From a virus: a stretch of 64,000 nucleotides of DNA. The position numbers and the translations under genes are program-made. Below, in pieces: positions 1 through 64,000 of the stretch; positions within the stretch are counted from its first letter, which is position 1; every line of letters starts with the position of its first letter. The notes under the pieces were generated by a model that ran no database searches, was not told where the DNA came from, and was given only the letters and a program-made list of their open reading frames with translations. The DNA lies in the IMG/VR virus record IMGVR_UViG_3300037010_002253, positions 17,363 to 81,362 of that record; one strand, given 5' to 3'.

Positions 1-129
1 AAACCGACGCCCTTGAGCACACGCCGAAGCGTTTACCAGTTCTTGCTTCGCCTCCACCGATCCGCCCGCCAAGGTGAGCCGGCCGCGTGATTGGTAGGGG
101 CTACGCCATAAGAATCACCTCGCTTTCTT

Positions 130-203
130 TGGGCGAGGGGGGTGGACTTGAACCACCATCCCGGGCGATTCCCTCCCGGTGTCCTGACTTGGACGACCCG
201 TCG
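130..203 (-). tRNA. Degenerate tRNA-like element
   Basis: On the minus strand the 3' half is a textbook tRNA: a 5-bp T stem (GGTGG/CCACC) with loop TTCAAGT at 141-157, then a 7-nt acceptor strand, one base and CCA at 132-130. The remainder can be folded as a 7-bp acceptor with one C-C mismatch (203-197 with 140-134), a 4-bp D stem GTCC/GGAC with only a 6-nt loop, and a CCGGG/CCCGG anticodon stem. The anticodon loop has 9 nt (AGGGAATCG) and lacks U33. It may be a decayed tRNA, a tRNA mimic or a chance fold; no amino acid can be assigned. Confidence 0.3.
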
Positions 204-208
204 CAGAT

Positions 209-233
209 GGGGAACGGGACCAGCCCGTTCCCC
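209..233 (-). terminator. Hairpin downstream of the acidic SAP/Tudor-like gene
   Basis: A perfect 10-bp stem (GGGGAACGGG with CCCGTTCCCC) and a 5-nt loop lie 16 nt past the stop codon of the upstream gene. No T-tract follows, so it could be a weak terminator, an mRNA 3'-end stabiliser, or a processing signal for the tRNA-like element that begins 6 nt later. Confidence 0.35.
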
Positions 234-248
234 GAGTCGCCGATGCGA

Positions 249-1316
249 CTACGACTTCTTGACGACGCGCTTCTTCGGCTCCGCCGACTTCACGCGCATC
301 TCGCTCCACTCGGCCTCACACTCCTCGCCGTCGTCGAGCGTTACGTCGCACTTGCCCTCGACGTCGTCGATGGTCTGGATCGCGCCGGGCTGCCATCCGC
401 CATCCTCGCCGAAGTTGACCTCGACCTTTGCGCCGAGGCGGAACCCCTCAGGGACCTCGAGCGTCTTCTTCTGGGGGATCTGGCCCGTCTTCTTCGACTT
501 CGGGTCCTCGGTCGTGACGACCTCGGCGTTCTTGTTGAGGAAGTCGCGGATGGCGTCGCGCATGATGCGGGCCGACTTGACGATCTTGATCTCGCCCTTG
601 CCGCTCTCGTTGATCGCCGTCGCGATCTCGGTGAGCCGCTCCACGGTTGCGCTCTCCAGCTCCTCCGAAGAGATGTCGAGGGTCTCCTCGTCCTCCTCCT
701 CCTCCTCGTCGTCCTCGTCCTCTTCCTCGTCCTCCTCCTCCTCGTCCTTGGACTTGGCAGCCTTCTTCGCAGGAGGCGCCTCATCGGTCTCCTCCGCGCC
801 GTCCGCGTCCGTGAGGTCGAGGAGCGGCTTGATCTCCTCCGGGACCTCCATCCCGATCTCGGAGGCCAGCGACGCCGCGAACTTCGCGAGGATGATGATG
901 AAGGTGTCGTGTGCCTCGACCGTGTCGTTCAGCTCGACGATCTTCTCGTTCGCCGCCGCGAGGGCAGCGACGATCTCAGAGGATACCGCGGAGGACTCTT
1001 CGTCGTCGCGCGGCTTCGCGGCGCTCCTCGCTACGCGCTTCTCCTTCGCGGGGGGCGCCTCCTCCTCCGCGGCCTCCTCCTCCTCCTCCTCGCGCGGCTT
1101 CGCTGGGGCCGACGCGACGCCCGTCTCGCTCCGCCGCACACCGGCCTTCTTCCCCGCGTTCGGGTCCGCCGGGGTGCCCTTGCCCGCCTTGACCTTCTGC
1201 GCCCTCTCGATCTCGCGCACGAGGTTGTTGAGGTCCAGGCCGCTCGGGTTGATGCCGAGCGACTTCGCGAAAACACGGAGATCCTTGAAGCCCATCTTGG
1301 AGAGGTCGGTTGCCAT
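249..1316 (-). CDS. Acidic protein with SAP-like N-terminus and Tudor-like C-terminus
   Basis: A 355-residue protein of unknown function. Residues 1-45 look like a small helix-extension-helix (SAP/LEM-like) module of the kind that binds DNA. Residues 75-110 and 185-215 are almost continuous Glu/Asp runs separated by short Lys/Ala tracts. Residues 290-340 read as a small beta-barrel resembling Tudor/agenet domains (GFRLGAKVEVNF, then alternating strands). The architecture suggests a nucleic-acid or basic-protein binding scaffold or histone-like chaperone; this is inference from composition only. An ATG start follows a purine-rich leader. It is the last protein gene of the minus-strand series before the tRNA-like element. 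Confidence 0.75.
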   Translation of the reverse strand: MATDLSKMGFKDLRVFAKSLGINPSGLDLNNLVREIERAQKVKAGKGTPADPNAGKKAGVRRSETGVASAPAKPREEEEEEAAEEEAPPAKEKRVARSAAKPRDDEESSAVSSEIVAALAAANEKIVELNDTVEAHDTFIIILAKFAASLASEIGMEVPEEIKPLLDLTDADGAEETDEAPPAKKAAKSKDEEEEDEEEDEDDEEEEEDEETLDISSEELESATVERLTEIATAINESGKGEIKIVKSARIMRDAIRDFLNKNAEVVTTEDPKSKKTGQIPQKKTLEVPEGFRLGAKVEVNFGEDGGWQPGAIQTIDDVEGKCDVTLDDGEECEAEWSEMRVKSAEPKKRVVKKS

Positions 1317-1393
1317 GACGATTCAGTTCCCTTTCATTTCCGTTTCGTGACTCCCCGAAACTACCGCGCCCCGGAGAAGAAGTAAAGAGATTT

Positions 1394-1406
1394 CTTTCCG
1401 CTATTC
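1394..1406 (-). promoter_or_regulatory. Shared leader motif GAATAGCGGAAAG
   Basis: This 13-mer in the 101-nt gap upstream of the acidic protein gene recurs with one mismatch (GAATAGCGGACAG) at 16922-16910, upstream of the ssDNA-binding candidate. Both copies are intergenic and on the coding strand, 78 and 22 nt before the start codon. It may be part of a phage promoter or a regulator site; two copies are weak evidence. Confidence 0.25.
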
Positions 1407-1417
1407 CGCCGGCCACC

Positions 1418-1768
1418 CTACGCGATAGTGAGCCGGAACTTCTTGAAGCCGCGGACCGTGTCCGCCTTGAGGGTGTGGGTCTGCTCCTCGCGGAAGCCCT
1501 CGTTGAGGGGGCAGCTCGCGCAGGACTCGAAAGAGAGCTCGCTCTCTTTGACGTGACACCATCCGCCGGGGTTGCTCTCAGTCGGAGGAGAGAACCTCTC
1601 CGCGCCTACGGGCTCGAGGCGGAGCCGCTCCCGCTCCTCAGGAGAAAGTCCCGTCACGCAGAAGACGATCCGGCGCGAGTACATCTGGACCCCCTGCTGG
1701 TTCGTCACCAGCCGTACGACCCGGTCTCGCGCCGTCGCCCAGCGCTGGCCCCGTGACCCTGTGGTCAC
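1418..1768 (-). CDS. Hypothetical protein with Cys/His residues
   Basis: A 116-residue protein of unrecognised family. The first possible start is a GTG overlapping the upstream stop (GTGA), but an internal ATG at 1684, preceded by AGGGGG, would give an 88-residue product beginning MYSRRIVF. The core has WCH followed by a C-x2-C pair (ESCASCPL), a possible metal site. The C-terminus is basic. Nothing in the neighbourhood fixes a role; it sits in a run of short accessory genes downstream of the replication block. Confidence 0.65.
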   Translation of the reverse strand: MTTGSRGQRWATARDRVVRLVTNQQGVQMYSRRIVFCVTGLSPEERERLRLEPVGAERFSPPTESNPGGWCHVKESELSFESCASCPLNEGFREEQTHTLKADTVRGFKKFRLTIA

Positions 1769-2250
1769 GCCGCCTTCGTCGAAGCCTTCTCCGCCGGCTT
1801 CGCCGCCTTCTTGTCACCGTTCCCCCTCCGACCGACCGGCTTGACGCGCCAGTACATGAGCTCGCCCCGCGTCATCACGGTCATCGGGCCGAGCTTCGGG
1901 TGAACGAAGGTCGTGGCGCCACCGAGGGACTCGAGCAGGTCGCTGAGGAACGCCTGGTTCTCCTCCTCCATCAGCTTGATCCCAGCGAAGTTCTTGTCGA
2001 GCTTCTCGATGAGCCTCGCCTGGGCCGAGGTGGGGTCCGTGACGACGCGCGGGCGCGCCTCGCCCTTCGGTGCGCGCGCCTTCTTCTCCTTCGGGGGCGC
2101 CGCCTTGGCCGCCGCGGCCGGCTTCTTGGTGGTCGAAGTGATGGGGACCTTCTTCTTGATGACGGGCATTTTCTTCCCAGTCTTGGGGGCGGCCTTCTTG
2201 GTCGACTTCACCGAGAGCTTGCCCACCTTCTTTTTGGTATTGATCTTCAT
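1765..2250 (-). CDS. Lys/Ala-rich basic protein, histone H1-like tail
   Basis: 161 residues. The first 65 are a Lys/Ala/Pro/Thr-rich tail of the kind seen in histone H1-like and other nucleic-acid-binding proteins. Residues 70-145 form a more ordered domain containing the helix LIEKLDKNFAGIKLMEEENQ and a GELMYWRVKP segment, followed by another basic tail. DNA binding or condensation is a reasonable inference; no family is recognised. ATG start with an AGAAGG ribosome site. It precedes the Glu/Asp-rich protein in the same transcript, so opposite-charge partners are conceivable. Confidence 0.7.
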   Translation of the reverse strand: MKINTKKKVGKLSVKSTKKAAPKTGKKMPVIKKKVPITSTTKKPAAAAKAAPPKEKKARAPKGEARPRVVTDPTSAQARLIEKLDKNFAGIKLMEEENQAFLSDLLESLGGATTFVHPKLGPMTVMTRGELMYWRVKPVGRRGNGDKKAAKPAEKASTKAA

Positions 2251-2265
2251 GCGAGCCTTCTTCTT

Positions 2266-2787
2266 TCAGTCCTCGAGTTCGAGAAGATGGCGGTCGAGGT
2301 CGAGGCCCTCAACCACCGCCGTGAGACACGCGACGACCTGTGCCCTCACTCCGGGATGCTCCGTCGCCTCCGGATTCGGACACGAGTAGCAGTTCCCCCG
2401 GCAGCCGAGGTTGTCGATCGACTGGTGGAGGGAACTGTAATGCGAGTCGATGACTTCCACAAGACGATCTTGCAAAACGAGGAGCTTTTTCTTCTCCTTC
2501 TCCTCCTCGTCACCACCGCCGGCAGCCACGGTAGGTGGAACGCTCCCCTTCCGCCCGAAAAGCTGGATGACCTGCGCCCCGCCCACCATGTCACTAGTCG
2601 TCGAGCTGGTCGTCGTCGTCTCGAACGACGAGATCGTAGGCCGGTTCCGGTTCACCACGTCCGCGAGAGCCTCGGCCAGCAGAAGAACGACCAGTTCGTC
2701 TGTCTTGACGTGCAGGCCGCGCGCTTCCGCGACCGCTACCGCCGCCGCCAGCACTGTCTCGCGCTCGTTCTGTGTCCAGTCGAACAT
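2266..2787 (-). CDS. Hypothetical protein with CxxxCxxC motif
   Basis: 173 residues, ATG preceded by AGAGGA at good spacing. The N-terminal 50 residues form two Ala/Leu-rich helices, followed by a Thr/Ser-rich linker, a coiled-coil-like basic helix and a cysteine cluster (CRGNCYSC, about residues 130-137) that could bind a metal. The C-terminus is helical. No family is recognised. The N-terminal coding region overlaps the end of the preceding gene by 194 nt in another frame. Confidence 0.65.
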   Translation of the reverse strand: MFDWTQNERETVLAAAVAVAEARGLHVKTDELVVLLLAEALADVVNRNRPTISSFETTTTSSTTSDMVGGAQVIQLFGRKGSVPPTVAAGGGDEEEKEKKKLLVLQDRLVEVIDSHYSSLHQSIDNLGCRGNCYSCPNPEATEHPGVRAQVVACLTAVVEGLDLDRHLLELED

Positions 2788-2986
2788 TGTATAGCGTCCT
2801 CTTGATCTGGTTTGCTTGTCTGGTGGAAATCGAGAGCTTGTACTTGATCGCTCCTGGGATGTTGCACACCTTACACTCTCGGTATCGAGCGAGGGCGCAC
2901 ACCTCGCGGGACTTCTGGTGTTCGTACGCCCAGCACCACAAGTACAGGGGCAGGCGGAACTCCTTCGCCTTTACCTCTTCGACCAT
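2594..2986 (-). CDS. Small Cys-containing protein overlapping the next gene
   Basis: The ATG at 2986 with GGAGG four bases upstream is preferred over a TTG at 3046 that abuts folE. The first 65 residues look like real protein (LPLYLWCWAYEHQ, then a C-x2-C pair in YRECKVCN). The last 65 are Gly/Arg-rich low complexity lying inside the next gene in another frame, and may be an unselected read-through tail or the product of a sequence error. Function unknown. It fills the 255-nt space between folE and the next gene. Confidence 0.5.
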   Translation of the reverse strand: MVEEVKAKEFRLPLYLWCWAYEHQKSREVCALARYRECKVCNIPGAIKYKLSISTRQANQIKRTLYNVRLDTERARDSAGGGGSGRGSARPARQDRRTGRSSAGRGSRGRGEPEPAYDLVVRDDDDQLDD

Positions 2987-3042
2987 GTCGCCTCCGTCGT
3001 CCGTAAGTGACTCCAAGATATTACCCCGGGACGGACCGACAA

Positions 3043-3693
3043 TCAAGAGGTTTTCTTTACCCTCGCGAGGTGCTGGTTGAACTCAGACTTCACGTCGGGC
3101 CGTGTCGCGACGCCTCGGAGGGCGGCCGTGGAAGTGATGGAACCCGCTTTCTGCACGCCGCGCATGATCATGCAGTAGTGGGACGCCTCCATCACCACAA
3201 AGACCCCCGCCGGATCCACGAGGTCAACGAAGAAGTCAGCGACCTCTAGCGTCAGCCGCTCCTGAGTCTGGAGCTTGTGTGAGAAGAAGTCGACGATCCG
3301 CGGGATCTTCGACAGCCCGACGATCCGCTTCCTGGGGATGTACCCGACGTGTGCCACGCCGACGAAGGGGAGCATGTGGTGGGCGCAGAGAGACGCGAAG
3401 GGCACGTCCGCCACCATCACGATCTCGTTGTACCCGTCGGCGTCGAAGGTGGTCAGCTTCGCAAGGAACTCCGCTCGCTTATCGTCGCGGTACGACGAGA
3501 GCAGCTCGTCGTAGTACATACGAGCCACCCGCATCGGGGTGTTGGCGAGGTCGAGGTGAGCGGACTCTAGGATGGGAAGCCCATCGAGGACCTTCTCCAA
3601 CGACTCTGATAGCCGGTTCAGTGTCTCGTCGCGGTCGTCGGAACCTGCATCTCGCGTCGAAGGCTGCTTCGCGCGTCGCCGAGTAGCTCGCAT
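3043..3693 (-). CDS. folE: GTP cyclohydrolase I
   Basis: Converts GTP to 7,8-dihydroneopterin triphosphate, the first step of preQ0 synthesis. The zinc and active-site signatures are present: SLCAHHMLPFVG, and SHYCMIMRGVQKAGS near the end. The ATG at 3693 with AGGAG upstream gives 216 residues; a GTG at 3735 would add 14 residues that are not typical of the family. It clusters with queE and queD, which indicates a 7-deazaguanine role rather than folate synthesis. A small gene overlaps its 5' end. Confidence 0.93.
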   Translation of the reverse strand: MRATRRRAKQPSTRDAGSDDRDETLNRLSESLEKVLDGLPILESAHLDLANTPMRVARMYYDELLSSYRDDKRAEFLAKLTTFDADGYNEIVMVADVPFASLCAHHMLPFVGVAHVGYIPRKRIVGLSKIPRIVDFFSHKLQTQERLTLEVADFFVDLVDPAGVFVVMEASHYCMIMRGVQKAGSITSTAALRGVATRPDVKSEFNQHLARVKKTS

Positions 3694-3839
3694 GTCGTCC
3701 CAGTCTCCTGGATACCCGCCGTGTGGATGTCGCACTCCGACCCATCGGCGTCGTCACGCTCGACGACGATGACGAGACGATGGCCCGTCAGGGTCTCAAC
3801 CCTTCCCGTCCGCTCGTCCGTCACCATCACCGAGAACAT
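3618..3839 (-). CDS. Small hypothetical protein between queE and folE
   Basis: 73 residues from an ATG with GAGG eight bases upstream. The first 50 residues alternate charged and hydrophobic residues (GHRLVIVVERDDADG) and look like a small beta-rich domain. The tail overlaps the start of folE by 76 nt in another frame. No family is recognised. It may be a real small gene translated between queE and folE, or a leader that couples their translation. Confidence 0.45.
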   Translation of the reverse strand: MFSVMVTDERTGRVETLTGHRLVIVVERDDADGSECDIHTAGIQETGTTCELLGDARSSLRREMQVPTTATRH

Positions 3840-3844
3840 GGCGT

Positions 3845-4546
3845 TCACCTCAAGGAGTAAAGGAGCTTGTGTGCTTGGGGGAGTACACGCACATCTGGTG
3901 CACTTGTCAACCCAACCCGCCGCAGGCTGACGAAGTATTCGGTGACTTCTAGAAGAAACTCCCGCCCCTTGCTGTACTCGGGCTGCACGACGAAGTGAGG
4001 GGGGTTTCCTGCGCTACCCCACAAATCCTTCACGTCCTTGAACAGCTCGTTCGCATCGTGAACTTCCTCCCGAGTCGAGACGACGATCTTGATCTGCGTC
4101 TCCCGCTTCCGTCCGTGGTCCCGCTGGGTCACGAGAAAGCGGTACAGGTCCGCCACCATCCGCGGATGGTGCAGCTTCGGGGAGATGGAGAGGAGGTCCG
4201 CCGCGAAGCAAAGCTCCTGGTGGAAGAGGCTCCCCTGGGTTTCGACGGTGACGTGTCGCCCGGTGAGCCCGAGCCGGTACGCCAGCGTCGTGCACTCCTC
4301 GGCCTGTAGGAACGGGTTCCCTCCTGTGATGACGACGTGACGGATCCCGTAGGACTTCACGTCCTGCACGACTTCATCGACCGTCCTCTCGGCGCCGGCC
4401 TTCGCGTCCCACGACCCCTTGGTGTCGCACCAGGAGCAAGTGAACTCGCACCCTTGCAGGCGCACGAAGACGCTGGGCATCCCGACCAGGACGCCCTCGC
4501 CCTGGACCGTGGGCCAGCAGTACCCCTCGAAATCTACGACGCGCAT
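3845..4546 (-). CDS. queE: 7-carboxy-7-deazaguanine synthase (radical SAM)
   Basis: 233 residues. QueE rearranges 6-carboxytetrahydropterin to 7-carboxy-7-deazaguanine. The SAM-cluster motif C-x3-C-x2-C is seen in LQGCEFTCSWCDTKGSWD, preceded by the family's PTVQGEG signature, with TGGNPF and VETQGS further on. The ATG at 4546 overlaps the queD stop (ATGA) and has AAGGAG eight bases upstream, so the in-frame extension to 4585 is not needed. Length and motifs are normal for an active enzyme. Confidence 0.93.
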   Translation of the reverse strand: MRVVDFEGYCWPTVQGEGVLVGMPSVFVRLQGCEFTCSWCDTKGSWDAKAGAERTVDEVVQDVKSYGIRHVVITGGNPFLQAEECTTLAYRLGLTGRHVTVETQGSLFHQELCFAADLLSISPKLHHPRMVADLYRFLVTQRDHGRKRETQIKIVVSTREEVHDANELFKDVKDLWGSAGNPPHFVVQPEYSKGREFLLEVTEYFVSLRRVGLTSAPDVRVLPQAHKLLYSLR

Positions 4547-4947
4547 CAGGCCAGCTCCTTCGTGGGAAGGACGATCTGCGCCCACGAGGTCTCCGTCTCG
4601 AAGACGGTGACGGATTCAAGGCCCACCTCCGCGTCCGCATCCATCGCCAGGAGAAGGCCGCAGACCTTGTCCACGATCCACGCCGCGATGTTCTCGGCGC
4701 TGGGGTTCTTCGCCTTGAACTCCGGCAGGTCGTTCAGGGTCTTGTGGTCGAGGGCGTTCCGCACGGCCTTGAGCACGTTGAAATCGAGGAGGAACCCGGT
4801 CTCGTCGAGCTTCTCCCCGTACAGGACGATCTCCGCCTTGTAGCTGTGCCCATGTAGGTTTCCGCAGGGGTGGTCGTTGGGCAGGCCCTTGAGGACGTGG
4901 GCGGCTTCCCACCTGATCGTCTTCCCGATTCTGTAGAGAGCGTTCAC
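4546..4947 (-). CDS. queD: 6-carboxy-5,6,7,8-tetrahydropterin synthase
   Basis: 133 residues, of usual size for QueD/PTPS enzymes. Zinc ligands His17, His32 and His34 sit in AAHVLKG and NLHGHSYK, and the catalytic cysteine is in HPCGN. It converts dihydroneopterin triphosphate to the QueE substrate. Its start overlaps the end of the upstream NlpC/P60-like gene and its stop overlaps queE (ATGA at both ends), so queD-queE-folE form a translationally coupled block. Confidence 0.93.
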   Translation of the reverse strand: MNALYRIGKTIRWEAAHVLKGLPNDHPCGNLHGHSYKAEIVLYGEKLDETGFLLDFNVLKAVRNALDHKTLNDLPEFKAKNPSAENIAAWIVDKVCGLLLAMDADAEVGLESVTVFETETSWAQIVLPTKELA

Positions 4948-5537
4948 TTGTCTTGCTCCTGTTCCCCATCCGGGAACGGCAGCTTCTCGATGTTGACGAT
5001 CTCCCGCACCATGCGGTGAATCGTCCCGTGTTCATCCCAGAGCACGCCGAAAGAATAGAACCAGCGGTGCTCGGATTCCAGGATGATCTCATTCCCTTCC
5101 GCGTCCCGCTGCCCGCCTTCGATGACGCGCACCTTCCAGCAGGCGGACTCCTTGTCCTTCGTGACCTCTTCGACGAGGAAAACGTGTTCATCCCCACCGC
5201 CATCCGAACCACCGCCGACGCGAACCCAATCACCAGGCTCCGGGAAGTCGTACCGCTCTCGAACCGCGTTGCTCGCTCGCGCGATGGTGGACAGGTTCGC
5301 CATCGCGAACCCCATGGTGTAGTAGCGGAGGACAGGGGACTGGAGTCCCATGAGCCGCAGGAACCCCGCGATGACGAGGGCGCAGCCGGAGGTCTTCTTG
5401 CCGGCGTAGTAGTCACGCATCCTCGGAGGGTCTTCCGGGGCCATCAGGAGGTCGACGTACCTCTCGCGTTGCTCCGTGACCCCGCAACCGATGAACAGCC
5501 GTGCTACCTCGACGATTCTTTCCCTGATGGTCGGCAT
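4944..5537 (-). CDS. NlpC/P60-like cysteine peptidase candidate
   Basis: 197 residues. A Cys in SGCALVIAGFLR, a downstream PGDWVRVGGG strand and a His in DEHVFLVEEV follow the Cys-PGD-His order of NlpC/P60 and CHAP papain-like amidases. This makes it a candidate peptidoglycan hydrolase or endolysin. There is no signal peptide or cell-wall-binding domain, and it sits next to queD rather than to the holin candidate. The ATG is preceded by AGGAAAGG. A non-lytic role is possible. Confidence 0.6.
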   Translation of the reverse strand: MPTIRERIVEVARLFIGCGVTEQRERYVDLLMAPEDPPRMRDYYAGKKTSGCALVIAGFLRLMGLQSPVLRYYTMGFAMANLSTIARASNAVRERYDFPEPGDWVRVGGGSDGGGDEHVFLVEEVTKDKESACWKVRVIEGGQRDAEGNEIILESEHRWFYSFGVLWDEHGTIHRMVREIVNIEKLPFPDGEQEQDK

Positions 5538-5588
5538 CTCGCTACCCTTTCCTCACCCCGGCACTCCGGTGGAACAGGAGACACTCTA

Positions 5589-6281
5589 ATGCAAATCGCC
5601 TTGCTCAGCACCTCGAAGAAGGTACCGCTCGCGCTTCTCAGCAAGATCGCTTACGCGACCACCAAGCAGCTCAAGGAGTTCTGCGCGGATTGGGATCTCG
5701 CCGCGTCGTCCGTCATCCCCTGGGATGCGTCCGACCGCGCCTCCGCGCCGCCCACCCGCATCTGGATCGTCGACAGCGCGGCGGACCTACAGAACGCCCT
5801 CGGCGCCCACTGGATCGACCCCGACACGGGTCTCCCGACCGGCAAGGTCCTGGTGGACGTCATCCTCGCAAACGGGGGCACCCTCACCGATGGGCCCGTC
5901 TCCGTCTCCGCGATCGCGTCCCACGAGATCCTCGAGCTACGCGCCGACCCTTCCGCGAATATCAACGTCGCGATGCCCGACGGGAGAATGGTCGCCTACG
6001 AGTCGGCCGACCCTGTCGAAGACGGGGGGTACCCAGTCATCCTGCACGACCGCTCGCTCGTCTGGGTCTCGAACTACGTGCTCCCCGACTGGTTCAACGT
6101 GGGAAGCAAGACTCGTCGCTTCGACAAGATGGGGCTGCTCAAGGCGCCGTTCACAATGACCGACGGCGGCTACATGATCATCGACAACCAACCCGTCTTC
6201 GGCTTCGGGGTCCCAGAATGGAAGAAGGAGGCGAAGCTCACCCCCTTCTCCCGTACCGGACGCCGTCTCGTGACGGCCTAG
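5589..6281 (+). CDS. Lone plus-strand gene with HExxE motif
   Basis: 230 residues from an ATG with AGGAG at 9-nt spacing. It is the only convincing plus-strand gene in the window. Residues 110-130 contain ASHEILELRADP, an HExxE motif followed by Asp-Pro that resembles metal-binding helices of proteins of unknown function in actinobacteria and phages. The C-terminal half is beta-rich with many Trp/Tyr/Phe. It diverges from the NlpC/P60-like gene across only 51 nt and converges on the next minus gene with a 4-nt overlap, the layout of a separately transcribed cargo gene (moron). Function unknown; a metalloprotease-like or virion role is possible. Confidence 0.8.
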   Translation: MQIALLSTSKKVPLALLSKIAYATTKQLKEFCADWDLAASSVIPWDASDRASAPPTRIWIVDSAADLQNALGAHWIDPDTGLPTGKVLVDVILANGGTLTDGPVSVSAIASHEILELRADPSANINVAMPDGRMVAYESADPVEDGGYPVILHDRSLVWVSNYVLPDWFNVGSKTRRFDKMGLLKAPFTMTDGGYMIIDNQPVFGFGVPEWKKEAKLTPFSRTGRRLVTA

Positions 6282-6517
6282 AAGAGCGACTCGTTCGCAA
6301 CCTTGTAGGCGAACTGGGCGACCTGCCCAAGGCGATGCTGGATGATCGTCAACTCCTCCTGGGCGTCATGCAGGTCCTCGGACAGCTCCAGGTACGCCGC
6401 CTGGAGCTGTTTGAGGTCCAGGCCGGCGATCTCCGCCGCGGCCTTCGCCTTGTTGAACTTGTTGAACTTGATCTCGGGGGCCGTGAAGAACGCCTTCTTG
6501 CTTGCCACGTGAATCAC
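6278..6517 (-). CDS. Small helical protein
   Basis: 79 residues from a GTG that overlaps the stop of the Cys/Lys microprotein gene (GTGA), implying translational coupling. The sequence is nearly all helix with a heptad-like pattern (LDLKQLQAAYLELSEDLHDA) and probably forms a coiled coil. No family is recognised. Its 3' end overlaps the 3' end of the plus-strand gene by 4 nt. Confidence 0.65.
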   Translation of the reverse strand: MIHVASKKAFFTAPEIKFNKFNKAKAAAEIAGLDLKQLQAAYLELSEDLHDAQEELTIIQHRLGQVAQFAYKVANESLF

Positions 6518-6606
6518 TTGCCTTTCTTTGTCTTCTTCTTCTTCTTCGCTTCGGGCTTGTCACAGCCCTTCTTCCCGCAGTTCGTCTTACCCTTGCAGCA
6601 ACACAT
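6514..6606 (-). CDS. 30-residue Cys- and Lys-rich microprotein
   Basis: The ATG at 6606 follows AGGTGGAGAA, and the stop overlaps the start of the next gene. The product has five cysteines in its first 15 residues (MCCCKGKTNCGKKGC) and a C-terminal tail of mostly lysine. It could be a metal-binding or nucleic-acid-binding microprotein. The ribosome site, the snug fit between neighbours and the GTGA coupling support reality; function unknown. Confidence 0.6.
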   Translation of the reverse strand: MCCCKGKTNCGKKGCDKPEAKKKKKTKKGK

Positions 6607-6618
6607 CGCGTTCTCCAC

Positions 6619-7059
6619 CTAGCCGGCGCTCATCGCGATCGAGAGGCATCCGAGGTGGTAGACCCCGGGGCTCACCTTCGCGCCATCCGCCACGGGAACC
6701 GCCGACCCGTCCACCGGCAGCCCGCAGATCACGCACGTCTGTGGGGGAGGGCCCTGCTCCTCCTCGGGGACGTCGAGGGTCGTGACGAGGGCGCTGTCCG
6801 CCGCGAGCTGCTCCTGGTTCCTCGCCGCATCGAGGAAAGCGATCTTGTTCTCCTCTCGTGTCAGATCGTTCGCGATGCTCTGGTAGACCGACGCGAGACC
6901 CGCATGACCGTGGGAAAGCATCTTGCTCAGCTTCGCCACGAGGGAGAGACGGTCCGTCACCGGACCACAGCAGCCCGGTTCCTTCTCATGAACGTGGAGG
7001 AGTGGGGGGGCCGGCTGGGTGTCCGGGGGATGGGGGATGGTGCCGTCGAACGTCTTCAT
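6619..7059 (-). CDS. Hypothetical protein with C-terminal zinc-ribbon-like motif
   Basis: 146 residues. A central helical region (about 35-85) is followed by a C-terminal CVICG pair and a VYHLGC motif, consistent with a small C2HC-type zinc knuckle. The N-terminus is Pro/His-rich with a CC pair. The start overlaps the preceding stop (ATGA). No family or role is recognised. Confidence 0.65.
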   Translation of the reverse strand: MKTFDGTIPHPPDTQPAPPLLHVHEKEPGCCGPVTDRLSLVAKLSKMLSHGHAGLASVYQSIANDLTREENKIAFLDAARNQEQLAADSALVTTLDVPEEEQGPPPQTCVICGLPVDGSAVPVADGAKVSPGVYHLGCLSIAMSAG

Positions 7060-7322
7060 CAGTTGCTCACCTCCGCGAGGACCGCGCTGGCCGCCCTCGC
7101 CTTCTTGTACGCCGTCTCCGCCGCGGCCTGCGCCGCTTCCTTGGTCGCCCCCTCCCCCTGCATCTGGATGACGCAGAGGTGGCTGCCGTTCTCACGCGTG
7201 GAGACGACGAGCCAACCGAACCCGCCATCGTCCGTCGCCTCGATGAAGCACTCGTCACTCGCTGGGATGCCTTCCATCTCGACGCGCGCGAACTTCTTTT
7301 CCTGCCACTCAGGCAAAGCCAT
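7059..7322 (-). CDS. Hypothetical protein
   Basis: 87 residues. Beta-strand-like N-terminal segments (GWLVVSTRENGSHLCVIQM) are followed by an Ala-rich C-terminal helix, an alpha/beta layout often seen in small phage proteins. Its stop overlaps the next ATG. No family is recognised. Confidence 0.65.
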   Translation of the reverse strand: MALPEWQEKKFARVEMEGIPASDECFIEATDDGGFGWLVVSTRENGSHLCVIQMQGEGATKEAAQAAAETAYKKARAASAVLAEVSN

Positions 7323-7331
7323 TCTCTTCTC

Positions 7332-7811
7332 CTAGGTGATGGTGCCGGTGATGGTGACCGGGGACGCGGGGGGATCGGTCGGATTCCCCGCCGCCGTGGA
7401 CTTCTGGAGACCCCCCAACGCCACCTGGACGGTCACCAGCGCGTTCGCGGTGAAGTAGTCGACCATCGCCGTCGCGAGGATGTTCGCCTCGTCGGCAGCC
7501 GCCTTGAGACGCGAGTAGTTCGACTTGTTGGCCGTCCACCTCCACCTGTCAGCGGTCTGACCCCCGAGAGGGTGAAGGTGCAGCGGGTCCACCGGGGGGT
7601 GCCCCTGATCGTCGTACTCCGCCCAGTCGGGGGGCACCGTGAGGGGGTCCTTGAGAGGCGGGTCCATCGCCGCCTTCTTCGCGGTGTAGAGGGCCTGCGC
7701 GAGACCACCGCCGAGGACCTCCGCGTAGCTGGCGATGACGGGGACCGGGGGCGTGGAGTCGTCGTCCTCCATCGCCTTCGTGACCGTGACGCTGCCGGCG
7801 AGGAGAGTCAC
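7332..7811 (-). CDS. Hypothetical protein, possibly virion-associated
   Basis: 159 residues from a GTG overlapping the upstream stop (GTGA), with GGAGG seven bases before it. The sequence has a Pro/Asp-rich middle (DPPLKDPLTVPPDW), a helix AAADEANILATAMVDYF and a Thr/Pro-rich C-terminus. Similar layouts occur in phage structural accessory proteins, but no specific family is recognised. Confidence 0.6.
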   Translation of the reverse strand: MTLLAGSVTVTKAMEDDDSTPPVPVIASYAEVLGGGLAQALYTAKKAAMDPPLKDPLTVPPDWAEYDDQGHPPVDPLHLHPLGGQTADRWRWTANKSNYSRLKAAADEANILATAMVDYFTANALVTVQVALGGLQKSTAAGNPTDPPASPVTITGTIT

Positions 7812-8488
7812 GAGGCTTCCTCCGCGCTCGAGCGCGTGTCGGTGACGGTGTACCCGTCCTTCTGCTCCACCTTCGCGCCCTCGGGGACGCCCGCCGACTG
7901 CACGGTGTTCCCCTCGCCGTACCCCTTCTCTAGGCAGACGATGGTCCCGTCCGGCCTCGTCCCGACCTCGCCCTTGAAGACCTGACGAAGCTGACGCCCT
8001 CCCTTCGTCACGAGCTTGTGTCCGTAGAGGGAGAACGGGATGAAGTCGAGCTGGCTCTGTGGGGTCCCCGACTGGACCGCCCTTTGCGCCGCCAGCATCA
8101 GCTCGGTCGCGACCTCGTCCTTCACGATCTCGAACTTGTAGCCGCCACCGCCAGGGGCAGCACGCTCCTCCGAGACAGCCAGCGCGAACTTCTGAGAGAG
8201 CTGGTCAACGCTCCGCATCCGCTGCCTCGCCTTCTGGGGGTCCATGTGGTCCGGGTCGAGACCGAAGAACGCCTTGTGGCTCGTCTCCTCACGCTGGCGC
8301 GCATACTCCGCGCGGTCGCGCACGGCGCGGTACCGCCCGGTCGCCATGCCATGCGCGTCCATCAGCGCGACGAACTCCTGGATCTCAGGGTCGGCGGGAA
8401 TGTACTCGCAGGTGCCATCGGGTCCCTCCACCTCCAGGTAGAACTTCCCCTCGGCTCCGCGAACGTAGTCCGGTTCCTGCTTCGACAT
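7808..8488 (-). CDS. Hypothetical protein
   Basis: 226 residues with ATG and AGGAG upstream. The N-terminal 60 residues are beta-rich, 60-110 is a charged helix (RAEYARQREETSHKAFFG), and the rest is mixed. No domain is recognised. The 5' end overlaps the tail of the upstream nuclease gene by 104 nt in a different frame, long for this genome. Confidence 0.65.
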   Translation of the reverse strand: MSKQEPDYVRGAEGKFYLEVEGPDGTCEYIPADPEIQEFVALMDAHGMATGRYRAVRDRAEYARQREETSHKAFFGLDPDHMDPQKARQRMRSVDQLSQKFALAVSEERAAPGGGGYKFEIVKDEVATELMLAAQRAVQSGTPQSQLDFIPFSLYGHKLVTKGGRQLRQVFKGEVGTRPDGTIVCLEKGYGEGNTVQSAGVPEGAKVEQKDGYTVTDTRSSAEEAS

Positions 8489-8819
8489 CTTTCACTCTCC
8501 TCAGTAGTTGCAACAGGTGTTTCCACGATATTACCGCGAACGGCCGCTTCCGGTCGTCGCGGATGACAGCAAAGGGAATCGTTCCCTTCTTCGCATCCCC
8601 CTCCGCTTGGAGGAGTGCAGCCCGGGGGTTGGGCTGCTTCCCGTGTTTCACCTCGACGTGGTACCCGACGAGGCCAACGACGTCAGGTTCGTCATCGCCA
8701 CGCCGGGTCTGCCACCCGCGCCGAATGTCATCGGCCAGCTCGGGGAAGACCTCGCGGATCTCGGTCGCCGTGGCCCGCTCGCCCCTTTTGCCTTTGTTTC
8801 TACTCAGCCGGCCGCCCAC
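8385..8819 (-). CDS. PD-(D/E)XK nuclease, Holliday-junction-resolvase-like
   Basis: 144 residues. The nuclease signature reads KGKRGER near the start (Glu14), then DDEPDVVG (Asp46) and HVEVKHG (Glu56-x-Lys58), with the C-terminal PFAVISWKHLLQLL strand-helix. This is the usual layout of small PD-(D/E)XK nucleases such as resolvases. GTG start with AGGG upstream. The last 35 residues overlap the next gene and are probably dispensable. It may resolve recombination intermediates made by the RecA-like protein. Confidence 0.75.
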   Translation of the reverse strand: MGGRLSRNKGKRGERATATEIREVFPELADDIRRGWQTRRGDDEPDVVGLVGYHVEVKHGKQPNPRAALLQAEGDAKKGTIPFAVIRDDRKRPFAVISWKHLLQLLRRVKDVEAGTGLRSRSRGEVLPGGGGTRWHLRVHSRRP

Positions 8820-8820
8820 G

Positions 8821-9129
8821 TCACGACCCTAGGGAGTACTTGATGACCTGGAGCTTGAGGACCGTCCGCTCGACCATCTCCTGCGTCTGATTGTCGCGGA
8901 AGTGAGTCATGTCGAATGCGGGAAGGAGGAGGTAGATGAACCCCGCAGGGGCCACCTTCCCGTTCGCGATGGCCGTCGCCTTCACCCCCTGGGAGATCGA
9001 GTGGACGCCGATACAGGACAAGTGAACCTTGCTGCCTTCGTCGTTGTATCGCACGATCGCCGTCGCGAGGTGCTGAACGTCCGTATCCGCCGCTACACGC
9101 AGCTCCTTCGTGTCCTCAGAGTTGTCCAT
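8821..9129 (-). CDS. SpoVS-like protein
   Basis: 102 residues. The core ELRVAADTDVQHLATAI, then SCIGVHSISQGVKATA and NGKVAPAGFIYLLLPAF, matches the stage V sporulation protein S fold (Alba-like, often nucleic-acid-binding), including the central GxxxxxQxVKAxAIA pattern and the APxG turn. In bacteria SpoVS affects sporulation and septation. A phage copy could bind nucleic acid or interfere with host development. ATG with GAGG upstream. Confidence 0.8.
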   Translation of the reverse strand: MDNSEDTKELRVAADTDVQHLATAIVRYNDEGSKVHLSCIGVHSISQGVKATAIANGKVAPAGFIYLLLPAFDMTHFRDNQTQEMVERTVLKLQVIKYSLGS

Positions 9130-9140
9130 GGTCGTTTACC

Positions 9141-9662
9141 TCAGACGTTGCGCTGTCGTTCGAGACCCATCCGCCGCGTCATCTCCCGGCTGATCGCGTC
9201 CCGCCCGATGAGGTACCCCTGGAGCGCCGCTTCCGTCAGAGTGCAGGTACTTTCGCCGACCAGAACATCGAAGCCGATGGTCCGAACACGAGGATCGACC
9301 TCGACCTTAGCCTCCTTGTCAGGGTTCGTTCCAGTTTTCTCCAGCCGAACCTTCGCCCGCGTGATCTTGTCGGCCTTCTTTGTCGCCGCCGCGACAACGC
9401 CCAGGATGGCGAGGTGGAGGGTCGCGTACTGGGCCATCAGCGCGAACTCGCCGTGGATCTTCCCGATGGCGATGTCCGAGAGGGCAGTCAGGTCTCGCGG
9501 AAGTTGGGGGTCCAGGGGCTCCCCCTTCTCGTTGAGGGGACGCCGAGGAGCGCGGAGTTGAAGCGACCTCATTCGCTCCTTCACCGCCGCCTGGGCTGCG
9601 TTGACGTCGAAGAGAGGTCCCTGTGCCTCCTCCCGCTTTGGGAGCCGGAACTTGAACCTCAC
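9141..9662 (-). CDS. Hypothetical protein
   Basis: 173 residues from a GTG overlapping the preceding stop (GTGA) with no clear ribosome site, so it is probably translated by coupling. Basic N-terminus (MRFKFRLPKRE), a long amphipathic helix containing EFALMAQYATLHLAILG, and a mixed C-terminus ending in a basic helix. The first residues resemble those of the protein at 22008-22505 (MRWKFRRPKQ). Function unknown. Confidence 0.65.
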   Translation of the reverse strand: MRFKFRLPKREEAQGPLFDVNAAQAAVKERMRSLQLRAPRRPLNEKGEPLDPQLPRDLTALSDIAIGKIHGEFALMAQYATLHLAILGVVAAATKKADKITRAKVRLEKTGTNPDKEAKVEVDPRVRTIGFDVLVGESTCTLTEAALQGYLIGRDAISREMTRRMGLERQRNV

Positions 9663-10042
9663 GGCTTCGCCACGCCGACCGCGACGATGACCTCGGCGCC
9701 CTGGTTGTCGGTGAGGGTCTTGAGGAGATCGGCGTAGAGGGTGGCCGCCTCGTCCTTGGTCTTGACGCGGAAGGGCAGGCTCGCCGCCACGAGGGTCTCC
9801 ACATCGCCGAAGACGCGCAGCGAGGTCTCGTGCTCTTTCGCCGCCTGGACGTACTGCTTGGTCGATTGGAGGTCCACCATCATCGCCGCGAACTCGTGAA
9901 GCTGGAGTCCGGTGAGGTACTTCCGCTCGCGGCTGTTGTGGTGGAAGAAGAAGTCGAGCACTTCGAGAAACTCTCCCACGGACAAGCCGCTGAGGGGCTT
10001 GCCCATGGGAGAGGTGATGGTCGGCTGCTTGTCGGAAGACAT
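9659..10042 (-). CDS. Hypothetical protein
   Basis: 127 residues from the ATG at 10042, which has AAGGAG six bases upstream; the frame is open to 10273 but lacks protein character there. The N-terminal half is helical (LSVGEFLEVLDFFFHHNSRE). The C-terminal half (residues 85-127) looks like a small alpha/beta module ending in GAEVIVAVGVAKP. No family is recognised. Confidence 0.7.
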   Translation of the reverse strand: MSSDKQPTITSPMGKPLSGLSVGEFLEVLDFFFHHNSRERKYLTGLQLHEFAAMMVDLQSTKQYVQAAKEHETSLRVFGDVETLVAASLPFRVKTKDEAATLYADLLKTLTDNQGAEVIVAVGVAKP

Positions 10043-10065
10043 GTCGTTCTCCTTGTCAGTGGTGG

Positions 10066-10404
10066 CTACTTCGTGGTGTTGGTCTGAACCGGGGAGCAGG
10101 CGTAGACGACCGACGGTGCCGCAGAGGACCGCGCGCCGCCATCCGCCGACTGCGGCTTCGTCCGCATGACGACCTCGACGACCTTGGGAACCACGGGGGA
10201 GACGGCGTGCTCGATGTCGCAGACGAGGCGCACGTTGGGGTCGTTCTCGCTCAAGAGAGGGGCGAGAGCGCACGCGGCATCACCGAGACCAGTCGCAGCG
10301 GTGACGACCTTCTTGTTCGCTTCCGCAGAACACGAAGCGAGGATCGCCATCGTCACCATCCCGACCGTGAACGTGGCGGACAACTGGAGTGGCCTTGCAT
10401 TCAT
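10066..10404 (-). CDS. Predicted lipoprotein
   Basis: 112 residues with a type II signal peptide: basic start (MNARPLQ), hydrophobic segment FTVGMVTMAILA and lipobox ILASC, so Cys25 would be lipidated. The mature part has two or three more cysteines (DAACALA, LVCDIE, YACSP). In phages such lipoproteins act as outer spanins, superinfection-exclusion proteins or phage-encoded inhibitors of receptors. No inner-spanin partner was found beside it. ATG with AAGGA upstream. Confidence 0.75.
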   Translation of the reverse strand: MNARPLQLSATFTVGMVTMAILASCSAEANKKVVTAATGLGDAACALAPLLSENDPNVRLVCDIEHAVSPVVPKVVEVVMRTKPQSADGGARSSAAPSVVYACSPVQTNTTK

Positions 10405-10416
10405 ATGGGTTTCCTT

Positions 10417-11349
10417 TCAGACGGGCGCGCCCTTCGCGCGACAGTAGACAACGTACCGGCAGAAGCTGGTGTCGCAGGTGTCCTGATCGTACGCCGGGAG
10501 CTTGTTCTGGTCGACGTACTGCTGGAGGTGGATGACGCGCCGGTTGACAGCGTTCTCCATCTCGCCCGCAACCTCGACCGGGTACTCGGCGAGCTTCTGG
10601 TTGTTCTTGTTCCAGTAGACGATCGTGACCCAGCCGAGCTTGTGTAGGAGTCCGTACACGCACGCCTGGAAGGCGTGCTTCTGGAAGGTCCGCAACCCGC
10701 GAAGCCGGTTCTCCGCCGCCGAGTTGGACTTGTGCGGGCCGTCGACTCGGTTGCCACGACTCGAGATCCAGAACCCATCGGGCGCCTTCTCGATGGTGTC
10801 GTCGAGCGTGTTGATCTCATTCATCGGAGGAAGCGGACGCTCTGTGATGTTGCGGAAGCCGTCGTCGTTGATGGTTTTCAACTCGAGGCCCCACCTGTAC
10901 CCGTCGCCCCTGCGGATGAGGACGCCATCGCATGACCCGCGGATGAGGCCCCCGCCGGGGACCTCGTGGTGGACCCTCGACTCCGGCGCGAAGTAGATCC
11001 CCGGGTGGTCCGCGAGGTAGTTCTGCACGACCTTGTGGATCGCCGTCCCCTCGTCGAGGATGCGCTGCAACTGGTTCCCGATGTCTGGGAGGTTGGCGGG
11101 CGCATCGCACGCATGGAAAACGTTCGCCCTGTCACACCCGAAGAGGCCCGACGGTCGGAAGAACTTGTGCCGAACCTTCGCGCTGTCGAGGACCTGCTCG
11201 ATGAGTCCGATGATGGAAGGAGGCGAAGGGATCTTCTTCTCCTCGCGGGGCGCTTCGCTCTCGTCCGGGGTCGCGGAGGGTGGCCGCGGCGCCTCGGTCC
11301 CCGCCATCTTAGCCGCCTTCGCGCGCTGCAACTTGTCGGTCAAACTCAT
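10417..11349 (-). CDS. Cas4/RecB-type PD-(D/E)XK exonuclease with Fe-S cysteines
   Basis: 310 residues from the ATG at 11349 (overlaps the upstream stop, AAGGA upstream). Nuclease residues are visible: Asp141 in RGSCDGVLI and Glu156-x-Lys158 in GLELKT. Four cysteines in the Cas4/AddB arrangement, Cys72 (FGCDRA) and Cys292, Cys297 and Cys303 near the C-terminus, would hold a 4Fe-4S cluster. It probably degrades or resects DNA ends for recombination with the neighbouring RecA-like protein. There is no CRISPR array here, so a phage recombination nuclease is the better reading. Confidence 0.85.
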   Translation of the reverse strand: MSLTDKLQRAKAAKMAGTEAPRPPSATPDESEAPREEKKIPSPPSIIGLIEQVLDSAKVRHKFFRPSGLFGCDRANVFHACDAPANLPDIGNQLQRILDEGTAIHKVVQNYLADHPGIYFAPESRVHHEVPGGGLIRGSCDGVLIRRGDGYRWGLELKTINDDGFRNITERPLPPMNEINTLDDTIEKAPDGFWISSRGNRVDGPHKSNSAAENRLRGLRTFQKHAFQACVYGLLHKLGWVTIVYWNKNNQKLAEYPVEVAGEMENAVNRRVIHLQQYVDQNKLPAYDQDTCDTSFCRYVVYCRAKGAPV

Positions 11350-11687
11350 GTTGGTTCCTTGTCTGCGTGCGTCAACTGGAGGAAGAGATACCAAGGTATT
11401 ACTGCCATGTCCATCTTCCCTATCTGGACATGCATCACGGGTTCCCTACCCTCCGCCATCGCCTCGAACATGATCTTCGTCAGCTCGTCCGCCTTGAGGT
11501 GGTAGGACTTGGCGTCGGTCCGCTTCGCTTCGACGAGGTACTCGGGCGTCTTCCCATCCCCCTTCGCGTTCCAGCGGTTACCGCTACCTGGGGTCACCTT
11601 GCCGCCGAGGTCCCGCATCGCAGACACTTCCTGCGCGCGGGACCTTGTCAGGCGAGGCGACTTATTTGGTCGCCGGAGGAGGGGCAT
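11346..11687 (-). CDS. Small PD-(D/E)XK endonuclease
   Basis: 113 residues. RSRAQE, then GGKVTPGSGNRWNAKGD (Asp44) and LVEAKRTD (Glu53-x-Lys55) with a downstream AVIPWYLFLQL segment follow the compact PD-(D/E)XK family found near phage recombination genes. A second start (ATG 11618, with AGGAAG) would remove the conserved RxxQE helix, so 11687 is preferred. It is coupled to the Cas4-like gene (ATGA) and shares its C-terminal strand-helix pattern with the nuclease at 8385-8819. Confidence 0.75.
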   Translation of the reverse strand: MPLLRRPNKSPRLTRSRAQEVSAMRDLGGKVTPGSGNRWNAKGDGKTPEYLVEAKRTDAKSYHLKADELTKIMFEAMAEGREPVMHVQIGKMDMAVIPWYLFLQLTHADKEPT

Positions 11688-11871
11688 TGAACGACTCGGG
11701 TGCGAGTTCGAGCTCGAGTGTGTTGATCATGGGGTACTCGGTGTGTGCTCTCGCCCTCGCCTCGAACCACGTCCGAGCGTAAATGTACGTCAAGTACGCG
11801 CGCTTCCCGGGCCGGTTGTCGTAGATGCACCACCGAACGGGTTCAGAGGGCGGAGAAGAAAGCTCTTTCAT
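11662..11871 (-). CDS. Small hypothetical protein
   Basis: 69 residues starting at the base after the recA-like stop, with GGAGAGG just upstream. The middle (AYLTYIYARTWFEARARA) resembles short phage proteins with an alternating aromatic/basic helix. The tail overlaps the next nuclease gene by 26 nt. Function unknown. Confidence 0.6.
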   Translation of the reverse strand: MKELSSPPSEPVRWCIYDNRPGKRAYLTYIYARTWFEARARAHTEYPMINTLELELAPESFNAPPPATK

Positions 11872-12987
11872 CTACCTCTCCACCAGCGCCTCACGGATGT
11901 CCGCGCGGATCGCCTCTTGGATGTCCTCGTGTTCGCGCAGAATCGCAAGAAACTGCGCGGCGCTCGACGCCTCGATGCCATACCCCTCTAGGTTCGCCCC
12001 CCGCTGCTCGAGGAGGTCGTACCCACGCGCGAGGTTGAACAACATGTCGGGGACGTCGAGGCCGGGCTCGATCTCGCTCGACCACGCGCCCTTGCCGCTC
12101 CCGCCGCTCTCCGCCCACGGTAGGAAGTAGAACGAGAACTTCCCCACCCGCTCCGGCGTCGCGGTCTTGTTCTTCACGCAGCGCACGTTGAAGGTCCGCG
12201 AGACGATCTTGCGGTGCTCGGACTTGTCCTTCTCGGTGTACCGCAACTCCCCTTTCTTGAACTGAAGGGCGATGCTTTTCCAGTGAAGGATGCTACGCGC
12301 CTGGATCGGTTCCGGTTCGGGGGTTCCAGTCGGGGACCACTTCCCGATCGCGCTGCGCACCTGAGAGATCCCGAGGATGGCCGTGTTCGACCCGCCCTGG
12401 TTCATCGCCGCGTAGGCCCGCCGCATGACACGCCCCCACATCTGCGAGGACCCGCCGCCGCCGTACGCCTGCTTCTCGATCCCCGCCGACGCCTCCGTCG
12501 CCGTGCCGAAGCTCTGGAACGAGTCGAGAGCCAGCAGGTCGATGAGACCAGACTCGAACATGGTCATGGCCACCTCCATCGAGGTGTCTCCCATCCCCAC
12601 GTCGACCATGATGAGCTTGTCTACGTTCACACCGAGCTTCCTCGCCCAGGCTGCGTCGAACCCCTCGCGGAAGAACCCAGCGGCGAGGCCGCCGTTCCTC
12701 TGGGTCTCCGCAATCGCGAGAAGCATAGCGAGAGACTTCCCGCTCGACTCCTCGCCGTGCAACTCCGTGAGCATCCCCTTCGGGTACCCGCCGCCCGTCA
12801 GGACGTCGAGCGTGTCGATCCCCGTGGGGATTCGCTGGACGGGCGGGTGGTCGGTCCCGAGGTAGACGTGACCGTCCTCGAGCTCCCTGTTGATGGTCCC
12901 CATCATCGCCTTGAGCTGCTCCATCCTCGAGGGGACCCTCTCGGTGGCGGCGACCTTCTTCGTCTTCGTGACCTTCTTCTTCGGCAT
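11872..12987 (-). CDS. RecA-like recombinase
   Basis: 371 residues. Walker A is HGEESSGKS after the family strand MLTELHG, and Walker B is IDLLALDSF. The GISQVR segment after the AILG strand matches the RecA/UvsX core. A basic N-terminal tail (PKKKVTKTKK) precedes the core. It promotes strand pairing in phage recombination and repair, acting with the ssDNA-binding candidate and the nucleases downstream. It lies just after the polymerase gene in the transcript. Confidence 0.92.
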   Translation of the reverse strand: MPKKKVTKTKKVAATERVPSRMEQLKAMMGTINRELEDGHVYLGTDHPPVQRIPTGIDTLDVLTGGGYPKGMLTELHGEESSGKSLAMLLAIAETQRNGGLAAGFFREGFDAAWARKLGVNVDKLIMVDVGMGDTSMEVAMTMFESGLIDLLALDSFQSFGTATEASAGIEKQAYGGGGSSQMWGRVMRRAYAAMNQGGSNTAILGISQVRSAIGKWSPTGTPEPEPIQARSILHWKSIALQFKKGELRYTEKDKSEHRKIVSRTFNVRCVKNKTATPERVGKFSFYFLPWAESGGSGKGAWSSEIEPGLDVPDMLFNLARGYDLLEQRGANLEGYGIEASSAAQFLAILREHEDIQEAIRADIREALVER

Positions 12988-12995
12988 GGTGACTC

Positions 12996-15869
12996 CTACT
13001 GCTTCGCCTTACCCCAGGACTCCCCGAACCCGATCTCCGCTGGCGTGTCGACGCGGAGGTCCTTGAAGCCGTACACGCGGTACGGGTGGCTGACGTACTC
13101 CTCGATGATCGGCCGGCACTCCTCCTCCGCGCCCTTCGGGACGTTGAACAGCAGCTCGTCGTGAATCTGAAGGGTCATCTCGACGCCCAGCTCCTCAAGT
13201 CGCTTGTCCGCGTCGATGAGCAGCATCGACATCTTCAATAGGTCGGCTGCACTTCCCTGGATGACGTAGTTGAACGCCTGCCGCTCCGCCCGCCTGCGCA
13301 ATCCCATCTCGTCGGAGTTGATGAAGGGGATGGCCACCCGACGCCGGAGGATGGTCCTCACGAACCCGTCCTGGCGAGCTCTGCGCTGGATCCGGTCGAT
13401 GCCCGACCTCATCCCCGCGTAGAGGTTGAAGAAGCCCTGCACCGCTTCCTTCCCTGCCTGCTCGCTGACGCCCGCCATCTGCGCGTACGTGCTCGGACCC
13501 ATCCCGTACAGGGTGTTCCCGACGACGCGACCCTCAACCGTGAAGCGATGCCGAGGACCTGCGTTCACGATGTCGTAGACCCGGGCGACCTGTTTCGGTT
13601 GTTGATAGAATAAGTGGTCAGCCTCAGATTCTGCGGCGAGTAGTGTCCATCGTTGTCGATCCGATCGAACACCAAGCCTTTGAAGGTAGAGTCCGACCAC
13701 TTCTTCAACGCCCAGCGTACGAAGTGCTCCCTCGACCGAAACAAGACCTTGATGCCCCTCCCCTTGTACCGGGGGGACGAGACATGCGTGTCCCTCTCGC
13801 ACCTCTGTACCATCGCGGCGTACCGACGACCGAGCATCGCCGCCCGGGAATCGTGGTACTTCTGCCCGCGCTGGCATCGGCAGTTCGTAGTTTTCCTCGC
13901 GCGAACGTTGTCCACTAGAAGCCAATGCTTCTTTTCGCACGCGGAGCACTCCGCCTCTACGTACCTTCTCGCCCTCGACCCCGGCCTCGCGCGCCGCTCG
14001 ACCTCGCCGGTCAAACGCATCGTACCCAACGGCAGCTTCCCCAGCTCCGCCAACAGCAAGTCGTCCGAAACGAACCGTGGATGCTGCGAGCCCGAACGGA
14101 ATCTTGTGTCCTTCATCGGTGTAGACCTCGTGGCCGAGAGTTGCGGTGAGACCATCGTAAGTGAGGACGGCCTTTTCACCCTTGAACACCACCCCCTCAT
14201 GGTGGACCCACTCTACCCCGTCCCATAGAAGATCGGAATCCTGAACTCGCTCGATTGGGACGAGGCCACGCTTCGTGAGAACCCGCTGGCCCTCCGCGAT
14301 GCAGCCGAAGTTGATCGTCTTGCTGCGCCGTCGCGCCTCGGGGAACTTCGCCTTGACCTCGTGCAGCAGGTCCCCGTCCACAGTCCGCGCTCCGACCCAG
14401 CGACGGACCTCCGAATCGATCTCGGTCGCCGTCAGGGAGTGCAAGTCCCACCCCCGGTTGATGGCGTTCAGCATCACCGCGTCGTTCGTGAAATGCGCCG
14501 CAAGACGCAACTCGATCTGGCTCAGGTCGATGTCCCCGACCACGCATCCATCGGGCGCGATGAACGCCTCGCGAATGTGGAAGGCGTCGTTCTCCATGGA
14601 CGGGATGTTCTGGAGGTTGTGCGCGGAGGACGACAAGCGAAGGGTCGCAGTTCCCGTCTGCTTGAGGTTGGTGTGGACCTTCCCGCCGTACTCACCGGCC
14701 GAGTGGATGAACGGCTCCACGTACGTTCCGCGCAACTTGTCCAGCTCGCGGTACGCCAGGATGATGTCCGCGATCTGCTTCGCCACTGGGTCCTTGAAGC
14801 TGGTCAGGGAATCGTCATCTGTCGACGGGAGGCCCGTGGGGGTTCGCTTCGCGATGGGCGTTCGGAGGTGGACCTCGAAGAGGTTCGCTACCTGCTTGGA
14901 CGACCCGAGGTTGAAGTCGGCGAGCACGTCATTAGAGACGCCGTACTTCTGGCAGGTGCGGAGGAACTCACTGACCGTATCCTCGATCTTCGCGTCGACC
15001 TGAAGCTTCATCTCCTCGAGCCGCACCGTGTCCACCCGACACCCGCGCCGCTCCATGCGGTAGAGGACCTGGGTGTAAGGTAGGTCGAACTGCTTGTAGT
15101 AGTCCCAGTAGGATTTGCCGTTGACCCACTCCTCCGCCTCCAGGGCGGCCCTAAGGACCTCGAACCCCATCAGGGAGAAGAGCGGGTCTTTGCAGGCGTA
15201 CGTGATGAGACGGTGGACGCCCACAGGGTCCTGCACCACCTCGTCGAGGTGGGGGACCTCAAACGTCTTGCTAGGTGTCCCGTCTCGCTTGAGCTTCGGC
15301 CGCTTGAACGTCTCGCTGTACTCGCGGATGGCACCCCACGTCTCGCCGAAGAGGGTGATGAGCTTGTACCCGAAGTACCTCTCCATGATGTGTTTCAGGC
15401 CGTGGTACATCTCGCCGCTCGCGGACAGCGTGTCCATGACCTGCGTGTCCCCCGCGAACCCATCGAGCGTGATCCCGTGGTTCCCGCAGACGTGCATGTC
15501 GTACTTGAGGTTCGACCCGACCTTGCCGATGTCGGGGTCCTCCAAGACGCCCTTGAAGTGGCGCAGGGTCCCTTCCCACGGCCCCCAGTTCGGGACGAAG
15601 ATCCGCGAGCCAGGAGCGCCTGGGTCGTACCCGCACGAGAACTGTGCGCAGATCGCGCGCGCCTTTCCTTTCGCGTGCTCCTTCCTCGGGTCGCATCCGA
15701 CCGTCTCGGTATCGAAGCCGACGACTTCCGCGTCCCGGATCATCCGAAGGGCTTGCCCAACCTTCTCCGGGGTATCAGTGATGAACGCCCCATCGACCTC
15801 GGGCAGCGTCGGTCCGCTGTAGTCGCGCCGCTTCTTGCGGCCGAGGTTCAAGTGCCACTGGTTTCCCAC
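12996..15869 (-). CDS. Family A DNA polymerase interrupted by an intein
   Basis: 957-residue precursor (694 residues after splicing) from a GTG with AAGGAG upstream. A 3'-5' proofreading domain comes first: VVGFDTETVG (Exo I), SNLKYDMH (Exo II) and YACKDPL (Exo III). The polymerase domain follows, with motif A VVGDIDLSQIELRLAAH, motif B (O-helix) split by the intein after RRRSKTINFG and resuming at TLYGMG, and motif C QIHDELLF. Joined, motif B reads KTINFGTLYGMG, the normal family form, so splicing is required for activity. This is the replicative polymerase, grouped with helicase, primase and ssDNA-binding genes. Confidence 0.95.
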   Translation of the reverse strand: MGNQWHLNLGRKKRRDYSGPTLPEVDGAFITDTPEKVGQALRMIRDAEVVGFDTETVGCDPRKEHAKGKARAICAQFSCGYDPGAPGSRIFVPNWGPWEGTLRHFKGVLEDPDIGKVGSNLKYDMHVCGNHGITLDGFAGDTQVMDTLSASGEMYHGLKHIMERYFGYKLITLFGETWGAIREYSETFKRPKLKRDGTPSKTFEVPHLDEVVQDPVGVHRLITYACKDPLFSLMGFEVLRAALEAEEWVNGKSYWDYYKQFDLPYTQVLYRMERRGCRVDTVRLEEMKLQVDAKIEDTVSEFLRTCQKYGVSNDVLADFNLGSSKQVANLFEVHLRTPIAKRTPTGLPSTDDDSLTSFKDPVAKQIADIILAYRELDKLRGTYVEPFIHSAGEYGGKVHTNLKQTGTATLRLSSSAHNLQNIPSMENDAFHIREAFIAPDGCVVGDIDLSQIELRLAAHFTNDAVMLNAINRGWDLHSLTATEIDSEVRRWVGARTVDGDLLHEVKAKFPEARRRSKTINFGCIAEGQRVLTKRGLVPIERVQDSDLLWDGVEWVHHEGVVFKGEKAVLTYDGLTATLGHEVYTDEGHKIPFGLAASTVRFGRLAVGGAGEAAVGYDAFDRRGRAAREAGVEGEKVRRGGVLRVRKEALASSGQRSREENYELPMPARAEVPRFPGGDARSSVRRDGTEVREGHACLVPPVQGEGHQGLVSVEGALRTLGVEEVVGLYLQRLGVRSDRQRWTLLAAESEADHLFYQQPKQVARVYDIVNAGPRHRFTVEGRVVGNTLYGMGPSTYAQMAGVSEQAGKEAVQGFFNLYAGMRSGIDRIQRRARQDGFVRTILRRRVAIPFINSDEMGLRRRAERQAFNYVIQGSAADLLKMSMLLIDADKRLEELGVEMTLQIHDELLFNVPKGAEEECRPIIEEYVSHPYRVYGFKDLRVDTPAEIGFGESWGKAKQ
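13565..14116 (-). CDS. HNH homing endonuclease nested out of frame in the intein
   Basis: 183 residues in the +1 frame relative to the polymerase, from an ATG at 14116 with GAGG nine bases upstream to a TGA at 13565. A zinc-finger-like set is Cys57, Cys60, Cys79 and Cys81 (CSACEKK...CRC). The C-terminal half carries the phage HNH/AP2-type pattern RYKGRGIKVLFRS, then the catalytic-like loop DRIDNDGHYSPQNLR and NNRNR. The gene starts inside intein block B and ends inside block F, so it sits where an in-frame endonuclease domain would normally be. It probably cuts intein-free polymerase alleles to drive homing. Confidence 0.85.
   Translation of the reverse strand: MKDTRFRSGSQHPRFVSDDLLLAELGKLPLGTMRLTGEVERRARPGSRARRYVEAECSACEKKHWLLVDNVRARKTTNCRCQRGQKYHDSRAAMLGRRYAAMVQRCERDTHVSSPRYKGRGIKVLFRSREHFVRWALKKWSDSTFKGLVFDRIDNDGHYSPQNLRLTTYSINNRNRSPGSTTS
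14126..14129 (-). promoter_or_regulatory. Internal ribosome-binding site for the nested endonuclease
   Basis: GAGG within the codons for His-Glu-Val of intein block B, nine bases before ATG 14116. It supports independent translation of the nested endonuclease from the polymerase mRNA. Confidence 0.55.
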
Positions 15870-15896
15870 GAAATGACTCCTTTTGCTTATCCGACG

Positions 15897-15925
15897 AAAA
15901 GAGGGGAACCCGTGGGTTCCCCTCT
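15897..15925 (-). terminator. Rho-independent terminator after the ssDNA-binding gene
   Basis: Minus strand AGAGGGGAACCC, a very short loop, and GGGTTCCCCTCT form a 12-bp GC-rich stem followed by TTTT, 18 nt after the upstream stop. It should limit transcription into the polymerase gene, separating ssDNA-binding protein levels from polymerase levels. Confidence 0.85.
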
Positions 15926-15942
15926 CCTCACCGCGCTACGTC

Positions 15943-16887
15943 TCAGCCCATGATCGTGTCGTCGTCCATGTCCTCCGTGTAGCTAGAGGTCGACGCGGCA
16001 TCCGGTCCGCCCGCGAACGGGTTGTCGATGCCGAGCTTCTCCGCCTGGGTCTTCGCCGACATCGGCTTGCAGACCGCGGGAAGATCCCACGGTTCAAGGT
16101 CGTCGAGCCAGTCGGGCTGCTCGCCGAACTCGTCCATGATGGGGTTGAAGGAGTAGGCCGTGGACTTCCCGCCGCCGGTCCGCTTCACGAGGATGGGCAC
16201 GTCGAAGATCGACCCGCGCTCGGGGCTCTTGCAGCCCGAACACGCGAGGATCTCGGTCACGCCTTCCGGCAGGTCCGTGGGGTCGTCCACGTCGACCTCG
16301 CGGCCCTTCGCGTCCTTGTAGCCGAGGACCTTGATCTTCCCCTTCTTGCAGGAGCGGCACCGCTTCGCCGCGATGTCGTTCGCGCCGGAGAGGGCCTGCG
16401 CCCACATCATCGACATCGAGTACTTCTTCTGGCCACCGCGCGACCGCTCCAGCTTCTTCTTGCAGCCGTCGCAGGTGTTCTTCCCGCCGACCTCCTCGTC
16501 GTACGTGCAGGCGGTCCAGGAGGTCTTCTCCGAATCCTGGCCGCGGAACTTGACCGTGGTCGTCTCCTTGTGGAACCAGCGGGAGTCCGCGACGTTGAAC
16601 GTCGCCTTCGGCGTCGGCTTCCCGACCCGCTTGTCGTTCCGCTGGTAGGCGAAGCAGGGAACGCACCCGAGATGACCCTCGTGGCCCTGTGCGCAGGTCA
16701 GGGTCAGGAACTTGTTCCCGCCGAGGCTGATGGTGTGATCGTGGTTGAGGTACGGCTCGGACGCCGTACCGTTGAAGTACAGCTTCGCTTCCTCGCCGTC
16801 GTAGAGGAAGAAGTTCGGTGCGTATTGCATCCGGTCACGCTTCATCTCGTCCGCGACCTTGGCTACCTGTCGAAAGTTGGGAGGCAT
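15943..16887 (-). CDS. Single-stranded DNA-binding protein candidate with zinc motifs
   Basis: 314 residues. Two CxxC groups (KNTCDGCKKK; KRCRSCKKGK) and a third CSGC suggest zinc ribbons. The first 130 residues are beta-rich with many aromatics, and the C-terminus ends in an acidic tail (YTEDMDDDTIMG) like those SSB and gp32 proteins use to recruit partners. Position between primase and polymerase, and its own terminator, fit an abundant ssDNA-binding protein. The family is inferred, not recognised by motif. Confidence 0.7.
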   Translation of the reverse strand: MPPNFRQVAKVADEMKRDRMQYAPNFFLYDGEEAKLYFNGTASEPYLNHDHTISLGGNKFLTLTCAQGHEGHLGCVPCFAYQRNDKRVGKPTPKATFNVADSRWFHKETTTVKFRGQDSEKTSWTACTYDEEVGGKNTCDGCKKKLERSRGGQKKYSMSMMWAQALSGANDIAAKRCRSCKKGKIKVLGYKDAKGREVDVDDPTDLPEGVTEILACSGCKSPERGSIFDVPILVKRTGGGKSTAYSFNPIMDEFGEQPDWLDDLEPWDLPAVCKPMSAKTQAEKLGIDNPFAGGPDAASTSSYTEDMDDDTIMG

Positions 16888-16972
16888 GTTGCTTTACTTT
16901 CTTTGTTCGCTGTCCGCTATTCGGACCAGTCGATTCCACCACAGTTTTAGGGGAAACACTAGGGAAAAACAG
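16888..16972 (-). promoter_or_regulatory. AT-richer leader upstream of the ssDNA-binding gene
   Basis: 85 nt without a gene, noticeably richer in A/T than the surroundings and holding the second copy of the leader motif (GAATAGCGGACAG at 16922-16910). Probably a promoter for the ssDNA-binding gene; no convincing -35/-10 pair is visible. The ribosome site is a weak AAAGAAAG. Confidence 0.35.
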
Positions 16973-18052
16973 TCACTTCTTTCGTCGGCCACCTCGTTCC
17001 ATGACCATGTTGTCGATGCGCCACTCGTCGTACGGCACGACCCCGTGGATCGCGTCACGGAGCTGCTTCGCTCCATCAGAGACCTCGACAAGCGAACCCA
17101 TGTCCTTCACGCCCTCAGGGTACTTGAGCACGTAGACCGACCCCGGTCCCATTTTCTCAAGAAGCTGGTCCCCGACGAAGAACGTGGTGAGCTGCCCATC
17201 CCGGTCGCTGTCGAACGCGAGGAAGACAAGCGAGTAGGTTCGCATCACATCGATCTGGTGCGTCGTCACCCGCGATCCCATCGTCGACACCGGGAGGTAC
17301 GGCGCGACCTGGGTCGGGTGGTCCCCGGGTCGACCGGCAAGGTGGACGTAGTTGGGGAGGTCGCCCAGGTCGAGCTGGTCGAACGCAATAGCGTCGAGCT
17401 GCCCCTCCGTGACGACCAAGGTCTTCACCCCGTGGGGGCGCCTGTGCTCCCCGTAGAGGTGTTGGCCCTTGGAGAACCCGAGATGGAGGTACTTGGGGTT
17501 CTGCTCCTCCCACACAGCGCGTTTCGAGAACCCAACCAGCAGCCCGCTCCCCGACCGAACGGGGATGGTGGCGCGCTGTGCTTCCGTGTCGAACCCGATC
17601 TCCCACTCCTTGAGCACGTCCTTCGTGAACCCACGGTCCAGCAAGTACTTCGGGCAGCGATCGTAGAGGGTCAGGAGACGGGGGTTCGGAGCAGCGTGGA
17701 TCACGTCCCCTGACGCCTTCGCGCCATGCGTGCGCCTCGCATCGTAGTCGGGGAGGATGGTGTCAGCCTCCTCCTCGGGGTCAAGTCCGCGGGCGAACGA
17801 CGCGGTCTCGCCGATCGCCTTCTGCGGGGACCATCCGCACGCTTCCACAAGGAAGGTGTAGATATTACCCTGCGCGCCACACCGCGACGAGTAGCAGACG
17901 TACAGACCCGTCTCCGCGTGCATAGCGAACTGGGTCCCGTCCTTGACGGCGTGGTACGGACAAGTACTTGTAAAGTTCCCGCTCGCAGAGAGCCGGATGC
18001 GCTCGCACCCGGCCTCCTTCATCCACCTCTCGACCTTCGCCGCGTTGCTCAC
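16973..18052 (-). CDS. DnaG-type DNA primase
   Basis: 359 residues. The N-terminal CHC2-type zinc finger has Cys31, His34, Cys53 and Cys58 (TCPYH...YVCYSSRC). The Toprim core shows VVTEGQLDAIA (Glu216) and FLAFDSDRDG (Asp281, Asp283, Asp285). It makes RNA primers for the phage fork. Shorter than bacterial DnaG because the C-terminal helicase-binding region is reduced. Coupled to the DnaB-like gene by a 4-nt overlap. Confidence 0.92.
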   Translation of the reverse strand: MSNAAKVERWMKEAGCERIRLSASGNFTSTCPYHAVKDGTQFAMHAETGLYVCYSSRCGAQGNIYTFLVEACGWSPQKAIGETASFARGLDPEEEADTILPDYDARRTHGAKASGDVIHAAPNPRLLTLYDRCPKYLLDRGFTKDVLKEWEIGFDTEAQRATIPVRSGSGLLVGFSKRAVWEEQNPKYLHLGFSKGQHLYGEHRRPHGVKTLVVTEGQLDAIAFDQLDLGDLPNYVHLAGRPGDHPTQVAPYLPVSTMGSRVTTHQIDVMRTYSLVFLAFDSDRDGQLTTFFVGDQLLEKMGPGSVYVLKYPEGVKDMGSLVEVSDGAKQLRDAIHGVVPYDEWRIDNMVMERGGRRKK

Positions 18053-19305
18053 AGGATTCCTCCGTCCTCGTCGTCGATTCCTTCCGCCGCCGCGTCATCC
18101 CCCGTGATCTCGCGCTTCTGGGCGAAGCTGACGCCGGGTCTCGCGTCGATCACAATGCGGCACGGTCGCCCGTCGTTGATCTTCTTGGTCCAAAGGATCA
18201 GCTCGTTCTGCTCCCTGTGGACGGGTTCGCAGATCACCCGCGTCAGGACCGTGCAGGACTGCGCGTAGGACTTCCCGTACCCGACGTCTGACACCGGGCC
18301 GGCATTCCCCCGCGCAGGGGTGTTGTTCGTCTGGTTGCTCGTCACGATCCCGATGTCGAGATCCTTCGAGAGTTGCCTCACCCCCATCGACACGATGCCG
18401 AAGTTCCGCCACTCCAGGTCCTCGGCCAGGTAATAGAGGTTGTCGATGAAGGCTGCCTTCGCCTTGTACTGGATGCACTTCGCCCTCACTTCCGCGAGTG
18501 CATGGACGCCTTGGGACATGACCTCGACGATGTGAAATGGCGGGTCCTCCTCGAAGGAGTCGATGATGGAGAAGAAGCGCTTCTCGTCGTCTGGAGGGAG
18601 AGCCCCAGACTGGACCTGCTCCCAGTCCGCCCCAGCGCGCTGTGCGGCGTACCTGTAGAGGATGTCGTCGGGGGGCGTCTCCTTCGTAAAGAAAACGGGA
18701 GTAATCCCCACGTTCTCGTGCAGATGGGTCGCGCACGCGATGAGCAGCCACGTCTTGTACGTCCCGGTATCGCCGTACAAGCCGACGTGTTGACCTCCGC
18801 GTAGGCCCTTCATCATCTGGGTGTACCGGGGCCACGGCATCGGGTACCCAAGAAGTCCATCGTGGTCCTTCGCGTGTTGGTACCTCGCCCGCACGCTGGC
18901 GGCCGACTTCGAGGTGTCGAGGTCGTTGTCCTCGGAATGCGCGAGGACGAGGGACATGGCGATCTTCTGGAACTCCTCCAGGCCCCCCTTCACGCTACCC
19001 CTGGTCGCTACTGTGACCTTCTTGAGGCCCGCCTGGATGTCCGCGTATAGCTTGCGCTCCTTGAGACCATCGAGCAGGACGCCCAGATCGTCCGCGCTCT
19101 GCTCGAACGCGAACTCGGGGAACTCGGCCCGCGCCAGGCCCAGGGACGGCAACGCGCCTCGCTTGAGGTACCGCTGCTCCGCCCACAGGAAGACCTCTCG
19201 CGTCTCAGAATCCAGGAAGAAGCTTGAGTCGACCTTCGCCTTGATCGACCCGAGCATGTCCCCCGTCTCCAGGAGACGGGTAAGAGATGCCTTTTCGATG
19301 TCCAT
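18049..19305 (-). CDS. DnaB-type replicative helicase
   Basis: 418 residues from the ATG at 19305 (overlaps the methyltransferase stop as TAATG, with AGAGG upstream). RecA-fold helicase core: Walker A variant GLYGDTGTYKTWL, Walker B-region AAFIDNLYYL, and the later SNQTNN and DVGYGKSYAQ segments typical of DnaB/gp4-type ATPases. The N-terminal domain is helical. It unwinds DNA at the fork with the primase gene immediately downstream. The Walker A Tyr before Lys-Thr is unusual but keeps the GxxGxxKT spacing. Confidence 0.9.
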   Translation of the reverse strand: MDIEKASLTRLLETGDMLGSIKAKVDSSFFLDSETREVFLWAEQRYLKRGALPSLGLARAEFPEFAFEQSADDLGVLLDGLKERKLYADIQAGLKKVTVATRGSVKGGLEEFQKIAMSLVLAHSEDNDLDTSKSAASVRARYQHAKDHDGLLGYPMPWPRYTQMMKGLRGGQHVGLYGDTGTYKTWLLIACATHLHENVGITPVFFTKETPPDDILYRYAAQRAGADWEQVQSGALPPDDEKRFFSIIDSFEEDPPFHIVEVMSQGVHALAEVRAKCIQYKAKAAFIDNLYYLAEDLEWRNFGIVSMGVRQLSKDLDIGIVTSNQTNNTPARGNAGPVSDVGYGKSYAQSCTVLTRVICEPVHREQNELILWTKKINDGRPCRIVIDARPGVSFAQKREITGDDAAAEGIDDEDGGIL

Positions 19306-19841
19306 TAGACGCTGCCTCTGGTCAAGGAAAGCTGCCACCTACGCGGTAGCCCGCGCCGCCACACCACGACCACGCTAGCGAAAAATCCAGAAGCCCTGTA
19401 GGCACCTCCAGTTAGGAAGCGAACTCTGCCCCTTATGTACCTAACCTCCGCCAGACCCACTACATCATCATGCCACCACGCGAGATCAGTGGACGCGGGA
19501 AGTAAACCGACGACTAACGCCCCAGCGCAAGAAGCTATGCGCGCCTTACGGGTCCACGCGTACACTTCCCTCCCATACGGCGGGTTCATCCACACGGTCT
19601 CTGTACCCCAGTCCTGTACGAGCCCATCCGCGCGCTCGTCAAAGTACCTGGCGCACTTCGCCGAGTCAGCGCTAGCGCACGCATCCAGCGTAAAGTTGAA
19701 CTCGGCGTTTAGTGGCTCGAATACCTCAGGGGGTGTCTCCCACAGCCGCCCGTTACCGTTATATCTTCCATTGTTCTTTGCTTGCAGCCCACGAAGTAAA
19801 CCGGGGTTGTTCGACGCCCCAATCGTTCTACGGCCTTTCAT
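19305..19841 (-). CDS. Phage DNA N6-adenine methyltransferase (Dam-like)
   Basis: 178 residues. WETPPEVFEPLNAEF near the start and the catalytic WMNPPYGR (Asn86-Pro-Pro-Tyr) with FTLDACAS define the phage Dam family that methylates adenine. It likely protects phage DNA from restriction or marks it. The coding region looks less GC-rich than its neighbours, a hint of separate acquisition. It is coupled on both sides (ATGA with the gene before, TAATG with the helicase). Confidence 0.9.
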   Translation of the reverse strand: MKGRRTIGASNNPGLLRGLQAKNNGRYNGNGRLWETPPEVFEPLNAEFNFTLDACASADSAKCARYFDERADGLVQDWGTETVWMNPPYGREVYAWTRKARIASCAGALVVGLLPASTDLAWWHDDVVGLAEVRYIRGRVRFLTGGAYRASGFFASVVVVWRRGLPRRWQLSLTRGSV

Positions 19842-20239
19842 CAGGACACCGTGATGATGACGGCCCGTGGGTCGCGCATGAGGGACCGGATGAGGCTCTC
19901 CAGGTCAACAGGCTGAACCAGCCGTGGTGTCTTGAGGTAGTGGGTCGCCACATTCGCCGCGAGGGAGTAGGTCGGCGCCTTGACGAGAACGAGGTGTCCT
20001 TCCGGGGTCCGCACGGTCTCGTCGTCCCCCCACGTCTCGTGGAGGGTCCAGAAGACCGGCAGCGGTTCCGGGTCGAACCGAACGCAGTTGACCAAGTCAC
20101 CCGCGCCAGAATGACACCTGCCCGTCCTACCGCACCGGGAGCAGGTGTGAAACCAGTCCTCCGGGGTCGTCACCCCGCGCGCTTTCCGCACGAGGTCGCT
20201 GATGGCTACACTGAGAAGAGAACGAAGTCGATTGAGCAT
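19841..20239 (-). CDS. Hypothetical protein with zinc-finger-like cysteines
   Basis: 132 residues from ATG 20239, six bases after GGAG. A hydrophobic basic N-terminus is followed by HTCSRCGRTGRCHSG and a later NC, a plausible C4-type zinc module, then an alpha/beta C-terminal part. Its start lies beside a strong hairpin that probably ends the previous transcript. Function unknown. Confidence 0.65.
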   Translation of the reverse strand: MLNRLRSLLSVAISDLVRKARGVTTPEDWFHTCSRCGRTGRCHSGAGDLVNCVRFDPEPLPVFWTLHETWGDDETVRTPEGHLVLVKAPTYSLAANVATHYLKTPRLVQPVDLESLIRSLMRDPRAVIITVS

Positions 20240-20253
20240 GGTCATCTCCAAAG

Positions 20254-20292
20254 GCAAAGCCGCCCCCATCCCACGCGGGGACGAGGGCGGCT
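20254..20292 (-). terminator. Terminator-like hairpin after the DUF932 gene
   Basis: AGCCGCCC pairs with GGGCGGCT around an inner GTCCC/GGGAT pairing, followed by TTT on the minus strand, 10 nt past the DUF932 stop. The U-tract is short, so termination may be partial. Confidence 0.5.
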
Positions 20293-20301
20293 CGGGGGAT
20301 A

Positions 20302-21408
20302 CTACGCCGCGAGGAGGAGCTTGCCCGCCGCCTCTTCCATCTGGACACGCGCGTCCGTCGGGAGAGCCTGCGCCGCTCGCGTGATCGCCTGGATGATGCC
20401 GAAGCGCGTGTTATTGGGTTCCCGCTGGAACGCCTTCTCGGCCATCTCGAGGAACTCCTCAGTGGCGCGGTTCGCGGCGAGGAACTGACGCAGCTCCCGC
20501 TCGGGGTTCGCGATGGTGACGTCGCGAGCGAGCTGGAGACGCCCGATGATCTCGTCATGGCGGTCGAGCACCGTGTCCCGCACCGACGCAACACTCATGC
20601 GGAGCTGGTGACGGTCGATGTTGATGTGGCGGATGTCGATGAGGTGTTCGCGGTTGATCAGCGCGATCACCCCGTTGGTGCAGATCTGACGGAAGATGAG
20701 GAAGTCCTCTTGAAGATTGCACGCGCCGACCTCCGAGTTTCGGAGGTGCGTCCCGAACTGATGAAAGTCCGGAACCTCGTTCGTCCCCGCATTCACCACG
20801 TCGGGGAACAGCATACGAACGTGGAACATCTTGTCGGAAACGTAACCGACCTGGAGCTTGGGTTCGTACTGCCGGATGAAGTCGCGGTGGAGGTTGAGCA
20901 GCTCGAGGTTGTCGAGGACCGCGTACCGCGTGGTGAGGAACCCGCGCATGAACCCGGTGGCGCCTGTCTCCACGTCCTTCTGGTTCATGTGGCGGATCCG
21001 CACGAAGAACTCGTTGTCGGCCACCCGCTCCTTCCAGAAGTCGATGATCGCCTTCTTCGACGCCGGGGGGACCTTCCCCTCCCAATCCAGACCGCTAGGG
21101 GAGCGGCGGATGAAGTCCGCGGGGACCTTGAGCTTCGCGCAGAACTGCGAGAAGGACAAGTCGGTCCACGACAAGCGAGGCCCACTCGCGATGTCGAGAG
21201 TCCCATCTGGATTGAACGTGAGGTCACGGCCCTTGACCGTGAAGTCCTCGTTCCGCTGCGCGAAGAGACCGAGTCGGTTCGACAGCTCGTCGAATCCGAT
21301 CGCCCGCATGGGCGCCGACCTCGCCAGCCGCGACGCGTTGTTCTGCTGCATCCCGACCCCAACCTGGGGGGTGGAGGTAACTGCGCTGGGGGTAACGCTG
21401 AGAGGCAT
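20302..21408 (-). CDS. DUF932-type phage/plasmid protein
   Basis: 368 residues. The order RYAVLDNLELLN, then SEVGACNLQEDFLIFRQICTNG and IRHINIDRHQLR, matches the DUF932 family found in phages and plasmids, whose function is unsettled (proposed links to DNA repair or recombination). The first 25 residues are Thr/Ser-rich and probably disordered. ATG with AAGGA upstream. It lies between the helicase loader and methyltransferase, consistent with DNA metabolism. Confidence 0.8.
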   Translation of the reverse strand: MPLSVTPSAVTSTPQVGVGMQQNNASRLARSAPMRAIGFDELSNRLGLFAQRNEDFTVKGRDLTFNPDGTLDIASGPRLSWTDLSFSQFCAKLKVPADFIRRSPSGLDWEGKVPPASKKAIIDFWKERVADNEFFVRIRHMNQKDVETGATGFMRGFLTTRYAVLDNLELLNLHRDFIRQYEPKLQVGYVSDKMFHVRMLFPDVVNAGTNEVPDFHQFGTHLRNSEVGACNLQEDFLIFRQICTNGVIALINREHLIDIRHINIDRHQLRMSVASVRDTVLDRHDEIIGRLQLARDVTIANPERELRQFLAANRATEEFLEMAEKAFQREPNNTRFGIIQAITRAAQALPTDARVQMEEAAGKLLLAA

Positions 21409-21438
21409 GTGACTTTCCTTGACTGTAGGAGGTGCTGT

Positions 21439-22011
21439 TCACCGACGCGCGGATTTCCGCTGGTCGGAGCCTTGAACCTCGAACAAACGCACCATCTCGC
21501 TCAGAAGCGACGTGATTGACGACCCGTACACGGTAGATAGCGTCTCGTCTTCTCCGGTTCCTTTCAGCTTGAGGTTGGTGGTGATGTGGGTGAGAAGCTC
21601 TCGTTCACTTCTCGCCCGCAAGATCCTGCCGAGCTTGTACGCCGCCTGTTCGTGCAGCTTCCCACCGCGGTACTCCTTCCCGAGATCGTTGATGACGAGC
21701 CAGGGGGTCGTCTCGAACGTCTTGTTGTAGGAGTAGCCGCGAAAGGGGTCGCGCAGGGGTGCAGCGCCGACCACGTACCTATCGAACATGTCCGGTGCCG
21801 TGATGAACTCGTAGTCCTGGCCGTGGTGTTCCTTCCACCACCTAGTGAGCGCAGCCATCGCCCACGTCTTCCCGATCCCCGGTGGACCTGCGAGGAGGAG
21901 TCCCTTGTCTTGGGGGCTCCCCGCGAAGTCCACCACCATCCTGAACTGGTCCTCGTCGAGGCCGTCCAGTTTCGCCCCGCGGAATCGCTGGGGCACGCGC
22001 AGGATCATCAC
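21439..22011 (-). CDS. DnaC/IstB-type AAA+ helicase loader
   Basis: 190 residues. Walker A GPPGIGKTW (42-50) and Walker B TPWLVINDLGKEY, with the sensor region HITTNL, match DnaC/DnaI/IstB ATPases that load the replicative helicase. A GTG at 22011 (overlaps the upstream stop) or the ATG at 22008 may start it. The only other transposition-type partner of IstB (IstA) is absent, so helicase loading is preferred. Confidence 0.88.
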   Translation of the reverse strand: MMILRVPQRFRGAKLDGLDEDQFRMVVDFAGSPQDKGLLLAGPPGIGKTWAMAALTRWWKEHHGQDYEFITAPDMFDRYVVGAAPLRDPFRGYSYNKTFETTPWLVINDLGKEYRGGKLHEQAAYKLGRILRARSERELLTHITTNLKLKGTGEDETLSTVYGSSITSLLSEMVRLFEVQGSDQRKSARR

Positions 22012-22505
22012 AGGATGATCTCCTCGTAAGCGCTGGTCTCGCTACGCGGACCAGACCACTCGGACTGCTCCCCCGCCTGCTTGCGCCGCGTCTCCTCAAC
22101 GCGAGACATCGCGGGGATGACGAAGCGAACGTAGTTCGTTTCGTGCAGCAGGAACCCGAGAAGGTCGCCGTTCACCCACCGAAGGTGCTGCGAGAACACC
22201 GCGTCGATGGCTGCACACGCCGTCTCCGCCCCCTCGCGCTGTACCAGGGACGCGACCCCCCGCAACGCGCTTTGGAGGGCCACGGGTCCAGCAGGCCACG
22301 CCCGCTTGAACCTGTTCTCGTAGCCCCCGATGTACCGACCGAGGACCGCCACCGTGGGCCAGTCCTTCGTCGGCGTCGCCGCCATCTCCGCCGCGATCCG
22401 CTTCGCGTTCCCCGCGGTGGGCTTGGAGAAGAAAACGTCCGACCAATCAGAGTCGGACGGCTTCACTTCCGCGGTCTGCTTGGGTCGCCGAAACTTCCAC
22501 CTCAT
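22008..22505 (-). CDS. Hypothetical replication-linked protein
   Basis: 165 residues with a basic start (MRWKFRRPKQ) and a helical body containing WPTVAVLGRYIGGYENRFKR. It is coupled to the helicase loader (GTGA overlap), the position often held by a primosome or replication-initiation partner in phages. No family is recognised, so the link rests on context. Confidence 0.6.
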   Translation of the reverse strand: MRWKFRRPKQTAEVKPSDSDWSDVFFSKPTAGNAKRIAAEMAATPTKDWPTVAVLGRYIGGYENRFKRAWPAGPVALQSALRGVASLVQREGAETACAAIDAVFSQHLRWVNGDLLGFLLHETNYVRFVIPAMSRVEETRRKQAGEQSEWSGPRSETSAYEEIIL

Positions 22506-22541
22506 GCGTGCCTCCGTCTCCCGGATTCTACACGCAGTAGG

Positions 22542-22910
22542 TCAGCTCTTGGTCGACGCCGCGAGGGTCTTGAGAAGCTCCTGCAACTCCACGGACTTGT
22601 CGACGAGCAGCGTCGTCGACATGTCGTAGACCTTCTCGAACTCGGCCTTGTTCGCCTCAGGATCGTTGAGCTTGCACACGACCGGGTACTCGCTGAACCC
22701 GATCTCGATGCCGACGCTCTGGAAGTTCTTGCTGAGTTTCACGCTGGGGATGCAGCGGATGGATCCGTACCGCTCACCCTCCTTGAGGTCGGGCAGCTCC
22801 ACCGGGATCTGTGTCTCCTTTTCCTCCTCGTGGACGGGCACGGTCGCGCCATCCACCCGCTTCGTGATGGTCGCCTTGGTCGTCTGCGTCGCGATCTTCT
22901 TGACGGGCAT
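22542..22910 (-). CDS. Hypothetical protein
   Basis: 122 residues from ATG 22910 (AGGAG six bases upstream). A basic Thr/Lys-rich N-terminus is followed by a compact beta-rich region (YGSIRCIPSVKLSKNFQSVG) and a C-terminal helix. The layout resembles phage proteins of unknown function near SSB and recombination genes. A single cysteine pair is present. Role unknown. Confidence 0.65.
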   Translation of the reverse strand: MPVKKIATQTTKATITKRVDGATVPVHEEEKETQIPVELPDLKEGERYGSIRCIPSVKLSKNFQSVGIEIGFSEYPVVCKLNDPEANKAEFEKVYDMSTTLLVDKSVELQELLKTLAASTKS

Positions 22911-23132
22911 CTTCTTCTCCTGCGAAGGGAACCGTTTCCCTTCCACTCAATCGTCCACCCTACTACAGGAAACGACCGACTAGAACAACAAAACGAAGAG
23001 GCTCACTTGTTCCATGTCGTTTTCATCCGCCGCAAATCGGGTGTTGAGCCCGGCCACCCTCGCGCGCGCGCGTCAGAGTCTCTCCGGATCCGGATCTGAG
23101 AACTCTGACGCCTGCGCGTCCGCGCGCGAGGC
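22911..23132 (-). promoter_or_regulatory. Intergenic region with a large inverted repeat
   Basis: 222 nt without a gene. The 23058-23131 part folds into an extended hairpin. The 22947-23000 part is richer in A/T on the minus strand and may hold a promoter for the 22542-22910 gene and those downstream; no clear consensus boxes are visible. Confidence 0.3.
23058..23131 (-). terminator. Large two-part hairpin with alternating CG run
   Basis: An outer 11-bp stem (CCTCGCGCGCG with its complement at 23121-23131), an inner 10-bp stem (GCGTCAGAGT at 23070-23079 with 23102-23111), a TCTC/GAGA step and a CCGGATCCGG palindrome at the tip. It starts two bases beyond the upstream stop codon. No U-tract follows, so it may be a terminator, mRNA-end protector or structured RNA. 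Confidence 0.4.
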
Positions 23133-23540
23133 TCACCCGTCCTTGTACTGGCGGGAGAGGACCTCGATGGGTGTGGGAATGAGATCGGCTTCCTTGACAC
23201 GCTCCTGCTTGGCCGTCGCGTCCTTCACCGCTTGATGGTTCGCTTTCGCTTCGCGGGCCAGCTCCTCGCCCGCGCGCTTCACGTCCTCCTCGCTGAGCAG
23301 CCCCTTGTTTTGGAGCACGCGCACGACGACGTTCATGGTGTTCCAGGAGGCGATGATCTGGTGCTGCCACGCCACGAGGTCCGACTTGAACGAGTTGAGG
23401 TGGCGCTCGAGGCCGGTGTTGAGGTGGTTCCCGAAGGCCCACAGGTCCGAGACGAGGATGGCGGCGTGGGGGTTCTTGAACTTCGAGGGGAGGTTGTTGT
23501 GGGCTTCGGAGTCAGTCTTGTCGATCGTGTGCGGGGGCAT
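23133..23540 (-). CDS. Hypothetical helical protein
   Basis: 135 residues, ATG with AAGGAG upstream. Mostly helical, including SDLVAWQHQIIASWNTM and a charged C-terminal helix EELAREAKANHQAVKDATA. It could form a coiled-coil oligomer. No family is recognised; it follows a MerR-like gene in the early transcript. Confidence 0.65.
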   Translation of the reverse strand: MPPHTIDKTDSEAHNNLPSKFKNPHAAILVSDLWAFGNHLNTGLERHLNSFKSDLVAWQHQIIASWNTMNVVVRVLQNKGLLSEEDVKRAGEELAREAKANHQAVKDATAKQERVKEADLIPTPIEVLSRQYKDG

Positions 23541-23958
23541 CGAACTCTCCTTGGTCGTTGATGACGATGGTGCTGGCGTACCAGACGGAGCGGATCTCTT
23601 CGCAATACTTCTCGAATACTTCTGTGTTCTGGAAGAACTTCTGCCCCTTCCATCGGAGGAAAATGAGGCGATTGATGTTGACGATCTGAGTCCCGGAGTA
23701 GTGGCGCTTGTTGTTCCCGAGGTCGAAGAGGGGCGGAGGGATCTTCTTATCCCGCTCCAGCTCCCTCACCGTCACGACCGCGCGATCCATCGCCTCCGCG
23801 AGGACGCCGATCTTGAATAGCTCCACTTGTTTGTCCGCGACTTGGTACACCTTGCCGACCCGCTGGACGGAGACCAAGGGCACCTTCTTGTTGTGGTAGT
23901 ACGCAGAGGGTGTGCCCTCCGCGAACTTGTTTCTGTCCTTTTTGATGAGCTGGATCAT
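23512..23958 (-). CDS. MerR-like helix-turn-helix protein
   Basis: 148 residues from ATG 23958, overlapping the helicase stop (ATGA). Residues 45-95 carry the winged-helix pattern of MerR-family and excisionase-like proteins: FKIGVLAEAMDRAVVTVREL, then DKKIPPPLF and KRHYSGTQIVNINRLI. It is a candidate DNA-binding regulator of phage transcription, possibly acting on the dyad upstream of the helicase gene. There is no obvious effector domain. Confidence 0.75.
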   Translation of the reverse strand: MIQLIKKDRNKFAEGTPSAYYHNKKVPLVSVQRVGKVYQVADKQVELFKIGVLAEAMDRAVVTVRELERDKKIPPPLFDLGNNKRHYSGTQIVNINRLIFLRWKGQKFFQNTEVFEKYCEEIRSVWYASTIVINDQGEFDAPAHDRQD

Positions 23959-25382
23959 CGCTGCGCTTGTCCTTTCCTGATCTCGTTGACCTCGAAGTTG
24001 TCCTGCCGAAGCAGGCGCCGCATCTTCCGCCCGAGTCCGCGGATGATGCCGATGTCGTCCTCGAACACGAAGACGAGAGGATCCTTCTTCCCTTCCGCCT
24101 CGCGGAGGATGCGGCCAAGCGACTGGCGAAGCCGCCCTTCCCCAGTGAACGGGACGAGGATGAACAGCGTGTCGAGCGCGACACGGTCCAGCCCTTCCTT
24201 CGCGAGGTGTTGGGTCGCGAAAACGACCTGCTTCTTGAGGGCGTTGCGCCGCTCGTCCTGGTCCATCGCCCCGACGTGCAGCGCCTTGGAGGCCGCGCGA
24301 CAGTTGTCGTTCAACCAGTGAAGCTGTGTGAGCCGCTCGCCAAGGACGAGGATGGTGCGCCCCTTCGCAATCGCCCTGTCCAGCCACTCGAGGATCAGCT
24401 CGTTCCGCGCCTCCACGTCGCAAAGCCAGGTCGTCAACTTCGCGAGGTTGACGTTCCCCCGGTAAGTGAACTTGCTCTGATCCACGCGGATGCCCGTCTC
24501 CACGAAGTAGACGGTGGGGACGAGGGCCTGCGACAGGTCCTCGAAGACGACCTCGCCAAGGTGCAGGCGGAACATCCGGTCGTTCCCATCCTCGCGCTTC
24601 ACGGTGGCGCTGAGTCCCCACCGCTCCGCAGGGAAGAGGGGCGCGGCGCGGGAGAAGAGGTCAGACCCGAGGCGATGGGTCTCATCAAAGATGACGAGGC
24701 GCCAGTAGTTGTAGAACTCCTCGCTGTACTCCTTCATGCAGATGGAGTGCAGCATCCCGACCGCGATGGGGCAGCCTCGCCACTTCTCGGTCGCCGCCTG
24801 GACGTGCCCGATCTCGTCGTCGCGAAGTCCGTAGAACTGCTTGATCCGCTCCCGCCACTGGTCCATCAGCGCGTTCGTGTGGACGATGATGAGGATGGGG
24901 AAGCGATCTCCTTCGTGCGCAGCGCACAGGGAAACGATCGTCTTTCCTTTCCCACAGGACAGCGCCAGAATCTTGTCTTCCTCGTCCTTGAGGAGCGCCG
25001 CGACCGCGTCGGCTTGGATCTGGTCGCGCAGGACGACGTGGTGGGGGAAGCGGGCTCGACGCTCCATCCGCCGGAGTCGACCCGTCCGGTCAACGAACGC
25101 GCCCGGGTGTGGGCGCGTGTCGTACACGGGAGGGGGCAGGTCAGTGGTGAGGGAGATCTTGTAGTGACGGGGGACCAGCAGCGCGCCGGGGACCTCGCGG
25201 TACATCTCGACGGCGGCCACCATCCCCGCCGACCCGTACCCGGCGTGCTGACGCGCGAAGAACGCGCCGTTCGAGACCGTCAGCTCGGTCTTGGTCTGAT
25301 GCGGGTCGATGTACTGGACCGGAACCCTCGTCAGGGCTCCGATCTGGATGCCAGCGTCACCTACACGGAATCGGAGTTTCAT
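23955..25382 (-). CDS. SF2 DNA helicase (UvsW/XPB-like)
   Basis: 475 residues. Motif I SCGKGKT (142-148), motif II IFDETHRLGS (DETH at 233-236), motif III GLSAT, and motif VI-like GEGRLRQSLGRILREAEG with a terminal Arg finger region mark superfamily 2. The N-terminal 110 residues are extra and basic. By analogy with UvsW and XPB it remodels recombination or replication intermediates. It is the first gene downstream of the putative operator and promoter at 25383-25492. Confidence 0.88.
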   Translation of the reverse strand: MKLRFRVGDAGIQIGALTRVPVQYIDPHQTKTELTVSNGAFFARQHAGYGSAGMVAAVEMYREVPGALLVPRHYKISLTTDLPPPVYDTRPHPGAFVDRTGRLRRMERRARFPHHVVLRDQIQADAVAALLKDEEDKILALSCGKGKTIVSLCAAHEGDRFPILIIVHTNALMDQWRERIKQFYGLRDDEIGHVQAATEKWRGCPIAVGMLHSICMKEYSEEFYNYWRLVIFDETHRLGSDLFSRAAPLFPAERWGLSATVKREDGNDRMFRLHLGEVVFEDLSQALVPTVYFVETGIRVDQSKFTYRGNVNLAKLTTWLCDVEARNELILEWLDRAIAKGRTILVLGERLTQLHWLNDNCRAASKALHVGAMDQDERRNALKKQVVFATQHLAKEGLDRVALDTLFILVPFTGEGRLRQSLGRILREAEGKKDPLVFVFEDDIGIIRGLGRKMRRLLRQDNFEVNEIRKGQAQR

Positions 25383-25405
25383 GGTCCCTTGTACTCCTCG
25401 GCCGC

Positions 25406-25433
25406 TTCGAGTAACCCCTATCGGTTACTCGAA
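25406..25433. promoter_or_regulatory. Dyad operator with GGTTAC half-sites
   Basis: TTCGAGTAACC, a 6-nt spacer and GGTTACTCGAA form a perfect 11-bp inverted repeat. A third GGTTAC occurs at 25445-25450. The dyad sits 24 nt before the helicase start and downstream of two TTGAC boxes, as expected for a repressor or activator site. It could also act as an RNA hairpin. Confidence 0.5.
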
Positions 25434-25437
25434 ACGT

Positions 25438-25472
25438 CGTCAAGGGTTACAGGGGACCACGGACGGAGTCAA
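25438..25472 (-). promoter_or_regulatory. Candidate promoter(s) for the early gene block
   Basis: Minus-strand TTGACT (25472-25467) preceded by the A/T-rich AACTTTTTCTA, and TTGACG (25443-25438), are good -35 matches. The -10 elements at 17 nt (TAACCC, TAGGGG) are poor, so activation or phage-specific recognition is likely. The 110-nt gap divides late virion genes from DNA-metabolism genes. Confidence 0.4.
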
Positions 25473-25492
25473 TAGAAAAAGTTCACTTCTGC

Positions 25493-25708
25493 TCAGGTCT
25501 TCACGGGGGTCTCCGGCGCCTGGATCTGAGGGTCCTCGCGCTTCACCCCGGCGGCGAAGTACCCGGTCCCACCCGACCCGATCGCGGTGAGGAGGCCGGC
25601 GAGGGTGAGGAGCCACGCGGGTCCACCCGTCATCTGGGCGATGAGGGAGAGGATCGTGCCGAGGGCAGCGATCCCGCCGAAGAGGGTCGTCCTGTTGTCG
25701 TTCTTCAT
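25493..25708 (-). CDS. Holin candidate with two membrane segments
   Basis: 71 residues from ATG 25708 (AGGAG upstream). Two hydrophobic stretches (TLFGGIAALGTILSLIA and WLLTLAGLLTAIGSGG) separated by a short MTGGP turn, with charged ends, give the small two-helix layout of class II holins. It is the last gene of the late region. No endolysin lies beside it, so holin is an inference from topology and position. Confidence 0.65.
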   Translation of the reverse strand: MKNDNRTTLFGGIAALGTILSLIAQMTGGPAWLLTLAGLLTAIGSGGTGYFAAGVKREDPQIQAPETPVKT

Positions 25709-25721
25709 GGAAAAGAGACTC

Positions 25722-26324
25722 CTATTGCTTCTCCCCCAGCCAGCGCCGGAGGTCGGTGATGTTGAGGTTCGCCTGTGCAGGGACACGGAACCGCCGGTCC
25801 AGCATCACGCTGGGAAGGAAGATCCGCACCATCGCTCCTTGGGGTAGCTCGAGTTGCCAGGCCCCGGTGTCGGGGTCCACCTGAACCTGGCTCTTCTCGT
25901 TCCGCACCATCGCCCCGCCCAGGATCGCGGAGGACTCCTGGCCGATGGTCTCGACGATGATGGTGTCGGAGGTGGGCTGTCCACCCACGTCGCGCATGTA
26001 CCCGCTGACCATGCAGGTCAGGATGGAGGGCCCGGCAGGACGCTCCAGGGGGGTCAGGACGGCCGTGCCGATCATGGGGGTGACGGGAGGGTCTCCGAGG
26101 TCTGCGACGACGTCCAGGGTGCCCCGGCGCTCCTGGTAGCCGGCCTTCGTCGCCAGGTACGCGACCACGCCCGCGGGAACGGTCCCCGTGAAGGTCGCGA
26201 CCCCGTCGGAGCCGGTCATCTTCGCCCCGTACAGCGCCCCGTCGAGGGGGTCGTGTAGGGTGACGATCGCGCCACGCATGGGGTCGCCGTTCGGGTCCAG
26301 CACCGTCAAGACAACGGATTCCAT
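25722..26324 (-). CDS. Tail-associated protein with Ig-like carboxypeptidase-regulatory domains
   Basis: 200 residues. Two repeats of the type LTVLDPNGDPMRGAIVTL...GVATFTGTVPAGV and GYMRDVGGQPTSDTIIVE resemble carboxypeptidase-regulatory-like/Cna-B beta-sandwich domains, common on phage virions for surface binding. The C-terminal VPAQANLNITDLRRWL is conserved-looking and may dock to the neighbour. Directly downstream of the tailspike gene, so a tail or fibre accessory. Confidence 0.7.
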   Translation of the reverse strand: MESVVLTVLDPNGDPMRGAIVTLHDPLDGALYGAKMTGSDGVATFTGTVPAGVVAYLATKAGYQERRGTLDVVADLGDPPVTPMIGTAVLTPLERPAGPSILTCMVSGYMRDVGGQPTSDTIIVETIGQESSAILGGAMVRNEKSQVQVDPDTGAWQLELPQGAMVRIFLPSVMLDRRFRVPAQANLNITDLRRWLGEKQ

Positions 26325-26334
26325 TGCGGCCTCC

Positions 26335-29300
26335 TCAGATGTCGAGCACGCCGACGTTGTGGATCATCTTCTCGGCGCTGGTGAACTCTCGGTTCGCCTG
26401 TCCGATGGTAGACGGAGGCGCGCCGGTGACGACGTACCCCGTCTCTGCCCCCCTCGGTCCGTTGACGCCCCAGGACGTGAGCGTGATGGACAGCTTCCCG
26501 CTGACCCCGAGGTCGTTGCCGTGGAAGACGCCCGTGTACGCCTCCGCGCCCGCCTGGCCGAGCTGGACCTCGTACGTCCCGTTCCCCTTGCACACGTTTC
26601 CGATGAGGGTGGGGCCCTCCTCAGACGACGTCCATGTCGCCGGCTGGTAGTTGATCCCGACGCCGGTATTGCCCTCGCACACGTTCCCCTGAAGCAGAAC
26701 GCTCCCCATCACCTTCGGGTGTGCTCCGCTGTGGTCCCCACGGATGTTGATCCCATTGCCCGCGTTGTCGCAGAAGCGGCTACCGCGGATGACGAGACGG
26801 TCGAGCGCCACGGTCCCGACATTCGCGCCACCATCATAGAAGTGGAAGCCGTCACCTCCCATGTCGCTCGCCTCGCACCTGTCGAGGGTGATGCCAGAGG
26901 TGAGGAAGGTGGGGGAGTCGGCGGTCGCGTCGAGAACGTAGAACCCGCGGTGCGTGGCGGTCGTGGTGAACCCGCGCGCGGTGCAGTCGACCAAGGTCAG
27001 TTTCCCGTTGGGTCGCAAGAGGAAGACACCCCAGTCACAGGCCACGCCGCCAGCACCCGGGGTCTTCTCGAAGACGACATTACGGATGCTTCCCTTGTAC
27101 GTCTTCGCGGCCGCCCACAGCGCCGATTGGAACGCGACGCGGTAGTGGGGTGTGGCGATGTTCGTGGTGTAGACCCAGTCGAGGGCGTACACCCCGTTCA
27201 CGTCAAACGTCTCCGCCGCGCAGAGCATCTCACCGGACCGCCCGTTCATCACGCACGTCGGGAAGTGAACGTTTCGCATGACGAGGTGGGGCGTACTCAG
27301 GATGAACAGCGCGCCGCTCGTCCCGTTCCATCCGGTAACCGCAGGCCCCTCGCCGTAGTCGACGGAGGAGGTCCCTTCGTACCCTAGGAGCACATCGTCG
27401 AGAACGATTTGGCGCACTCGGGGCGCCGCGGACGCCGCAGAGGGGAGGCCGAGCGTGAAGGGAGTGATCGACGACGAGGCCGTCACCTTCCACTGGCCAC
27501 CACGGATGGCGAGCGTACCGATGTCGATATAGTCACCTGTGCCGTTCTGGGGGAGGAAGAGGAGCGTACCCACGCCGCCCATCGCATTCGCCGTCACGAA
27601 GCAGTGCGCGAACGTGATGTCGTGCAGGAGGGTGTTCCCAGCATGGCCGGTCCAGGGGTACAGACCGAGCACGCCGACGTTCGTCGTCGGGTTGCCCGCG
27701 GTCGCTGTCGTTGTCCCGAGGAGGAACTTGCACTGCTCGAACCTCACGCCGCGGAGGACCGCCGGATTCGTGGCGAGGACCGTCTCGCGCACCTCGACAG
27801 GAGCGCAGGACGCTCCAGACGTGTCGAAGAGACAGTCGCGGAAAACGTAGCCGAACGCTTCCGCATTCGCGTAGATGCAGTTGTTCTCTAGGCAGACGCA
27901 CGCGCTACTCGAGGTCGCCACGAAGGACGACCGCCACGCCGACACGCGGCCGGAAGAGAAGTCCACCCCCACCACGGAGATAGATGGCATGACGGTCTGG
28001 TCGACGAAGATGCAGTCCTCCAGCACCACACGCCCGGACGTGTACACCCCCACGGTGCCTGTGGAGCCCCTGGTGACGCGCACGCCCTTGAGGTGAATGC
28101 AGCACAGGTGGTCCGACGTGATGCCGGGGCCGCTCGTGTTGTTTCGCAGGGTCACGTCAAGCCCACCAGTCCCTTCAATGGTGAGCGTCGCCTCCCCAGC
28201 GAACCCGAGCCCCTGCACAGCTAGGTCGAGGTTGTAAGTACCCGCCTTCACTTGGATAACGCACGATGCCTGCGTAGCCACGGTCAGGTAGTTCTTCCAC
28301 CACGCGACCGCAGCGATGAGCCCGTCCGCGCCGTTGAAGTCGCCGAACGTCTTGTTGCCATCACCGACGGTGATGCACCAGCGCCCGTTGATCATCTTGA
28401 AGATGGAAGGTGGGCGCGTCTCCGTCGTGTTCTTGATCCCGATACCACCGAGGCGAAGGTACTGGTCACCTTCCGCCATCCCTGGGCCAGTCAGAGGCAC
28501 GTACGCTTCGCCGCTCACGCTCTCCGTGCCCGCGATCCCGTAGTCGCGAAACTGCATCGGGCTGAGGGGAGACTCCAGGCGCGTGTCGCCGTCACCCAGG
28601 TGGTTGACGGCGAGGGCAACTTCCGAGTGGTCGCCGTCTCGGTTGAAGCGCACCTGGAACACACCGTCGGGGCCGAGAGACCCGTCGGGGTCGACGTCTA
28701 CGGTGAGCAGCTTCGCTTTCGGAAGCAGCACCCCATCCGGGGTTTCGAGGATGGTAGAGACGAGAGCCTTCACTTTGAAGTCGACCTGGCGGGTGACCTC
28801 CGCCATCAGGGACGCGGGGAGGAGCTTGCGCTCGTCCACGATGTCACCATCCGCCACCACGTTGGAGGTGCGGGTGATGGTCGCGAGGAGGTAGGTCTTC
28901 GTGCCGCCCGCCCACAACTCATCCGAACTGCTCACCGGGATCGCCGCGTTGACCGTGTTCCCGATCGTCCACTGAAGCACACGCCTTCGCGTCGTCTCGC
29001 CCAACTGGGGGAGCTGCGCCGGGTCCGCGATCTCGGTTTCCTGGACGGCGAGGAAGACGCGCACGGTCTCGGTCCCCGCCACCCACGCAGGGCTCAGGGT
29101 GTACGCCGCCGAGGCGTCGGCCTGGCGGATGCTGTGACCGTCCGCGAGGAGGAAGCCGGTACCGATCTGAACGACTTCACCACCGGCGGCCGTGATCTTG
29201 AACCCGTCGTCGCTCGAACCGGGGGACAGGTTCCCGGTCGCCGCCACGGTCTGCTGCGCCGCCGTGAAGATCGCGCGAACGGCGAGTACTCGCAGGACGT

Positions 29301-29406
29301 CTTGGAACTCGTTCAGCTCGAAGTCGCAGACATCCCGGCCACGCTGGAAGATGACCTTGACGTGGTTGGCTGCCTCATTGAAAGAGTCCTTGATCGTATC
29401 CGCCAT
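26335..29406 (-). CDS. Tailspike with right-handed beta-helix
   Basis: 1023 residues. The N-terminal 250 residues look like a baseplate-attachment region (ADTIKDSFNEAANHVKVIF). From about 370 onward, many short beta rungs with the Asn/Gly turns of pectate-lyase-like helices appear (LKGVRVTRGS, VVLEDCIFVD, LDRLVIRGSRFCDNAGNG). This is typical of phage tailspikes that bind or cleave surface glycans; catalytic residues cannot be picked by eye. It ends the baseplate cluster. Confidence 0.85.
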   Translation of the reverse strand: MADTIKDSFNEAANHVKVIFQRGRDVCDFELNEFQDVLRVLAVRAIFTAAQQTVAATGNLSPGSSDDGFKITAAGGEVVQIGTGFLLADGHSIRQADASAAYTLSPAWVAGTETVRVFLAVQETEIADPAQLPQLGETTRRRVLQWTIGNTVNAAIPVSSSDELWAGGTKTYLLATITRTSNVVADGDIVDERKLLPASLMAEVTRQVDFKVKALVSTILETPDGVLLPKAKLLTVDVDPDGSLGPDGVFQVRFNRDGDHSEVALAVNHLGDGDTRLESPLSPMQFRDYGIAGTESVSGEAYVPLTGPGMAEGDQYLRLGGIGIKNTTETRPPSIFKMINGRWCITVGDGNKTFGDFNGADGLIAAVAWWKNYLTVATQASCVIQVKAGTYNLDLAVQGLGFAGEATLTIEGTGGLDVTLRNNTSGPGITSDHLCCIHLKGVRVTRGSTGTVGVYTSGRVVLEDCIFVDQTVMPSISVVGVDFSSGRVSAWRSSFVATSSSACVCLENNCIYANAEAFGYVFRDCLFDTSGASCAPVEVRETVLATNPAVLRGVRFEQCKFLLGTTTATAGNPTTNVGVLGLYPWTGHAGNTLLHDITFAHCFVTANAMGGVGTLLFLPQNGTGDYIDIGTLAIRGGQWKVTASSSITPFTLGLPSAASAAPRVRQIVLDDVLLGYEGTSSVDYGEGPAVTGWNGTSGALFILSTPHLVMRNVHFPTCVMNGRSGEMLCAAETFDVNGVYALDWVYTTNIATPHYRVAFQSALWAAAKTYKGSIRNVVFEKTPGAGGVACDWGVFLLRPNGKLTLVDCTARGFTTTATHRGFYVLDATADSPTFLTSGITLDRCEASDMGGDGFHFYDGGANVGTVALDRLVIRGSRFCDNAGNGINIRGDHSGAHPKVMGSVLLQGNVCEGNTGVGINYQPATWTSSEEGPTLIGNVCKGNGTYEVQLGQAGAEAYTGVFHGNDLGVSGKLSITLTSWGVNGPRGAETGYVVTGAPPSTIGQANREFTSAEKMIHNVGVLDI

Positions 29407-29418
29407 TTTGCTCTCCGT

Positions 29419-31674
29419 TCAGGTGAAGAAGATGTGAGGCTTCGCGTCCGCGTCAGTGAACTCCGTGCGGAGCCGCTTGTCGAGTCGCTGGTACCTCATG
29501 GCGTCCCGCTTCTTCAGGACGTAGTACCGCTGTCCCGGGATGCAGAGGCTCGTGATGTCCCCGGCGACGGTGACCGTCGTCGCCGTGTTCGCCACGATCC
29601 GAAAGAGCTGCTTTTGGTTCTGGTTCGGGTTCAGGTACATGCCGACCCAGCCGTCGACCCCAGGGGGATCCTGGTTCGGGTCGAGCTGGAAGACGTTCAG
29701 CACCACGCCCGCGGTCTCCCCCATCGTCACGGGGATGCCCTTGGTAGTGATGTAGACGCCGACGTCGTTCGGTCCCCAGGCGCCAACGAGGTTCGCCCCG
29801 GGACCGAAATACATGCGGCTGTAGAAGTCGTACCGCGATCCGCGCGCCTGGAAGTCGAGCAACGGGTTGTAGATGGTCGAGTGGTACCCGCTGGACAGCT
29901 TGTACTTGTAGTGGGGGATCCGATGCTCGAAATCCACGCCCACCGTGTAGTCGAAGGCGATGCCGTACTTGATCGCCCCGATCGCGAAGCCACTTCCGAA
30001 GAAGAGTTCCGTTTTGCTATTCCCTGTGATGAGGTACTTCCCGTTCCCCTCGGGGCACAGGTAGTGGCCCTTCCATTGGTTCTCCTCCCACTCCGCAGTG
30101 GTATCGGTGATGGTCGTCTGTCCGCCGAGAGAGGTCACGGCCACACCCGCCTCGGAGTAGTACTCCGCGCGGAGGAAGCTCTTGCCGACGCTTACTGTCG
30201 CGCCGGAGGGGAAGTTGTGGGTCGACGGCGACACGAGGACGACGGTCTTGCCTGCGTAGTCGACGCTCGCCACCTCGGAGATGTGGCCGGCCGCGTTCGT
30301 ACGGATCTCGATCGCGATCCCCTTTTTGATACCGAGCACGCTGTTCAGGGACACATGCGTCCCACCGAACGCGAGGTCCGAGGTCAGCTCCAGGTCCTTC
30401 GGGGAAAGGTAGAGCTTCGCCTCCGTGAGGGTGTTGTCCTCCACGCAGGCGACGTCGCCGACCCAACCGAGCAGCTTCCCGCCCGCCCAATCGCTCGCCG
30501 CGCCGAGGCCGCTCGGGTCGGTCATCTTGGCGAAGGGGGAGGTGATGTCGCTTCCTTCCCCGTAGAGCAGGGCGCTGGTCCCATCGTAGGTCTTGAGGCC
30601 GACCGCGCCGCTGGGGCAGCCATCACCGTTCCCGAGATCGACGCACGCCGAATCCCAGAGGGTCAGCATCTTCACCGCGTCCACGATGCCGGCGCACGAT
30701 CCACGGATCTGGTACTGGGCCACGAGACCAAGAGCCATCCGCCTCGTCGTCAGGAAATCGTACGAGTCTCCTTCCGGTAGCGCGCCGAGGGACCGGACGC
30801 GCGCGGCGGTGACGTGGAGGGGTGCGCGGTCGTCGTCCGTGTTGTTCTCGAGAGCCTTCGTCCACCCGCGCAGGGTGTCGAGCCAGCACCCCATGATGGT
30901 GAACCACCGCTCCAGGAAGCCTGCTCCGCCGCCCTCGGAGACGGGAAGGGCGTCGAGGTGTCGCTCGTCCCGGGTGGCCTGCCGCCAGAAGAACGTGTCC
31001 TTCGAGTTGAGCGACTCGATGGACAGACCCATGACACGGCTGTCCTTCGTGATCTTCACGAGGTCGACGCCAGTGGCGTACGACGGGTTGTTCGTGGCGA
31101 CCACGAGGTAGTAGTAGAACGTGTTCCCTTCGAGGCCCGTGTCGAGGAACGTCTCGATCGAGGGGCCGTTGTAGACCTCGGTGGCCGCGTCCGTGAGGTC
31201 GAAGGGGTACCCCTTCGAGCGTCGGTGGATGGTGATCGCGATGGTCGAGGCAGGGTTCTTCCAGGTGAGGTGGATCTGGTTCCCTTCGCAGCGCGGTCGC
31301 GCCTTGAGGTTCTTCACCACGAACGGTGGGTACCCTACCGACGCCGTGTAGGCGCCCCACCTGTTCGTGAGGGGGATGAACGCAACGGCGCCCCGCAGGT
31401 CGCCCACCACATTCAGTGTGTACTTCTTCCCCGAGGCTTGTGGGGACGTGCGAAGCCGCACGACCGTGTCGCTGATGGGAGCTGCGCCGTAGACCTTCAC
31501 CCCGGGGATCGAGTAGCTCCCGAGGGAGAAGACCGCAGAGGAACGGAGCACCTTCTCGGAGAAAGTAAGGTCCACCGTTTCCGTATCGACCGGCGCGACG
31601 GAAACGAGATCGAAGGTAGGCCCCGACCCGCCGAACCCATCGACGCCGTACTTGAGGAAACCGTAGCCGCTCAC
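29419..31674 (-). CDS. Baseplate wedge protein with fibronectin-like and tail protein I-like regions
   Basis: 751 residues, GTG start. Residues 1-110 and 115-215 read as beta-sandwich domains (the second fibronectin III-like: ARPRCEGNQIHLTWKNP). Residues 225-345 (FLERWFTIMGCWLDTLRGW, then LGLVAQYQIRGSCAGIVDAV) resemble phage tail protein I, which joins wedge to fibre. The rest is beta-rich. Position between baseplate J and the tailspike fits a wedge-tailspike adaptor. Confidence 0.7.
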   Translation of the reverse strand: MSGYGFLKYGVDGFGGSGPTFDLVSVAPVDTETVDLTFSEKVLRSSAVFSLGSYSIPGVKVYGAAPISDTVVRLRTSPQASGKKYTLNVVGDLRGAVAFIPLTNRWGAYTASVGYPPFVVKNLKARPRCEGNQIHLTWKNPASTIAITIHRRSKGYPFDLTDAATEVYNGPSIETFLDTGLEGNTFYYYLVVATNNPSYATGVDLVKITKDSRVMGLSIESLNSKDTFFWRQATRDERHLDALPVSEGGGAGFLERWFTIMGCWLDTLRGWTKALENNTDDDRAPLHVTAARVRSLGALPEGDSYDFLTTRRMALGLVAQYQIRGSCAGIVDAVKMLTLWDSACVDLGNGDGCPSGAVGLKTYDGTSALLYGEGSDITSPFAKMTDPSGLGAASDWAGGKLLGWVGDVACVEDNTLTEAKLYLSPKDLELTSDLAFGGTHVSLNSVLGIKKGIAIEIRTNAAGHISEVASVDYAGKTVVLVSPSTHNFPSGATVSVGKSFLRAEYYSEAGVAVTSLGGQTTITDTTAEWEENQWKGHYLCPEGNGKYLITGNSKTELFFGSGFAIGAIKYGIAFDYTVGVDFEHRIPHYKYKLSSGYHSTIYNPLLDFQARGSRYDFYSRMYFGPGANLVGAWGPNDVGVYITTKGIPVTMGETAGVVLNVFQLDPNQDPPGVDGWVGMYLNPNQNQKQLFRIVANTATTVTVAGDITSLCIPGQRYYVLKKRDAMRYQRLDKRLRTEFTDADAKPHIFFT

Positions 31675-31675
31675 T

Positions 31676-32434
31676 TTACGGCACCGGGATCAGCTCGACG
31701 AGGACGCTGTCGCAGTCCGTCGCCACGCCGGCAGGGGTGAACACGTAGATGCGTGCGTGGGTCGCATCGACCCGGTACCCCATCCCCGCGAGGGCCTGCG
31801 GGGAGGCGACGGGGTTCGGGGTAACCCGCACGGCGAAATCCTCGGGGAGGAGTCCCAAGGCCCAGGAGATGACCCCCTCCCCCGCGCCGCCGGCCGTGTA
31901 GGTGAAGTCCACGCCCGTCGGGAGGATGGTGCGGCTACCACTCCGCGCCGCGCGGACCTGCTTGGGGATGTTCACCTGGTCCACGCGCAGGGACACGTAG
32001 CTGGCGCTCGCCTGGACGTACCGGGCGATGGCGTCCTCTAGGTACTTCCATCCGCGGTCCTGGCCGAGGAAGTTGCACTGGTCCGCCGTCGCCGCAAAGG
32101 GAGGCGTAGCCAGTCCCCTCTCGTCCCCGGACGCGAAAACGCGCACGTCGGCGGCCTGGACCCCCGCCGCGTCCGTCGTGGTGAGCATGACCGTGTAGCA
32201 GCCGACCACGTCTTCCGTGAACGTGGACGACGCCGTGGTCCCGAAGACGCCGGGGGTCTGCGCACTCCCCTCCGGGACCGCGAGGAGCTTGTACTCCCAC
32301 GCGACGACGCCCGCGTCGTTGACGTTCTGGCAGACGACGACGCCCGCGTTGGTTCCGCGCTTCCCAAGAAGCGCCTGACCGTTCCCGCCGATGAAGGCAC
32401 CCTGGGAGAACTTGAGCGAAGCCGAGATGGTCAC
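31676..32434 (-). CDS. Baseplate-associated beta-sandwich (PKD-like) protein
   Basis: 252 residues. ASSTFTEDVVGCYTVMLTTTDAAG is close to the PKD-type pattern in which a strand pair carries the aromatic YTV core, suggesting an Ig-like domain near residues 30-105. The C-terminal half is a second beta-rich domain (FAVRVTPNPVASPQALAG). Function unknown; a structural spacer or fibre-collar protein is likely from position. Confidence 0.65.
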   Translation of the reverse strand: MTISASLKFSQGAFIGGNGQALLGKRGTNAGVVVCQNVNDAGVVAWEYKLLAVPEGSAQTPGVFGTTASSTFTEDVVGCYTVMLTTTDAAGVQAADVRVFASGDERGLATPPFAATADQCNFLGQDRGWKYLEDAIARYVQASASYVSLRVDQVNIPKQVRAARSGSRTILPTGVDFTYTAGGAGEGVISWALGLLPEDFAVRVTPNPVASPQALAGMGYRVDATHARIYVFTPAGVATDCDSVLVELIPVP

Positions 32435-34632
32435 TTCACACCTCCGACGGCGTTGACCGTGATGTCGTCCTTCGTGAACAGCATGAAGTCCTCCTTGCGG
32501 AGCGCGAGGTCGCCCGCGGTCGCGTACGTGTCCACGTAGGACTCGTCACCGATAGCCCAAGGGACCGTTCCGTCTGGCAGCGCGAACTCGACCATCCCGT
32601 CCTCCGACCGCCAGAGGTAGTGCAGCTTCGCGCCCGCGGAAAGCGTGACGGGGTCCGCGAGGGTGAGGGTGCCTGCGCCGACGTGAACGACCACGCTTCG
32701 CAGGATCTCCACCCCGCCCTGCATGACGAGTACGGGGTCGCCCGCAGCCCAGCTTGTCGAGGAGACCACGGGAACCGTGGCCGCGGATGCGACCGCGGAC
32801 GCGACGCTCGCCATGAGCACCTTCCCGACTCGCGGCTCGAGACGCTCGATGACGTACGGGTCGTCGGGAGCGCCGATGGTGAGGAGGCCATGGACGCTCG
32901 TCGCAACCGACTGCTGCGACCACGCCACCACGGGGAAGGAGTTGGGGACGTCGAGCGGGCGCACGCGCAGGGTCCAGTTCCCGTTGGAGAACTGCTCGGC
33001 GGAGAAGTTCGCCCGCTCGTCCACGAGCGACGTGTCGGTCAGGTACGAGGCCACGCCAATGTGGCGTTTCCGCACCTCGAACCGCCGACACACGACCGGC
33101 GCGAGAGACGCGACGACGCGGATGTTCCACTCCTGCCGCTGTACGGTGTTCGGGTTGACTTTGAGGCCCAGCGTCGTGCCGTCGCCCGTCGTCGGGGTCG
33201 CCAGGTACCTCGAGTGGTGCGGCTCGATGGTGAACGTCTTCACGAAGACCCGCTTGAGACCCTCGATTTGGGCCGGGCTCAAGGACTTGTAGAGGTCCTG
33301 AAGGTCGGCCTGCTCCGCGAAATCCATCACGTCGAATCCGTACTTGCTCAGGACGACGTCGGAGACCGCCGCCGCTCCGAGGGCCGCGACGTAGTTGTCC
33401 TCAATGAAAGCGTCGACCGACACTTTCAGGGTGACGTAGTTCGCGGCGATGGGGATGACCCGCTTGTTCGCGGACTTCTTGCTGCGCAACGCGATGATGA
33501 TCGCGTTGTAGAGGGAGGCCGTCATCGGTCCCCCGCCACCAGGCACGGTCACGACGTAGACCGGGACGGTCCCTGCGCTGCTCCGCCCAGGGACGCCCTT
33601 CGCGCGGTAGACCGCCGCGACGTTCGCTTGGGCAAGCGCGCCGTAGTCCTCCAGGGTCAGACCGCGATCGTTGGCCTTGATCGCAAGGGGGAGGGACTGC
33701 TTCGCGCTGTCGAGGCTCTGCTCCGGTCCCGCGCCCGTGGTGGGGTCGGGGTTCACGCAGAACGCGCCACGCAATGCAGATGGGGTCTTGGACCCGTCCG
33801 TCGTCCCGAGGATGGCGTTGACCGCTCCCGCGGGGAGGATGGCGTCCACCCCAGTCCCCGTCTTGTAGGAGCCGAGGACCTGTTGGTTCGAGGGAGGCAG
33901 CTTCCCGAAGATCCCATCGCCGAACTTGAGGGAGACGGTGCCGTCCTCCGCCACGTTCTTCACGTAGACGGCGTCGTTGGGACCGAACGGAAGGAAGCTT
34001 TGGACTTCGACGTACAGCTCCGCCGCGATCGTGGCCACGAGGGTCCCGTCCAAGACCGGCCTCTTCGCCAGGGTCACCACTTGGCCGAGCGCGCCGCTCG
34101 TGACCCCAAGGACCTCCTGGTAGACCTCGGTGCCGCTCTCGACGTCCACGTCCACGTACGTGCCGTAGGTCCCGTCGATGGAGAGCCCTGCGGAGTCGAT
34201 GAGGGTGTCCACCTTCGGCTGGAAGGTGACGCTCCCATCGCTCACGCCGAACTGCTGGTGTCGCGAGAGGGTGAACGAGTACGCCCCGTCCGAGTGCAGG
34301 GGGAGGTTGTAGATCCGAAGCTTCGTCGTTCCCTGGGTCGCCGACTTGAGGCGGAACGTGTACGCCTTCGCGAGATTGATGAAGTTCTGCCTCCTTCTCG
34401 TGAGGACGGGGATGGTTTCCAGGAAGCGCGCGTTCTGGGAATAGAAGACCATCTCCCCAGCGATCGCCATCAGCTCGAGGAACCGCGTACCAGGGTTGGC
34501 CGGGCCGAAGTCGGTCCACTGTTCGCTAGCGTACGAGGTCCTCTTGGCGTACGCCTCCAGGTCCGCGCGAAGTGAAGCAAAGTCCTCCGACGTGAAGTCG
34601 ACGACCGGGGTGTCGGGTCCGCCAGCGCTCAT
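32431..34632 (-). CDS. Baseplate J-like wedge protein
   Basis: 733 residues. The N-terminal half contains DFTSEDFASLRADLEAYAK, FLELMAIAGEMVFYSQNARF and the later LTLEDYGALAQANVAAVYRAK, motifs of the gpJ/gp6/gp47 baseplate family. The C-terminal 250 residues are beta-rich and extra. It forms the baseplate wedge with the gp25-like protein coded just before it. Confidence 0.88.
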   Translation of the reverse strand: MSAGGPDTPVVDFTSEDFASLRADLEAYAKRTSYASEQWTDFGPANPGTRFLELMAIAGEMVFYSQNARFLETIPVLTRRRQNFINLAKAYTFRLKSATQGTTKLRIYNLPLHSDGAYSFTLSRHQQFGVSDGSVTFQPKVDTLIDSAGLSIDGTYGTYVDVDVESGTEVYQEVLGVTSGALGQVVTLAKRPVLDGTLVATIAAELYVEVQSFLPFGPNDAVYVKNVAEDGTVSLKFGDGIFGKLPPSNQQVLGSYKTGTGVDAILPAGAVNAILGTTDGSKTPSALRGAFCVNPDPTTGAGPEQSLDSAKQSLPLAIKANDRGLTLEDYGALAQANVAAVYRAKGVPGRSSAGTVPVYVVTVPGGGGPMTASLYNAIIIALRSKKSANKRVIPIAANYVTLKVSVDAFIEDNYVAALGAAAVSDVVLSKYGFDVMDFAEQADLQDLYKSLSPAQIEGLKRVFVKTFTIEPHHSRYLATPTTGDGTTLGLKVNPNTVQRQEWNIRVVASLAPVVCRRFEVRKRHIGVASYLTDTSLVDERANFSAEQFSNGNWTLRVRPLDVPNSFPVVAWSQQSVATSVHGLLTIGAPDDPYVIERLEPRVGKVLMASVASAVASAATVPVVSSTSWAAGDPVLVMQGGVEILRSVVVHVGAGTLTLADPVTLSAGAKLHYLWRSEDGMVEFALPDGTVPWAIGDESYVDTYATAGDLALRKEDFMLFTKDDITVNAVGGVK

Positions 34633-35057
34633 CAGGTCCTCCGAACAGTGAAAGGCTGCGTGTAGGTGTCCGCGAGCCCGGTCGAACGGTAGCGGAAGGG
34701 GATCCTCACGACCACCTTGAGCCCGGCCTCAGTCTCCACGCTGGAGACGCTGATGTGCGGGGACACGACGATCCTCGGTTCCCACAGGTCGAGAGCGCGC
34801 TTCGCTTCGTACGGGATCATGTCCCGGGCCGTCTCCTCGCTCTGGAAGAGACCGTCTGACAGCATCGTCCCGAAGGGAATCCCGTTCCTTACCAGCTCCG
34901 GTCGTTCCCCGATCCGCGTCATCAGGATGCACCGGATGCTACGCTTCACGAGGTCCTCCTCGCTCGTCAGGACCGGGCCCCTCCCACTCACGTTCGCCTG
35001 GATCGGGTAGGCGTACCCGATCCCGTACATCGAAACGGGCTGCTTGTTGGTGATCAT
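34632..35057 (-). CDS. GpW/gp25-like baseplate wedge protein
   Basis: 141 residues. The family core LVKRSIRCILMTRIGERPEL, then GIPFGTMLSDGLF and a C-terminal strand VVVRIPFRYRS, fits the gp25/GPW lysozyme-like wedge fold. It sits between baseplate J and the spike and hub genes, the usual position in myoviruses. Confidence 0.88.
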   Translation of the reverse strand: MITNKQPVSMYGIGYAYPIQANVSGRGPVLTSEEDLVKRSIRCILMTRIGERPELVRNGIPFGTMLSDGLFQSEETARDMIPYEAKRALDLWEPRIVVSPHISVSSVETEAGLKVVVRIPFRYRSTGLADTYTQPFTVRRT

Positions 35058-35917
35058 GTCACGTCTCCCATGCAGGGCCCCGTCTTGAGTAGGTCGGTGA
35101 TGACGCCGACGACGGCGTCGATGGTGTCCTTCACGTCCTGGATCGGCTTGAGCATGTGACCGGGGTCCATGTCCGGTGCCGACAGGGTGGCGTGCAGGTT
35201 CGAGAAATCCCCGATCACGCCCGACAGATCAGGCATCCCAGGGAACGCGCTGACGATCTCGAGGATGGCGCCAAGGAGATCGAAGATGTTCTGTACGCTT
35301 CCCAGCTTGTCGAGGAGATGGTCCATCAGCGACACCCTGTAGTTGTCGAGGCACTTCCCTACCTCCTGGACCGACGGATTAGAGTCGCTGAGCTTGATGG
35401 AGACCTGGAGGCTCAGCGACAGGAGGTGGGTGACGAGACTCAGGATGCAGCCGAGGAGAACCGACAGGATTCGCAGCACGTCGAGGACGGGGAGGATGAA
35501 CTTGCAGAGCCCCAACGCGGGGATGAACAAGTCAAGGAGACACTTGCACTTGACCGGAACCATCGCGATGTCTTTTAGGAGCTTGACGACATCGGGGACC
35601 GGGAGGCTCTGCATCACGTCCTTGAGGTCCATCACGACCTTGAGAACCTGGGCCAGACACCCAAGGGCGCAGAGGGGGATCCCCAACGCCTCCAAGGACG
35701 GCTGCAACGCCAGGAGCAGCTTCGCCGCGACGTCGCACCCATCGCACCCGACCTTGAAGCTGAACTCAGGGACCGCCGAGATCCCTCCCCCACCGAGGGG
35801 CAGCCGGAACTTGAGGGGAGGGAGATCCGCGAAAACGGGAGGGCACGGGTTGACGCAGACCAACCTCGCGATGGGCTCTGTGGTGTGAGCGAAGGGGTCG
35901 ATCTTGTTCTGCGCCAC
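35054..35917 (-). CDS. Cysteine-rich hydrophobic baseplate-region protein
   Basis: 287 residues, GTG start. The protein has repeated closely spaced cysteines (VCVNPCPP, VGCDGCDV, LCALGCLAQ, KCKC) and long Leu/Val-rich helices (FILPVLDVLRILSVLLGC) without obvious charged flanks of classical membrane spans. The position between spike and gp25 genes suggests a baseplate hub or plug. No family is recognised; disulfide or metal cross-linking is possible. Confidence 0.6.
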   Translation of the reverse strand: MAQNKIDPFAHTTEPIARLVCVNPCPPVFADLPPLKFRLPLGGGGISAVPEFSFKVGCDGCDVAAKLLLALQPSLEALGIPLCALGCLAQVLKVVMDLKDVMQSLPVPDVVKLLKDIAMVPVKCKCLLDLFIPALGLCKFILPVLDVLRILSVLLGCILSLVTHLLSLSLQVSIKLSDSNPSVQEVGKCLDNYRVSLMDHLLDKLGSVQNIFDLLGAILEIVSAFPGMPDLSGVIGDFSNLHATLSAPDMDPGHMLKPIQDVKDTIDAVVGVITDLLKTGPCMGDVT

Positions 35918-35923
35918 GCTGTC

Positions 35924-36544
35924 CTACCCGTTGATGATGTTGAGGCTCGCGTCGATGGTCCGACCGTTCGCCCGCACGAACGGGCCGACCAGTTGTACCC
36001 CCGAGGGGCCGATCACGATAGCTCCGCCTTCCCTAGACCCGATGATGATATCACGCCCTTTCTTTACCCAGATGGCCGTTTCCTTGACGCCTGGCCGCCC
36101 CTTGGGCGGGTTGATCGCGTCCACCGACGCGCCAGGTACGTTCCCCGCGCCCGCGACCAGGCTGCCCCCAGGGGACGCCGCCTGGAGGTCCTGCGGAGAG
36201 AGTCGGTCGTGACGTCCGTCCTTCCTGGGGGCGACGGTGAAGCAGCCGGTCCAGATCGGATGGTCGACGTGGCCTGCCTCGAACTCGACCCACACCCCGA
36301 TCTCCTCCCCCGCCTCCTTGGCCGTGGGAGGCACGCCGAAATCCATCGAGTTGATTCCGCCCATCCAAGGGAAGTTGGGCTCCGCCCACCCGAGCCAGCC
36401 GTCCTCGTGGTCGCTGTCGATCCCCATCACCTGCGGGCAGTACAGGCGAAGCCGCCCCCGTCCCTCGTCGTCGTTGTTGTCGCGAACGAAGCCCTTGTAT
36501 TTCCCGTAGTACGTGGCCTGGTGGTCATTCTCTTCGTAAAGCAT
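35924..36544 (-). CDS. Baseplate spike protein (gpV/gp5-like)
   Basis: 206 residues. An N-terminal OB-fold carries YKGFVRDNNDDEGRGRLRLYCP with WLGWAEP following, the signature of gp5/gpV central spikes. The C-terminal region has strand-turn repeats (IIIGSREGGAIVIGPSGVQLVGP) of a needle-like triple beta-helix. It pierces the outer membrane during injection. It follows the hub gene, as is standard. Confidence 0.85.
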   Translation of the reverse strand: MLYEENDHQATYYGKYKGFVRDNNDDEGRGRLRLYCPQVMGIDSDHEDGWLGWAEPNFPWMGGINSMDFGVPPTAKEAGEEIGVWVEFEAGHVDHPIWTGCFTVAPRKDGRHDRLSPQDLQAASPGGSLVAGAGNVPGASVDAINPPKGRPGVKETAIWVKKGRDIIIGSREGGAIVIGPSGVQLVGPFVRANGRTIDASLNIING

Positions 36545-36550
36545 AGTCCC

Positions 36551-37876
36551 TCACTTGATCTGGAACTTCGCAGGGAACGGCATAAACCCGCCGCCCGGTT
36601 CGATCGGAGGCTGCTTCGGAACGAAGACGGGTGACTCGCCGGGCTTGGCGAGGTCGAGGAAGTGCGTGCCCGCGTGCGGGTCATTTCCATCGCCGTTCTT
36701 GGGCTTGTCGTTCGTCTTGGCTTTGGTCTTCCCCTTGTCGAGGGCGTTCCTGGTGAGCTTCGCTGTCACGACGTACCCGGTCGTGTCGATGGCGTGCTTG
36801 GAGGACTTCACGCGCCACTCACCGGAGTACGTCTTCGACACGTTCTCGAGCTTGATGATGGCCCTCGCCTTCACCTTCGGGCTCCCGATGACCTTGATGC
36901 TCGCCTCCACGCAGCTCATGTCGATCTTCTGGGTGACCGCGTCGGCGTGCTTCTGGATGATCGTAGTGTCCTTCTCCGGGGTCGGAGAAGTGAGCGCGCC
37001 TCCTTCGATGTAGAAGCCAAACTTCCCGAACGGGTTGTAGTGCTTGTCCGCAAAGAGGTCGTTCTTGGGGGCGACCCCAACCTGGCCATGCAGCACGTCC
37101 ATGTTGGTAAAGAAGCGGCCCATCTTCCGCTCGGACTCCTTGTCGCCCTTCGCGTCCTTGCCCTTACCGTCCTTCGTGTCCGCGCCCGCCTTCTTGTTAT
37201 TGTTGGGCTTCCCCATGCTCACCTCGGGGGTGAACTCGATGAGAGTGCCGAGAGGGTCGTTGAAGTACGAGAACGTCAGGCTGGGCGCCGCGTCGAGACG
37301 CTTCTTGTGGAAGTGAAGCCGGTTCCCTTCGATGAAGCAGTCCCAGTTGAGGGGGGTGGCGAGCGAATAGAGGTACTGGATGTCGGAGACGCTCGCCGGC
37401 TGAACTCTCGCGGAGGACTCGCGGGCGTCGTTCGACTCCTCGATGTCCGCCTCTAGCGAGTACCTCTCCGCGATCTTCCTTGCGATGTCGCTCGAAGACA
37501 CCTTCCCCCAATGCAGCGCGTGCGCCTCGCGGTTCATCGAGTACTGGATGTCCCAGGCCACCATCTCGATCGTAGGGACCTGGCCAGGCGCGGGGTACCT
37601 CGGCTTCGCCTTCGCGATGACAACGCCGTACACCGGGGACAGGTCGTTGGCGTACCCCCACCGCACCCGGAACGTCACCCCCTGGATGAAGCGGGGGTCG
37701 TCCGTGTACTTCCCGCCCATGTTGTTGATGGTGAGCTTGATCTCGTTCGGCTTCTTCTCGTCGTCGTCGTACTCGAACTTGACGATGTCCTCGGCGATGT
37801 CTTCCGCCAGCTTCCCATCCGCCTCGACGAAGAACCGGGGGGCGTAGGTGTCGAGGTAGCTCGCGACGGTAGACAT
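36551..37876 (-). CDS. Baseplate hub protein (late control gpD-like)
   Basis: 441 residues. The pattern YAPRFFVEADGKLAEDI early on, LRHV-type ring strands, IARKIAERYSLEADIEES, and the later IQYLYSLATPLNWDCFIEGN follow the gpD/gp27 hub family. A Lys/Gly/Asp-rich insertion (KDGKGKDAKGDKESERK, about residues 225-245) is an unusual disordered loop. It forms the ring on which tube and spike dock. Confidence 0.85.
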   Translation of the reverse strand: MSTVASYLDTYAPRFFVEADGKLAEDIAEDIVKFEYDDDEKKPNEIKLTINNMGGKYTDDPRFIQGVTFRVRWGYANDLSPVYGVVIAKAKPRYPAPGQVPTIEMVAWDIQYSMNREAHALHWGKVSSSDIARKIAERYSLEADIEESNDARESSARVQPASVSDIQYLYSLATPLNWDCFIEGNRLHFHKKRLDAAPSLTFSYFNDPLGTLIEFTPEVSMGKPNNNKKAGADTKDGKGKDAKGDKESERKMGRFFTNMDVLHGQVGVAPKNDLFADKHYNPFGKFGFYIEGGALTSPTPEKDTTIIQKHADAVTQKIDMSCVEASIKVIGSPKVKARAIIKLENVSKTYSGEWRVKSSKHAIDTTGYVVTAKLTRNALDKGKTKAKTNDKPKNGDGNDPHAGTHFLDLAKPGESPVFVPKQPPIEPGGGFMPFPAKFQIK

Positions 37877-37879
37877 GTC

Positions 37880-38212
37880 TCAGTAGTCCCCGGGCAGGAT
37901 GTCGAAGAAGAACCGCGACTGGTTCGGGCAGCGGAGGGTGGTGTCCAGCTCGAGCTCCTCGAAGGGGTCCACCACGTCCGACAGATCCGCGATGACCCAC
38001 CAGTAGCTCGCGCTCGTGAGGTACCGCAGTCCCAGCCGCCCCCACGTCTCGCCCCGCGAAGTGGTCCGGATGAAAACGTCGTTGCTTGCTGTCTCCGTGA
38101 CCCGTGGACGCAGGTCGATGAACGGCGGCTGGGTCGCCCTACCGCGCGAGTCGATGGGAGCGATGACGTCGGTGAGACGGTACATGCTGTAGACGCCGAG
38201 GCTCATGTTCAC
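37880..38212 (-). CDS. Tail protein X / LysM-like baseplate protein
   Basis: 110 residues. RTTSRGETWGRLGLRYLTSASYWWVIADLS resembles the LysM-type motif of gpX (baseplate/tail tip). The start is a GTG overlapping the upstream stop, or the ATG at 38206. It lies between the tube-like adaptor and the hub, the conserved place for gpX-type proteins. Confidence 0.75.
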   Translation of the reverse strand: MNMSLGVYSMYRLTDVIAPIDSRGRATQPPFIDLRPRVTETASNDVFIRTTSRGETWGRLGLRYLTSASYWWVIADLSDVVDPFEELELDTTLRCPNQSRFFFDILPGDY

Positions 38213-38781
38213 CCCACGATGGCGGGCCCGAGGGCGGCCGGGGTCAGGAAGTCCGCGGGACCATCATCCACGAGGCCACCATCCTCGTCGGGGAAGATGT
38301 CGCGAGCCGTCTTCGATTTGTCAACGATCTCGGTCAGGTGCATCGAAATCTTCGCGATCTGGGGTTCGAGCTTGGGGGTCCACTGGATGACCTTGACGCC
38401 GGCCGTCCTGACGAGACATGGGACGCGCTGATACAGCTCACCGAAAGTGAACAGGACGAGATAGGGGAACACGGCCTGCATCCCCGCCTTGTGGTACTCG
38501 CCGGGGTACTCGAGGCTCTGGTAGAAATGGATCTCATTTGCGATGGAGAGGGTGCTGTGCCCTCTCGCCACCTTCCCGCGGTCCCCGTCCAAGTGCAGCT
38601 CGAACTTGATGTTCCGCTCCGACCCCGCGCCGAACTGCGCGACGGGGTGGGAGATGCCAGGTACCTCGTTCGACCCAGCCTTGATGCCCTTCGTGTCGTT
38701 GATCTCGTTCGGGTTGAACATGAAGGCACGAGTGATTCCACGCCCGACGATGGTCAGCCTGCCCCTGGTAATAGACGCCAT
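38209..38781 (-). CDS. Contractile-injection tube-like adaptor protein
   Basis: 190 residues. FMFNPNEINDTKGIKAGSNE and FELHLDGDRG match the N-terminal domain of contractile-injection-system tube adaptors (gp53/54 type) that link tube and baseplate. The rest is alpha/beta. Gene order between tape measure and gpX supports the role. Confidence 0.75.
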   Translation of the reverse strand: MASITRGRLTIVGRGITRAFMFNPNEINDTKGIKAGSNEVPGISHPVAQFGAGSERNIKFELHLDGDRGKVARGHSTLSIANEIHFYQSLEYPGEYHKAGMQAVFPYLVLFTFGELYQRVPCLVRTAGVKVIQWTPKLEPQIAKISMHLTEIVDKSKTARDIFPDEDGGLVDDGPADFLTPAALGPAIVG

Positions 38782-38784
38782 GAC

Positions 38785-41370
38785 TTAGAACCTCCCCGGC
38801 ATCATCGCGCGCGCGGACGGCTTGATCTCCAGGATCTTCGTGGCGACCGTCTCCCCATCGATGTCTAGGTGGACAATCGTGGGGGCCTGGCTGACCTGAG
38901 GCCCTCCGCTGACGTCCGGGTTGTTGAGGCGTGCCTCCGCCGCAGCCGCAGCCGCTTCCATCGCTCGCCGCTTCACCAGCTCGGGGTCCTCCTGGTACTC
39001 CCCGCCAGTGGCCGCGGACGTACCCGCAGGCGCCTCCAGTGGGGTGGGGATGACCGGACCGTAGTTGTGCTTCTCGACGCGAGGACCGGCCTTAGCGGTG
39101 TCGCCCCACATGTCGTCCTTGAACCCCCCGCCAATCCAAGAGTTGTCGACTACTTCTGGGGGTGCGTACCGCCCCTGGCTGGTCTTGTAAGCGTGCTCGA
39201 TTGTCCTCCCCGCGCCGACGATCGTGTCGTGCCACGCCTTCTTCTGGGCCTCGAGGCCCTCCGTGTTCCAGAGGTCCTTTGCTGCCGTGTCTCCACTGTC
39301 CGCAATGCCCCGCAGGGACAGCGACCTCGCCCTGTCATCGTCCACCGCCTTGCGGTGCTCGCCCATCTCGTACCTGACGCGGTCGCCGAAGGACATGTCA
39401 CCCCAGAAACGTCCGTTCGACACGCGCTCGTCGTCTGCGTGAACCTGGCGCCCCGTGAGGATCCCGAGCAGCTTCAACGCCGTGTCGAGGGACGACACCA
39501 TGAAGTGAATCATGCTATAGACGTTGTTGACGATCAGCCCAACAGAGGCAAACGCCGCTCCTACCTGGACCACGATCGCGAGGAGCTTGGACGTGGCGAT
39601 GATCGTGGTGAAGATCGCGTCCGTGATGCCGGCGATAGTCTCGGCAGTCGCCTCGCCGCTCTCCGCGATCTCTCCGATCTTGTCCACGAAGCGGATCGCC
39701 CGGCTCACGGCGCCCTCGAGTGCCCACGCCATCGCGTACCCGAATCGCTCCGCGCCCCCAGCAATCTCGTTGATGGCTTCTCCTCCTCCCTCGAAGATGT
39801 TGAAAACTGCCGTAAGCAACGCCCACAGCTTCTCCATCGCCCGCAGAAGGGAGTCCTTGAGGGGCTGTGTCACCTGGTCCAGGCCGTGCGTGAACCCGTG
39901 CCAGAACTGATCGAACATGATCTTGGCGTCGCGGATGACGCCGATGATCTGGTAGAAGATTGGGAGAAGACCCTTGCTTTCGAGCTTGTCGTACGTCTCG
40001 TCACTCACACCGGCGGCGTAGTTGTTCCAGTTCTTGAGGGTCTCGTAGACGGCGGAGACGACAATCTGCACGTTCTCCCACGACCCGATGGAGTCGCTCA
40101 CCCCGGTCGAGAACATCGACCACAGGCTGTACCCGATCATGATCGCCGCCCCGAGGCCGGCGAACGCCGCTGTCAACGCGCCAACGGTGAGGACCGCGCC
40201 GAAGATCGCCATCGGGAGACCGACCATCATCACCCCGACCACCGCGAGCAGCGCCGTCATGGCAGCGCCGACCACCGCGACCGCCAGGACACCGAATGCA
40301 ACGGCGAGGACGCCCAGGTACGCTGCCACCTTCGGGAGCCAGGGGAACGCCTCCACGAGATTCGCAAGGAACTCGGATATCTTGGTCCCTGCCTTCACCC
40401 CGACCACGGCGATGTCGGTGAAGACCTTGAACCCGTCCGAGAGGCCCTTGATGACCGTGGCGGACTGCGGGATCTGGGAAGTGACGCCGACGAACTCCTT
40501 GAGGGCGATGGTGACATCGCGCAGGCCGTCCTTCGCCGCACCGCCCTTCAACTGCTGAACCATGTCCGGGATCTGTGCGTAGACCTTGTTGAAGTTCAGG
40601 TCCTTGAGCTGCCCCGCCCCACCGAAAAGTAGCGCGCTCTCCTTGAGGATGATGTTGTACTTCTCTTGCGCCGTCTTCGCCCCGTTGACGGCCTTCTTGA
40701 TCCTGTCGAGCACCGCCGGGGTCTGGTCGATGGCGTCCTTGAATACCATCCACTGTCCGCCGACAGCGTTCTTGATGCCCAGGCTCATGTGGTTGACGTC
40801 GCGCCCCGTCGCGTCCGCCATGTCCTGCAAGACCTCAAGCGCGCGGATCTTCTTCCCAGTCTTCGCCATGAAAAGCTGGTCTTCCGCGTTCTCTCCTCCG
40901 AACGGGTTGACGCCCATGCGCCCCATCGAGTTCGTGAGCTGCGCCGTCTCCTGGAGGGTGAAGGTCAGGTTGAGGGCGTCCTTCTTTACTTCCTTGTAGA
41001 CGTCCTGCCACTTGCTCTTGAACGCGAACTGAAGGCCGGACTCGATGTCCTCGAAGGTGGCGGCCTCCTTTGTGAAGTCCTTGAACGCGCCGACGAGCCC
41101 ATCCTTTAGGTCCCCCGCCATCGCGGAGAGACGCCCCAAGGACTGCTCGGCAGACGAGAGACCTGTGTGGAGGTTCCCGAGGTTGATGCCCTCGACGATG
41201 TTCTTGAGCTGTTCCGCGGCCGTGGAGGTCTTCTCCATCTCCGCGGACGCTCCACCCGCGCCGCCCTTCGCCGCGGCAGCCGCAATCGCCTCGAAGCCGG
41301 CCTGGATCTGCTTGAGCTGACCCTGGCCGGCTCCTTCGATGCTGAAACCAACGACGAACTTCTCATCCAT
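38785..41370 (-). CDS. Tail tape measure protein
   Basis: 861 residues, mostly helical. An Ala/Gly-rich start (AAIAAAAAKGGAGGAS) is followed by a long amphipathic region, a hydrophobic block at about residues 345-435 (LGVLAVAFGVLAVAVVGAAM), a second near 590-625, and a disordered C-terminus. It spans the tube during assembly; at about 0.15 nm per residue the tail would be near 130 nm. ATG has GAGGAG upstream. It immediately follows the frameshifted chaperone tail, as in other phages. Confidence 0.92.
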   Translation of the reverse strand: MDEKFVVGFSIEGAGQGQLKQIQAGFEAIAAAAAKGGAGGASAEMEKTSTAAEQLKNIVEGINLGNLHTGLSSAEQSLGRLSAMAGDLKDGLVGAFKDFTKEAATFEDIESGLQFAFKSKWQDVYKEVKKDALNLTFTLQETAQLTNSMGRMGVNPFGGENAEDQLFMAKTGKKIRALEVLQDMADATGRDVNHMSLGIKNAVGGQWMVFKDAIDQTPAVLDRIKKAVNGAKTAQEKYNIILKESALLFGGAGQLKDLNFNKVYAQIPDMVQQLKGGAAKDGLRDVTIALKEFVGVTSQIPQSATVIKGLSDGFKVFTDIAVVGVKAGTKISEFLANLVEAFPWLPKVAAYLGVLAVAFGVLAVAVVGAAMTALLAVVGVMMVGLPMAIFGAVLTVGALTAAFAGLGAAIMIGYSLWSMFSTGVSDSIGSWENVQIVVSAVYETLKNWNNYAAGVSDETYDKLESKGLLPIFYQIIGVIRDAKIMFDQFWHGFTHGLDQVTQPLKDSLLRAMEKLWALLTAVFNIFEGGGEAINEIAGGAERFGYAMAWALEGAVSRAIRFVDKIGEIAESGEATAETIAGITDAIFTTIIATSKLLAIVVQVGAAFASVGLIVNNVYSMIHFMVSSLDTALKLLGILTGRQVHADDERVSNGRFWGDMSFGDRVRYEMGEHRKAVDDDRARSLSLRGIADSGDTAAKDLWNTEGLEAQKKAWHDTIVGAGRTIEHAYKTSQGRYAPPEVVDNSWIGGGFKDDMWGDTAKAGPRVEKHNYGPVIPTPLEAPAGTSAATGGEYQEDPELVKRRAMEAAAAAAEARLNNPDVSGGPQVSQAPTIVHLDIDGETVATKILEIKPSARAMMPGRF

Positions 41371-41376
41371 GGCGGC

Positions 41377-41625
41377 TCACTCCTCGGGGAATGGTACTGC
41401 GCCCCTCCCCCAGATGTAAGCGATGTCGTCCAGGGAGAAGCTAATAGAACTGTCGTCCTTGCTGCGCGCCCTCGCCGCTTGCAGTTCGGCGAGCCTTCCC
41501 TTGTACCTGACCGCCCGGAGTCTCCTCCCACACGGCATCCGACTGACCTCGGAGGACCCCCACCCCCAGCATTCCGCCAGGTAGAAGAGGTCCCCTTCGA
41601 GACTCAGTGGGCTGCCGAGGGGAAG
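41377..41625 (-). CDS. C-terminal extension of tail chaperone made by -1 frameshift
   Basis: 82 codons open in the -1 frame after the slippery site, with no start codon near the beginning. The translated sequence is protein-like (EGDLFYLAECWGWG, later RRLRAVRYKGRLAEL and SLDDIAYIWGRG) and ends seven bases before the tape-measure ATG. A frameshifted chaperone would be 341 residues (259 zero-frame plus 82). It fills a 233-nt gap that no other gene explains. Confidence 0.85.
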   Translation of the reverse strand, partial: LPLGSPLSLEGDLFYLAECWGWGSSEVSRMPCGRRLRAVRYKGRLAELQAARARSKDDSSISFSLDDIAYIWGRGAVPFPEE

Positions 41626-42401
41626 AAAAAACCACTGCTACCCACGTTCACGCGCGACGCGAACTGGCGCCCGCACGAGGGGTTGTCGCATGTGATGGGG
41701 CTCACGAGCGTGTCGATTCCGCCCTCGACCTCTTGGTACGCCGCCGCGATGGCACGGCGGTCCTTCGTGGTCAGCCTGGCTAGGGACTGGACGGTCCGGG
41801 GTTCCCCGTCCAGGGAGACGACGCGGAGCTGCTGGAGGGCCGTCACGAGGTCCGCCTTCCGCTCTTCCATCACCTCTTCGAGCATGTCCTCGTCCACGCC
41901 GCGGAGCATCTTCCACACGCAGACCTTCCCGCTCGGGAGGGTAAGCGTGTGGGTCTCCTTCGAGACCAGCTCGACCGGCTTGCTCGTGACCTCGAGCGTA
42001 CTCAGGTCGACGCTGACGCCCTCCACCTCCCGCGAGCACGTCGGGCACACCGCCGTGAAGGTGTAGTCCGACCCGAGGGACATCTCGCGGAGGCGGATGA
42101 CCGCGAACCCTCGGTCGTTCACGTACGCCTGCTTCCACGACTGGAGAAAATGGTTCGGTGCCGAGAACCGATCCTTCCCATCCGGCCGTGTCGCAGTCCC
42201 GATCCGGACGGTGCAGCGCGAGAGGATCTCGCTCATCCGCATCGGTCCGGTCTTGAGCATCTTCCCCTTCCCGCCTGGGGCGGTGCGACGATCGGCGAGG
42301 ATGTCTTCGTCCTCGCCGATCATCTCCTCCAGCTCGATTTCCTTCGTCCACGTCCCATCGGGCTGCTGAATCGCGTTCGGAAGCTGGTGTACGGTCGTCA
42401 T
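41604..42401 (-). CDS. Tail assembly chaperone with zinc-ribbon motifs
   Basis: 265 residues. IELEEMIGEDEDILADRR and the later helix-rich core match the chaperones encoded before tape-measure genes (analogous to lambda gpG). CPTCSRE and CDNPSCG form two CxxC/CxxxxC pairs that may bind zinc. Near its end the slippery T-TTT-TTC (41631-41625) offers the -1 frameshift that makes a longer form. A gpG/gpGT-type pair guides tape-measure folding. Confidence 0.85.
   Translation of the reverse strand: MTTVHQLPNAIQQPDGTWTKEIELEEMIGEDEDILADRRTAPGGKGKMLKTGPMRMSEILSRCTVRIGTATRPDGKDRFSAPNHFLQSWKQAYVNDRGFAVIRLREMSLGSDYTFTAVCPTCSREVEGVSVDLSTLEVTSKPVELVSKETHTLTLPSGKVCVWKMLRGVDEDMLEEVMEERKADLVTALQQLRVVSLDGEPRTVQSLARLTTKDRRAIAAAYQEVEGGIDTLVSPITCDNPSCGRQFASRVNVGSSGFFFPSAAH
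41625..41631 (-). promoter_or_regulatory. Programmed -1 frameshift slippery site
   Basis: T TTT TTC in the chaperone frame is an X-XXY-YYZ heptamer. Three bases later CCCCTCG can pair with CGAAGGGG (41619-41590), a plausible stimulatory stem. The -1 frame then stays open for 82 codons. Confidence 0.75.
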
Positions 42402-42441
42402 GGAAGTCGTGTCCTTTGCTTGTTAGATACGGGTGGTGCGG

Positions 42442-42912
42442 TCAGCCCTTGATCTTCTCGAAGCCCTCGTGGGAGAGGACGATCTCCTCGTACGAATCGG
42501 CCGACGAGTCACCCTTGAGGTCGCTCATGGGCTTGAACTTCTTCGGCCACGCATCCGAGATGCGCCAGGTGCAGGCCACGGTGTTGAGGAAGTTGAGCTG
42601 CTGGATCTCGATGTCCTTCCGGTACTTGACGGCGTTGCCCTTCTGGATCGAGTGGACCTGCTCCACCCAGTTGATCATGTCGTCGCCACCGAGGCCGGGG
42701 AAAACCTGGCCACGCTTGAGGGTGATGTCGCCGAAGTGGGAGAGGCCGGCGGACTTCCGCTCGGTCTCGTTCATGCCGCCTTCGCGGTACTTGACCTCGT
42801 CGGTGTCCTTCTCGAGGCCCGTGACCTCGGAGAAGCCGGCGCGCTGGAAGCCGTCGATGACGACCTTGAAACGGAACGCCTTGAGGGGGTCCATCAGGGT
42901 GGGACGTGCCAT
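42442..42912 (-). CDS. Tail tube protein (gp19-like)
   Basis: 156 residues. FRFKVVIDGFQRAGFSEVTGLEKDTDEVKYREGG and the C-terminal strands match the T4 gp19/phi-tail-tube family. It polymerises to the inner tube, directly after the sheath gene, with ATG and GGAG upstream. Confidence 0.93.
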   Translation of the reverse strand: MARPTLMDPLKAFRFKVVIDGFQRAGFSEVTGLEKDTDEVKYREGGMNETERKSAGLSHFGDITLKRGQVFPGLGGDDMINWVEQVHSIQKGNAVKYRKDIEIQQLNFLNTVACTWRISDAWPKKFKPMSDLKGDSSADSYEEIVLSHEGFEKIKG

Positions 42913-42951
42913 GGGAATCTATCTCCTTTCCTTGTAGCTACCGACCCACGG

Positions 42952-45342
42952 TCAGGTCGTCGAGGCGAGCGCCGCGTCGAGGGCGCGCGTGTCCGTCTCC
43001 AGGGAGTACTCTTGGAACTCGGCGGGCTTGGAGTCCGCGAGACCGATGCGGCAGACGAACCGACCCGCGTTCGTCACGAAGGGGCCGTTGTTCGTCTCGT
43101 CGCAGACGATGAAGAAGGCTTCATCGTCCACTGCGCCCGAGAGGATGGGTGGCTCCGCCTGGCGCCACTCGCGGAAGACCGCCGTCAGGTTGCGCACGAC
43201 CGTCCCGCGCGTCGTCGGGTTGTTGCCCTTGAACGCCACATCGCGCGACAGCTCGCGGATCTTCCGCTTCGCGGCATTGAAGATCGTCCGCTTCGTGCGG
43301 AGGCGGTACTCGCCGACCGGGTCGAGGGTGACGCACCCCCAAACCGCAATCCCCTCGCCAGGCGTGTTGAGGATGAAGTTGACGCCGTGCTTGTAGACGA
43401 CGTCGTACTCCTCCTGCGTGAACTCGTACTGGAGGCCGAGCCATCCGTTGATCTTCCCCTCCGTCTTGCCGGCCGCCGCTGCTCCGATGTTGAGGTTGTT
43501 GTGCGTGCGCGCCGTTACGCCCTGGACCACGCCGCACGGGGGAACGAGCTTGAGTCCGCCCGTCACCTTGTCCCGCTTGTACCCGTGAGGCGCGAAGAGG
43601 GACCCGTGGGACGTCGCGATGTTGGCCGTCTCCGTGACCCAGGTCTTGAGCGCGGCCTCGTCCATCGAGGGAGGGGCGTCGTAGATCATCTCGACGTCCT
43701 GGTCCCGACGGTCCTCGCCGTACAGCTCCATCCCCTTGACGATGTCGACGTCCAGGTAGCAGCCCGGGATCGAGATCATGTTGACGTCCGCGGCCTTGTT
43801 GAACGTCCAGAGGCCGGTCTTCGACGCCTTGTCGCCGACGTAGTCCGCCGCGACCGGCTCCGCGCCATCCGACCCGCCCGCGAGGTACGTGGCGGCCGTG
43901 GTGAGGGGACGCGGGTCCAGAGCGGCGCTGGACGCCACCGTGACGGTGATGGGGCAGCGGCTCGTGTTGTTGACCCGGTTCGCGACGTACAGCTCGCCCG
44001 CGAGGCTCGACATCCGGAGGTCCGCGAAGGTCCCGCTCGGGACGAGCGCCCCGTCCTTGTCGTACGTGGTGAGCGAGAACGTTTCGCTAGTGACGTCGGT
44101 CGTCGTGTCCCAGCCCAGGCCCATCAGCGGGACCGTGACCGAAGCGACGAAGGTGACGAGGTTTCCGTCGATCTGCTTCACGACCCCGCGCACGGTACCG
44201 TTGTTGAACGAGAGGGTGTCGCCGACGCGGATGCGGCTCACCGACGCGACCGTGATGGCCAGCAGGACCGTTCCCGCCGCGTAGGACAAAGCGAGCTTCG
44301 TCACCTTCGTGTCCACGCGCGTCGCAGCCACCTGGTACTTGTTCGCCCACGCGCCGGGACTGGACGCCGTGACGGTGAGCGTCAGGACCGGGGTCGACCC
44401 GAGGCCGTAGTGAACATCCGTGTCCGCGCCGATCTTCGCGACGATGGAACCCGAAGCGAACTGGACGCTTCCGAGGGTGCCCGAGGTCGCCGTGGTGACC
44501 CGAACCTTGGTTGCGCTGACGGTCACGTTCGCCGACAGGCCGACCGACGTCGCGAGGAGGGAGCCGAGCTCCGCCCAGGTGACCTTCGAGGCGTCCGCCA
44601 CATTCGAGAACCCGCCCGAGGAGAACGCCACGACGGAGAGGCCGAGGGTCGTGAGGACCTTGGCGGAACCAGACACGACCTCGCCCGACGACGAGGAACC
44701 GGCGACGTCGCACAGGATCTTGAGCTTGCCCGTCCCGTCGTCGAACGCGCGCGCGCCGGTGAGCTGGCTGTTGATCGTCGCGAGGAACGCCAGCTCCGAG
44801 TTGTCGACGTTGTTGAAGACGATGGTCTGTTGCACACCCTGGATGTCGAGGACGAGCGTGTCGCCATCGTCCACGGGGGTCGTCCACGCAGCGGCGCCAC
44901 CGACGACGTACGCGCGCTTGGCGTGGATCACCACGGCCGCCTTCGTGCTGCCGTCGATCTTCGGGATGATGTTGTCGCCATCCGCGAGGGCCACGGTCGC
45001 CGTCGAAAGACCCGACTCCGCGTAGCCGCTCGTCGCGCCATCGACGGTGGACTTGAGGGCGAGCGACGACGCGAGATACCCCGCCCCGAGGACGCGCGAC
45101 AGGTAGCAAGCCCCGCCGCCGTTGTTCCAGAAGTCCTCGAGCACGTCCTCCATCGGGGAGTCGCCGATCGGCGTGTCACCGAACAGCTCCTTCTTGTCCT
45201 CGGGGGACGTGACCAGGGTCGCCGTGAGCGGCCCCTTCTCCAGGCGCCCGCGGAACCCACCGATGGTGGTGGTGTTGCCGTTCAGGGTGTAGGCGCTCTT
45301 CCGCTTCTCCGTGATGGTGGTGTCAGGGCTCTGTCCGGACAT
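42952..45342 (-). CDS. Tail sheath protein
   Basis: 796 residues, large for the family. The N-terminus PLTATLVTSPEDKKELFG, and the C-terminal IAVWGCVTLDP with ELSRDVAFKGNNPTTRGTVV, are the conserved sheath domains. Domain insertions (about residues 130-420, Ala/Gly/Thr/Val-rich beta repeats) make up the extra length. It contracts around the tube. Confidence 0.92.
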   Translation of the reverse strand: MSGQSPDTTITEKRKSAYTLNGNTTTIGGFRGRLEKGPLTATLVTSPEDKKELFGDTPIGDSPMEDVLEDFWNNGGGACYLSRVLGAGYLASSLALKSTVDGATSGYAESGLSTATVALADGDNIIPKIDGSTKAAVVIHAKRAYVVGGAAAWTTPVDDGDTLVLDIQGVQQTIVFNNVDNSELAFLATINSQLTGARAFDDGTGKLKILCDVAGSSSSGEVVSGSAKVLTTLGLSVVAFSSGGFSNVADASKVTWAELGSLLATSVGLSANVTVSATKVRVTTATSGTLGSVQFASGSIVAKIGADTDVHYGLGSTPVLTLTVTASSPGAWANKYQVAATRVDTKVTKLALSYAAGTVLLAITVASVSRIRVGDTLSFNNGTVRGVVKQIDGNLVTFVASVTVPLMGLGWDTTTDVTSETFSLTTYDKDGALVPSGTFADLRMSSLAGELYVANRVNNTSRCPITVTVASSAALDPRPLTTAATYLAGGSDGAEPVAADYVGDKASKTGLWTFNKAADVNMISIPGCYLDVDIVKGMELYGEDRRDQDVEMIYDAPPSMDEAALKTWVTETANIATSHGSLFAPHGYKRDKVTGGLKLVPPCGVVQGVTARTHNNLNIGAAAAGKTEGKINGWLGLQYEFTQEEYDVVYKHGVNFILNTPGEGIAVWGCVTLDPVGEYRLRTKRTIFNAAKRKIRELSRDVAFKGNNPTTRGTVVRNLTAVFREWRQAEPPILSGAVDDEAFFIVCDETNNGPFVTNAGRFVCRIGLADSKPAEFQEYSLETDTRALDAALASTT

Positions 45343-45381
45343 CTTGGTCTCCTTGCTTCCTCTTGGAAGTGAATAACTTCG

Positions 45382-46266
45382 TTAGACGGTAAGGGTGCTC
45401 CAGTCCAGAGTCCCTTGAATGTCTTCCAGCTCGAGGATCTGCTGCACGATGGCAGTACGTGCCCGCAGAGTCCTCGACGTGTCCATCACGCCGAACTCGT
45501 TGCGCGAGTTGTCGGCGTACGCCTCCACGGTGTACTTGAAGGCCATCGCGAAGAACCTGTCCCCCTCCAGGGCCGGTAACTCGTCGGAACCGACCGAGGT
45601 GATCTCCCCGGGTAGCAAGTCGAACGTGCAGACCTCGCCGCTCATCTGCTCGACATCAATCCCGCCGCCGGTCTGGAGGATGAGGTGGATCTGCTCGCAC
45701 ATGAACCCGAGGTCGATCTTGTTCTTGGCGTAGCATGTGACGACATAAGTGACGTCGTACGGATCGGGATGCGCGCGCTCGAGGTACGAGGTCTTCCCGG
45801 TGTATGTGCTCCCATCCGGTTCCGTGATGGTGACCTCGGTGGCGCTGGAGTCCTCCTCCTGGATGACGCTGCCCGGCTCGTAGTTCGACGAACGGTATTT
45901 GAGGCCCGTCATCGACCGCACGACCACGCACGGCCAAATGTCGGAGAAGTCTCTTCCGCTAAACCCGTCGAAGAAGACTGGCACCTGACGGAACGCATGG
46001 GGCTCGAACCCTCGGGAGTACAAACGCACCGTCTCCGGGGTCAGCGTGGACAGGTCCCCCTGACCCTTCTGCGGCGACTTGAGGAGTGGGATTCGGATCC
46101 CGTACGAAGGCAAGCGAACAACTTCGCCCTGATCGTTCGGTGCGCCGATGATCGACGTGTTCACAGGCTTCCCCGTCGCCGGGTCAATGACCGGGTTCCC
46201 CTTGTTGTCGAGGGGGGCACCCGTCAACCGACGGTAGATCGCGAGGTCACAGGCCAAGAACAGCAT
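45382..46266 (-). CDS. Tail terminator/completion candidate
   Basis: 294 residues from ATG 46266 (AGGAGG seven bases upstream); an in-frame start at 46284 is less likely. FLACDLAIYRRLTGAPLDNKG, VTYVVTCYAKNKIDLGFMCEQIHLIL and the later YTVEAYADN fit a neck or tail completion protein that caps the tube. The family is not clearly recognised; the position between the gp10-like gene and sheath supports the role. Confidence 0.65.
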   Translation of the reverse strand: MLFLACDLAIYRRLTGAPLDNKGNPVIDPATGKPVNTSIIGAPNDQGEVVRLPSYGIRIPLLKSPQKGQGDLSTLTPETVRLYSRGFEPHAFRQVPVFFDGFSGRDFSDIWPCVVVRSMTGLKYRSSNYEPGSVIQEEDSSATEVTITEPDGSTYTGKTSYLERAHPDPYDVTYVVTCYAKNKIDLGFMCEQIHLILQTGGGIDVEQMSGEVCTFDLLPGEITSVGSDELPALEGDRFFAMAFKYTVEAYADNSRNEFGVMDTSRTLRARTAIVQQILELEDIQGTLDWSTLTV

Positions 46267-46693
46267 GGAACGCCCTCCTCCCAACCTGGCTGCGCTTCAC
46301 ACCATCGCGCGCAGGTCCGACGTGGGGTCGGGCGGGCATGTTCCTCGTCCCGAACTCGTGGAACTTGTAGAGACGAGCATCACTTTCCACAGTGAACTGG
46401 CCCGTCCCTACCTTCCGCACCGCGAAGCTCTGGAGGTAGTTTCCCGTCGCAATGAGCGTGCGAGAGTCGTACCCCATCCGCGCCTTCCGCGCCGACCACG
46501 CTGGGGTCAGAGGAGCCATGGGGAACATCTGCATCCGGACCCCATCCGTCACCCGCGCGAGGTAATCATTCGCGATTGCTTCCGCCGCCGCGTCGGTCGC
46601 CGCAGGGTACTTGCGCACCGCGTTCCGCACACGCGCGATGACCCCGTGCGCGGACGGGGTCAAGGTGAACCGAGGCTGAGGAACCGGGAGCAT
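46247..46693 (-). CDS. Head-tail joining protein (HK97 gp10-like)
   Basis: 148 residues from ATG 46693 (AAGG upstream, overlapping the preceding stop). ARKARMGYDSRTLIATGNYLQSF and FHEFGTRNMPARPHV form the signature of the HK97 gp10/Mu gpG virion-morphogenesis family. It is a neck or minor tail component. Confidence 0.85.
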   Translation of the reverse strand: MLPVPQPRFTLTPSAHGVIARVRNAVRKYPAATDAAAEAIANDYLARVTDGVRMQMFPMAPLTPAWSARKARMGYDSRTLIATGNYLQSFAVRKVGTGQFTVESDARLYKFHEFGTRNMPARPHVGPARDGVKRSQVGRRAFHAVLGL

Positions 46694-48135
46694 CACGTCA
46701 CCTTGAAGACGGTGTTCTTCACGTCGAAGAGGCCCGACGGGGAGATGATGGTGACGTCCTTAGCGTCCGCCTTCTGGGTGAAGCTCGGGACGGTGACACG
46801 CGCCGTCCAGTCGTCCACGACAGTCAAGGCGACTTCCTTCCCACCGAACAAGACCTTGTGGCCGGCGGTGACCGCGCCCTTCGTCCGGTCGAAGCGCAGG
46901 GTGACCACCGTCCCGGGAGGTCCGTACGCAGGCGTGCCCCACACCACGGGGTCAAACTTCGCGCGCAACGGCTTGGTCCGGTACGACCGCACCTCCGACG
47001 CCGCCTGTTCGTAGTTAAGGTCCGCCACGTACAGGCGGAAGAAGTACTCCGTCTCGGGCTCGAGGTCCGCAACGATGTACCCGCTGATCGACTCACCGAG
47101 CTGCTCCACGAACGCGGAGCGGGCACGGAAGAACGAGTGGGTGTTCGGTCCGAGCGAGCGGAACACCATCTTCGAGGTGACGGGACGCTCGCGCAAAGCG
47201 ACCATCGTCGCATCGCCGACCAGCTCTCCGCTCCGCACCACCTCTGGGCGCGTGTCCATCCACAACTCGTAGCTGTAGAAGTCGCGCTCGCGGCTGCGCT
47301 CCCAGGTGATCTTGAGGTTGTCGTCCTCGATGTCGATGTCGCTCGGCTCGAGAAGCTCCGACGCCTCGGGTTTCGGATTCGAGGAGAGTGGGGTCATATA
47401 TCCCGTCCGCGCGCTCATCCGAGTCAGCGTGCCGAGGACGACGTCGCCGGTACCGATCCGATTCGGAGCAGCTTCCTTCGGGGACTGAATCGCCCGGCGG
47501 AGGCGAAGCGTGTCGGTCTGGTACGCCCTCTCGTACGAGTCGGCGAGCTGGAGGAGGGACGAGACGTCCGCATCCAAGCCGCGTCGCTTCGCCGCATCCG
47601 CCGCCTGCTCCCGCAGAACGGACGCATGGGCGAGCTGGAACGCGAAGACGGTCTCTTGCTGCGGGATGGAGATGAGGTCCAGGGACGGGTTGTGCCGCTG
47701 GATCGCCTGACGGAGGATGTCCTCCAGCTCCATGTCCGAGAAGAGGTGGTGGCAGAGCACCACGCCCGTCCCGACGATGTTCGTGGGGCCGAAGCCCTCG
47801 AGATCCATCGACGGGTGGTCGGGGTTGGCGCCCTCCGTGAGGGTCGCCCTGTACCCCTTGGTCCGCGAAAGCACGTCGCAGAGCTTCCCAACCGTGTCGT
47901 AGTGGGGGTGGCTCAGGTCGACGTTCAGGTCGGGGACGCCCGGGGGGACGTTCGAGACCGTGACGAGCAAGCGCCCCCGCCCGACCTCAGCGATGGCGCT
48001 GGGAACGAGAACGGGGGGCGTGAGGACGGGGATTTCGGGGTTCGGGTCCAGAAGCGCGAGGGTGAATGCCCGCTGCGCGTACCGAACGTCCCGGATCCGC
48101 CGTCGGAACTCCGCGAGCAGCGACGTAGCAGGCAT
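46693..48135 (-). CDS. Virion protein with fibronectin III and IPT/TIG domains
   Basis: 480 residues. The N-terminal 270 residues are unfamiliar (head-tail connector-like; FRRRIRDVRYAQRAF). Residues 275-380 form a fibronectin III-like beta-sandwich (DDNLKITWERSRERDFYSYELW; GYIVADLEPETEYFFRLYVAD), followed by an IPT/TIG-like domain (PAYGPPGTVVTLRF). Cell-surface-type domains on a head-neck protein are unusual; they may decorate the collar. Confidence 0.65.
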   Translation of the reverse strand: MPATSLLAEFRRRIRDVRYAQRAFTLALLDPNPEIPVLTPPVLVPSAIAEVGRGRLLVTVSNVPPGVPDLNVDLSHPHYDTVGKLCDVLSRTKGYRATLTEGANPDHPSMDLEGFGPTNIVGTGVVLCHHLFSDMELEDILRQAIQRHNPSLDLISIPQQETVFAFQLAHASVLREQAADAAKRRGLDADVSSLLQLADSYERAYQTDTLRLRRAIQSPKEAAPNRIGTGDVVLGTLTRMSARTGYMTPLSSNPKPEASELLEPSDIDIEDDNLKITWERSRERDFYSYELWMDTRPEVVRSGELVGDATMVALRERPVTSKMVFRSLGPNTHSFFRARSAFVEQLGESISGYIVADLEPETEYFFRLYVADLNYEQAASEVRSYRTKPLRAKFDPVVWGTPAYGPPGTVVTLRFDRTKGAVTAGHKVLFGGKEVALTVVDDWTARVTVPSFTQKADAKDVTIISPSGLFDVKNTVFKVT

Positions 48136-48156
48136 TAGAACTCCCTCACTTCCCTC

Positions 48157-48492
48157 TCAGAGCAGCCCCTTCTCCTCCAGGAGACGCTCGACGTGCTTGG
48201 GGACGATGCACTCCTTCCCCGCGATGAACGAGTACCAGTCCGGGCCGACGCGCATCCGCAGGATGGTCTGACGCGGCTTGACCTTCGTCGGCTTCATCGC
48301 ATCGTCGGTCCGCACCGCCTCCGGGGTGACCTTCACCACGGGGACGACGGCGGGCTGCGGCGGGGTGTCGTCGATGACCACCCGCGCCGCCTCCGCCGCC
48401 TTCTCCTCGGCCTCCTCCGACTGGAACCCGCCGGGTACCTTGCTGCTGATCATCCCCCTGCCGGGGACGAACTTCTGGTTGTCCTGTGCCAT
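48157..48492 (-). CDS. Small head-region protein
   Basis: 111 residues. A Pro/Val-rich, probably disordered first half is followed by a short basic domain (KPRQTILRMRVGPDWYSFIAGK, then KHVERLLEEKGLL). It lies between the head decoration gene and the connector gene, so a capsid accessory is likely. No family recognised. Confidence 0.65.
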   Translation of the reverse strand: MAQDNQKFVPGRGMISSKVPGGFQSEEAEEKAAEAARVVIDDTPPQPAVVPVVKVTPEAVRTDDAMKPTKVKPRQTILRMRVGPDWYSFIAGKECIVPKHVERLLEEKGLL

Positions 48493-48521
48493 GTCTGGTT
48501 CTCCTTAGCCGAGGTTCTACG

Positions 48522-48839
48522 TCACGACCCGCAGAAGCCGAGCAGGACGCTCGCGCCCGCAGGGACCGCGCCGCCCGCCGTGAGCGTCGTGACGCCCGTC
48601 GTCGGGTTGTGGTTCGTGATGGTGAGGGCGCTGTTGAGGGCGCGCACGCCCCCGCCCACCGGGTCGAACGTGGTGATCGAGACCGGGAGCGCGTCCGGGT
48701 CGACGCCATCTGGGAGGGTGACGAGCAGCGTGTCCGCGTTCGCCATCGTCACCGGGGCCTCGAGTCGGCAGTAGAAGTGAATGACGTCGTTCACGCCCTT
48801 GGGGACGTACTTGGACTTGCAAGAGGTGGCAGTCGGCAT
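48522..48839 (-). CDS. Capsid decoration protein candidate
   Basis: 105 residues, nearly all beta (PVTMANADTLLVTLPDG, TITNHNPTTGVTTLTAGG), a size and composition typical of head decoration proteins. It lies just downstream of the capsid gene. The protein ends LGFCGS. The assignment rests on position and composition. Confidence 0.6.
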   Translation of the reverse strand: MPTATSCKSKYVPKGVNDVIHFYCRLEAPVTMANADTLLVTLPDGVDPDALPVSITTFDPVGGGVRALNSALTITNHNPTTGVTTLTAGGAVPAGASVLLGFCGS

Positions 48840-48884
48840 GTCGAAGTTCTCCTGTTTCCTTGTGAGTTGTGGTGCCGACCGAGG

Positions 48885-49868
48885 TCAGGCCGTCTCGATC
48901 GAGACCAGATTCGGATTCTCGAGGACGTTCTGGCCCCAGATCGCGTACCACGCGATGCCGTGCTCGCGGCCGAAGTCCTCCGCGCCGTTGTCGCGCAGCT
49001 CGACCGGCATCGCCGTGGCGTGGCCGAACGAGTACTCGCCGAACATGACCGCCTGGTAGATGTGAACCTGGTTGCTCGCGTAGCCGGCGCGCAGGTAGTC
49101 CTTGAAGCCGACGTCCACGTAGTCGCCCGTCTCCGGGTTGACGTTGTTGTTCGCGCCGTTCGGCATGACGGTCGTCGCGACGAACCGCACGTCCTCGAAG
49201 CGACCGATCTCGCCCGTGTAGATCTGGCCCGACCCCGCGTAGAGCGCGGCGTTGACCCAGTCGTTGTCCTCGCGCAGGCCGCGCGCCTGGTGAGGGTGAA
49301 CGAAGCAGATGTAGTGGTCGCCACCCCACTTCGGAACGTTGCCCGTCTCGAGCGTCTCGACGCCGTCGCGGATCGTGATCGTCGAGAAGATGTCGCCGGC
49401 CGTGATCTGCGAGCGCGCCGCCTTCTGACCGCCGTAGATCGTGTTCGTCGCGAGCATCGCCGTGTCGCGGATCTGGCCGTCGAGGACGAGGGCCATGTCG
49501 CGACCGAGGAGGATAGACGCCGCCGAGAGCTGGTCGAAGAACGACGTCTGGAGGAGGTACTCCGAGAAGCCGATCGCGTTCCCGTTCTCGAAGACGGTGA
49601 TGGACTGCATCGACATGCTCATCCCACGCGTCTTCATGCGGACGCCCTCGGTGAGCCGGCCGCCGCGCTTGATGTTCCCGTACCTCGGGAGCTGGATCGT
49701 GCGACCAGGCTGCACACCCAGCTCGGTCTTCTTCGTGGAGAACTGGTCGAACTTGAGAACCGGCAGAGCCGCGAACCAGATTTCCGCCGAGAAGACGTCA
49801 CGCACCGCATTCGCCTGCTGCGAGAAGCCGGTGCCCGTCTGGGCCGCCGTGTTGAGGACGCTGGACAT
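48885..49868 (-). CDS. Major capsid protein (N4 gp56-type)
   Basis: 327 residues. AEIWFAALPVLKFDQFSTKKTE, then PRYGNIKRGGRLTEG and SMQSITVFENGNAIGFSEYL, match the N4 gp56 major capsid family of HK97 fold. The C-terminal part shows FVHPHQARGLREDNDWVNA and the strand VMFGEYSFGHATAM. It is preceded by the scaffold and follows the usual head gene order. Confidence 0.92.
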   Translation of the reverse strand: MSSVLNTAAQTGTGFSQQANAVRDVFSAEIWFAALPVLKFDQFSTKKTELGVQPGRTIQLPRYGNIKRGGRLTEGVRMKTRGMSMSMQSITVFENGNAIGFSEYLLQTSFFDQLSAASILLGRDMALVLDGQIRDTAMLATNTIYGGQKAARSQITAGDIFSTITIRDGVETLETGNVPKWGGDHYICFVHPHQARGLREDNDWVNAALYAGSGQIYTGEIGRFEDVRFVATTVMPNGANNNVNPETGDYVDVGFKDYLRAGYASNQVHIYQAVMFGEYSFGHATAMPVELRDNGAEDFGREHGIAWYAIWGQNVLENPNLVSIETA

Positions 49869-49910
49869 GGGGCAATATCTCCTTTCGTTTCTTCTAGAAG
49901 CCCGCCGCCC

Positions 49911-51191
49911 TCAGTTCGTGGGGATGGGAGGCGTGTGGGTGAACCGCTGTTGGAACGCAGCCTGCGCTCCGTTGACCCCGTTCGCGCGAGCGAACGCCTG
50001 GGACGCAGCCACGGCGTCCGCCGCGCCCGCGTTCGAGGGATCGCTCATCACCGGGTTCTGGCCTGCATGAGTCCGCTGAACCGCCGCGAGGGCCTGCGCC
50101 CTCAGACCTGCGTCGCCGCCTTGGGAGACCTGAGGAACCTGGGGGGCCTGAGGGACGTACATCTGGGGCTGGGCCGCCGCCTGATACTGGGGCGGCTGTT
50201 GGTACCCCTGGGGGACGCCCTGGGGGACGCCCTGGGGGTACTGCTGCTGGTACTGGGGGGGAACCACCTGGGGGGTGGGAAGTCCCTGGGGCTGCATCAC
50301 GCCGTTGGGCATGGTGACGTACTGGACCGCGCCGAGCTGTCGAGGTTGAACGCCGAGGGGTCCAGGGGGCGCCCCGCTCCCCTGGCGCATCTGGCGCATG
50401 AGCTGGTCGCGAACCGCGCCACCGTACTTCCCCGACCTCACGGCCTCCTCCGTCGTCACGTCGGAGACGCTGACCGTCGCGTCCGTCATCGGGACCGGCT
50501 GGAACGCCGCCGGGGCCGTGGGGTACCCGCCCCCCGGAGGCGGCTGGGGGACGTACGCCGGGTTCTGAGGGGGCTGCTGGTAGACCGGGACCTGCTGCTG
50601 AACGACCATCGGAGGAGGCTGCGGAGTCGACGCCTGCTGCGCCGCGATCTGGCTCTGGTACCGCGCCGCGACCGACTGCTCGACCGTGGAATAGATGCGC
50701 GAGTATTCCGCCTTCGCGACCTCGATGGAGGCATCGATCTCCTCCTCCGACGACCCGCCGACCAGGGACTCGATGAGGCCCGCGCCGTGGGAGATCGCCT
50801 CCTTGAGCGCCGTCGTCCGGTACAGGGCGAGCTCGCTGTACCGGATCCGCTGGTTGAGACCCTGGATCTGTTCCGCCGCCTGTTCCTGGATCCGCCGCTG
50901 GTTCGCCTCCAGCTCCGCCATCCGCGCCTGGTACTGCTGGTCGGGAGGAAGCGTCGCGGTTCGCATCCGCGTCATCTCCGCGTCCCGGTCGTTCAGGCGC
51001 TTCTCGAAGTCCTCACGCTCCGAAGCGAGGCGCGCCGCTTCCGCTCGGGCCGCCGCCGCGTCCCGCCGCGCCTCCGCGAGGGCGAGGGCGCTCGAGTCCT
51101 GGGCGACGGGCGCCTCGGAGGGGGGAGAGGTCGTCTCCCTCACCTCCAAGAGCGCGCTTTCACTTCGGGGGTACATCCTGGTCATCCGCAT
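49911..51191 (-). CDS. Scaffolding protein with Gln/Pro-rich tail
   Basis: 426 residues from ATG 51191 (GGAG nine bases upstream); the open frame to 51527 lacks protein character. Residues 45-150 are a strong coiled coil (RDAAAARAEAARLASERED), and 150-215 is helical. The C-terminal half is Gln/Pro-rich with tandem GVPQ repeats (12-nt DNA repeats near 50211-50245), likely disordered. It should be removed before maturation, in keeping with its position between portal and capsid genes. Confidence 0.8.
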   Translation of the reverse strand: MRMTRMYPRSESALLEVRETTSPPSEAPVAQDSSALALAEARRDAAAARAEAARLASEREDFEKRLNDRDAEMTRMRTATLPPDQQYQARMAELEANQRRIQEQAAEQIQGLNQRIRYSELALYRTTALKEAISHGAGLIESLVGGSSEEEIDASIEVAKAEYSRIYSTVEQSVAARYQSQIAAQQASTPQPPPMVVQQQVPVYQQPPQNPAYVPQPPPGGGYPTAPAAFQPVPMTDATVSVSDVTTEEAVRSGKYGGAVRDQLMRQMRQGSGAPPGPLGVQPRQLGAVQYVTMPNGVMQPQGLPTPQVVPPQYQQQYPQGVPQGVPQGYQQPPQYQAAAQPQMYVPQAPQVPQVSQGGDAGLRAQALAAVQRTHAGQNPVMSDPSNAGAADAVAASQAFARANGVNGAQAAFQQRFTHTPPIPTN

Positions 51192-51229
51192 GGTCTGTTG
51201 CTCCGTCGGTGTGGAGGGGGTTCGCTGGG

Positions 51230-51466
51230 TCAGCCGATGCGCCGCGTCTCCCGGACCGCCGACGTGAGGATCGGCATCGACGGGATCGACGCGCTCTCCG
51301 CACGGTCGGGGCCGAGGTTCCGCGTCTGGGCGAGGTTCGGACGCTCCGTGAGGATGGCGCTGTAGGTCGAGCCGACGCCATCCGTCTCGCCCTGGCTGCG
51401 ATCCGTGGAGGTGTACCCCGGGGCGTGGCCGGGGATCGTCGCGTTGACCGTCTTGGGCTGGTACAT
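51230..51466 (-). CDS. Small protein upstream of the scaffold gene
   Basis: 78 residues from an ATG with AAGGAG upstream. Thr/Ser/Gly-rich and probably disordered (MYQPKTVNATIPGHAPGYTS). It is well fitted between neighbours, so it is likely real; function unknown. A head accessory role is suggested by position only. Confidence 0.6.
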   Translation of the reverse strand: MYQPKTVNATIPGHAPGYTSTDRSQGETDGVGSTYSAILTERPNLAQTRNLGPDRAESASIPSMPILTSAVRETRRIG

Positions 51467-51565
51467 GTGGGAAATCTCCTTGTTCTATTCCGGGCAAGTC
51501 CCGGTCCCGCGATTCAAGCAATACCACCTGGTAGGGGTACTACGCGAAAAAGTTAGTCGGCGTGC
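51467..51565 (-). promoter_or_regulatory. Intergenic gap with a small hairpin
   Basis: 99 nt between the fibre-like gene and the 51466 start. It holds a CCGGG/CCCGG hairpin and the A/T-rich segment ACTAACTTTTTCGCG (minus strand), similar in feel to the promoter areas at 25470 and 61795. A promoter for scaffold and capsid genes is possible; no clear boxes. Confidence 0.3.
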
Positions 51566-52597
51566 CTACGACGAAGGCCACGCCCCGAACATGTTGTACA
51601 CGCCGTTCTTCCTAGGACCCCACAGCGTTCCGGTCGTCAACTCGTGGTAGTAGTCGCCGTCGAGGCCCACGCTGACGGGCGCCACCTTCGGGGTGATCGC
51701 GAGGGCGAAGAACGCCGCGCTGAAGATGCTTCCGGCCCGTAGGGTGAACTCCAGGTTCGTGGTGCCTGGGGCATTCGCTACCATGTGGAACGCAGCGGAG
51801 GAATCGCCGTCTCCAGCCTGTGTGTCGATCGCGAACCCTGTGGGAACGACGAAAGTACAGTTGGAGCTATAGGTGCCCACGAGACCGACGAGGAGTGCCC
51901 CGTACTCACCCGCTGTGACAGGGGTAGGCCCAGACGAGCCGATGATCTGCGACTGGCTTTCGACCACAGCCCTTGCGTTCGAGTACTCGGCGAAGCTCGT
52001 GCGCGGCCACACCGCCTGGTGTGTTCCCGAAATCGTAGCGATGCCTGTGGCACCAGCCTCGCCGATCCACACCTGCGCTTGGAGAGACCCGGCCTCCTGC
52101 GCGGCCACCTTCGTGTACACGGTTCCCAGGTTGTCGGTTACCGCCGCCGCCGCGATGCTTGCCTCGCACTGGATGAGCACCATCAGAAGATTGCCTGCCG
52201 TGACGGGGCTGGCCGTCGTGACAGACAGAGTGTTGACACTTCTCGCCTGAACATTGTGCGTGTTGTTCGGGTCACCGAAGCCAGAATGGATCGATGGACT
52301 TGTCCTTGGAGATGGAACCCAGCGTGTTCCATCGAACACAGGGACATCCCCGGTCGTCGGTATGCCCACGGGAGCACCTCCACTGGTCCACGTGTACCCG
52401 CGGGTCTCGTTGGGTACGCAGAAGTAGAGCGTCTGTTCATCCGTCGCCCAGTACAGTTTGCCTGCCTGGCCCGACGACGCTGCGGGTCTCGCCGAAAGAA
52501 GTCCGATCTGCACTTTCTCCTCCTCCTCCTCGCCCGCGGGTGGGCCACTCGTACCGCCGATGCTGTCGAACCCCATGAACGAGCCGAAGTCGCGCAT
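51566..52597 (-). CDS. Head fibre-like protein
   Basis: 343 residues. An acidic run (EEEEEK, about residues 20-30) is followed by a Ser/Thr/Ala-rich beta domain, and an ending LDGDYYHELTTGTLWGPRKNG resembles the tips of fibre and jelly-roll virion proteins. The start ATG lacks a strong ribosome site. Placed between portal and scaffold genes, it may be a head fibre or decoration. No family recognised. Confidence 0.65.
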   Translation of the reverse strand: MRDFGSFMGFDSIGGTSGPPAGEEEEEKVQIGLLSARPAASSGQAGKLYWATDEQTLYFCVPNETRGYTWTSGGAPVGIPTTGDVPVFDGTRWVPSPRTSPSIHSGFGDPNNTHNVQARSVNTLSVTTASPVTAGNLLMVLIQCEASIAAAAVTDNLGTVYTKVAAQEAGSLQAQVWIGEAGATGIATISGTHQAVWPRTSFAEYSNARAVVESQSQIIGSSGPTPVTAGEYGALLVGLVGTYSSNCTFVVPTGFAIDTQAGDGDSSAAFHMVANAPGTTNLEFTLRAGSIFSAAFFALAITPKVAPVSVGLDGDYYHELTTGTLWGPRKNGVYNMFGAWPSS

Positions 52598-52609
52598 AGC
52601 AGACGCCGT

Positions 52610-52876
52610 TCAGTTGATGGCGAGCATGTCCGCCGCAGTCGACGCGGTCTTGATGATCGCGAAAGCGTACGGAAGACGGGTGCCGCTGCTGACGTTCTTC
52701 CACGTCCGATCCGCACCATCGGGGTCGTCCCCGATGAGCTTCCCCACGATGTCCCCCCCGGTCCCCACGTACAGCTCGCGCATCACGGGCTGTGCGATCG
52801 TGTCGCTGGTGATGACCTCCGCGCACGTCTTCCCAACGGTGCGGCGGTTCGCGAAAGATGCTCCATTGTCACTCAT
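52610..52876 (-). CDS. Small virion protein next to the portal gene
   Basis: 88 residues; the ATG overlaps the portal stop (TAATG). Beta-rich with MRELYVGTGGDIVGKLIGDD and VSSGTRLPYAFAII, likely a single small beta-sandwich. It could be a head decoration or connector accessory. Function unknown. Confidence 0.65.
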   Translation of the reverse strand: MSDNGASFANRRTVGKTCAEVITSDTIAQPVMRELYVGTGGDIVGKLIGDDPDGADRTWKNVSSGTRLPYAFAIIKTASTAADMLAIN

Positions 52877-54993
52877 TAGAATCGACCACCTTCCTTGCCG
52901 GGTTCAGGAGGTCGACCCCCCATCGGTCCCGGGACGCTGCCCATGACGTTGTTGACGCCTCCCCACGGTTTCTGCTGCTGGGGAGGAGGACTTACGGGGG
53001 GAGCCGCCTCCGCCTGCGCGCGCTTCATTCGCTTCGCGATGGCGGTCGCGTCTTTCGCGATCTCGGGGATCCTCTCCCGACACCACTCCGCGTCCACCAA
53101 CCCGTTCTGAAGGTAGAGGCCGAAGAGGGTGGCCTGGATCATCTCGTCCTTCGGGAGAGGATCCGGAAGATCCACCGTCGTTTCGAACGGGTTCAGGTAT
53201 GCAGGACGAGTGCACCCCGTGGGGACAAGGAACTTGCTCTCCTTCTCCTCCGCCACGACCTCGCCCGTCGTGGGGTGCAGGAACTTCTTCACGATGAAGA
53301 CGTCCTCGGGCTCCTCCGGGACCTCGATCTCGTCCATGTCGAGCTGATGGACCCTCATCCCGAGGGGTAGTACGCCATCGCCGCCCGACTCCGGACTCTG
53401 CTGCGCCGCCTCCTCGCCCGATGGCGAGGTCTCCTCTTCGCCCTCCGGGGTCTTCGTCGCGCTCTCCTCCGTGAACCGCGCAGCGAGCGCCTCCTGGATG
53501 ACCGAGTAGTCCCAGAAGGACCGCTGCTGGGTCATCAACTCCCGCGCGATCTGATCGTAAGGAGCCTCTCTCACTTCCCCGCCGAACCCGTACTGGCGCC
53601 AGAACTTGATGCGCAGCTTGACAGGGTCCTCGAAGTCGCCGGTCTGCTTGTCGATGTGGTAGCAGCGGCGCTGACGCAGGGGGACGTCATTGTACTGCTG
53701 CGCCTCGTTGTCCCACACCTTCGTGGTCTTGCCGGGCACCTCCACCTCCACGATCCGCCCGCCACACGTCTTGCACAGGTCAAAGGGGAGATTGATGAGG
53801 CCCTGCTGGTGACCGATGCGCAGGATGAAGTAGTTGATCCGCTCCAGGCCCGGCTTGAACTCGATCGCCTTCCGGCGCGTCTTCTCGATGAGTGGTTGGT
53901 ACTGGAGGTGAAGCGCCACGCCTGACGTGTTCGAGATAGGCTGCATCTTCCCGAGGGATCCCTCGGGGATGTCCGCCAGCTCGTGCATGGTCGTCTTGAC
54001 CCGGTCCAAGTAGTGCTGGGTCGCCATCATGTCGGTGTCGAGCTTGAGGGTCTCGACGCGCGAATCCGTCGGCAGGCCGCTCCACACCGCGCGCGGTCCG
54101 CGCTCAAGCGCCTTCGCCTTCACGCCGAACAGCATCGTGACCGGGGCCGCCTGGTAGTTGATCACGTCGCTGACGTCCGTGGTCTTCTCGTTCAACTCCC
54201 GCTGGAGGTCGAAGATGTCCTGCCCATCGCTCAACCCGTAGTACTCGCGGGGCACGGCGATGTTGGGGATGTGGACGAGGGGGATCTCCCCGAGCGCGTT
54301 CGGTCGGATGACCGGGGGGCCGCCGTGGACCTGCTCTACGATCACGTCGGCGGTGATGATCTGGGAGAACCGCTTCGTGTTGAGCTGCCTCCCCGCCCGG
54401 TTCCGCGCCGACATGTCCGCGCTGGCGGGCTCGGAGTAGTAGATGGTCTCGATTCGCACCGAGAGGAGCTTGCGGATGTCGAGGGGGTCCCACGTCGGGA
54501 AGACCTGCTCCGACCCGAGGAGCTGGAGACGAACCTGGCCCTGCGCGTACGGGTTGACCCGCTTCTGGAGAGGCGTGGGCTCATCCTTCGTGATGAGAAC
54601 GAACCCATCTCCAGTGACGCCGGCAGTCACCCCGAGGTTCGTGGTGAACTGCTCCTTGTGGTTGTACTCCCAGACCTCCTCCAGGAAGGGTAGGGTGATC
54701 TCCTCAACCGCCTTCGGGGTTCGCAGCACGAACTCTTTCCCGCAAAGGAAGGCGACGGACTTGTCGATGAACTTGCGAACGTAGTTGAAGGTGACGAGAG
54801 GCTCACCATCCTCTCGCTTGAACCCCCACTGGCGGCCCAGGTAGAACCGCCACCCCTCGTTGTACCGCTGGATCCGCATCAGCTCGGCCTGCTCCAGGTC
54901 GAGGTACACGCCGAGCTGCGCGGGTTCGATGCCCCTCTGGAACGGAATCGCCGTACCGGAACTACCAGAGGCCGAAAAGAAGGAGAGGGGCAT
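52876..54993 (-). CDS. Portal protein (SPP1 gp6-like)
   Basis: 705 residues. QRYNEGWRFYLGRQWG, then FNYVRKFIDKSVAFLCGKEF, IPLVHIPNIAVPREYYGLSDGQ and ALHLQYQPLIEKTRRKAIEF, follow the SPP1-type portal. A C-terminal extension (residues 520-705) is acidic then Pro-rich and likely faces the capsid interior. It forms the DNA entry ring and works with the terminase. Confidence 0.9.
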   Translation of the reverse strand: MPLSFFSASGSSGTAIPFQRGIEPAQLGVYLDLEQAELMRIQRYNEGWRFYLGRQWGFKREDGEPLVTFNYVRKFIDKSVAFLCGKEFVLRTPKAVEEITLPFLEEVWEYNHKEQFTTNLGVTAGVTGDGFVLITKDEPTPLQKRVNPYAQGQVRLQLLGSEQVFPTWDPLDIRKLLSVRIETIYYSEPASADMSARNRAGRQLNTKRFSQIITADVIVEQVHGGPPVIRPNALGEIPLVHIPNIAVPREYYGLSDGQDIFDLQRELNEKTTDVSDVINYQAAPVTMLFGVKAKALERGPRAVWSGLPTDSRVETLKLDTDMMATQHYLDRVKTTMHELADIPEGSLGKMQPISNTSGVALHLQYQPLIEKTRRKAIEFKPGLERINYFILRIGHQQGLINLPFDLCKTCGGRIVEVEVPGKTTKVWDNEAQQYNDVPLRQRRCYHIDKQTGDFEDPVKLRIKFWRQYGFGGEVREAPYDQIARELMTQQRSFWDYSVIQEALAARFTEESATKTPEGEEETSPSGEEAAQQSPESGGDGVLPLGMRVHQLDMDEIEVPEEPEDVFIVKKFLHPTTGEVVAEEKESKFLVPTGCTRPAYLNPFETTVDLPDPLPKDEMIQATLFGLYLQNGLVDAEWCRERIPEIAKDATAIAKRMKRAQAEAAPPVSPPPQQQKPWGGVNNVMGSVPGPMGGRPPEPGKEGGRF

Positions 54994-55016
54994 GATTGTC
55001 TCTTACTTGTTGGGGG

Positions 55017-55484
55017 TCAGGCAGCGCCGAAGTTGTAGACGGTGACGTCGCTCAGGTCGAGCACCTCGATTCCAGTCCCGCCCACCCAGGCGTTGACGGT
55101 GACCGTCGTCGCGTCCTTCCGCACGACGGACAGCTCGCCCTCGGTCCCGCGCGAAGCGCTTCGCACGACGCAGAGACGGTCGGTCGCCGCGCTGGCGAGC
55201 GCGATGTCCTTCGTCCCGAGGACGAGCGTGCCGCGTGCAGAGGTCGGATCGACCTTGAGGTCCGGGATCGCAAGCGTCTCGGGGGCGAGGCGCATCGTAC
55301 GGAACGGGGGACCGTTCTCGTACTGGGCCACGTCCACCGCCACGCCGTTCCCGTCGCGGCAGTCGATGGTGACGCGCAGCCCCGGCGACTTCTGAAAGTC
55401 GTACGAGAGGCCGAGCATGTCGAAGATCCGCCCGAAGAGATTCCGAACGGGCGCAACCGTGTTTGGGCTGAACTGGGAAGTCAT
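55017..55484 (-). CDS. Small virion protein, paralogue A
   Basis: 155 residues. The end (VVRKDATTVTVNAWVGGTGI, then VLDLSDVTVYNFG) is clearly related to the next protein (VVRKDNSTVTVTSYRKNGTT, then ETLDTSVVEAFNLG). Both start with a basic helix and continue in beta-strands. Tandem duplicates between terminase and portal suggest structural subunits. Function unknown. Confidence 0.7.
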   Translation of the reverse strand: MTSQFSPNTVAPVRNLFGRIFDMLGLSYDFQKSPGLRVTIDCRDGNGVAVDVAQYENGPPFRTMRLAPETLAIPDLKVDPTSARGTLVLGTKDIALASAATDRLCVVRSASRGTEGELSVVRKDATTVTVNAWVGGTGIEVLDLSDVTVYNFGAA

Positions 55485-55494
55485 CGCGCTTCCC

Positions 55495-55968
55495 TCACGC
55501 CTGACCGAGGTTGAACGCCTCGACGACCGACGTGTCCAGCGTCTCGACCGTCGTGCCGTTCTTCCGGTACGAGGTCACGGTGACGGTGCTGTTGTCCTTC
55601 CGGACCACCGCGAGGTTCACGCCGGGCACGCCATCCGGGGTCACGAGGCGCACCGCGAGGGTGTCCCCCTCCACGTTGGCGAGCGTGATGTCTTTCACCC
55701 CCGCGACGAGGGTGCCCGCGACCGGGATCTTCGTGTTGACCGGGATCGTCACGGAGCCGACGAGGGGGTTCGGGTTGAGAGACGCAGGAAGACCCTTATC
55801 GAACCCCTCCACCCTCGCCGAAATGCTGTCGCCATCCCTCGACTCGATCGTGAGGCGGAAGCCGGCCGAGGACGAGAGGTCCACGTTCAGGCCGAACGAC
55901 TTGAGGACGATGGTGAGGAACCGCTGGAGCCGGACCGACGTGCCGGCGTTGAACTTCGAGTGAATCAT
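55495..55968 (-). CDS. Small virion protein, paralogue B
   Basis: 157 residues from ATG 55968 (AAGGAG upstream); the longer open frame to 56166 is not used. It shares its architecture and C-terminal pattern with the 55017-55484 protein, including the FxxR/xxFLTIVLKSFG helix and VVRKD strand. A duplicated structural or capsid-associated protein; specialised roles are unknown. Confidence 0.7.
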   Translation of the reverse strand: MIHSKFNAGTSVRLQRFLTIVLKSFGLNVDLSSSAGFRLTIESRDGDSISARVEGFDKGLPASLNPNPLVGSVTIPVNTKIPVAGTLVAGVKDITLANVEGDTLAVRLVTPDGVPGVNLAVVRKDNSTVTVTSYRKNGTTVETLDTSVVEAFNLGQA

Positions 55969-55981
55969 TTGAGACTCCTTC

Positions 55982-56404
55982 CTAGTGCTTCTTGTTGGTG
56001 AACCAGCCCCAGATGAGGGTGCCGACCGTGAGGATGACCGCGATGGCTCGCTCCCATCCCCACTTCTTCCACGCGCCGCGCGATTCGTTGGCCCGCTCGA
56101 TCGCCGCGTTGCGCTGCCTGACCTCCGCCTCGTGGGCGTCTTCGAGGCGGCGCACACGCTCCCCAAGAGGACCGATCACGGGGCACCTGTTCGTGTGGTC
56201 GTCGTCACGCTCCTCGAGCCTGGTCACGCGCTCCTCGAGAGAGGCTTGGGAGACCTTGATCCCCTCGACGGCTACCCTCGTGGCTACGACTTCCTTTCCC
56301 TGCGCTTCCACGCGACGGTCGAGACCTTGAAGGAGTAGCTCCCGGTTCGCCCCACTCGCGTGTACCTCCCGAAGGAGGCGCAGTACCTCCGCTTCATTCG
56401 ACAT
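55982..56404 (-). CDS. Coiled-coil protein with C-terminal membrane anchor (XhlA-like)
   Basis: 140 residues from ATG 56404 (GGGGAG upstream). A long heptad region (GLDRRVEAQGKEVVATRVA, EERVTRLEERDDD) is followed by a hydrophobic segment (ERAIAVILTVGTLIWGWF) and a short basic end. The layout recalls XhlA-like holin-associated proteins or anchored tail components. No cysteine pattern. Confidence 0.6.
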   Translation of the reverse strand: MSNEAEVLRLLREVHASGANRELLLQGLDRRVEAQGKEVVATRVAVEGIKVSQASLEERVTRLEERDDDHTNRCPVIGPLGERVRRLEDAHEAEVRQRNAAIERANESRGAWKKWGWERAIAVILTVGTLIWGWFTNKKH

Positions 56405-56882
56405 GCTGGTCGCTCCCCTTCGCCAACGGCTCGAAGTCATCCGAATCGTTGGTGACGGTGTACCTGCGACCCCTCGCGTACCGCCGCGCGCGAGGGGCTT
56501 GAGCGTACCGGGACGCTAGGTCATCGAGAGGAACAGGGCGCTGCGGGGTAGTGTCCTCGCTCGCTTCCTTCTCCAGCTCAGACCTGAACGTAGACAAGTA
56601 ACGGTCTGCTCTTTCCGTTACCTGGGGAGGTGCCTCGACCTCCGCGCGCTCTTTCTCGAGCTGTTCCAGCCTGACGTCCGCGTGGAACGCGCGAAGAACG
56701 CCTTGCTTCTCTTCAGAGGAGAACCCACCGCGAGAAGCAAGGACACTCACGACGAAACGCTGGACGAGGACCTCCAGCTTCCACCGAACCCAGTTCAGTG
56801 CGCGCACGGCGACGCCTCTCCATCCCGCGCCCTTGAACCGGGCCGGGTGGATGAGGAGATCGTAGTGCCGCACACGGTACAT
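56394..56882 (-). CDS. Hypothetical protein
   Basis: 162 residues. A basic N-terminus (YRVRHYDLLIHPARFKG) with a short amphipathic helix at 28-48, a charged central helix and a C-terminal Arg/Tyr-rich tail. The start overlaps the previous stop (ATGA). Function unknown; a packaging-region accessory. Confidence 0.6.
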   Translation of the reverse strand: MYRVRHYDLLIHPARFKGAGWRGVAVRALNWVRWKLEVLVQRFVVSVLASRGGFSSEEKQGVLRAFHADVRLEQLEKERAEVEAPPQVTERADRYLSTFRSELEKEASEDTTPQRPVPLDDLASRYAQAPRARRYARGRRYTVTNDSDDFEPLAKGSDQHVE

Positions 56883-57190
56883 CAGCGCCCCTGGGATCTG
56901 CTCACGACGGCGAACTCCGCCTGGGCCGAAGCGAGCTGCGCCATCTCCGCGCGCGCCTTGTCCTCGTACGACTGCGACCGGACGGTGTCCGGGTGCGCGA
57001 GATCCTTGTAGTGATTCCGCCCGTCGAGCTGCGCGGGGTTGACCTGACCCTGGGAGGTCGACGCCGCAGCCGCGGCTCCCACCGTGAGGAGGGTGTCGAG
57101 GTAGAAGGGAGCGTTTCCCTTGTTCACCAGGACCGACGCGACCGTCGGTGCCCCGGGTACAGGCTGGTAGCTGCTGCCACCGTCAGACAT
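56882..57190 (-). CDS. Hypothetical protein
   Basis: 102 residues. A Gly/Ser/Pro-rich start, a small hydrophobic stretch (YLDTLLTVGAAAAAS) and a charged C-terminal helix (ARAEMAQLASAQAEFAVVS). It could be a small helical structural or scaffolding accessory. ATG with GAGGG upstream. No family recognised. Confidence 0.6.
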   Translation of the reverse strand: MSDGGSSYQPVPGAPTVASVLVNKGNAPFYLDTLLTVGAAAAASTSQGQVNPAQLDGRNHYKDLAHPDTVRSQSYEDKARAEMAQLASAQAEFAVVSRSQGR

Positions 57191-57197
57191 GACGCCC

Positions 57198-57647
57198 TCA
57201 CCCGTTCCCGACGATGTTGGCCCACTCCGCCTGGACCAGCGTCGCCGTCATCGGGGTGGCCGCGCCGCCCGCGGTGTAGTCGCGCGTCGTGGTCAGGACG
57301 TCACCGATGGCGATGTCGACGTTCGGATCCGCGAGGAGCCCCATCAGGTCGACGTGCTCCTTGATCGGGGTCGTCGGTCCGATGGAGTACGGCGCGGTGA
57401 GAATCGAGACGCCGTTCTTGAGGACATCGACCGTCATGCTCTCTCCAGCCCCGCACACGACCGACGTGATGAGGTAGAGGCTGTTGAGCTTGCCCGAGTG
57501 TCGCGCGATCCCACCCGACATGAGGACGCCCGCCGCGTCCGCCGGAGCAAGCTGCTCGGAACGTGCCGCGTGGAACTGACCGAGGAGTCGGGTGACGGTC
57601 GTGCTGTTGAACGGGGTGTGGAAGTCCCTGCGGCTGATCTTCGACAT
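57198..57647 (-). CDS. Beta-rich virion protein
   Basis: 149 residues with a Gly/Thr-rich beta pattern (ITSVVCGAGESMTVDVLKNG, DIAIGDVLTTTRDYTAGG) similar in style to the portal-adjacent small proteins. ATG with GGAG upstream. Probably a head or neck structural protein by position; not assigned to a family. Confidence 0.65.
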   Translation of the reverse strand: MSKISRRDFHTPFNSTTVTRLLGQFHAARSEQLAPADAAGVLMSGGIARHSGKLNSLYLITSVVCGAGESMTVDVLKNGVSILTAPYSIGPTTPIKEHVDLMGLLADPNVDIAIGDVLTTTRDYTAGGAATPMTATLVQAEWANIVGNG

Positions 57648-57685
57648 GGGAGCTATTCTCCTTCTCGGACCCTATGCGCGCGAGA

Positions 57686-57712
57686 ACCCCAGGACCGGAA
57701 TGGCCCTGGGGT
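57686..57712 (-). terminator. Hairpin between terminase and the next gene
   Basis: ACCCCAGG pairs with CCTGGGGT across an 11-nt loop with inner pairing. It lies 28 nt beyond the terminase stop. There is no T-run, so it is an uncertain terminator or mRNA-processing site. Confidence 0.4.
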
Positions 57713-57739
57713 CGCTCACGGATTCTTCGGGGATTCGTC

Positions 57740-59455
57740 CTACCATCGGCGAGCGTACCGACCGGCACGCCCGCTTGGCGACGAGGATCCGAGGGCACCT
57801 GCGCCCATGACCCCGCCGCCTCGCCTTTGCGAGCCGCCGCCCCCGAGAAGGGGCGCCGAGGAAACTTCCAGGTCCGGCATCACGGATGATTCTGCCATCT
57901 TCTCCGCCCAGGTGGCAAGACACGCGCTCGACGGATAGTCGTCGTGACCTCCCTCTGCGCCCTCGTACACCACCAAACCGCCAGAGAACATGCGGTCCAA
58001 GTCGAGATGTTCCTGGACGAAGCGAGTGTACTCGATTCGCTGTCGGGTCACTGGACCCGAGGCGTACTTGATGCGGCCCGCGTTCAACTCCTGCATGTAG
58101 TACTTCTGACAGATGTGTTTCGCGGTCGCTCCGGTGAAGCGGTAGGGGATGACGTTCACGCTTCCGCCGATCATGGCGTCGATGCGCTCATAGACAGGGT
58201 CTCCCATCGCCGTCGCATCGACCACCAGCACCGTGACGCCGGTCATCGAGAGGTAGCGCACGAGGGTCCTGTACTGCCCCTCGTCGCCCTCGAAGGTGCC
58301 CTCCATCTCCATCCAGTCCCAGATGGTCTTGTTGTAGTACATCTGGCGGTCGTCATCCGACTCCGGCAGGCGGTACTTGTTGATGATGGGCGTGTCCCTG
58401 TGGACCTCCATCAAGGTGAGGACGGTGCGGTCGTGGGACTTCGCCACGTCCAGACCCGCGACGAGTAGACCAGTGAGACGAGGCCCAGCCTCCGCAAGTC
58501 CTCGCCCTTCCTTCCCGTCGAGAGCGGCGCGCTCCATGAGGGCCGGCGTGATCGCGATGACCCGCGACTCCTGCCACAGGCACCGGAAGTTCATTTTGAA
58601 CTCCTCGGTGTCCACCCCGCCCAAGCGCATGATCTCCGACTGGACGAAGCGGTCGTAGTTCATGTGGAAGGGGTTCTTGTCCCGTGCATATGCGCGCTTC
58701 TTCTCTTCGCAGACGATACCGTATGGGAACTCGAAGTGGTTGCGCGGCCCGCCCTTCTCCTGGGCCTCGACGTTCTGTTGGATGGAGTGGTGGAAGCCCC
58801 CGCGAGACTCCCAGGCCGTTCCGATCTTCACCATCGTCCCGTTGGTCGAGGCGAGCATCGGTCGGATCTCCTTCTCCACCTTCGACCGCAGGAGCTTCTG
58901 TGCTTCCTCCGCCACGACCAAGTGATGCGTTTCGCCTTCGACCTGAGACATGGGAGACGCCGTGCGGGCGATGATCACGCTCCCGTTCGAGAACGCGATG
59001 GTGTCGCCGCGGCTCGCGACGACGACGATGTTCAGCTCGGGGTCCGAGAGGATCTCCGCGCAGTGCGGCCCCTCGACCCACTTCCGCATCCGGTTGAACG
59101 ACAGAAGTGACTGCCGTTCAATCGGAGCGTAGACCCCGACGAGGAACCCCTTATGGAACGGCATGAACCGCGGATCGTCCGGGAACGACCTTGCCAACTC
59201 GGGAAGAAGGACGGAGATGCCGAGGCAGACCGCCGCGATCGTCTCCGTCTTCCCGCTCTGCCGGCACCACAGACCTGTGATGGTCGCGCCGTCGTTGTTG
59301 AGCACCGACTCGATGATTCGCCGCGCGAAGAGAGCCTGGTACGTGTAGAGCGTCGTCTTCGAGAACTTCTCCAAGAAGAGAAGCACTCTATCTACCACCT
59401 CACGGGTCGTGAGCGGGCAGACCGCCTTGATCGCCTCAGGCTCCTTCGGTCGCAC
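57740..59455 (-). CDS. Terminase large subunit
   Basis: 571 residues from a GTG with GAGG upstream. ATPase Walker A GLWCRQSGKTETI (Cys64-Thr70) and Walker B HHLVVAEEA (catalytic Glu183 or Glu184). The nuclease domain shows VAGLDVAKSHDRT and VLVVDATAMGD, with a late Asp in GHDDYP. It packages DNA through the SPP1-like portal. The C-terminal 40 residues are Gly/Ser-rich and disordered. No small terminase was recognised. Confidence 0.93.
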   Translation of the reverse strand: MRPKEPEAIKAVCPLTTREVVDRVLLFLEKFSKTTLYTYQALFARRIIESVLNNDGATITGLWCRQSGKTETIAAVCLGISVLLPELARSFPDDPRFMPFHKGFLVGVYAPIERQSLLSFNRMRKWVEGPHCAEILSDPELNIVVVASRGDTIAFSNGSVIIARTASPMSQVEGETHHLVVAEEAQKLLRSKVEKEIRPMLASTNGTMVKIGTAWESRGGFHHSIQQNVEAQEKGGPRNHFEFPYGIVCEEKKRAYARDKNPFHMNYDRFVQSEIMRLGGVDTEEFKMNFRCLWQESRVIAITPALMERAALDGKEGRGLAEAGPRLTGLLVAGLDVAKSHDRTVLTLMEVHRDTPIINKYRLPESDDDRQMYYNKTIWDWMEMEGTFEGDEGQYRTLVRYLSMTGVTVLVVDATAMGDPVYERIDAMIGGSVNVIPYRFTGATAKHICQKYYMQELNAGRIKYASGPVTRQRIEYTRFVQEHLDLDRMFSGGLVVYEGAEGGHDDYPSSACLATWAEKMAESSVMPDLEVSSAPLLGGGGSQRRGGGVMGAGALGSSSPSGRAGRYARRW

Positions 59456-59463
59456 GAGTCACC

Positions 59464-59883
59464 TCAGGGAAGGAGAACGCATTGCTTGAACCGCGCCGGG
59501 ACCATCCCGTGAGTGCAGAGCACCTTCTCGTAGATCCCTCCCCGCACGCCGAACTCCCCGAGGGTCTGCATCCACTGGGGACTCAGCGCGGCTCGGATCG
59601 CTTCGTGGATCTCCTGCGTCACCGCCTCATGGAAGACGCCACGATCGCGGAAGCTCCAGAGGTAGAGCTTGAGCGATTTCGACTCCACGCACCAGTCCTT
59701 CGGGACATAGCGGATTCGGAAGGTCGCGAAGTCGGGCTGCCCCGTCTTCGGACAGAGGCAGGTGAACTCGGGGATGTAGAGGTCCACGAGGTTGCCGTGG
59801 ATCGGGTTCGTGAACCGCTCGAGACCATCCGCTCCGTGGGGGTGGTTCTTGTGCTCGCCGAGCTTGGTGATGTTGTCCGTCAC
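59464..59883 (-). CDS. queF: 7-cyano-7-deazaguanine reductase
   Basis: 139 residues from a GTG overlapping the queC stop (GTGA), or 143 from 59895. PEFTCLCPKTGQPDFATFRI holds the catalytic Cys, and SKSLKLYLWSFRDRGVFHEA is the family signature. It reduces preQ0 to preQ1. The C-terminus is shorter than in bacterial QueF. Its presence suggests the phage can make preQ1 rather than stopping at preQ0. Confidence 0.9.
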   Translation of the reverse strand: MTDNITKLGEHKNHPHGADGLERFTNPIHGNLVDLYIPEFTCLCPKTGQPDFATFRIRYVPKDWCVESKSLKLYLWSFRDRGVFHEAVTQEIHEAIRAALSPQWMQTLGEFGVRGGIYEKVLCTHGMVPARFKQCVLLP

Positions 59884-60587
59884 GGCGTCCCCCACTTGAT
59901 ACCGTTTCGGACCGCCCTCTTGAGCGCTGGGTCCTCCGCGTTCGCCTCCGCGAACCCCTTCTCACGGAGAAGGCACGACGGGCACTTCCCGCACCCTGGG
60001 ACGTGTCCCTGGTAGCAGGTGACAGAAAGACCGACCGCCTCCCACGCCAGGGGACCGAGCTCCAGGGCCATCTTCACCGTCGCCGCCTTCGAGAGGTACA
60101 TGAGAGGCGTGGCGATGCAGAACTCCTCCAGTCCGTTTCCGAGACGGATGGACTCCGACAGCGCGTCCATCGTCGCCTTGCGGCAGTCCGGGTACCCGGA
60201 GTAGTCCGTCTCGCAGACGCCGAGCACGATCTCGCACCATCCGCGCGAGACCGCGATCCCGCCCGCGATGGCGCCGAAGACGACGTTGCGCCCCGGGACG
60301 AAGGTCGACGGGAGCCCCTGATGTCCCCCGTCCGCCTTGACCTCGATGTCCTTGCTCGTGAGGGCGCTGCGCACGCTCGTCCCGAACCCGGTCAGGTCGA
60401 TGATCATGTGCTCGACCTCAGCCAGCTCCGCGATCTTCAACGCCGCGCGCACCTCCGTCGCGTGACGCTGCCCGTAGTCGAAGGTGACCGCGAGGAGGTT
60501 CTCGTAGTGCTCCTTCGCCCAGAACAGGCAGGTCGTGGAGTCCTGACCGCCAGAGAAAACGACAACTGCTCCGGTTCTCTTACTCAT
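59880..60587 (-). CDS. queC: 7-cyano-7-deazaguanine synthase
   Basis: 235 residues. ATP pyrophosphatase loop SGGQDST at 12-18, LPSTFVPGRN near 92-101, and zinc cysteines 191, 199, 202 and 205 (CYQGHVPGCGKCPSC). It makes preQ0 from the QueE product. All canonical motifs are present, so it is likely active. Start with a GGGGTGAAAT ribosome site. Confidence 0.93.
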   Translation of the reverse strand: MSKRTGAVVVFSGGQDSTTCLFWAKEHYENLLAVTFDYGQRHATEVRAALKIAELAEVEHMIIDLTGFGTSVRSALTSKDIEVKADGGHQGLPSTFVPGRNVVFGAIAGGIAVSRGWCEIVLGVCETDYSGYPDCRKATMDALSESIRLGNGLEEFCIATPLMYLSKAATVKMALELGPLAWEAVGLSVTCYQGHVPGCGKCPSCLLREKGFAEANAEDPALKRAVRNGIKWGTP

Positions 60588-61308
60588 ATTTCACCCCAAG
60601 GTAGCGAAACGCCTTCTGTCGGTTGAGACACTGACAGCAGATGCCGCAGTTCACTTTCCACCCACGAATGCACGAGCTGGTCAGCTCGAGCGGCGCGCCC
60701 ACCTCCAAGCCCATCTGGACGATCTGGGTCCTGTCCATCCGCGCGTCGAGGAACGGCGCGTGGAAGGTCATCTCGGGCTCTTTCAGTCCCGCCGCGATCT
60801 CGTTGAGCTTGCCCACGAACCACGGGGACACGTCGTTCAGGGGAAGCTGCCCCTCGTCGTGCGCTCGCCACATGGGTCCGTCGCACTGGAACCCGAAGAA
60901 CGCCTTCGGCGGGGACATGCTCGGCGGTCGGTCCCGGAAGAAGACCATGTTCATTGCGATACTCGCCATCCAGAGGTGGAGGGCAGGCGTGTACGGGAAC
61001 GAGTTGAGGTCGGGCTCGTACCTCGTCACCGCAGGGACCAGGGACATCATCCCTCCCGCCTGCGGCGGCGCCTCGGGGCGCGGGTGTAGAACGTCCGAAG
61101 ACACGACCCGGACCACGGGACGCATCGTCGTGACCTTCTCCAGCGCGGCCAGGATGGGCCGAAGCGCGCGCTTCTTCTTCTCGTCGCCCACCGTCAACAG
61201 GAGAAGCTCGTCGCTTTTGGCGTCGATTCCGTACCTGTACGGGTGCTGCGCGAGGTCGAACGTGAGAACCGTGGAGTCGATTCCTCCACTGAAAAAGACT
61301 AGCGGCAT
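60580..61308 (-). CDS. Divergent QueC-like protein
   Basis: 242 residues. The PP-loop SGGIDST (7-13) and zinc cysteines 213, 221, 224 and 227 (CIRGWKVNCGICCQC) are kept, but the PxGRN motif after the loop is replaced by FPYTPALHLW, and overall sequence differs from queC next door. It may act on a different acid substrate, such as a modified deazaguanine, or form a heteromer with QueC. No amidotransferase domain is fused. Its start lacks a clear ribosome site. Confidence 0.8.
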   Translation of the reverse strand: MPLVFFSGGIDSTVLTFDLAQHPYRYGIDAKSDELLLLTVGDEKKKRALRPILAALEKVTTMRPVVRVVSSDVLHPRPEAPPQAGGMMSLVPAVTRYEPDLNSFPYTPALHLWMASIAMNMVFFRDRPPSMSPPKAFFGFQCDGPMWRAHDEGQLPLNDVSPWFVGKLNEIAAGLKEPEMTFHAPFLDARMDRTQIVQMGLEVGAPLELTSSCIRGWKVNCGICCQCLNRQKAFRYLGVKYE

Positions 61309-61439
61309 TCGGAGAGGCTACGCCGCTCGCTGGCGTAGGACAACCCTCCGCTGAATCGACCGGGCCCCCTTCGGTTAGGGTTTCGAGGGGCCGCTGGTCG
61401 GTCTCCTACGACGACCGCATCACGTCGTAGGAGGGGCGG
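61309..61439 (-). promoter_or_regulatory. Structured leader of the deazaguanine genes
   Basis: 131 nt with three hairpins: 61403-61433, 61363-61392 (GGCCCC/GGGGCC) and 61318-61338 (CTACGCC/GGCGTAG). GGAGGG and CCTCTCCG near the start codon can pair and hide a ribosome site. The position suggests a regulatory RNA controlling queC-like/queC/queF; it does not match preQ1 riboswitch consensus I can recognise. Confidence 0.4.
61403..61433 (-). terminator. Hairpin after the small protein gene
   Basis: CTCCTACGACG and CGTCGTAGGAG form an 11-bp perfect stem with a 9-nt loop, 7 nt past the stop codon. There is no T-run. It may stop transcription or be the first element of the structured leader. Confidence 0.45.
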
Positions 61440-61721
61440 TCAGTTCCCGCCCTTGCTGAGCTGGAAATGGCGGACGCCGCCCTTGCCAGGCGCCCACGCC
61501 TCCGATCGCTCCGGAGGACCTGCGGGCAGGTCGGTGGGGGTCCAGGGCATACCGCCGCCCTTGCCCTTCTGGGACTCACGGACGAGCGCGGCGAGGTGCT
61601 GCAAGCGGGTCTGGACGGTCGCGCCGCTCTTGGTGCCGTGGTTCTCGTGTGCCATGTGCGCGCCGGTCACGCGCTTCGGGGTGAAGTTACCGGCCCGGAT
61701 CGGCTTCAGCGCTCGTGCCAT
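61440..61721 (-). CDS. Small basic hypothetical protein
   Basis: 93 residues from ATG 61721 with a strong AAGGAGG six bases upstream. Basic and Pro/Gly-rich (ARALKPIRAGNFTPKRVTG), likely flexible. It has its own candidate promoter and is followed by a hairpin, so it may be transcribed as a separate unit. Function unknown. Confidence 0.65.
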   Translation of the reverse strand: MARALKPIRAGNFTPKRVTGAHMAHENHGTKSGATVQTRLQHLAALVRESQKGKGGGMPWTPTDLPAGPPERSEAWAPGKGGVRHFQLSKGGN

Positions 61722-61742
61722 GTGAGACCTCCTTGTGGTCCC

Positions 61743-61761
61743 GGTGGGCGCCACGCCCACC
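61743..61761 (-). promoter_or_regulatory. Leader hairpin before the 93-residue protein
   Basis: GGTGGGCG and CGCCCACC form an 8-bp stem with a 3-nt loop, between the promoter and the ribosome-binding site. Confidence 0.4.
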
Positions 61762-61772
61762 TTGCAAGGAAA

Positions 61773-61800
61773 AGTCTACGAGTGCGGGAAGTTACGTCAA
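61773..61800 (-). promoter_or_regulatory. Sigma70-like promoter
   Basis: Minus-strand TTGACG (61800-61795), a 16-nt spacer and TAGACT (61778-61773), preceded by GAGAAAAG. The -35 matches five of six and the -10 four of six consensus bases. It would drive the 93-residue protein gene. Confidence 0.55.
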
Positions 61801-61828
61801 CTTTTCTCCACTACCTGAACGCCGTTGC

Positions 61829-62101
61829 TCACGTCTTCTCAGGCTCCCGCCCTGACGTGTCGATGGTAAATCGACCGGGCTTGCTTCCCTTGACCACGCC
61901 ACCCCTCCGCTCGTTGTAGGCGTTCGCGAAGTTCTGCTGCTCTGGGGTCATGTTCTCCACAGAGGTTCCGAGGGCAGCCGCGATCCTCCCGGTTGACTCC
62001 GCGCGGAGCTGCTCGCGCGCGGTGGTCGCGTTCCGCGCCGCGTCGGCCTGCTCCACCTCCACCATCAGGTCGATGAAGCCGCTGGGTCCGGTGTTGCTCA
62101 C
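61829..62101 (-). CDS. Small helical hypothetical protein
   Basis: 90 residues, helical, with EVEQADAARNATTAREQLRAE and a GTSVENMTPEQQNFANAYN segment. The overlap with the ADP-ribosyltransferase stop makes a coupled pair. Possible partner or inhibitor of that enzyme; this is inference from position. Confidence 0.6.
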   Translation of the reverse strand: MSNTGPSGFIDLMVEVEQADAARNATTAREQLRAESTGRIAAALGTSVENMTPEQQNFANAYNERRGGVVKGSKPGRFTIDTSGREPEKT

Positions 62102-63084
62102 TTCGTCACCCGCTCCAGCTCGAGGACCATCAGGTTTCTGTCGATCTTGCCGTTGGTGGTTCCGTAGTACCGCCCCCTCACGCGGAAGGAGTCACCCTTC
62201 GGGAGCAGCACCTCTCGCTCCGCCGCGTACAAAGAGAGATGTTCCACAGCTACACCACGCGCACCGCGGAGCTCTAGCAAGACGCTGTACGGTCTGTCCG
62301 AGGTACTTGTGATGAACTGCTCCATGACCCGCGTGTCCCTCGTTGCTGACGTGATGGCTCCCAGACGCAGTCGATTACGGCCAGCAAGGTCAACGAACTG
62401 GTCCCGGGTCAAGTTCTTGAGCCCGCGTAGTAGGACGCCCGTGACTGGTTTCGCTTGCTCGGCAAGGACAGTGGAGACATCCGCGTGGTGGTTCATCACG
62501 TAGGAGGCGACGAGCTTCGCGGACACGTCCCTACCGAAGTGCTCCGCGTTGAATGTCTGACGGATCGACGCGTCGCCGCCCCAGAGGCGCTTCTCGATGT
62601 ACTCCTGGAGCTTCTCTCCACTCGCCCCACGGTCCACCATGCGGATCATCCGACACCAGTCGTCGTCCGTATACCTCTTCAGCGCAAGCTTCTCGTGAGG
62701 GAGTAGCTCGGGGTTTACGGGTCGCTTCGCGGTAAGGTGACCCTTCCAGACCCAGGACGTCTCCTCGGTGAGGTGCTTGTTCTCTTGTCTCATCCAAGAG
62801 GGAGAAGCGGTGGCCGGTATGTCCTTGTTCCTCGCAAAGAACCCAGGGTCAGCCTTCATGCTGGCGAGGTTTTGTTCCCCCCGCGCGCGCACCTGCTCCT
62901 TCGTCACGCGAAGTTTCGCAGGAGTGATCCCAAGTGCTTTCTGAATACGACCTACCGCTTCCTTGCGAGCCCCATCCGACAATGGAGAACCCAGGCTGCT
63001 GGGAGGGGTCCCGTAGACCTTCGCCCCCGACTTCGAGAAGTAGAAGCGTCCACCTCGGGGACCGATCTGGATGCCGCTGCTCAT
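62098..63084 (-). CDS. Probable ADP-ribosyltransferase
   Basis: 328 residues. VLLRGLKNLTRDQF (Arg220), a TSATRD strand followed by FITSTSDR, and AAEREVLLPKGDSFRV (Glu289-x-Glu291) fit the R-S-E class of mono-ADP-ribosyltransferases. The N-terminus GPRGGRFYFSKSGAKVYG is typical of phage head-linked proteins of this kind. It may be packaged and injected, as T4 Alt is, to modify host proteins. An STS-type serine is only partly conserved. Confidence 0.65.
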   Translation of the reverse strand: MSSGIQIGPRGGRFYFSKSGAKVYGTPPSSLGSPLSDGARKEAVGRIQKALGITPAKLRVTKEQVRARGEQNLASMKADPGFFARNKDIPATASPSWMRQENKHLTEETSWVWKGHLTAKRPVNPELLPHEKLALKRYTDDDWCRMIRMVDRGASGEKLQEYIEKRLWGGDASIRQTFNAEHFGRDVSAKLVASYVMNHHADVSTVLAEQAKPVTGVLLRGLKNLTRDQFVDLAGRNRLRLGAITSATRDTRVMEQFITSTSDRPYSVLLELRGARGVAVEHLSLYAAEREVLLPKGDSFRVRGRYYGTTNGKIDRNLMVLELERVTK

Positions 63085-63203
63085 ACTTCCAGCTCCTCAT
63101 CCACGTCTTCGTCTTCATCTTCGCCTGCGTACTCGTCGAGATCCTCCCCATCCGTGTTGAAGCGGTCCTGAAGCGCCTTTAGGTCTCGCTTGGGCGTGCT
63201 CAT
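63081..63203 (-). CDS. 40-residue acidic protein
   Basis: 40 residues ending in a run of Glu/Asp (EDEDEDVDEELEV), from ATG 63203 with GGAGG five bases upstream. The stop overlaps the ADP-ribosyltransferase start (TATGA). Acidity suggests a DNA-mimic or a charge-based partner. Function unknown. Confidence 0.6.
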   Translation of the reverse strand: MSTPKRDLKALQDRFNTDGEDLDEYAGEDEDEDVDEELEV

Positions 63204-63550
63204 GTTCGCCTCCAATATACCACGCTCCCTAGACGGAAATGAACCACTCGCTTACCGTTCTCGAGCCACGAGAGCAGCTCGGAGAGGAGGGACCTCCCGA
63301 TGAAGGGCTTGTTGTTCCGCCCCCACTCCTGGACGTCGCGATGAGCTCGGGTCTCGCTCAAGAAGTCGTAGACGGGCCTGGCCCAGTCTTCCCACCGGGG
63401 GTCGAGACCGGGGGGGAACTTCCCTCCGGTAGGGAAGCCGTCGCTTTTCTTTCGTCGCTGGCAGCTCTTGTGAACCACGCCCGCATTGTTGCCTCGATCT
63501 CGTCCCCGAGGTCGTTGAGCTTTCGCTTTCTTTCGAGACAGGCATCGCAT
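63200..63550 (-). CDS. C-terminal part of a disrupted or frameshifted gene
   Basis: The last 75 residues of this frame (GLDPRWEDWARPVYDFLSE, then GRSLLSELLSWLENGK) are clearly protein-like but lack a convincing start. They continue the gene at 63358-63603 in the -1 frame. A homopolymer of seven C's near 63412-63418 (plus strand G) is a possible slippage or sequencing site. Either one gene split by error or programmed frameshifting. Confidence 0.5.
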   Translation of the reverse strand: MRCLSRKKAKAQRPRGRDRGNNAGVVHKSCQRRKKSDGFPTGGKFPPGLDPRWEDWARPVYDFLSETRAHRDVQEWGRNNKPFIGRSLLSELLSWLENGKRVVHFRLGSVVYWRRT

Positions 63551-63603
63551 GGTTCGATCCCTACCGCCGCTGTGAGTTTCGCGATCCCATCGCCGATCTT
63601 CAC
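63358..63603 (-). CDS. N-terminal part of a disrupted or frameshifted gene
   Basis: 81 residues. The first 55 (MKIGDGIAKLTAAVGIEPCD, ACLERKRKLNDLGDEIEA) look like a small phage protein seen near lysis or head genes (Cys-x2-Cys). The end is Pro/Ser-rich, as expected after a shift of frame. Starting at ATG 63603, overlapping the next stop (ATGA). Confidence 0.55.
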   Translation of the reverse strand: MKIGDGIAKLTAAVGIEPCDACLERKRKLNDLGDEIEATMRAWFTRAASDERKATASLPEGSSPPVSTPGGKTGPGPSTTS

Positions 63604-63818
63604 CGCTTGATCTCAGGCGAATAGAACTGGATGGTCTCGATCAGTCTGCCAAAAGCGTTCGGGTACGCTTCTGCCGCCGCATGGATCGTACGCGCCTGCT
63701 CGTCGTACTCCGCTCGGGTCAGGCCGCCCCTCTTCGCGAGGTTCTGAACGCGCGTGAGGGCAGCGGTCACCTTCGTCTCCCATTCCTGCTGCTTAGCGGA
63801 GCTGTTACGAGTTTCCAT
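63600..63818 (-). CDS. Small helical hypothetical protein
   Basis: 72 residues from ATG 63818 (GGAG ten bases upstream). Helical, including KVTAALTRVQNLAKRGGLTR and ARTIHAAAEAYPNAFGRLI. It overlaps the partial metallopeptidase-like gene by 14 nt. Function unknown. Confidence 0.6.
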   Translation of the reverse strand: METRNSSAKQQEWETKVTAALTRVQNLAKRGGLTRAEYDEQARTIHAAAEAYPNAFGRLIETIQFYSPEIKR

Positions 63819-64000
63819 TGTGGATGTTCTCCATTCCGAAGTGCTGTCGAACGCTCGCCACCAGGTCCGCCGCCGCCGGGTTGCGCTCCCTGAACCACAG
63901 CGGGTCCGTGTGGTACGCAAGCCACGACTCCGCGAAGAACTCATGTGGGTCCTTCGCAGCGTACTTGGAGATGAGGCCCGTCTTCTTGTAGAGAGACTCT
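63805..64000 (-). CDS. C-terminal end of a metallopeptidase-like protein (partial)
   Basis: 64 residues are visible; the gene runs past the right edge. SLYKKTGLISKYAAKDPHEF and FAESWLAYHTDPLW resemble the C-terminal helix of ATLF-type zinc metallopeptidases (YA...PxEFFAE). The EFFAE glutamates could be the third zinc ligand. The rest of the enzyme lies outside the window, so catalysis cannot be judged. Confidence 0.5.
   Translation of the reverse strand, partial: ESLYKKTGLISKYAAKDPHEFFAESWLAYHTDPLWFRERNPAAADLVASVRQHFGMENIHNGNS

Follow-up and report, generated by a model that had tools for sequence, protein, structure and literature searches.

We judge, with a probability of about 0.86, that the polA gene in the window, the 64,000-nucleotide stretch that we analyzed from an IMG/VR virus record of 81,362 bp, carries a mobile intein in polymerase motif B, and that the HNH homing endonuclease of this intein is a separate gene, overprinted on it in the +1 frame and translated separately. 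Judged from the relatives we surveyed, this out-of-frame layout is a stable architecture that occurs widely, and no isolated oddity.

The intein lies in a family A DNA polymerase. The translation of 12996-15869 (minus strand) matches Pfam DNA_pol_A (3.7e-87) and DNA_pol_A_exo1. As an initial sequence-only reading of this DNA had stated, the polymerase-intein frame is open over 957 codons, with no stop across the intein. The ORF immediately downstream of polA (11872-12987) looks RecA-like by eye. The features are listed in Table 1.

Table 1. Features of the intein-containing polA gene and its nested HNH gene (window positions)
Feature	Position	Strand	Remarks
PolA precursor ORF containing the intein, family A DNA polymerase	12996..15869	-	GTG start, 957 codons
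N-extein, ends ...SKTINFG, polymerase motif B	14304..15869	-	
Intein, Cys1 to Asn263, in frame with PolA	13515..14303	-	263 codons; profile matches, alignment, AF2, PDB fold matches
N-terminal Hint splicing domain, blocks A and B	14079..14303	-	T55 and H58 invariant
Shine-Dalgarno-like GAGGT, inside block B codons (HEV)	14125..14129	-	8 nt before the HNH ATG
Nested HNH endonuclease ORF, +1 frame, ATG to TGA	13565..14116	-	183 aa; TGA in block F codons IVN
Zinc-cysteine and HNH core of the nested gene	13589..13948	-	profile match
C-terminal Hint splicing domain, blocks F and G, VYDIVNAGPRHRFTVEGRVVGN	13515..13580	-	
C-extein, TLYGMG..., rest of PolA	12999..13514	-	

Every splicing motif is in the PolA frame, including Cys1, the block B T..H, the block F VYD, and the terminal Asn; motifs and alignment together bear out the earlier placement of Hint blocks A, B, F, and G in this frame. 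The insertion point is motif B, with flanks INFG|TLYGMG. This is one codon earlier in the motif than in the nearest relatives (INFGF|CYGMG). Residues of a class 1 intein are present (Cys1, Asn263, and Thr at +1), and T55, H58, and D244, of the block B TxxH and block F, are invariant in the intein alignment. The window has Gly as the penultimate residue, in block G, where many relatives have His and others Ser; it departs here from the penultimate His of class 1. A penultimate His is common, though not universal, among inteins.

Structure prediction with AF2 gave the Hint parts of the intein frame pLDDT values of 95-98 and the overprinted middle values of 38-66. Foldseek matched the intein model to the gp41-1, NpuDnaE, DnaB, and RecA inteins with probabilities of about 1.0 but E values of at least 2.5e-3, and nearly all PDB fold matches were inteins or other Hint domains. 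The intein was not recognized in a Pfam search, NCBIfam intein_Nterm matched just three of 35 intein members, and PDB sequence searches returned essentially nothing.

The HNH ORF lies entirely within the intein, with its ATG (14116) in codons of the N-terminal splicing domain and its TGA (13567-13565) in those of the C-terminal one. We rejected a start at 14200, the first ATG of the long ORF, as the downstream ATG with its Shine-Dalgarno (SD) site better fits the HNH homology. The encoded protein carries the expected zinc cysteines (Cys 57/60/79/81) and DRIDNDGHYSPQNLR, both as originally read, and C57, C60, and C79 are invariant in the alignment of HNH relatives. It matches the PHROG HNH families phrog_374 (E = 2.4e-23) and phrog_3377 (4.2e-18), and its AF2 model has a mean pLDDT of 89.9. 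Foldseek of this model against the PDB gave no significant match, Pfam HNH_3 was recognized in one of 36 HNH members, and a single-sequence search of viral contigs detected no close relative of the window HNH. All specifics of the sequence-only reading held up: the ATG, GAGG site, and TGA that it had assigned to a complete +1-frame HNH are in place, and our analysis supports an intact splicing frame and an independently coded endonuclease that overprint each other for about 550 nt.

As had been suggested with that reading, we looked for the same layout in related polymerases. Searching with a profile built on the N-terminal Hint block, we retrieved 80 viral loci and, with annotated phages added, obtained 79 distinct inteins. 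An HNH was present in 63 of these, at offset +1 in 50, at +2 in 13, and in frame in none; in each of the 63, a single frame runs unbroken through HintN and HintC. The 63 inteins have common ancestry and are not independent cases. In a first search of relatives, the HNH frame had likewise differed from that of the Hint blocks in all, including the cultured Salmonella phage f18SE. Among seven loci in bacterial genomes, the six that bear an HNH all have it out of frame. When the search was based on the HNH, all 25 Hint-adjacent HNHs were out of frame (16 on contigs new to the survey, with duplicates among these 16 possible). For the other 55 HNHs, which had no Hint nearby, just one had a spanning ORF in another frame, and this was shorter (169 aa). 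Cultured phages with an out-of-frame HNH include Salmonella, E. coli/Shigella, and APSE phages, and the Hint family of the window intein was found mostly outside actinophages.

Two origins had been proposed for the layout, a transient intermediate and two compensating indels, and neither survives this survey. The layout is the same in all the HNH-bearing relatives examined, and its two offsets are both fixed within deep HNH clades. A single metagenomic contig could hold errors, and compensating indels or sequencing errors could make an HNH that was once in frame look nested, if the frame were shifted and then restored around it. We consider this exceedingly improbable and rejected an indel artefact on the strength of the relatives: the identical layout occurs in 63 distinct inteins at two offsets, cultured phages sequenced independently by many groups agree, and no in-frame relative was found among the HNH-bearing inteins surveyed.

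To estimate how often the splicing frame would be open by chance, we shuffled the synonymous codons of the HNH core and counted stops in the splicing frame. Across the 63 inteins, we observed no stops where 291 were expected; the third frame contains 428. For the window alone, a mean of 4.2 stops is expected in the polymerase frame, which was open in 0.55% of shuffles (P(0) = 0.0055). The shuffles and the third-frame stops rule out chance openness in GC-rich DNA, and do so also at 40-50% GC.

We also compared codon-position rates in the two frames, another check suggested from the sequence. In pairwise comparisons of the overlap, position 3 of the HNH codons carries most substitutions. In all but the closest pairs, residue changes are about 2-3 times more frequent in the splicing frame than in the HNH. 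In the most extreme pair (L071 and L074), all 12 of 12 substitutions are at HNH position 3. In 11 inteins of cultured Jerseyvirus and Dhillonvirus phages, variable sites number 30/16/66 by HNH codon position, and 32 of 138 HNH residues are variable versus 72 of 137 in the splicing frame. These 11 inteins contain no splicing-frame stops and 12-16 third-frame stops. Because substitutions concentrate at position 3 and HNH residues vary less, the HNH is, by this comparative evidence, the selected protein in the overlap, with the splicing frame there only kept open. The AF2 models, in which the HNH is confident and the overprinted middle of the intein disordered, agree with constraint falling on the HNH.

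These data bear on a reading in which the intein is a splicing-only fossil, the HNH a decaying remnant, and the open frame a product of chance in a GC-rich genome. Such DNA does contain many chance ORFs, and an HNH can be lost, as in the L030/L032 pair described below. Nevertheless, we regard this reading as very unlikely, given the purifying selection on HNH codons in relatives, the avoidance of splicing-frame stops also at 40-50% GC, and a window HNH that retains all zinc cysteines and the motif residues and is modeled confidently by AF2.

We examined start signals to see how translation of the nested gene may begin. In the +1 class, 35 of 50 inteins have an HNH-frame ATG whose SD complementarity reaches 5 nt or more, compared to 14.8 expected when the Hint codons are shuffled, and 3 of 50 have an SD and ATG in the third frame. 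The signal lies within Hint codons, for example KEVI.Y.G, and in one +1 subgroup the internal start gives a clean HNH-like N terminus, MHHRA.DITG. We do not take it as proof of translation. Since 7 of 16 HNH-less inteins, some of which may be deletion derivatives, show such a signal, it is supportive but not decisive. In the 13 inteins of the +2 class, we found no convincing common strong start. The HNH stop is within HintC codons in 62 of 63 inteins. From this start and stop anatomy, internal initiation of the HNH is likely.

Alternatively, the HNH could be made without an internal start, by programmed ribosomal frameshifting that fuses it to the N-terminal Hint half. In many cases the HNH frame stays open far upstream into HintN, and the +2 class lacks a strong common SD and start, both as this mechanism would allow. 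We nonetheless think it unlikely, because most +1 members have a strong SD and ATG at corresponding places, the MHHRA.DITG subgroup has clean HNH-like N termini at the internal start, and two offsets would require two kinds of shift.

The HNH tree has three deep clades, on which the offset (+1 or +2) needs two changes versus 12 for shuffled labels. An intein-free PolA (L103), 52% identical over 675 aa, has a matching empty site, ILFG|TFYGMG. Two loci, L030 (4422-4826) and L032 (4186-5121), carry the same intein with identical flanks and differ solely by a 531-nt deletion (177 codons). This deletion spares the SD, the ATG, and the tail of the HNH, takes out most of that gene, and leaves the splicing frame unshifted. 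Because of this pair, which could also reflect contig chimerism, the HNH appears dispensable while the splicing frame is kept.

Some PolA genes contain two nested-HNH inteins. In L006, these are at 4229-5110 and 5606-6385, one at offset +2 and one at +1; in L040, they are at 861-1784 and 2181-3086, both at +1 and with HNHs of different clades. In a Lachnospiraceae contig, a free-standing HNH ORF (L098:4393-4899) lies directly 3′ of a polymerase that itself carries a nested HNH.

The exteins comprise at least three PolA sites and apparently, by eye, helicases too. The out-of-frame layout is probably not confined to polymerases. The extein flanks of L081, L087, L090, and L092 resemble, by eye, SNF2-type helicases and not PolA. 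In the Jerseyvirus Ent1, the annotation of the neighboring helicase intein (L008:4951-5186) gives an ordinary LAGLIDADG endonuclease, which makes for a contrast within one genome. In GenBank, the Jerseyvirus polymerase intein is annotated as "encoding splicing domains", with the HNH unmentioned, and APSE-1 P46 (L013:2931-3353), annotated without function inside the DNA polymerase P45, corresponds to the nested HNH.

We propose that most ribosomes would read straight through the polymerase frame, in which the overprinted stretch would become about 150 residues of disordered linker joining the Hint halves. From its motifs and fold, the Hint domain is predicted to excise itself and join INFG to TLYGMG, restoring the polymerase. 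Other ribosomes would start inside the intein at the ATG at 14116, 8 nt downstream of GAGGT. As the start and stop anatomy and the codon-position constraint suggest, they would make a free 183-residue HNH protein ending at the TGA in the block F codons. During co-infection, this protein would cleave polA alleles that lack the intein, and repair would copy the intein in. Comparison of relatives shows that selection keeps the sequence of the HNH protein but, across the overlap, only the openness of the splicing frame. The overprinted layout is standard for the phage intein family of the window, inherited within each of the three deep HNH clades at no fewer than two offsets.

The window intein has features of several known systems. 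Like canonical inteins with an in-frame LAGLIDADG or HNH endonuclease, it has a Hint domain, Cys1 and a terminal Asn, insertion in a conserved active-site motif, and an endonuclease between the Hint halves; it differs in that the endonuclease is its own gene in another frame and the in-frame filler is disordered. In the fractured genes of split inteins, a free-standing endonuclease gene lies between the halves. The window shares with these an endonuclease predicted to be a separate protein, but its extein-intein ORF is unbroken, one ORF of 957 codons and not two. Group I introns can contain an internal HNH ORF that is independent of the host-gene frame, as is the endonuclease ORF here; with the intein, removal is at the protein level, so the host frame must stay open.

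Nearest to the window among published systems is the ShiLan element. This hidden out-of-frame HNH in a phage DNA methylase is explicitly not an intein (Arsenault, Gosselin, Gogarten 2025, PMC11855218). It has no detectable self-splicing domain and no ribosome binding site, and is presumed to remain in the protein (PMC11855218). The same paper cites a preprint on actinophage inteins for overlapping frames (PMC11855218). In both ShiLan-type elements and the window, an HNH gene is embedded out of frame in a host gene whose own frame stays open. In contrast to ShiLan, a complete Hint domain flanks the window HNH, and an SD-like site is present. The same group's preprint, on actinobacteriophage inteins of "non-canonical architecture", reportedly may describe out-of-frame endonucleases in inteins. 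Our literature search found no description of an out-of-frame HNH inside an intein, with possible overlap from that preprint.

Inteins are normally described with the endonuclease as an in-frame domain and, because of this, splicing and homing have been studied as functions of one polypeptide. We think it fairly likely that, throughout a large clade of phage inteins, the homing endonuclease is obligately encoded out of frame. This would be a third arrangement for combining protein splicing with a nuclease, besides the in-frame domain and the free-standing gene. The arrangement would be old, with three deep HNH clades and at least two offsets, maintained by selection for the free nuclease, and a source of mini-inteins through frame-keeping deletions. 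Many GenBank "DNA polymerase" records, including those of well over a hundred Salmonella phages, would hide an unannotated nuclease gene. Overprinting would uncouple the nuclease from splicing, so that the nuclease can be expressed, regulated, mutated, or lost with no effect on splicing; the splicing frame in the overlap need only stay free of stops. These inteins would offer a natural system of overlapping genes under very unequal constraint.

Follow-up and report, generated by a model that had tools for sequence, protein, structure and literature searches.

Modification of phage DNA with 7-deazaguanine derivatives has been described in phages 9g, CAjan, Dp-1 and HVTV-1. The base dPreQ1 was measured in Dp-1 and HVTV-1, which carry QueF-family genes, while DpdA is required in CAjan; modified DNA resists restriction (PMC6884629). 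The Nanhaivirus phages vB_DshS-R5C (R5C) and Pan1 likewise carry FolE, QueD, QueC and QueF together with a DpdA-type protein annotated as queuosine tRNA-ribosyltransferase, and R5C also has a queE match. Unlike here, a single QueC devoid of the zinc cysteines was seen in these two phages. The QueCs of R5C, Pan1 and RHEph04 (L002:25345-26190, L016:5876-6709 and L015:3296-4132, respectively) have all lost the zinc-binding cysteines and kept the other motifs. Two phages distantly related to the present one in virion genes, Bacteroides phage BS162P1 and Streptomyces phage BRock, share with it a phrog_887 DpdA. BS162P1 also has folE, queD and queE, but it carries one other divergent QueC-family gene beside dpdA, whereas BRock has no other pathway match. 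Compared with the 9g, CAjan, Dp-1 and HVTV-1 systems, the locus described here is distributed over two gene clusters, encodes a divergent DpdA with the C-terminal Cys-cluster part as a separate gene, and contains an extra divergent gene of the QueC family, hereafter queC2.

The window analysed is a stretch of 64,000 nucleotides corresponding to positions 17363-81362 of a viral contig with a length of 81,362 bp, and the phage is known from this metagenome contig alone. A scan of IMG/VR with canonical QueCs returned the contigs G001 (IMGVR_UViG_3300013131_000042, 67,961 bp) and G002; the overlapping part of G002 encodes the same proteins as G001, and both represent one related phage. G001 is syntenic with our contig over most of the genome, with 58% identity for the terminase and 75% for a protein (window 48885-49868) that can be aligned with the major head protein of BRock. 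Both phages are myovirus-like and distantly related to BRock, as indicated by sheath and baseplate matches. Our contig ends in an exact 127-bp direct terminal repeat (contig 1-127 = 81236-81362, window 63874-64000), and the orthologs of a left-end gene (contig 1162-1557) and of a right-end gene (79191-79463) lie close to each other in G001. The genome is therefore probably complete, with about 81,235 bp in a circular assembly. A gene with a HEYGHH metalloprotease-like motif spans the junction of the contig ends. Elsewhere, the DNA polymerase I gene (window 12996-15869, minus strand) contains an insertion of about 260 amino acids missing from G001, located at KTINFG^C...VVGN^TLYGMG within a polymerase B motif, which looks like an intein, and a RadC-like JAB-domain protein (PF04002, E 2e-32) is encoded outside the window at contig 5024-5488.

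The initial annotation had reported a full pathway, with folE, queE and queD at 3043-4947 and queF, queC and another gene of the QueC type at 59464-61308, and all six genes were recovered at these positions, on the minus strand (Table 1). It had also described the two clusters as lying far apart on the same strand. The strand is indeed shared; the distance is partly an artefact of where the contig was cut, as seen from the terminal repeat, since around the circle queC2 and folE are separated by about 23 kb and not 54 kb. On this map dpdA lies between both clusters, 4 kb from folE. The gene orders queC2-queC-queF-terminase (terL) and queD-queE-folE are conserved in G001, with one set at each contig end.

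Table 1. Genes of the predicted 7-deazaguanine system (window coordinates unless marked as contig)
Gene	Position	Strand	Assignment and supporting match
folE	3043..3735	-	GTP cyclohydrolase I, first step from GTP; PF01227 E 3.6e-57
queE	3845..4585	-	radical-SAM 7-carboxy-7-deazaguanine synthase; best NCBIfam match TIGR03365 E 6e-33, under model cut-off
queD	4546..4947	-	6-carboxytetrahydropterin synthase; PF01242 E 1.4e-31
queF	59464..59895	-	unimodular preQ1 synthase (nitrile reductase type); TIGR03139 135.8 bits, cut-off 86.9
queC	59880..60587	-	canonical 7-cyano-7-deazaguanine (preQ0) synthase; TIGR00364 211.7 bits, cut-off 150.3
queC2	60580..61308	-	divergent QueC-family ATP-pyrophosphatase, 242 residues; overlaps queC by 8 nt
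dpdA	contig 15336-16505 (window -2026 to -857)	-	phrog_887, queuine tRNA-ribosyltransferase, E 4e-25
Cys-cluster gene	contig 12203-13009	-	C-terminal part of phrog_887, E 2.5e-7; 2.3 kb downstream of dpdA

The proteins of the pathway retain the residues expected of their families. FolE has intact CAHH and HYCMIMRG motifs and is 52% identical to its ortholog in G001, QueE has an intact CEFTCSWC (CX3CX2C) motif and an ortholog with 39-40% identity, and QueD has intact CGNLHGH, LDHKTLN and PSAEN motifs and an ortholog with about 61% identity. All of the SGGQDS, YGQRHATE, VPGRN and YPDC motifs and the zinc cysteines are present in the canonical QueC, which in a phmmer search of the PDB matched the QueC structure 3bl5 with an E value of 1.4e-55 and Cap9 with one of only 0.13. 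With the active-site motifs of FolE, QueD, QueE and QueC intact, the preQ0 pathway appears complete by sequence. QueF, whose gene overlaps queC by 16 nt, is 64% identical to its G001 ortholog and has intact CPKTGQPD and ESKSLKLY motifs, the latter corresponding to the E(S/L)K(S/A)hK motif that we take to be the mark of NADPH-dependent QueF. It passes the preQ1-synthase equivalog cut-off (TIGR03139), which designates it as a probable preQ1 synthase as opposed to an archaeosine-type QueF-L. The expectation that this set of genes can make preQ0 and preQ1 is borne out, at the level of prediction, by these families and intact motifs. An Rfam scan of the window gave no element such as a preQ1 riboswitch.

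The initial annotation had seen no DpdA-type transglycosylase in the window and had expected the insertion step, or a tRNA-modifying alternative, to lie outside it. A search of the remaining genome for DpdA or a tRNA-guanine transglycosylase (TGT) led to a DpdA-type gene in the first 17.4 kb of the same contig, 0.86 kb left of the window. The predicted protein can be aligned with the products of genes close to queC on other viral contigs, all of them phrog_887 matches, and its relatives include those of BS162P1 and BRock. The motifs LDSGAF, HG and VDS-W (Asp/His/Asp) are common to DpdA and these viral proteins, BRock alone having a Ser in place of the second Asp. Residues D47, H173 and D193 would correspond to the Asp pair and His of TGT enzymes, with the catalytic roles assigned by family. 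The protein is divergent and matched neither the Pfam TGT models nor, by sequence, any solved structure. DpdA subfamilies 3 and 4, plus DpdL/M/N, were reportedly the subject of a 2023 study. In BRock the Cys-cluster part and DpdA form a single protein, and in BS162P1 this part has its own gene directly after dpdA; the product of the Cys-cluster gene probably serves, therefore, as a partner domain of DpdA. We also considered that dpdA might be divided by a split intein or an intron and dropped this idea, the second phrog_887 piece being a separate domain in view of these two arrangements. A gene for an HNH endonuclease (contig 16462-17220; PF13392 E 1e-6) extends over the beginning of the dpdA ORF and may be a mobile element whose insertion shifted the start of dpdA. 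In G001 the contig ends just past folE, so that a missing dpdA there is uninformative.

The pathway genes could alternatively supply preQ0 or preQ1 solely to host tRNA queuosine, a role that has been proposed for existing phages with the pathway but without DpdA (PMC6884629). We regard this as very improbable for the present phage, because a DpdA-type gene is found on the same contig and the Pfam models for tRNA-TGT, QueA and QueH were matched nowhere on it. The unmatched tRNA-TGT model also argues that the inserting protein is of the DpdA type and not a host-like TGT, and the tRNA alternative seems weakened by these family assignments. Returning to DNA modification, FolE, QueD and QueE would convert GTP into 7-carboxy-7-deazaguanine (CDG), the canonical QueC would combine CDG with ammonia and ATP to form preQ0, and QueF would reduce preQ0 to preQ1. 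DpdA would then swap this base for guanine in the phage DNA to give dPreQ1 (possibly also dPreQ0), and the modified DNA would block restriction enzymes. The sequence itself shows the genes with intact motifs, their presence on one apparently complete genome and a gene order conserved in G001, whereas the reactions, DNA as the target and protection from restriction are inferred from homology. The pathway, QueF and DpdA together predict that guanine is replaced by preQ1 or a derivative in the phage DNA, and anti-restriction DNA modification, a known kind of system, is the best reading of these genes. The divergence of this DpdA, the HNH endonuclease gene overlapping it and the separate Cys-cluster gene count against this reading. 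Among the scanned genes of unknown function, no Pfam candidate for an enzyme modifying dPreQ1 was recovered.

The second QueC-family protein is of a different nature. Family PF06508 covers residues 159-236 of QueC2 only, that is, the last ~78 residues (E 2e-14), and the protein reaches 38.2 bits on TIGR00364, the cut-off of which is 150.3. In an alignment with 37 viral QueCs, QueC2 retains the SGGIDS ATP loop and the zinc cysteines C-x7-C-xx-C-xx-C and has none of the YxQxHxxE, VPxRN and YPDC motifs. All three are missing in both QueC2 orthologs, the truncated G002 copy adding little to this count, and the QueC2 orthologs are alone among 86 QueC-family ORFs of the fetched loci in being without the three motifs. 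In E. coli QueC, mutating Y35, R99 or Y131 abolished activity (PMC13329287). Because motifs that include positions essential in the E. coli enzyme are gone, QueC2 should not make preQ0 and should be neither a canonical nor a back-up preQ0 synthase. The initial annotation had counted two QueC-type enzymes; membership of the second gene in the QueC family stands, but its counting as a second preQ0-maker does not, given the three missing motifs and its position in a separate deep lineage. Upstream of queC2, window 62098-63084 (minus strand) encodes a protein with weak ADP-ribosyltransferase similarity (PF01129 E 6e-6).

This lineage was examined by phylogeny and by searches for relatives. The QueC2 ortholog in G001 is 43% identical, with an invariant P-loop and invariant zinc cysteines, and queC2 overlaps queC in both phages. 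Among the fetched loci, most with limited flanks, the arrangement with two QueCs was seen in this genome and in G001/G002 only, and the search for further viral copies of QueC2 gave none beyond G001 and G002, which represent a single relative. Among the matches listed from bacterial genomes, plasmids and INPHARED phages, none was closer to QueC2 than about 20-27% identity over the full length, and where annotated nearly all were QueC or Gat-QueC. In the tree, QueC2 falls outside the viral QueC clade. A recent duplication of the phage's own QueC was considered, and the corresponding grouping was rejected (AU p 0.018), a value that is not final in view of the long branches. Another divergent QueC-family protein, in which LPYRN is kept and YPDC is gone, is encoded by BS162P1 (L006:16182-16907, annotated as hypothetical), where its gene directly precedes dpdA, and by the fecal contig MT835482 (L008:22205-22930, unannotated). 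A shared ancestry of these proteins and QueC2 is neither favoured nor rejected by the tree (AU p 0.29); with QueC2 included, this phage neighbourhood thus contains altered QueC-family genes more than once. On a Streptomyces angustmyceticus plasmid (L106:585-4240), queE, queD and folE occur with a QueC relative in which APDS replaces YPDC, next to 2-oxoglutarate oxygenase and ATP-grasp genes, perhaps as a cluster for a deazapurine natural product.

Could QueC2 be catalytically altered or inactive and merely assist QueC as a subunit, for example in a heteromer, without a reaction of its own? The loss of the substrate motifs and the gene overlap, which suggests co-expression, would be in line with such a role. 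However, SGGIDS and all of the zinc cysteines are invariant between orthologs that are only 43% identical, and these orthologs share the new motifs PYTPxL, FFGFQ, NDxSP and CGxCCQC, the last one adding a cysteine where the aligned canonical QueCs mostly carry Pro or His. Invariant ATP and zinc sites together with new conserved motifs suit an active enzyme with another substrate, and we consider a helper subunit improbable. Taken as a whole, the locus is best read as a complete set of genes by which the phage would replace guanine in its DNA, and in which QueC2 would be a separate, constrained enzyme and not a back-up, a reading of predicted functions to which we give a probability of roughly 0.7.

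The fold of QueC2 bears on its substrate. The AlphaFold model (pLDDT 81, pTM 0.82) was used in a Foldseek search, in which the best match of the modelled structure was QueC 3bl5 (E 1e-6), followed by YcfA and QatC; NcsA, LarE, TilS and YcfA were matched more weakly than QueC. In sequence searches, the sole PDB match was Cap9, the deazaguanylation ligase of type IV CBASS (9NTO; E 3.5e-4 to 4.8e-4), which is thus the closest solved sequence, and a profile of the two QueC2 orthologs left QueC structures unmatched up to E 10. QueC2 and Cap9 have in common the P-loop, the zinc site and an aligned DxSPx[FY] stretch. In Cap9, D117 reads the edge of the deazaguanine and Y115 stacks on the base, as the equivalent Asp and Tyr do in QueC (PMC13279940). 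D159 of QueC2 aligns with D117, and L157 aligns with Y115, this position being Leu or Ala in the QueC2 orthologs.

These similarities raise the question of whether QueC2 is a Cap9-like protein deazaguanylase, which would couple CDG from the phage's own supply to a protein of phage or host by way of its N-terminal glycine. The sole PDB match, the failure of the profile to reach QueC structures, the alignment of D159 and DxSPx[FY] with Cap9 and a slightly higher score on the PADLOC QueC model than on the canonical TIGR00364 (43.6 against 38.2 bits) all point in that direction. On the other hand, the Cap9 signature Y/FxQ(x)5E, RN, YxDC and CE(x)6C (PMC13329287) is not that of QueC2, which retains no more than the Asp and the zinc cysteines. 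Ten proteins scanned against PADLOC included no CD-NTase or CBASS match, none of the genes alignable from their start begins with Met-Gly in both phages, and the overlaps of queC2 with queC and of queC with queF point to base synthesis. We consider a Cap9-like activity improbable. QatC of the qatABCD system also has a QueC fold from which the canonical substrate motifs are lost, like QueC2 (TM-score 0.56 by query for the QueC2 model). QatC, however, has about 400 residues with N- and C-terminal extensions, a C(x)19CGxCxxRR zinc motif and no Asp, as opposed to the 242 residues, the C(x)7CxxCxxC motif and the kept Asp of QueC2, which does not have the defining features of QatC.

A substrate outside the deazaguanine pathway has also to be weighed, such as another base, a nucleotide or a cofactor, as for the PP-loop ATPases YcfA, LarE and TilS. 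The replacement of the stacking Tyr by Leu/Ala and the disappearance of all canonical substrate motifs except the Asp indicate that the substrate of QueC2 may not be a deazaguanine, and the weaker Foldseek matches to YcfA, NcsA, LarE and TilS go in the same sense. The zinc motif and the operon are nevertheless those of QueC, the best fold match is QueC 3bl5 and the Asp facing the Watson-Crick edge is kept, so we judge an outside substrate unlikely. That queC2 overlaps queC and that the Asp is retained both favour a function of QueC2 within the same pathway, and CDG is a plausible substrate because this Asp reads the deazaguanine edge in Cap9 and in QueC. The rebuilt substrate pocket argues against ammonia-to-CDG chemistry. 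QueC2 would then adenylate a carboxylate, plausibly that of CDG, and join it to an amine other than ammonia to give a further derivative within the same pathway. We tentatively propose such an amide ligase as the function of QueC2, with somewhat less than even odds. A phage precedent for carboxylate-plus-amine chemistry on DNA bases is CmoY, which belongs to a different system (PMC12783734). We recognised no enzyme for consuming or further converting the product of QueC2. A more far-reaching proposal, which is somewhat unlikely as it stands, is that QueC2 founds a new QueC-family lineage in phages, coupling a 7-deazaguanine carboxylate to a non-ammonia amine to form a new hypermodified DNA base or a phage-encoded nucleobase-protein conjugate; the amine may be a small amine, an amino acid or a protein N-terminus.

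The modification pathway as such was already known. The new element is a second gene of the QueC family, deeply divergent yet under constraint, that overlaps queC within a deazaguanine operon. Protein modification in anti-phage defence has recently been shown or proposed for the QueC relatives Cap9 and QatC. With its ATP and zinc sites retained and its substrate pocket rebuilt, a phage member of this family would allow a direct test of whether phages, too, employ chemistry of the Cap9/QatC type or produce deazaguanine derivatives that are so far undescribed.
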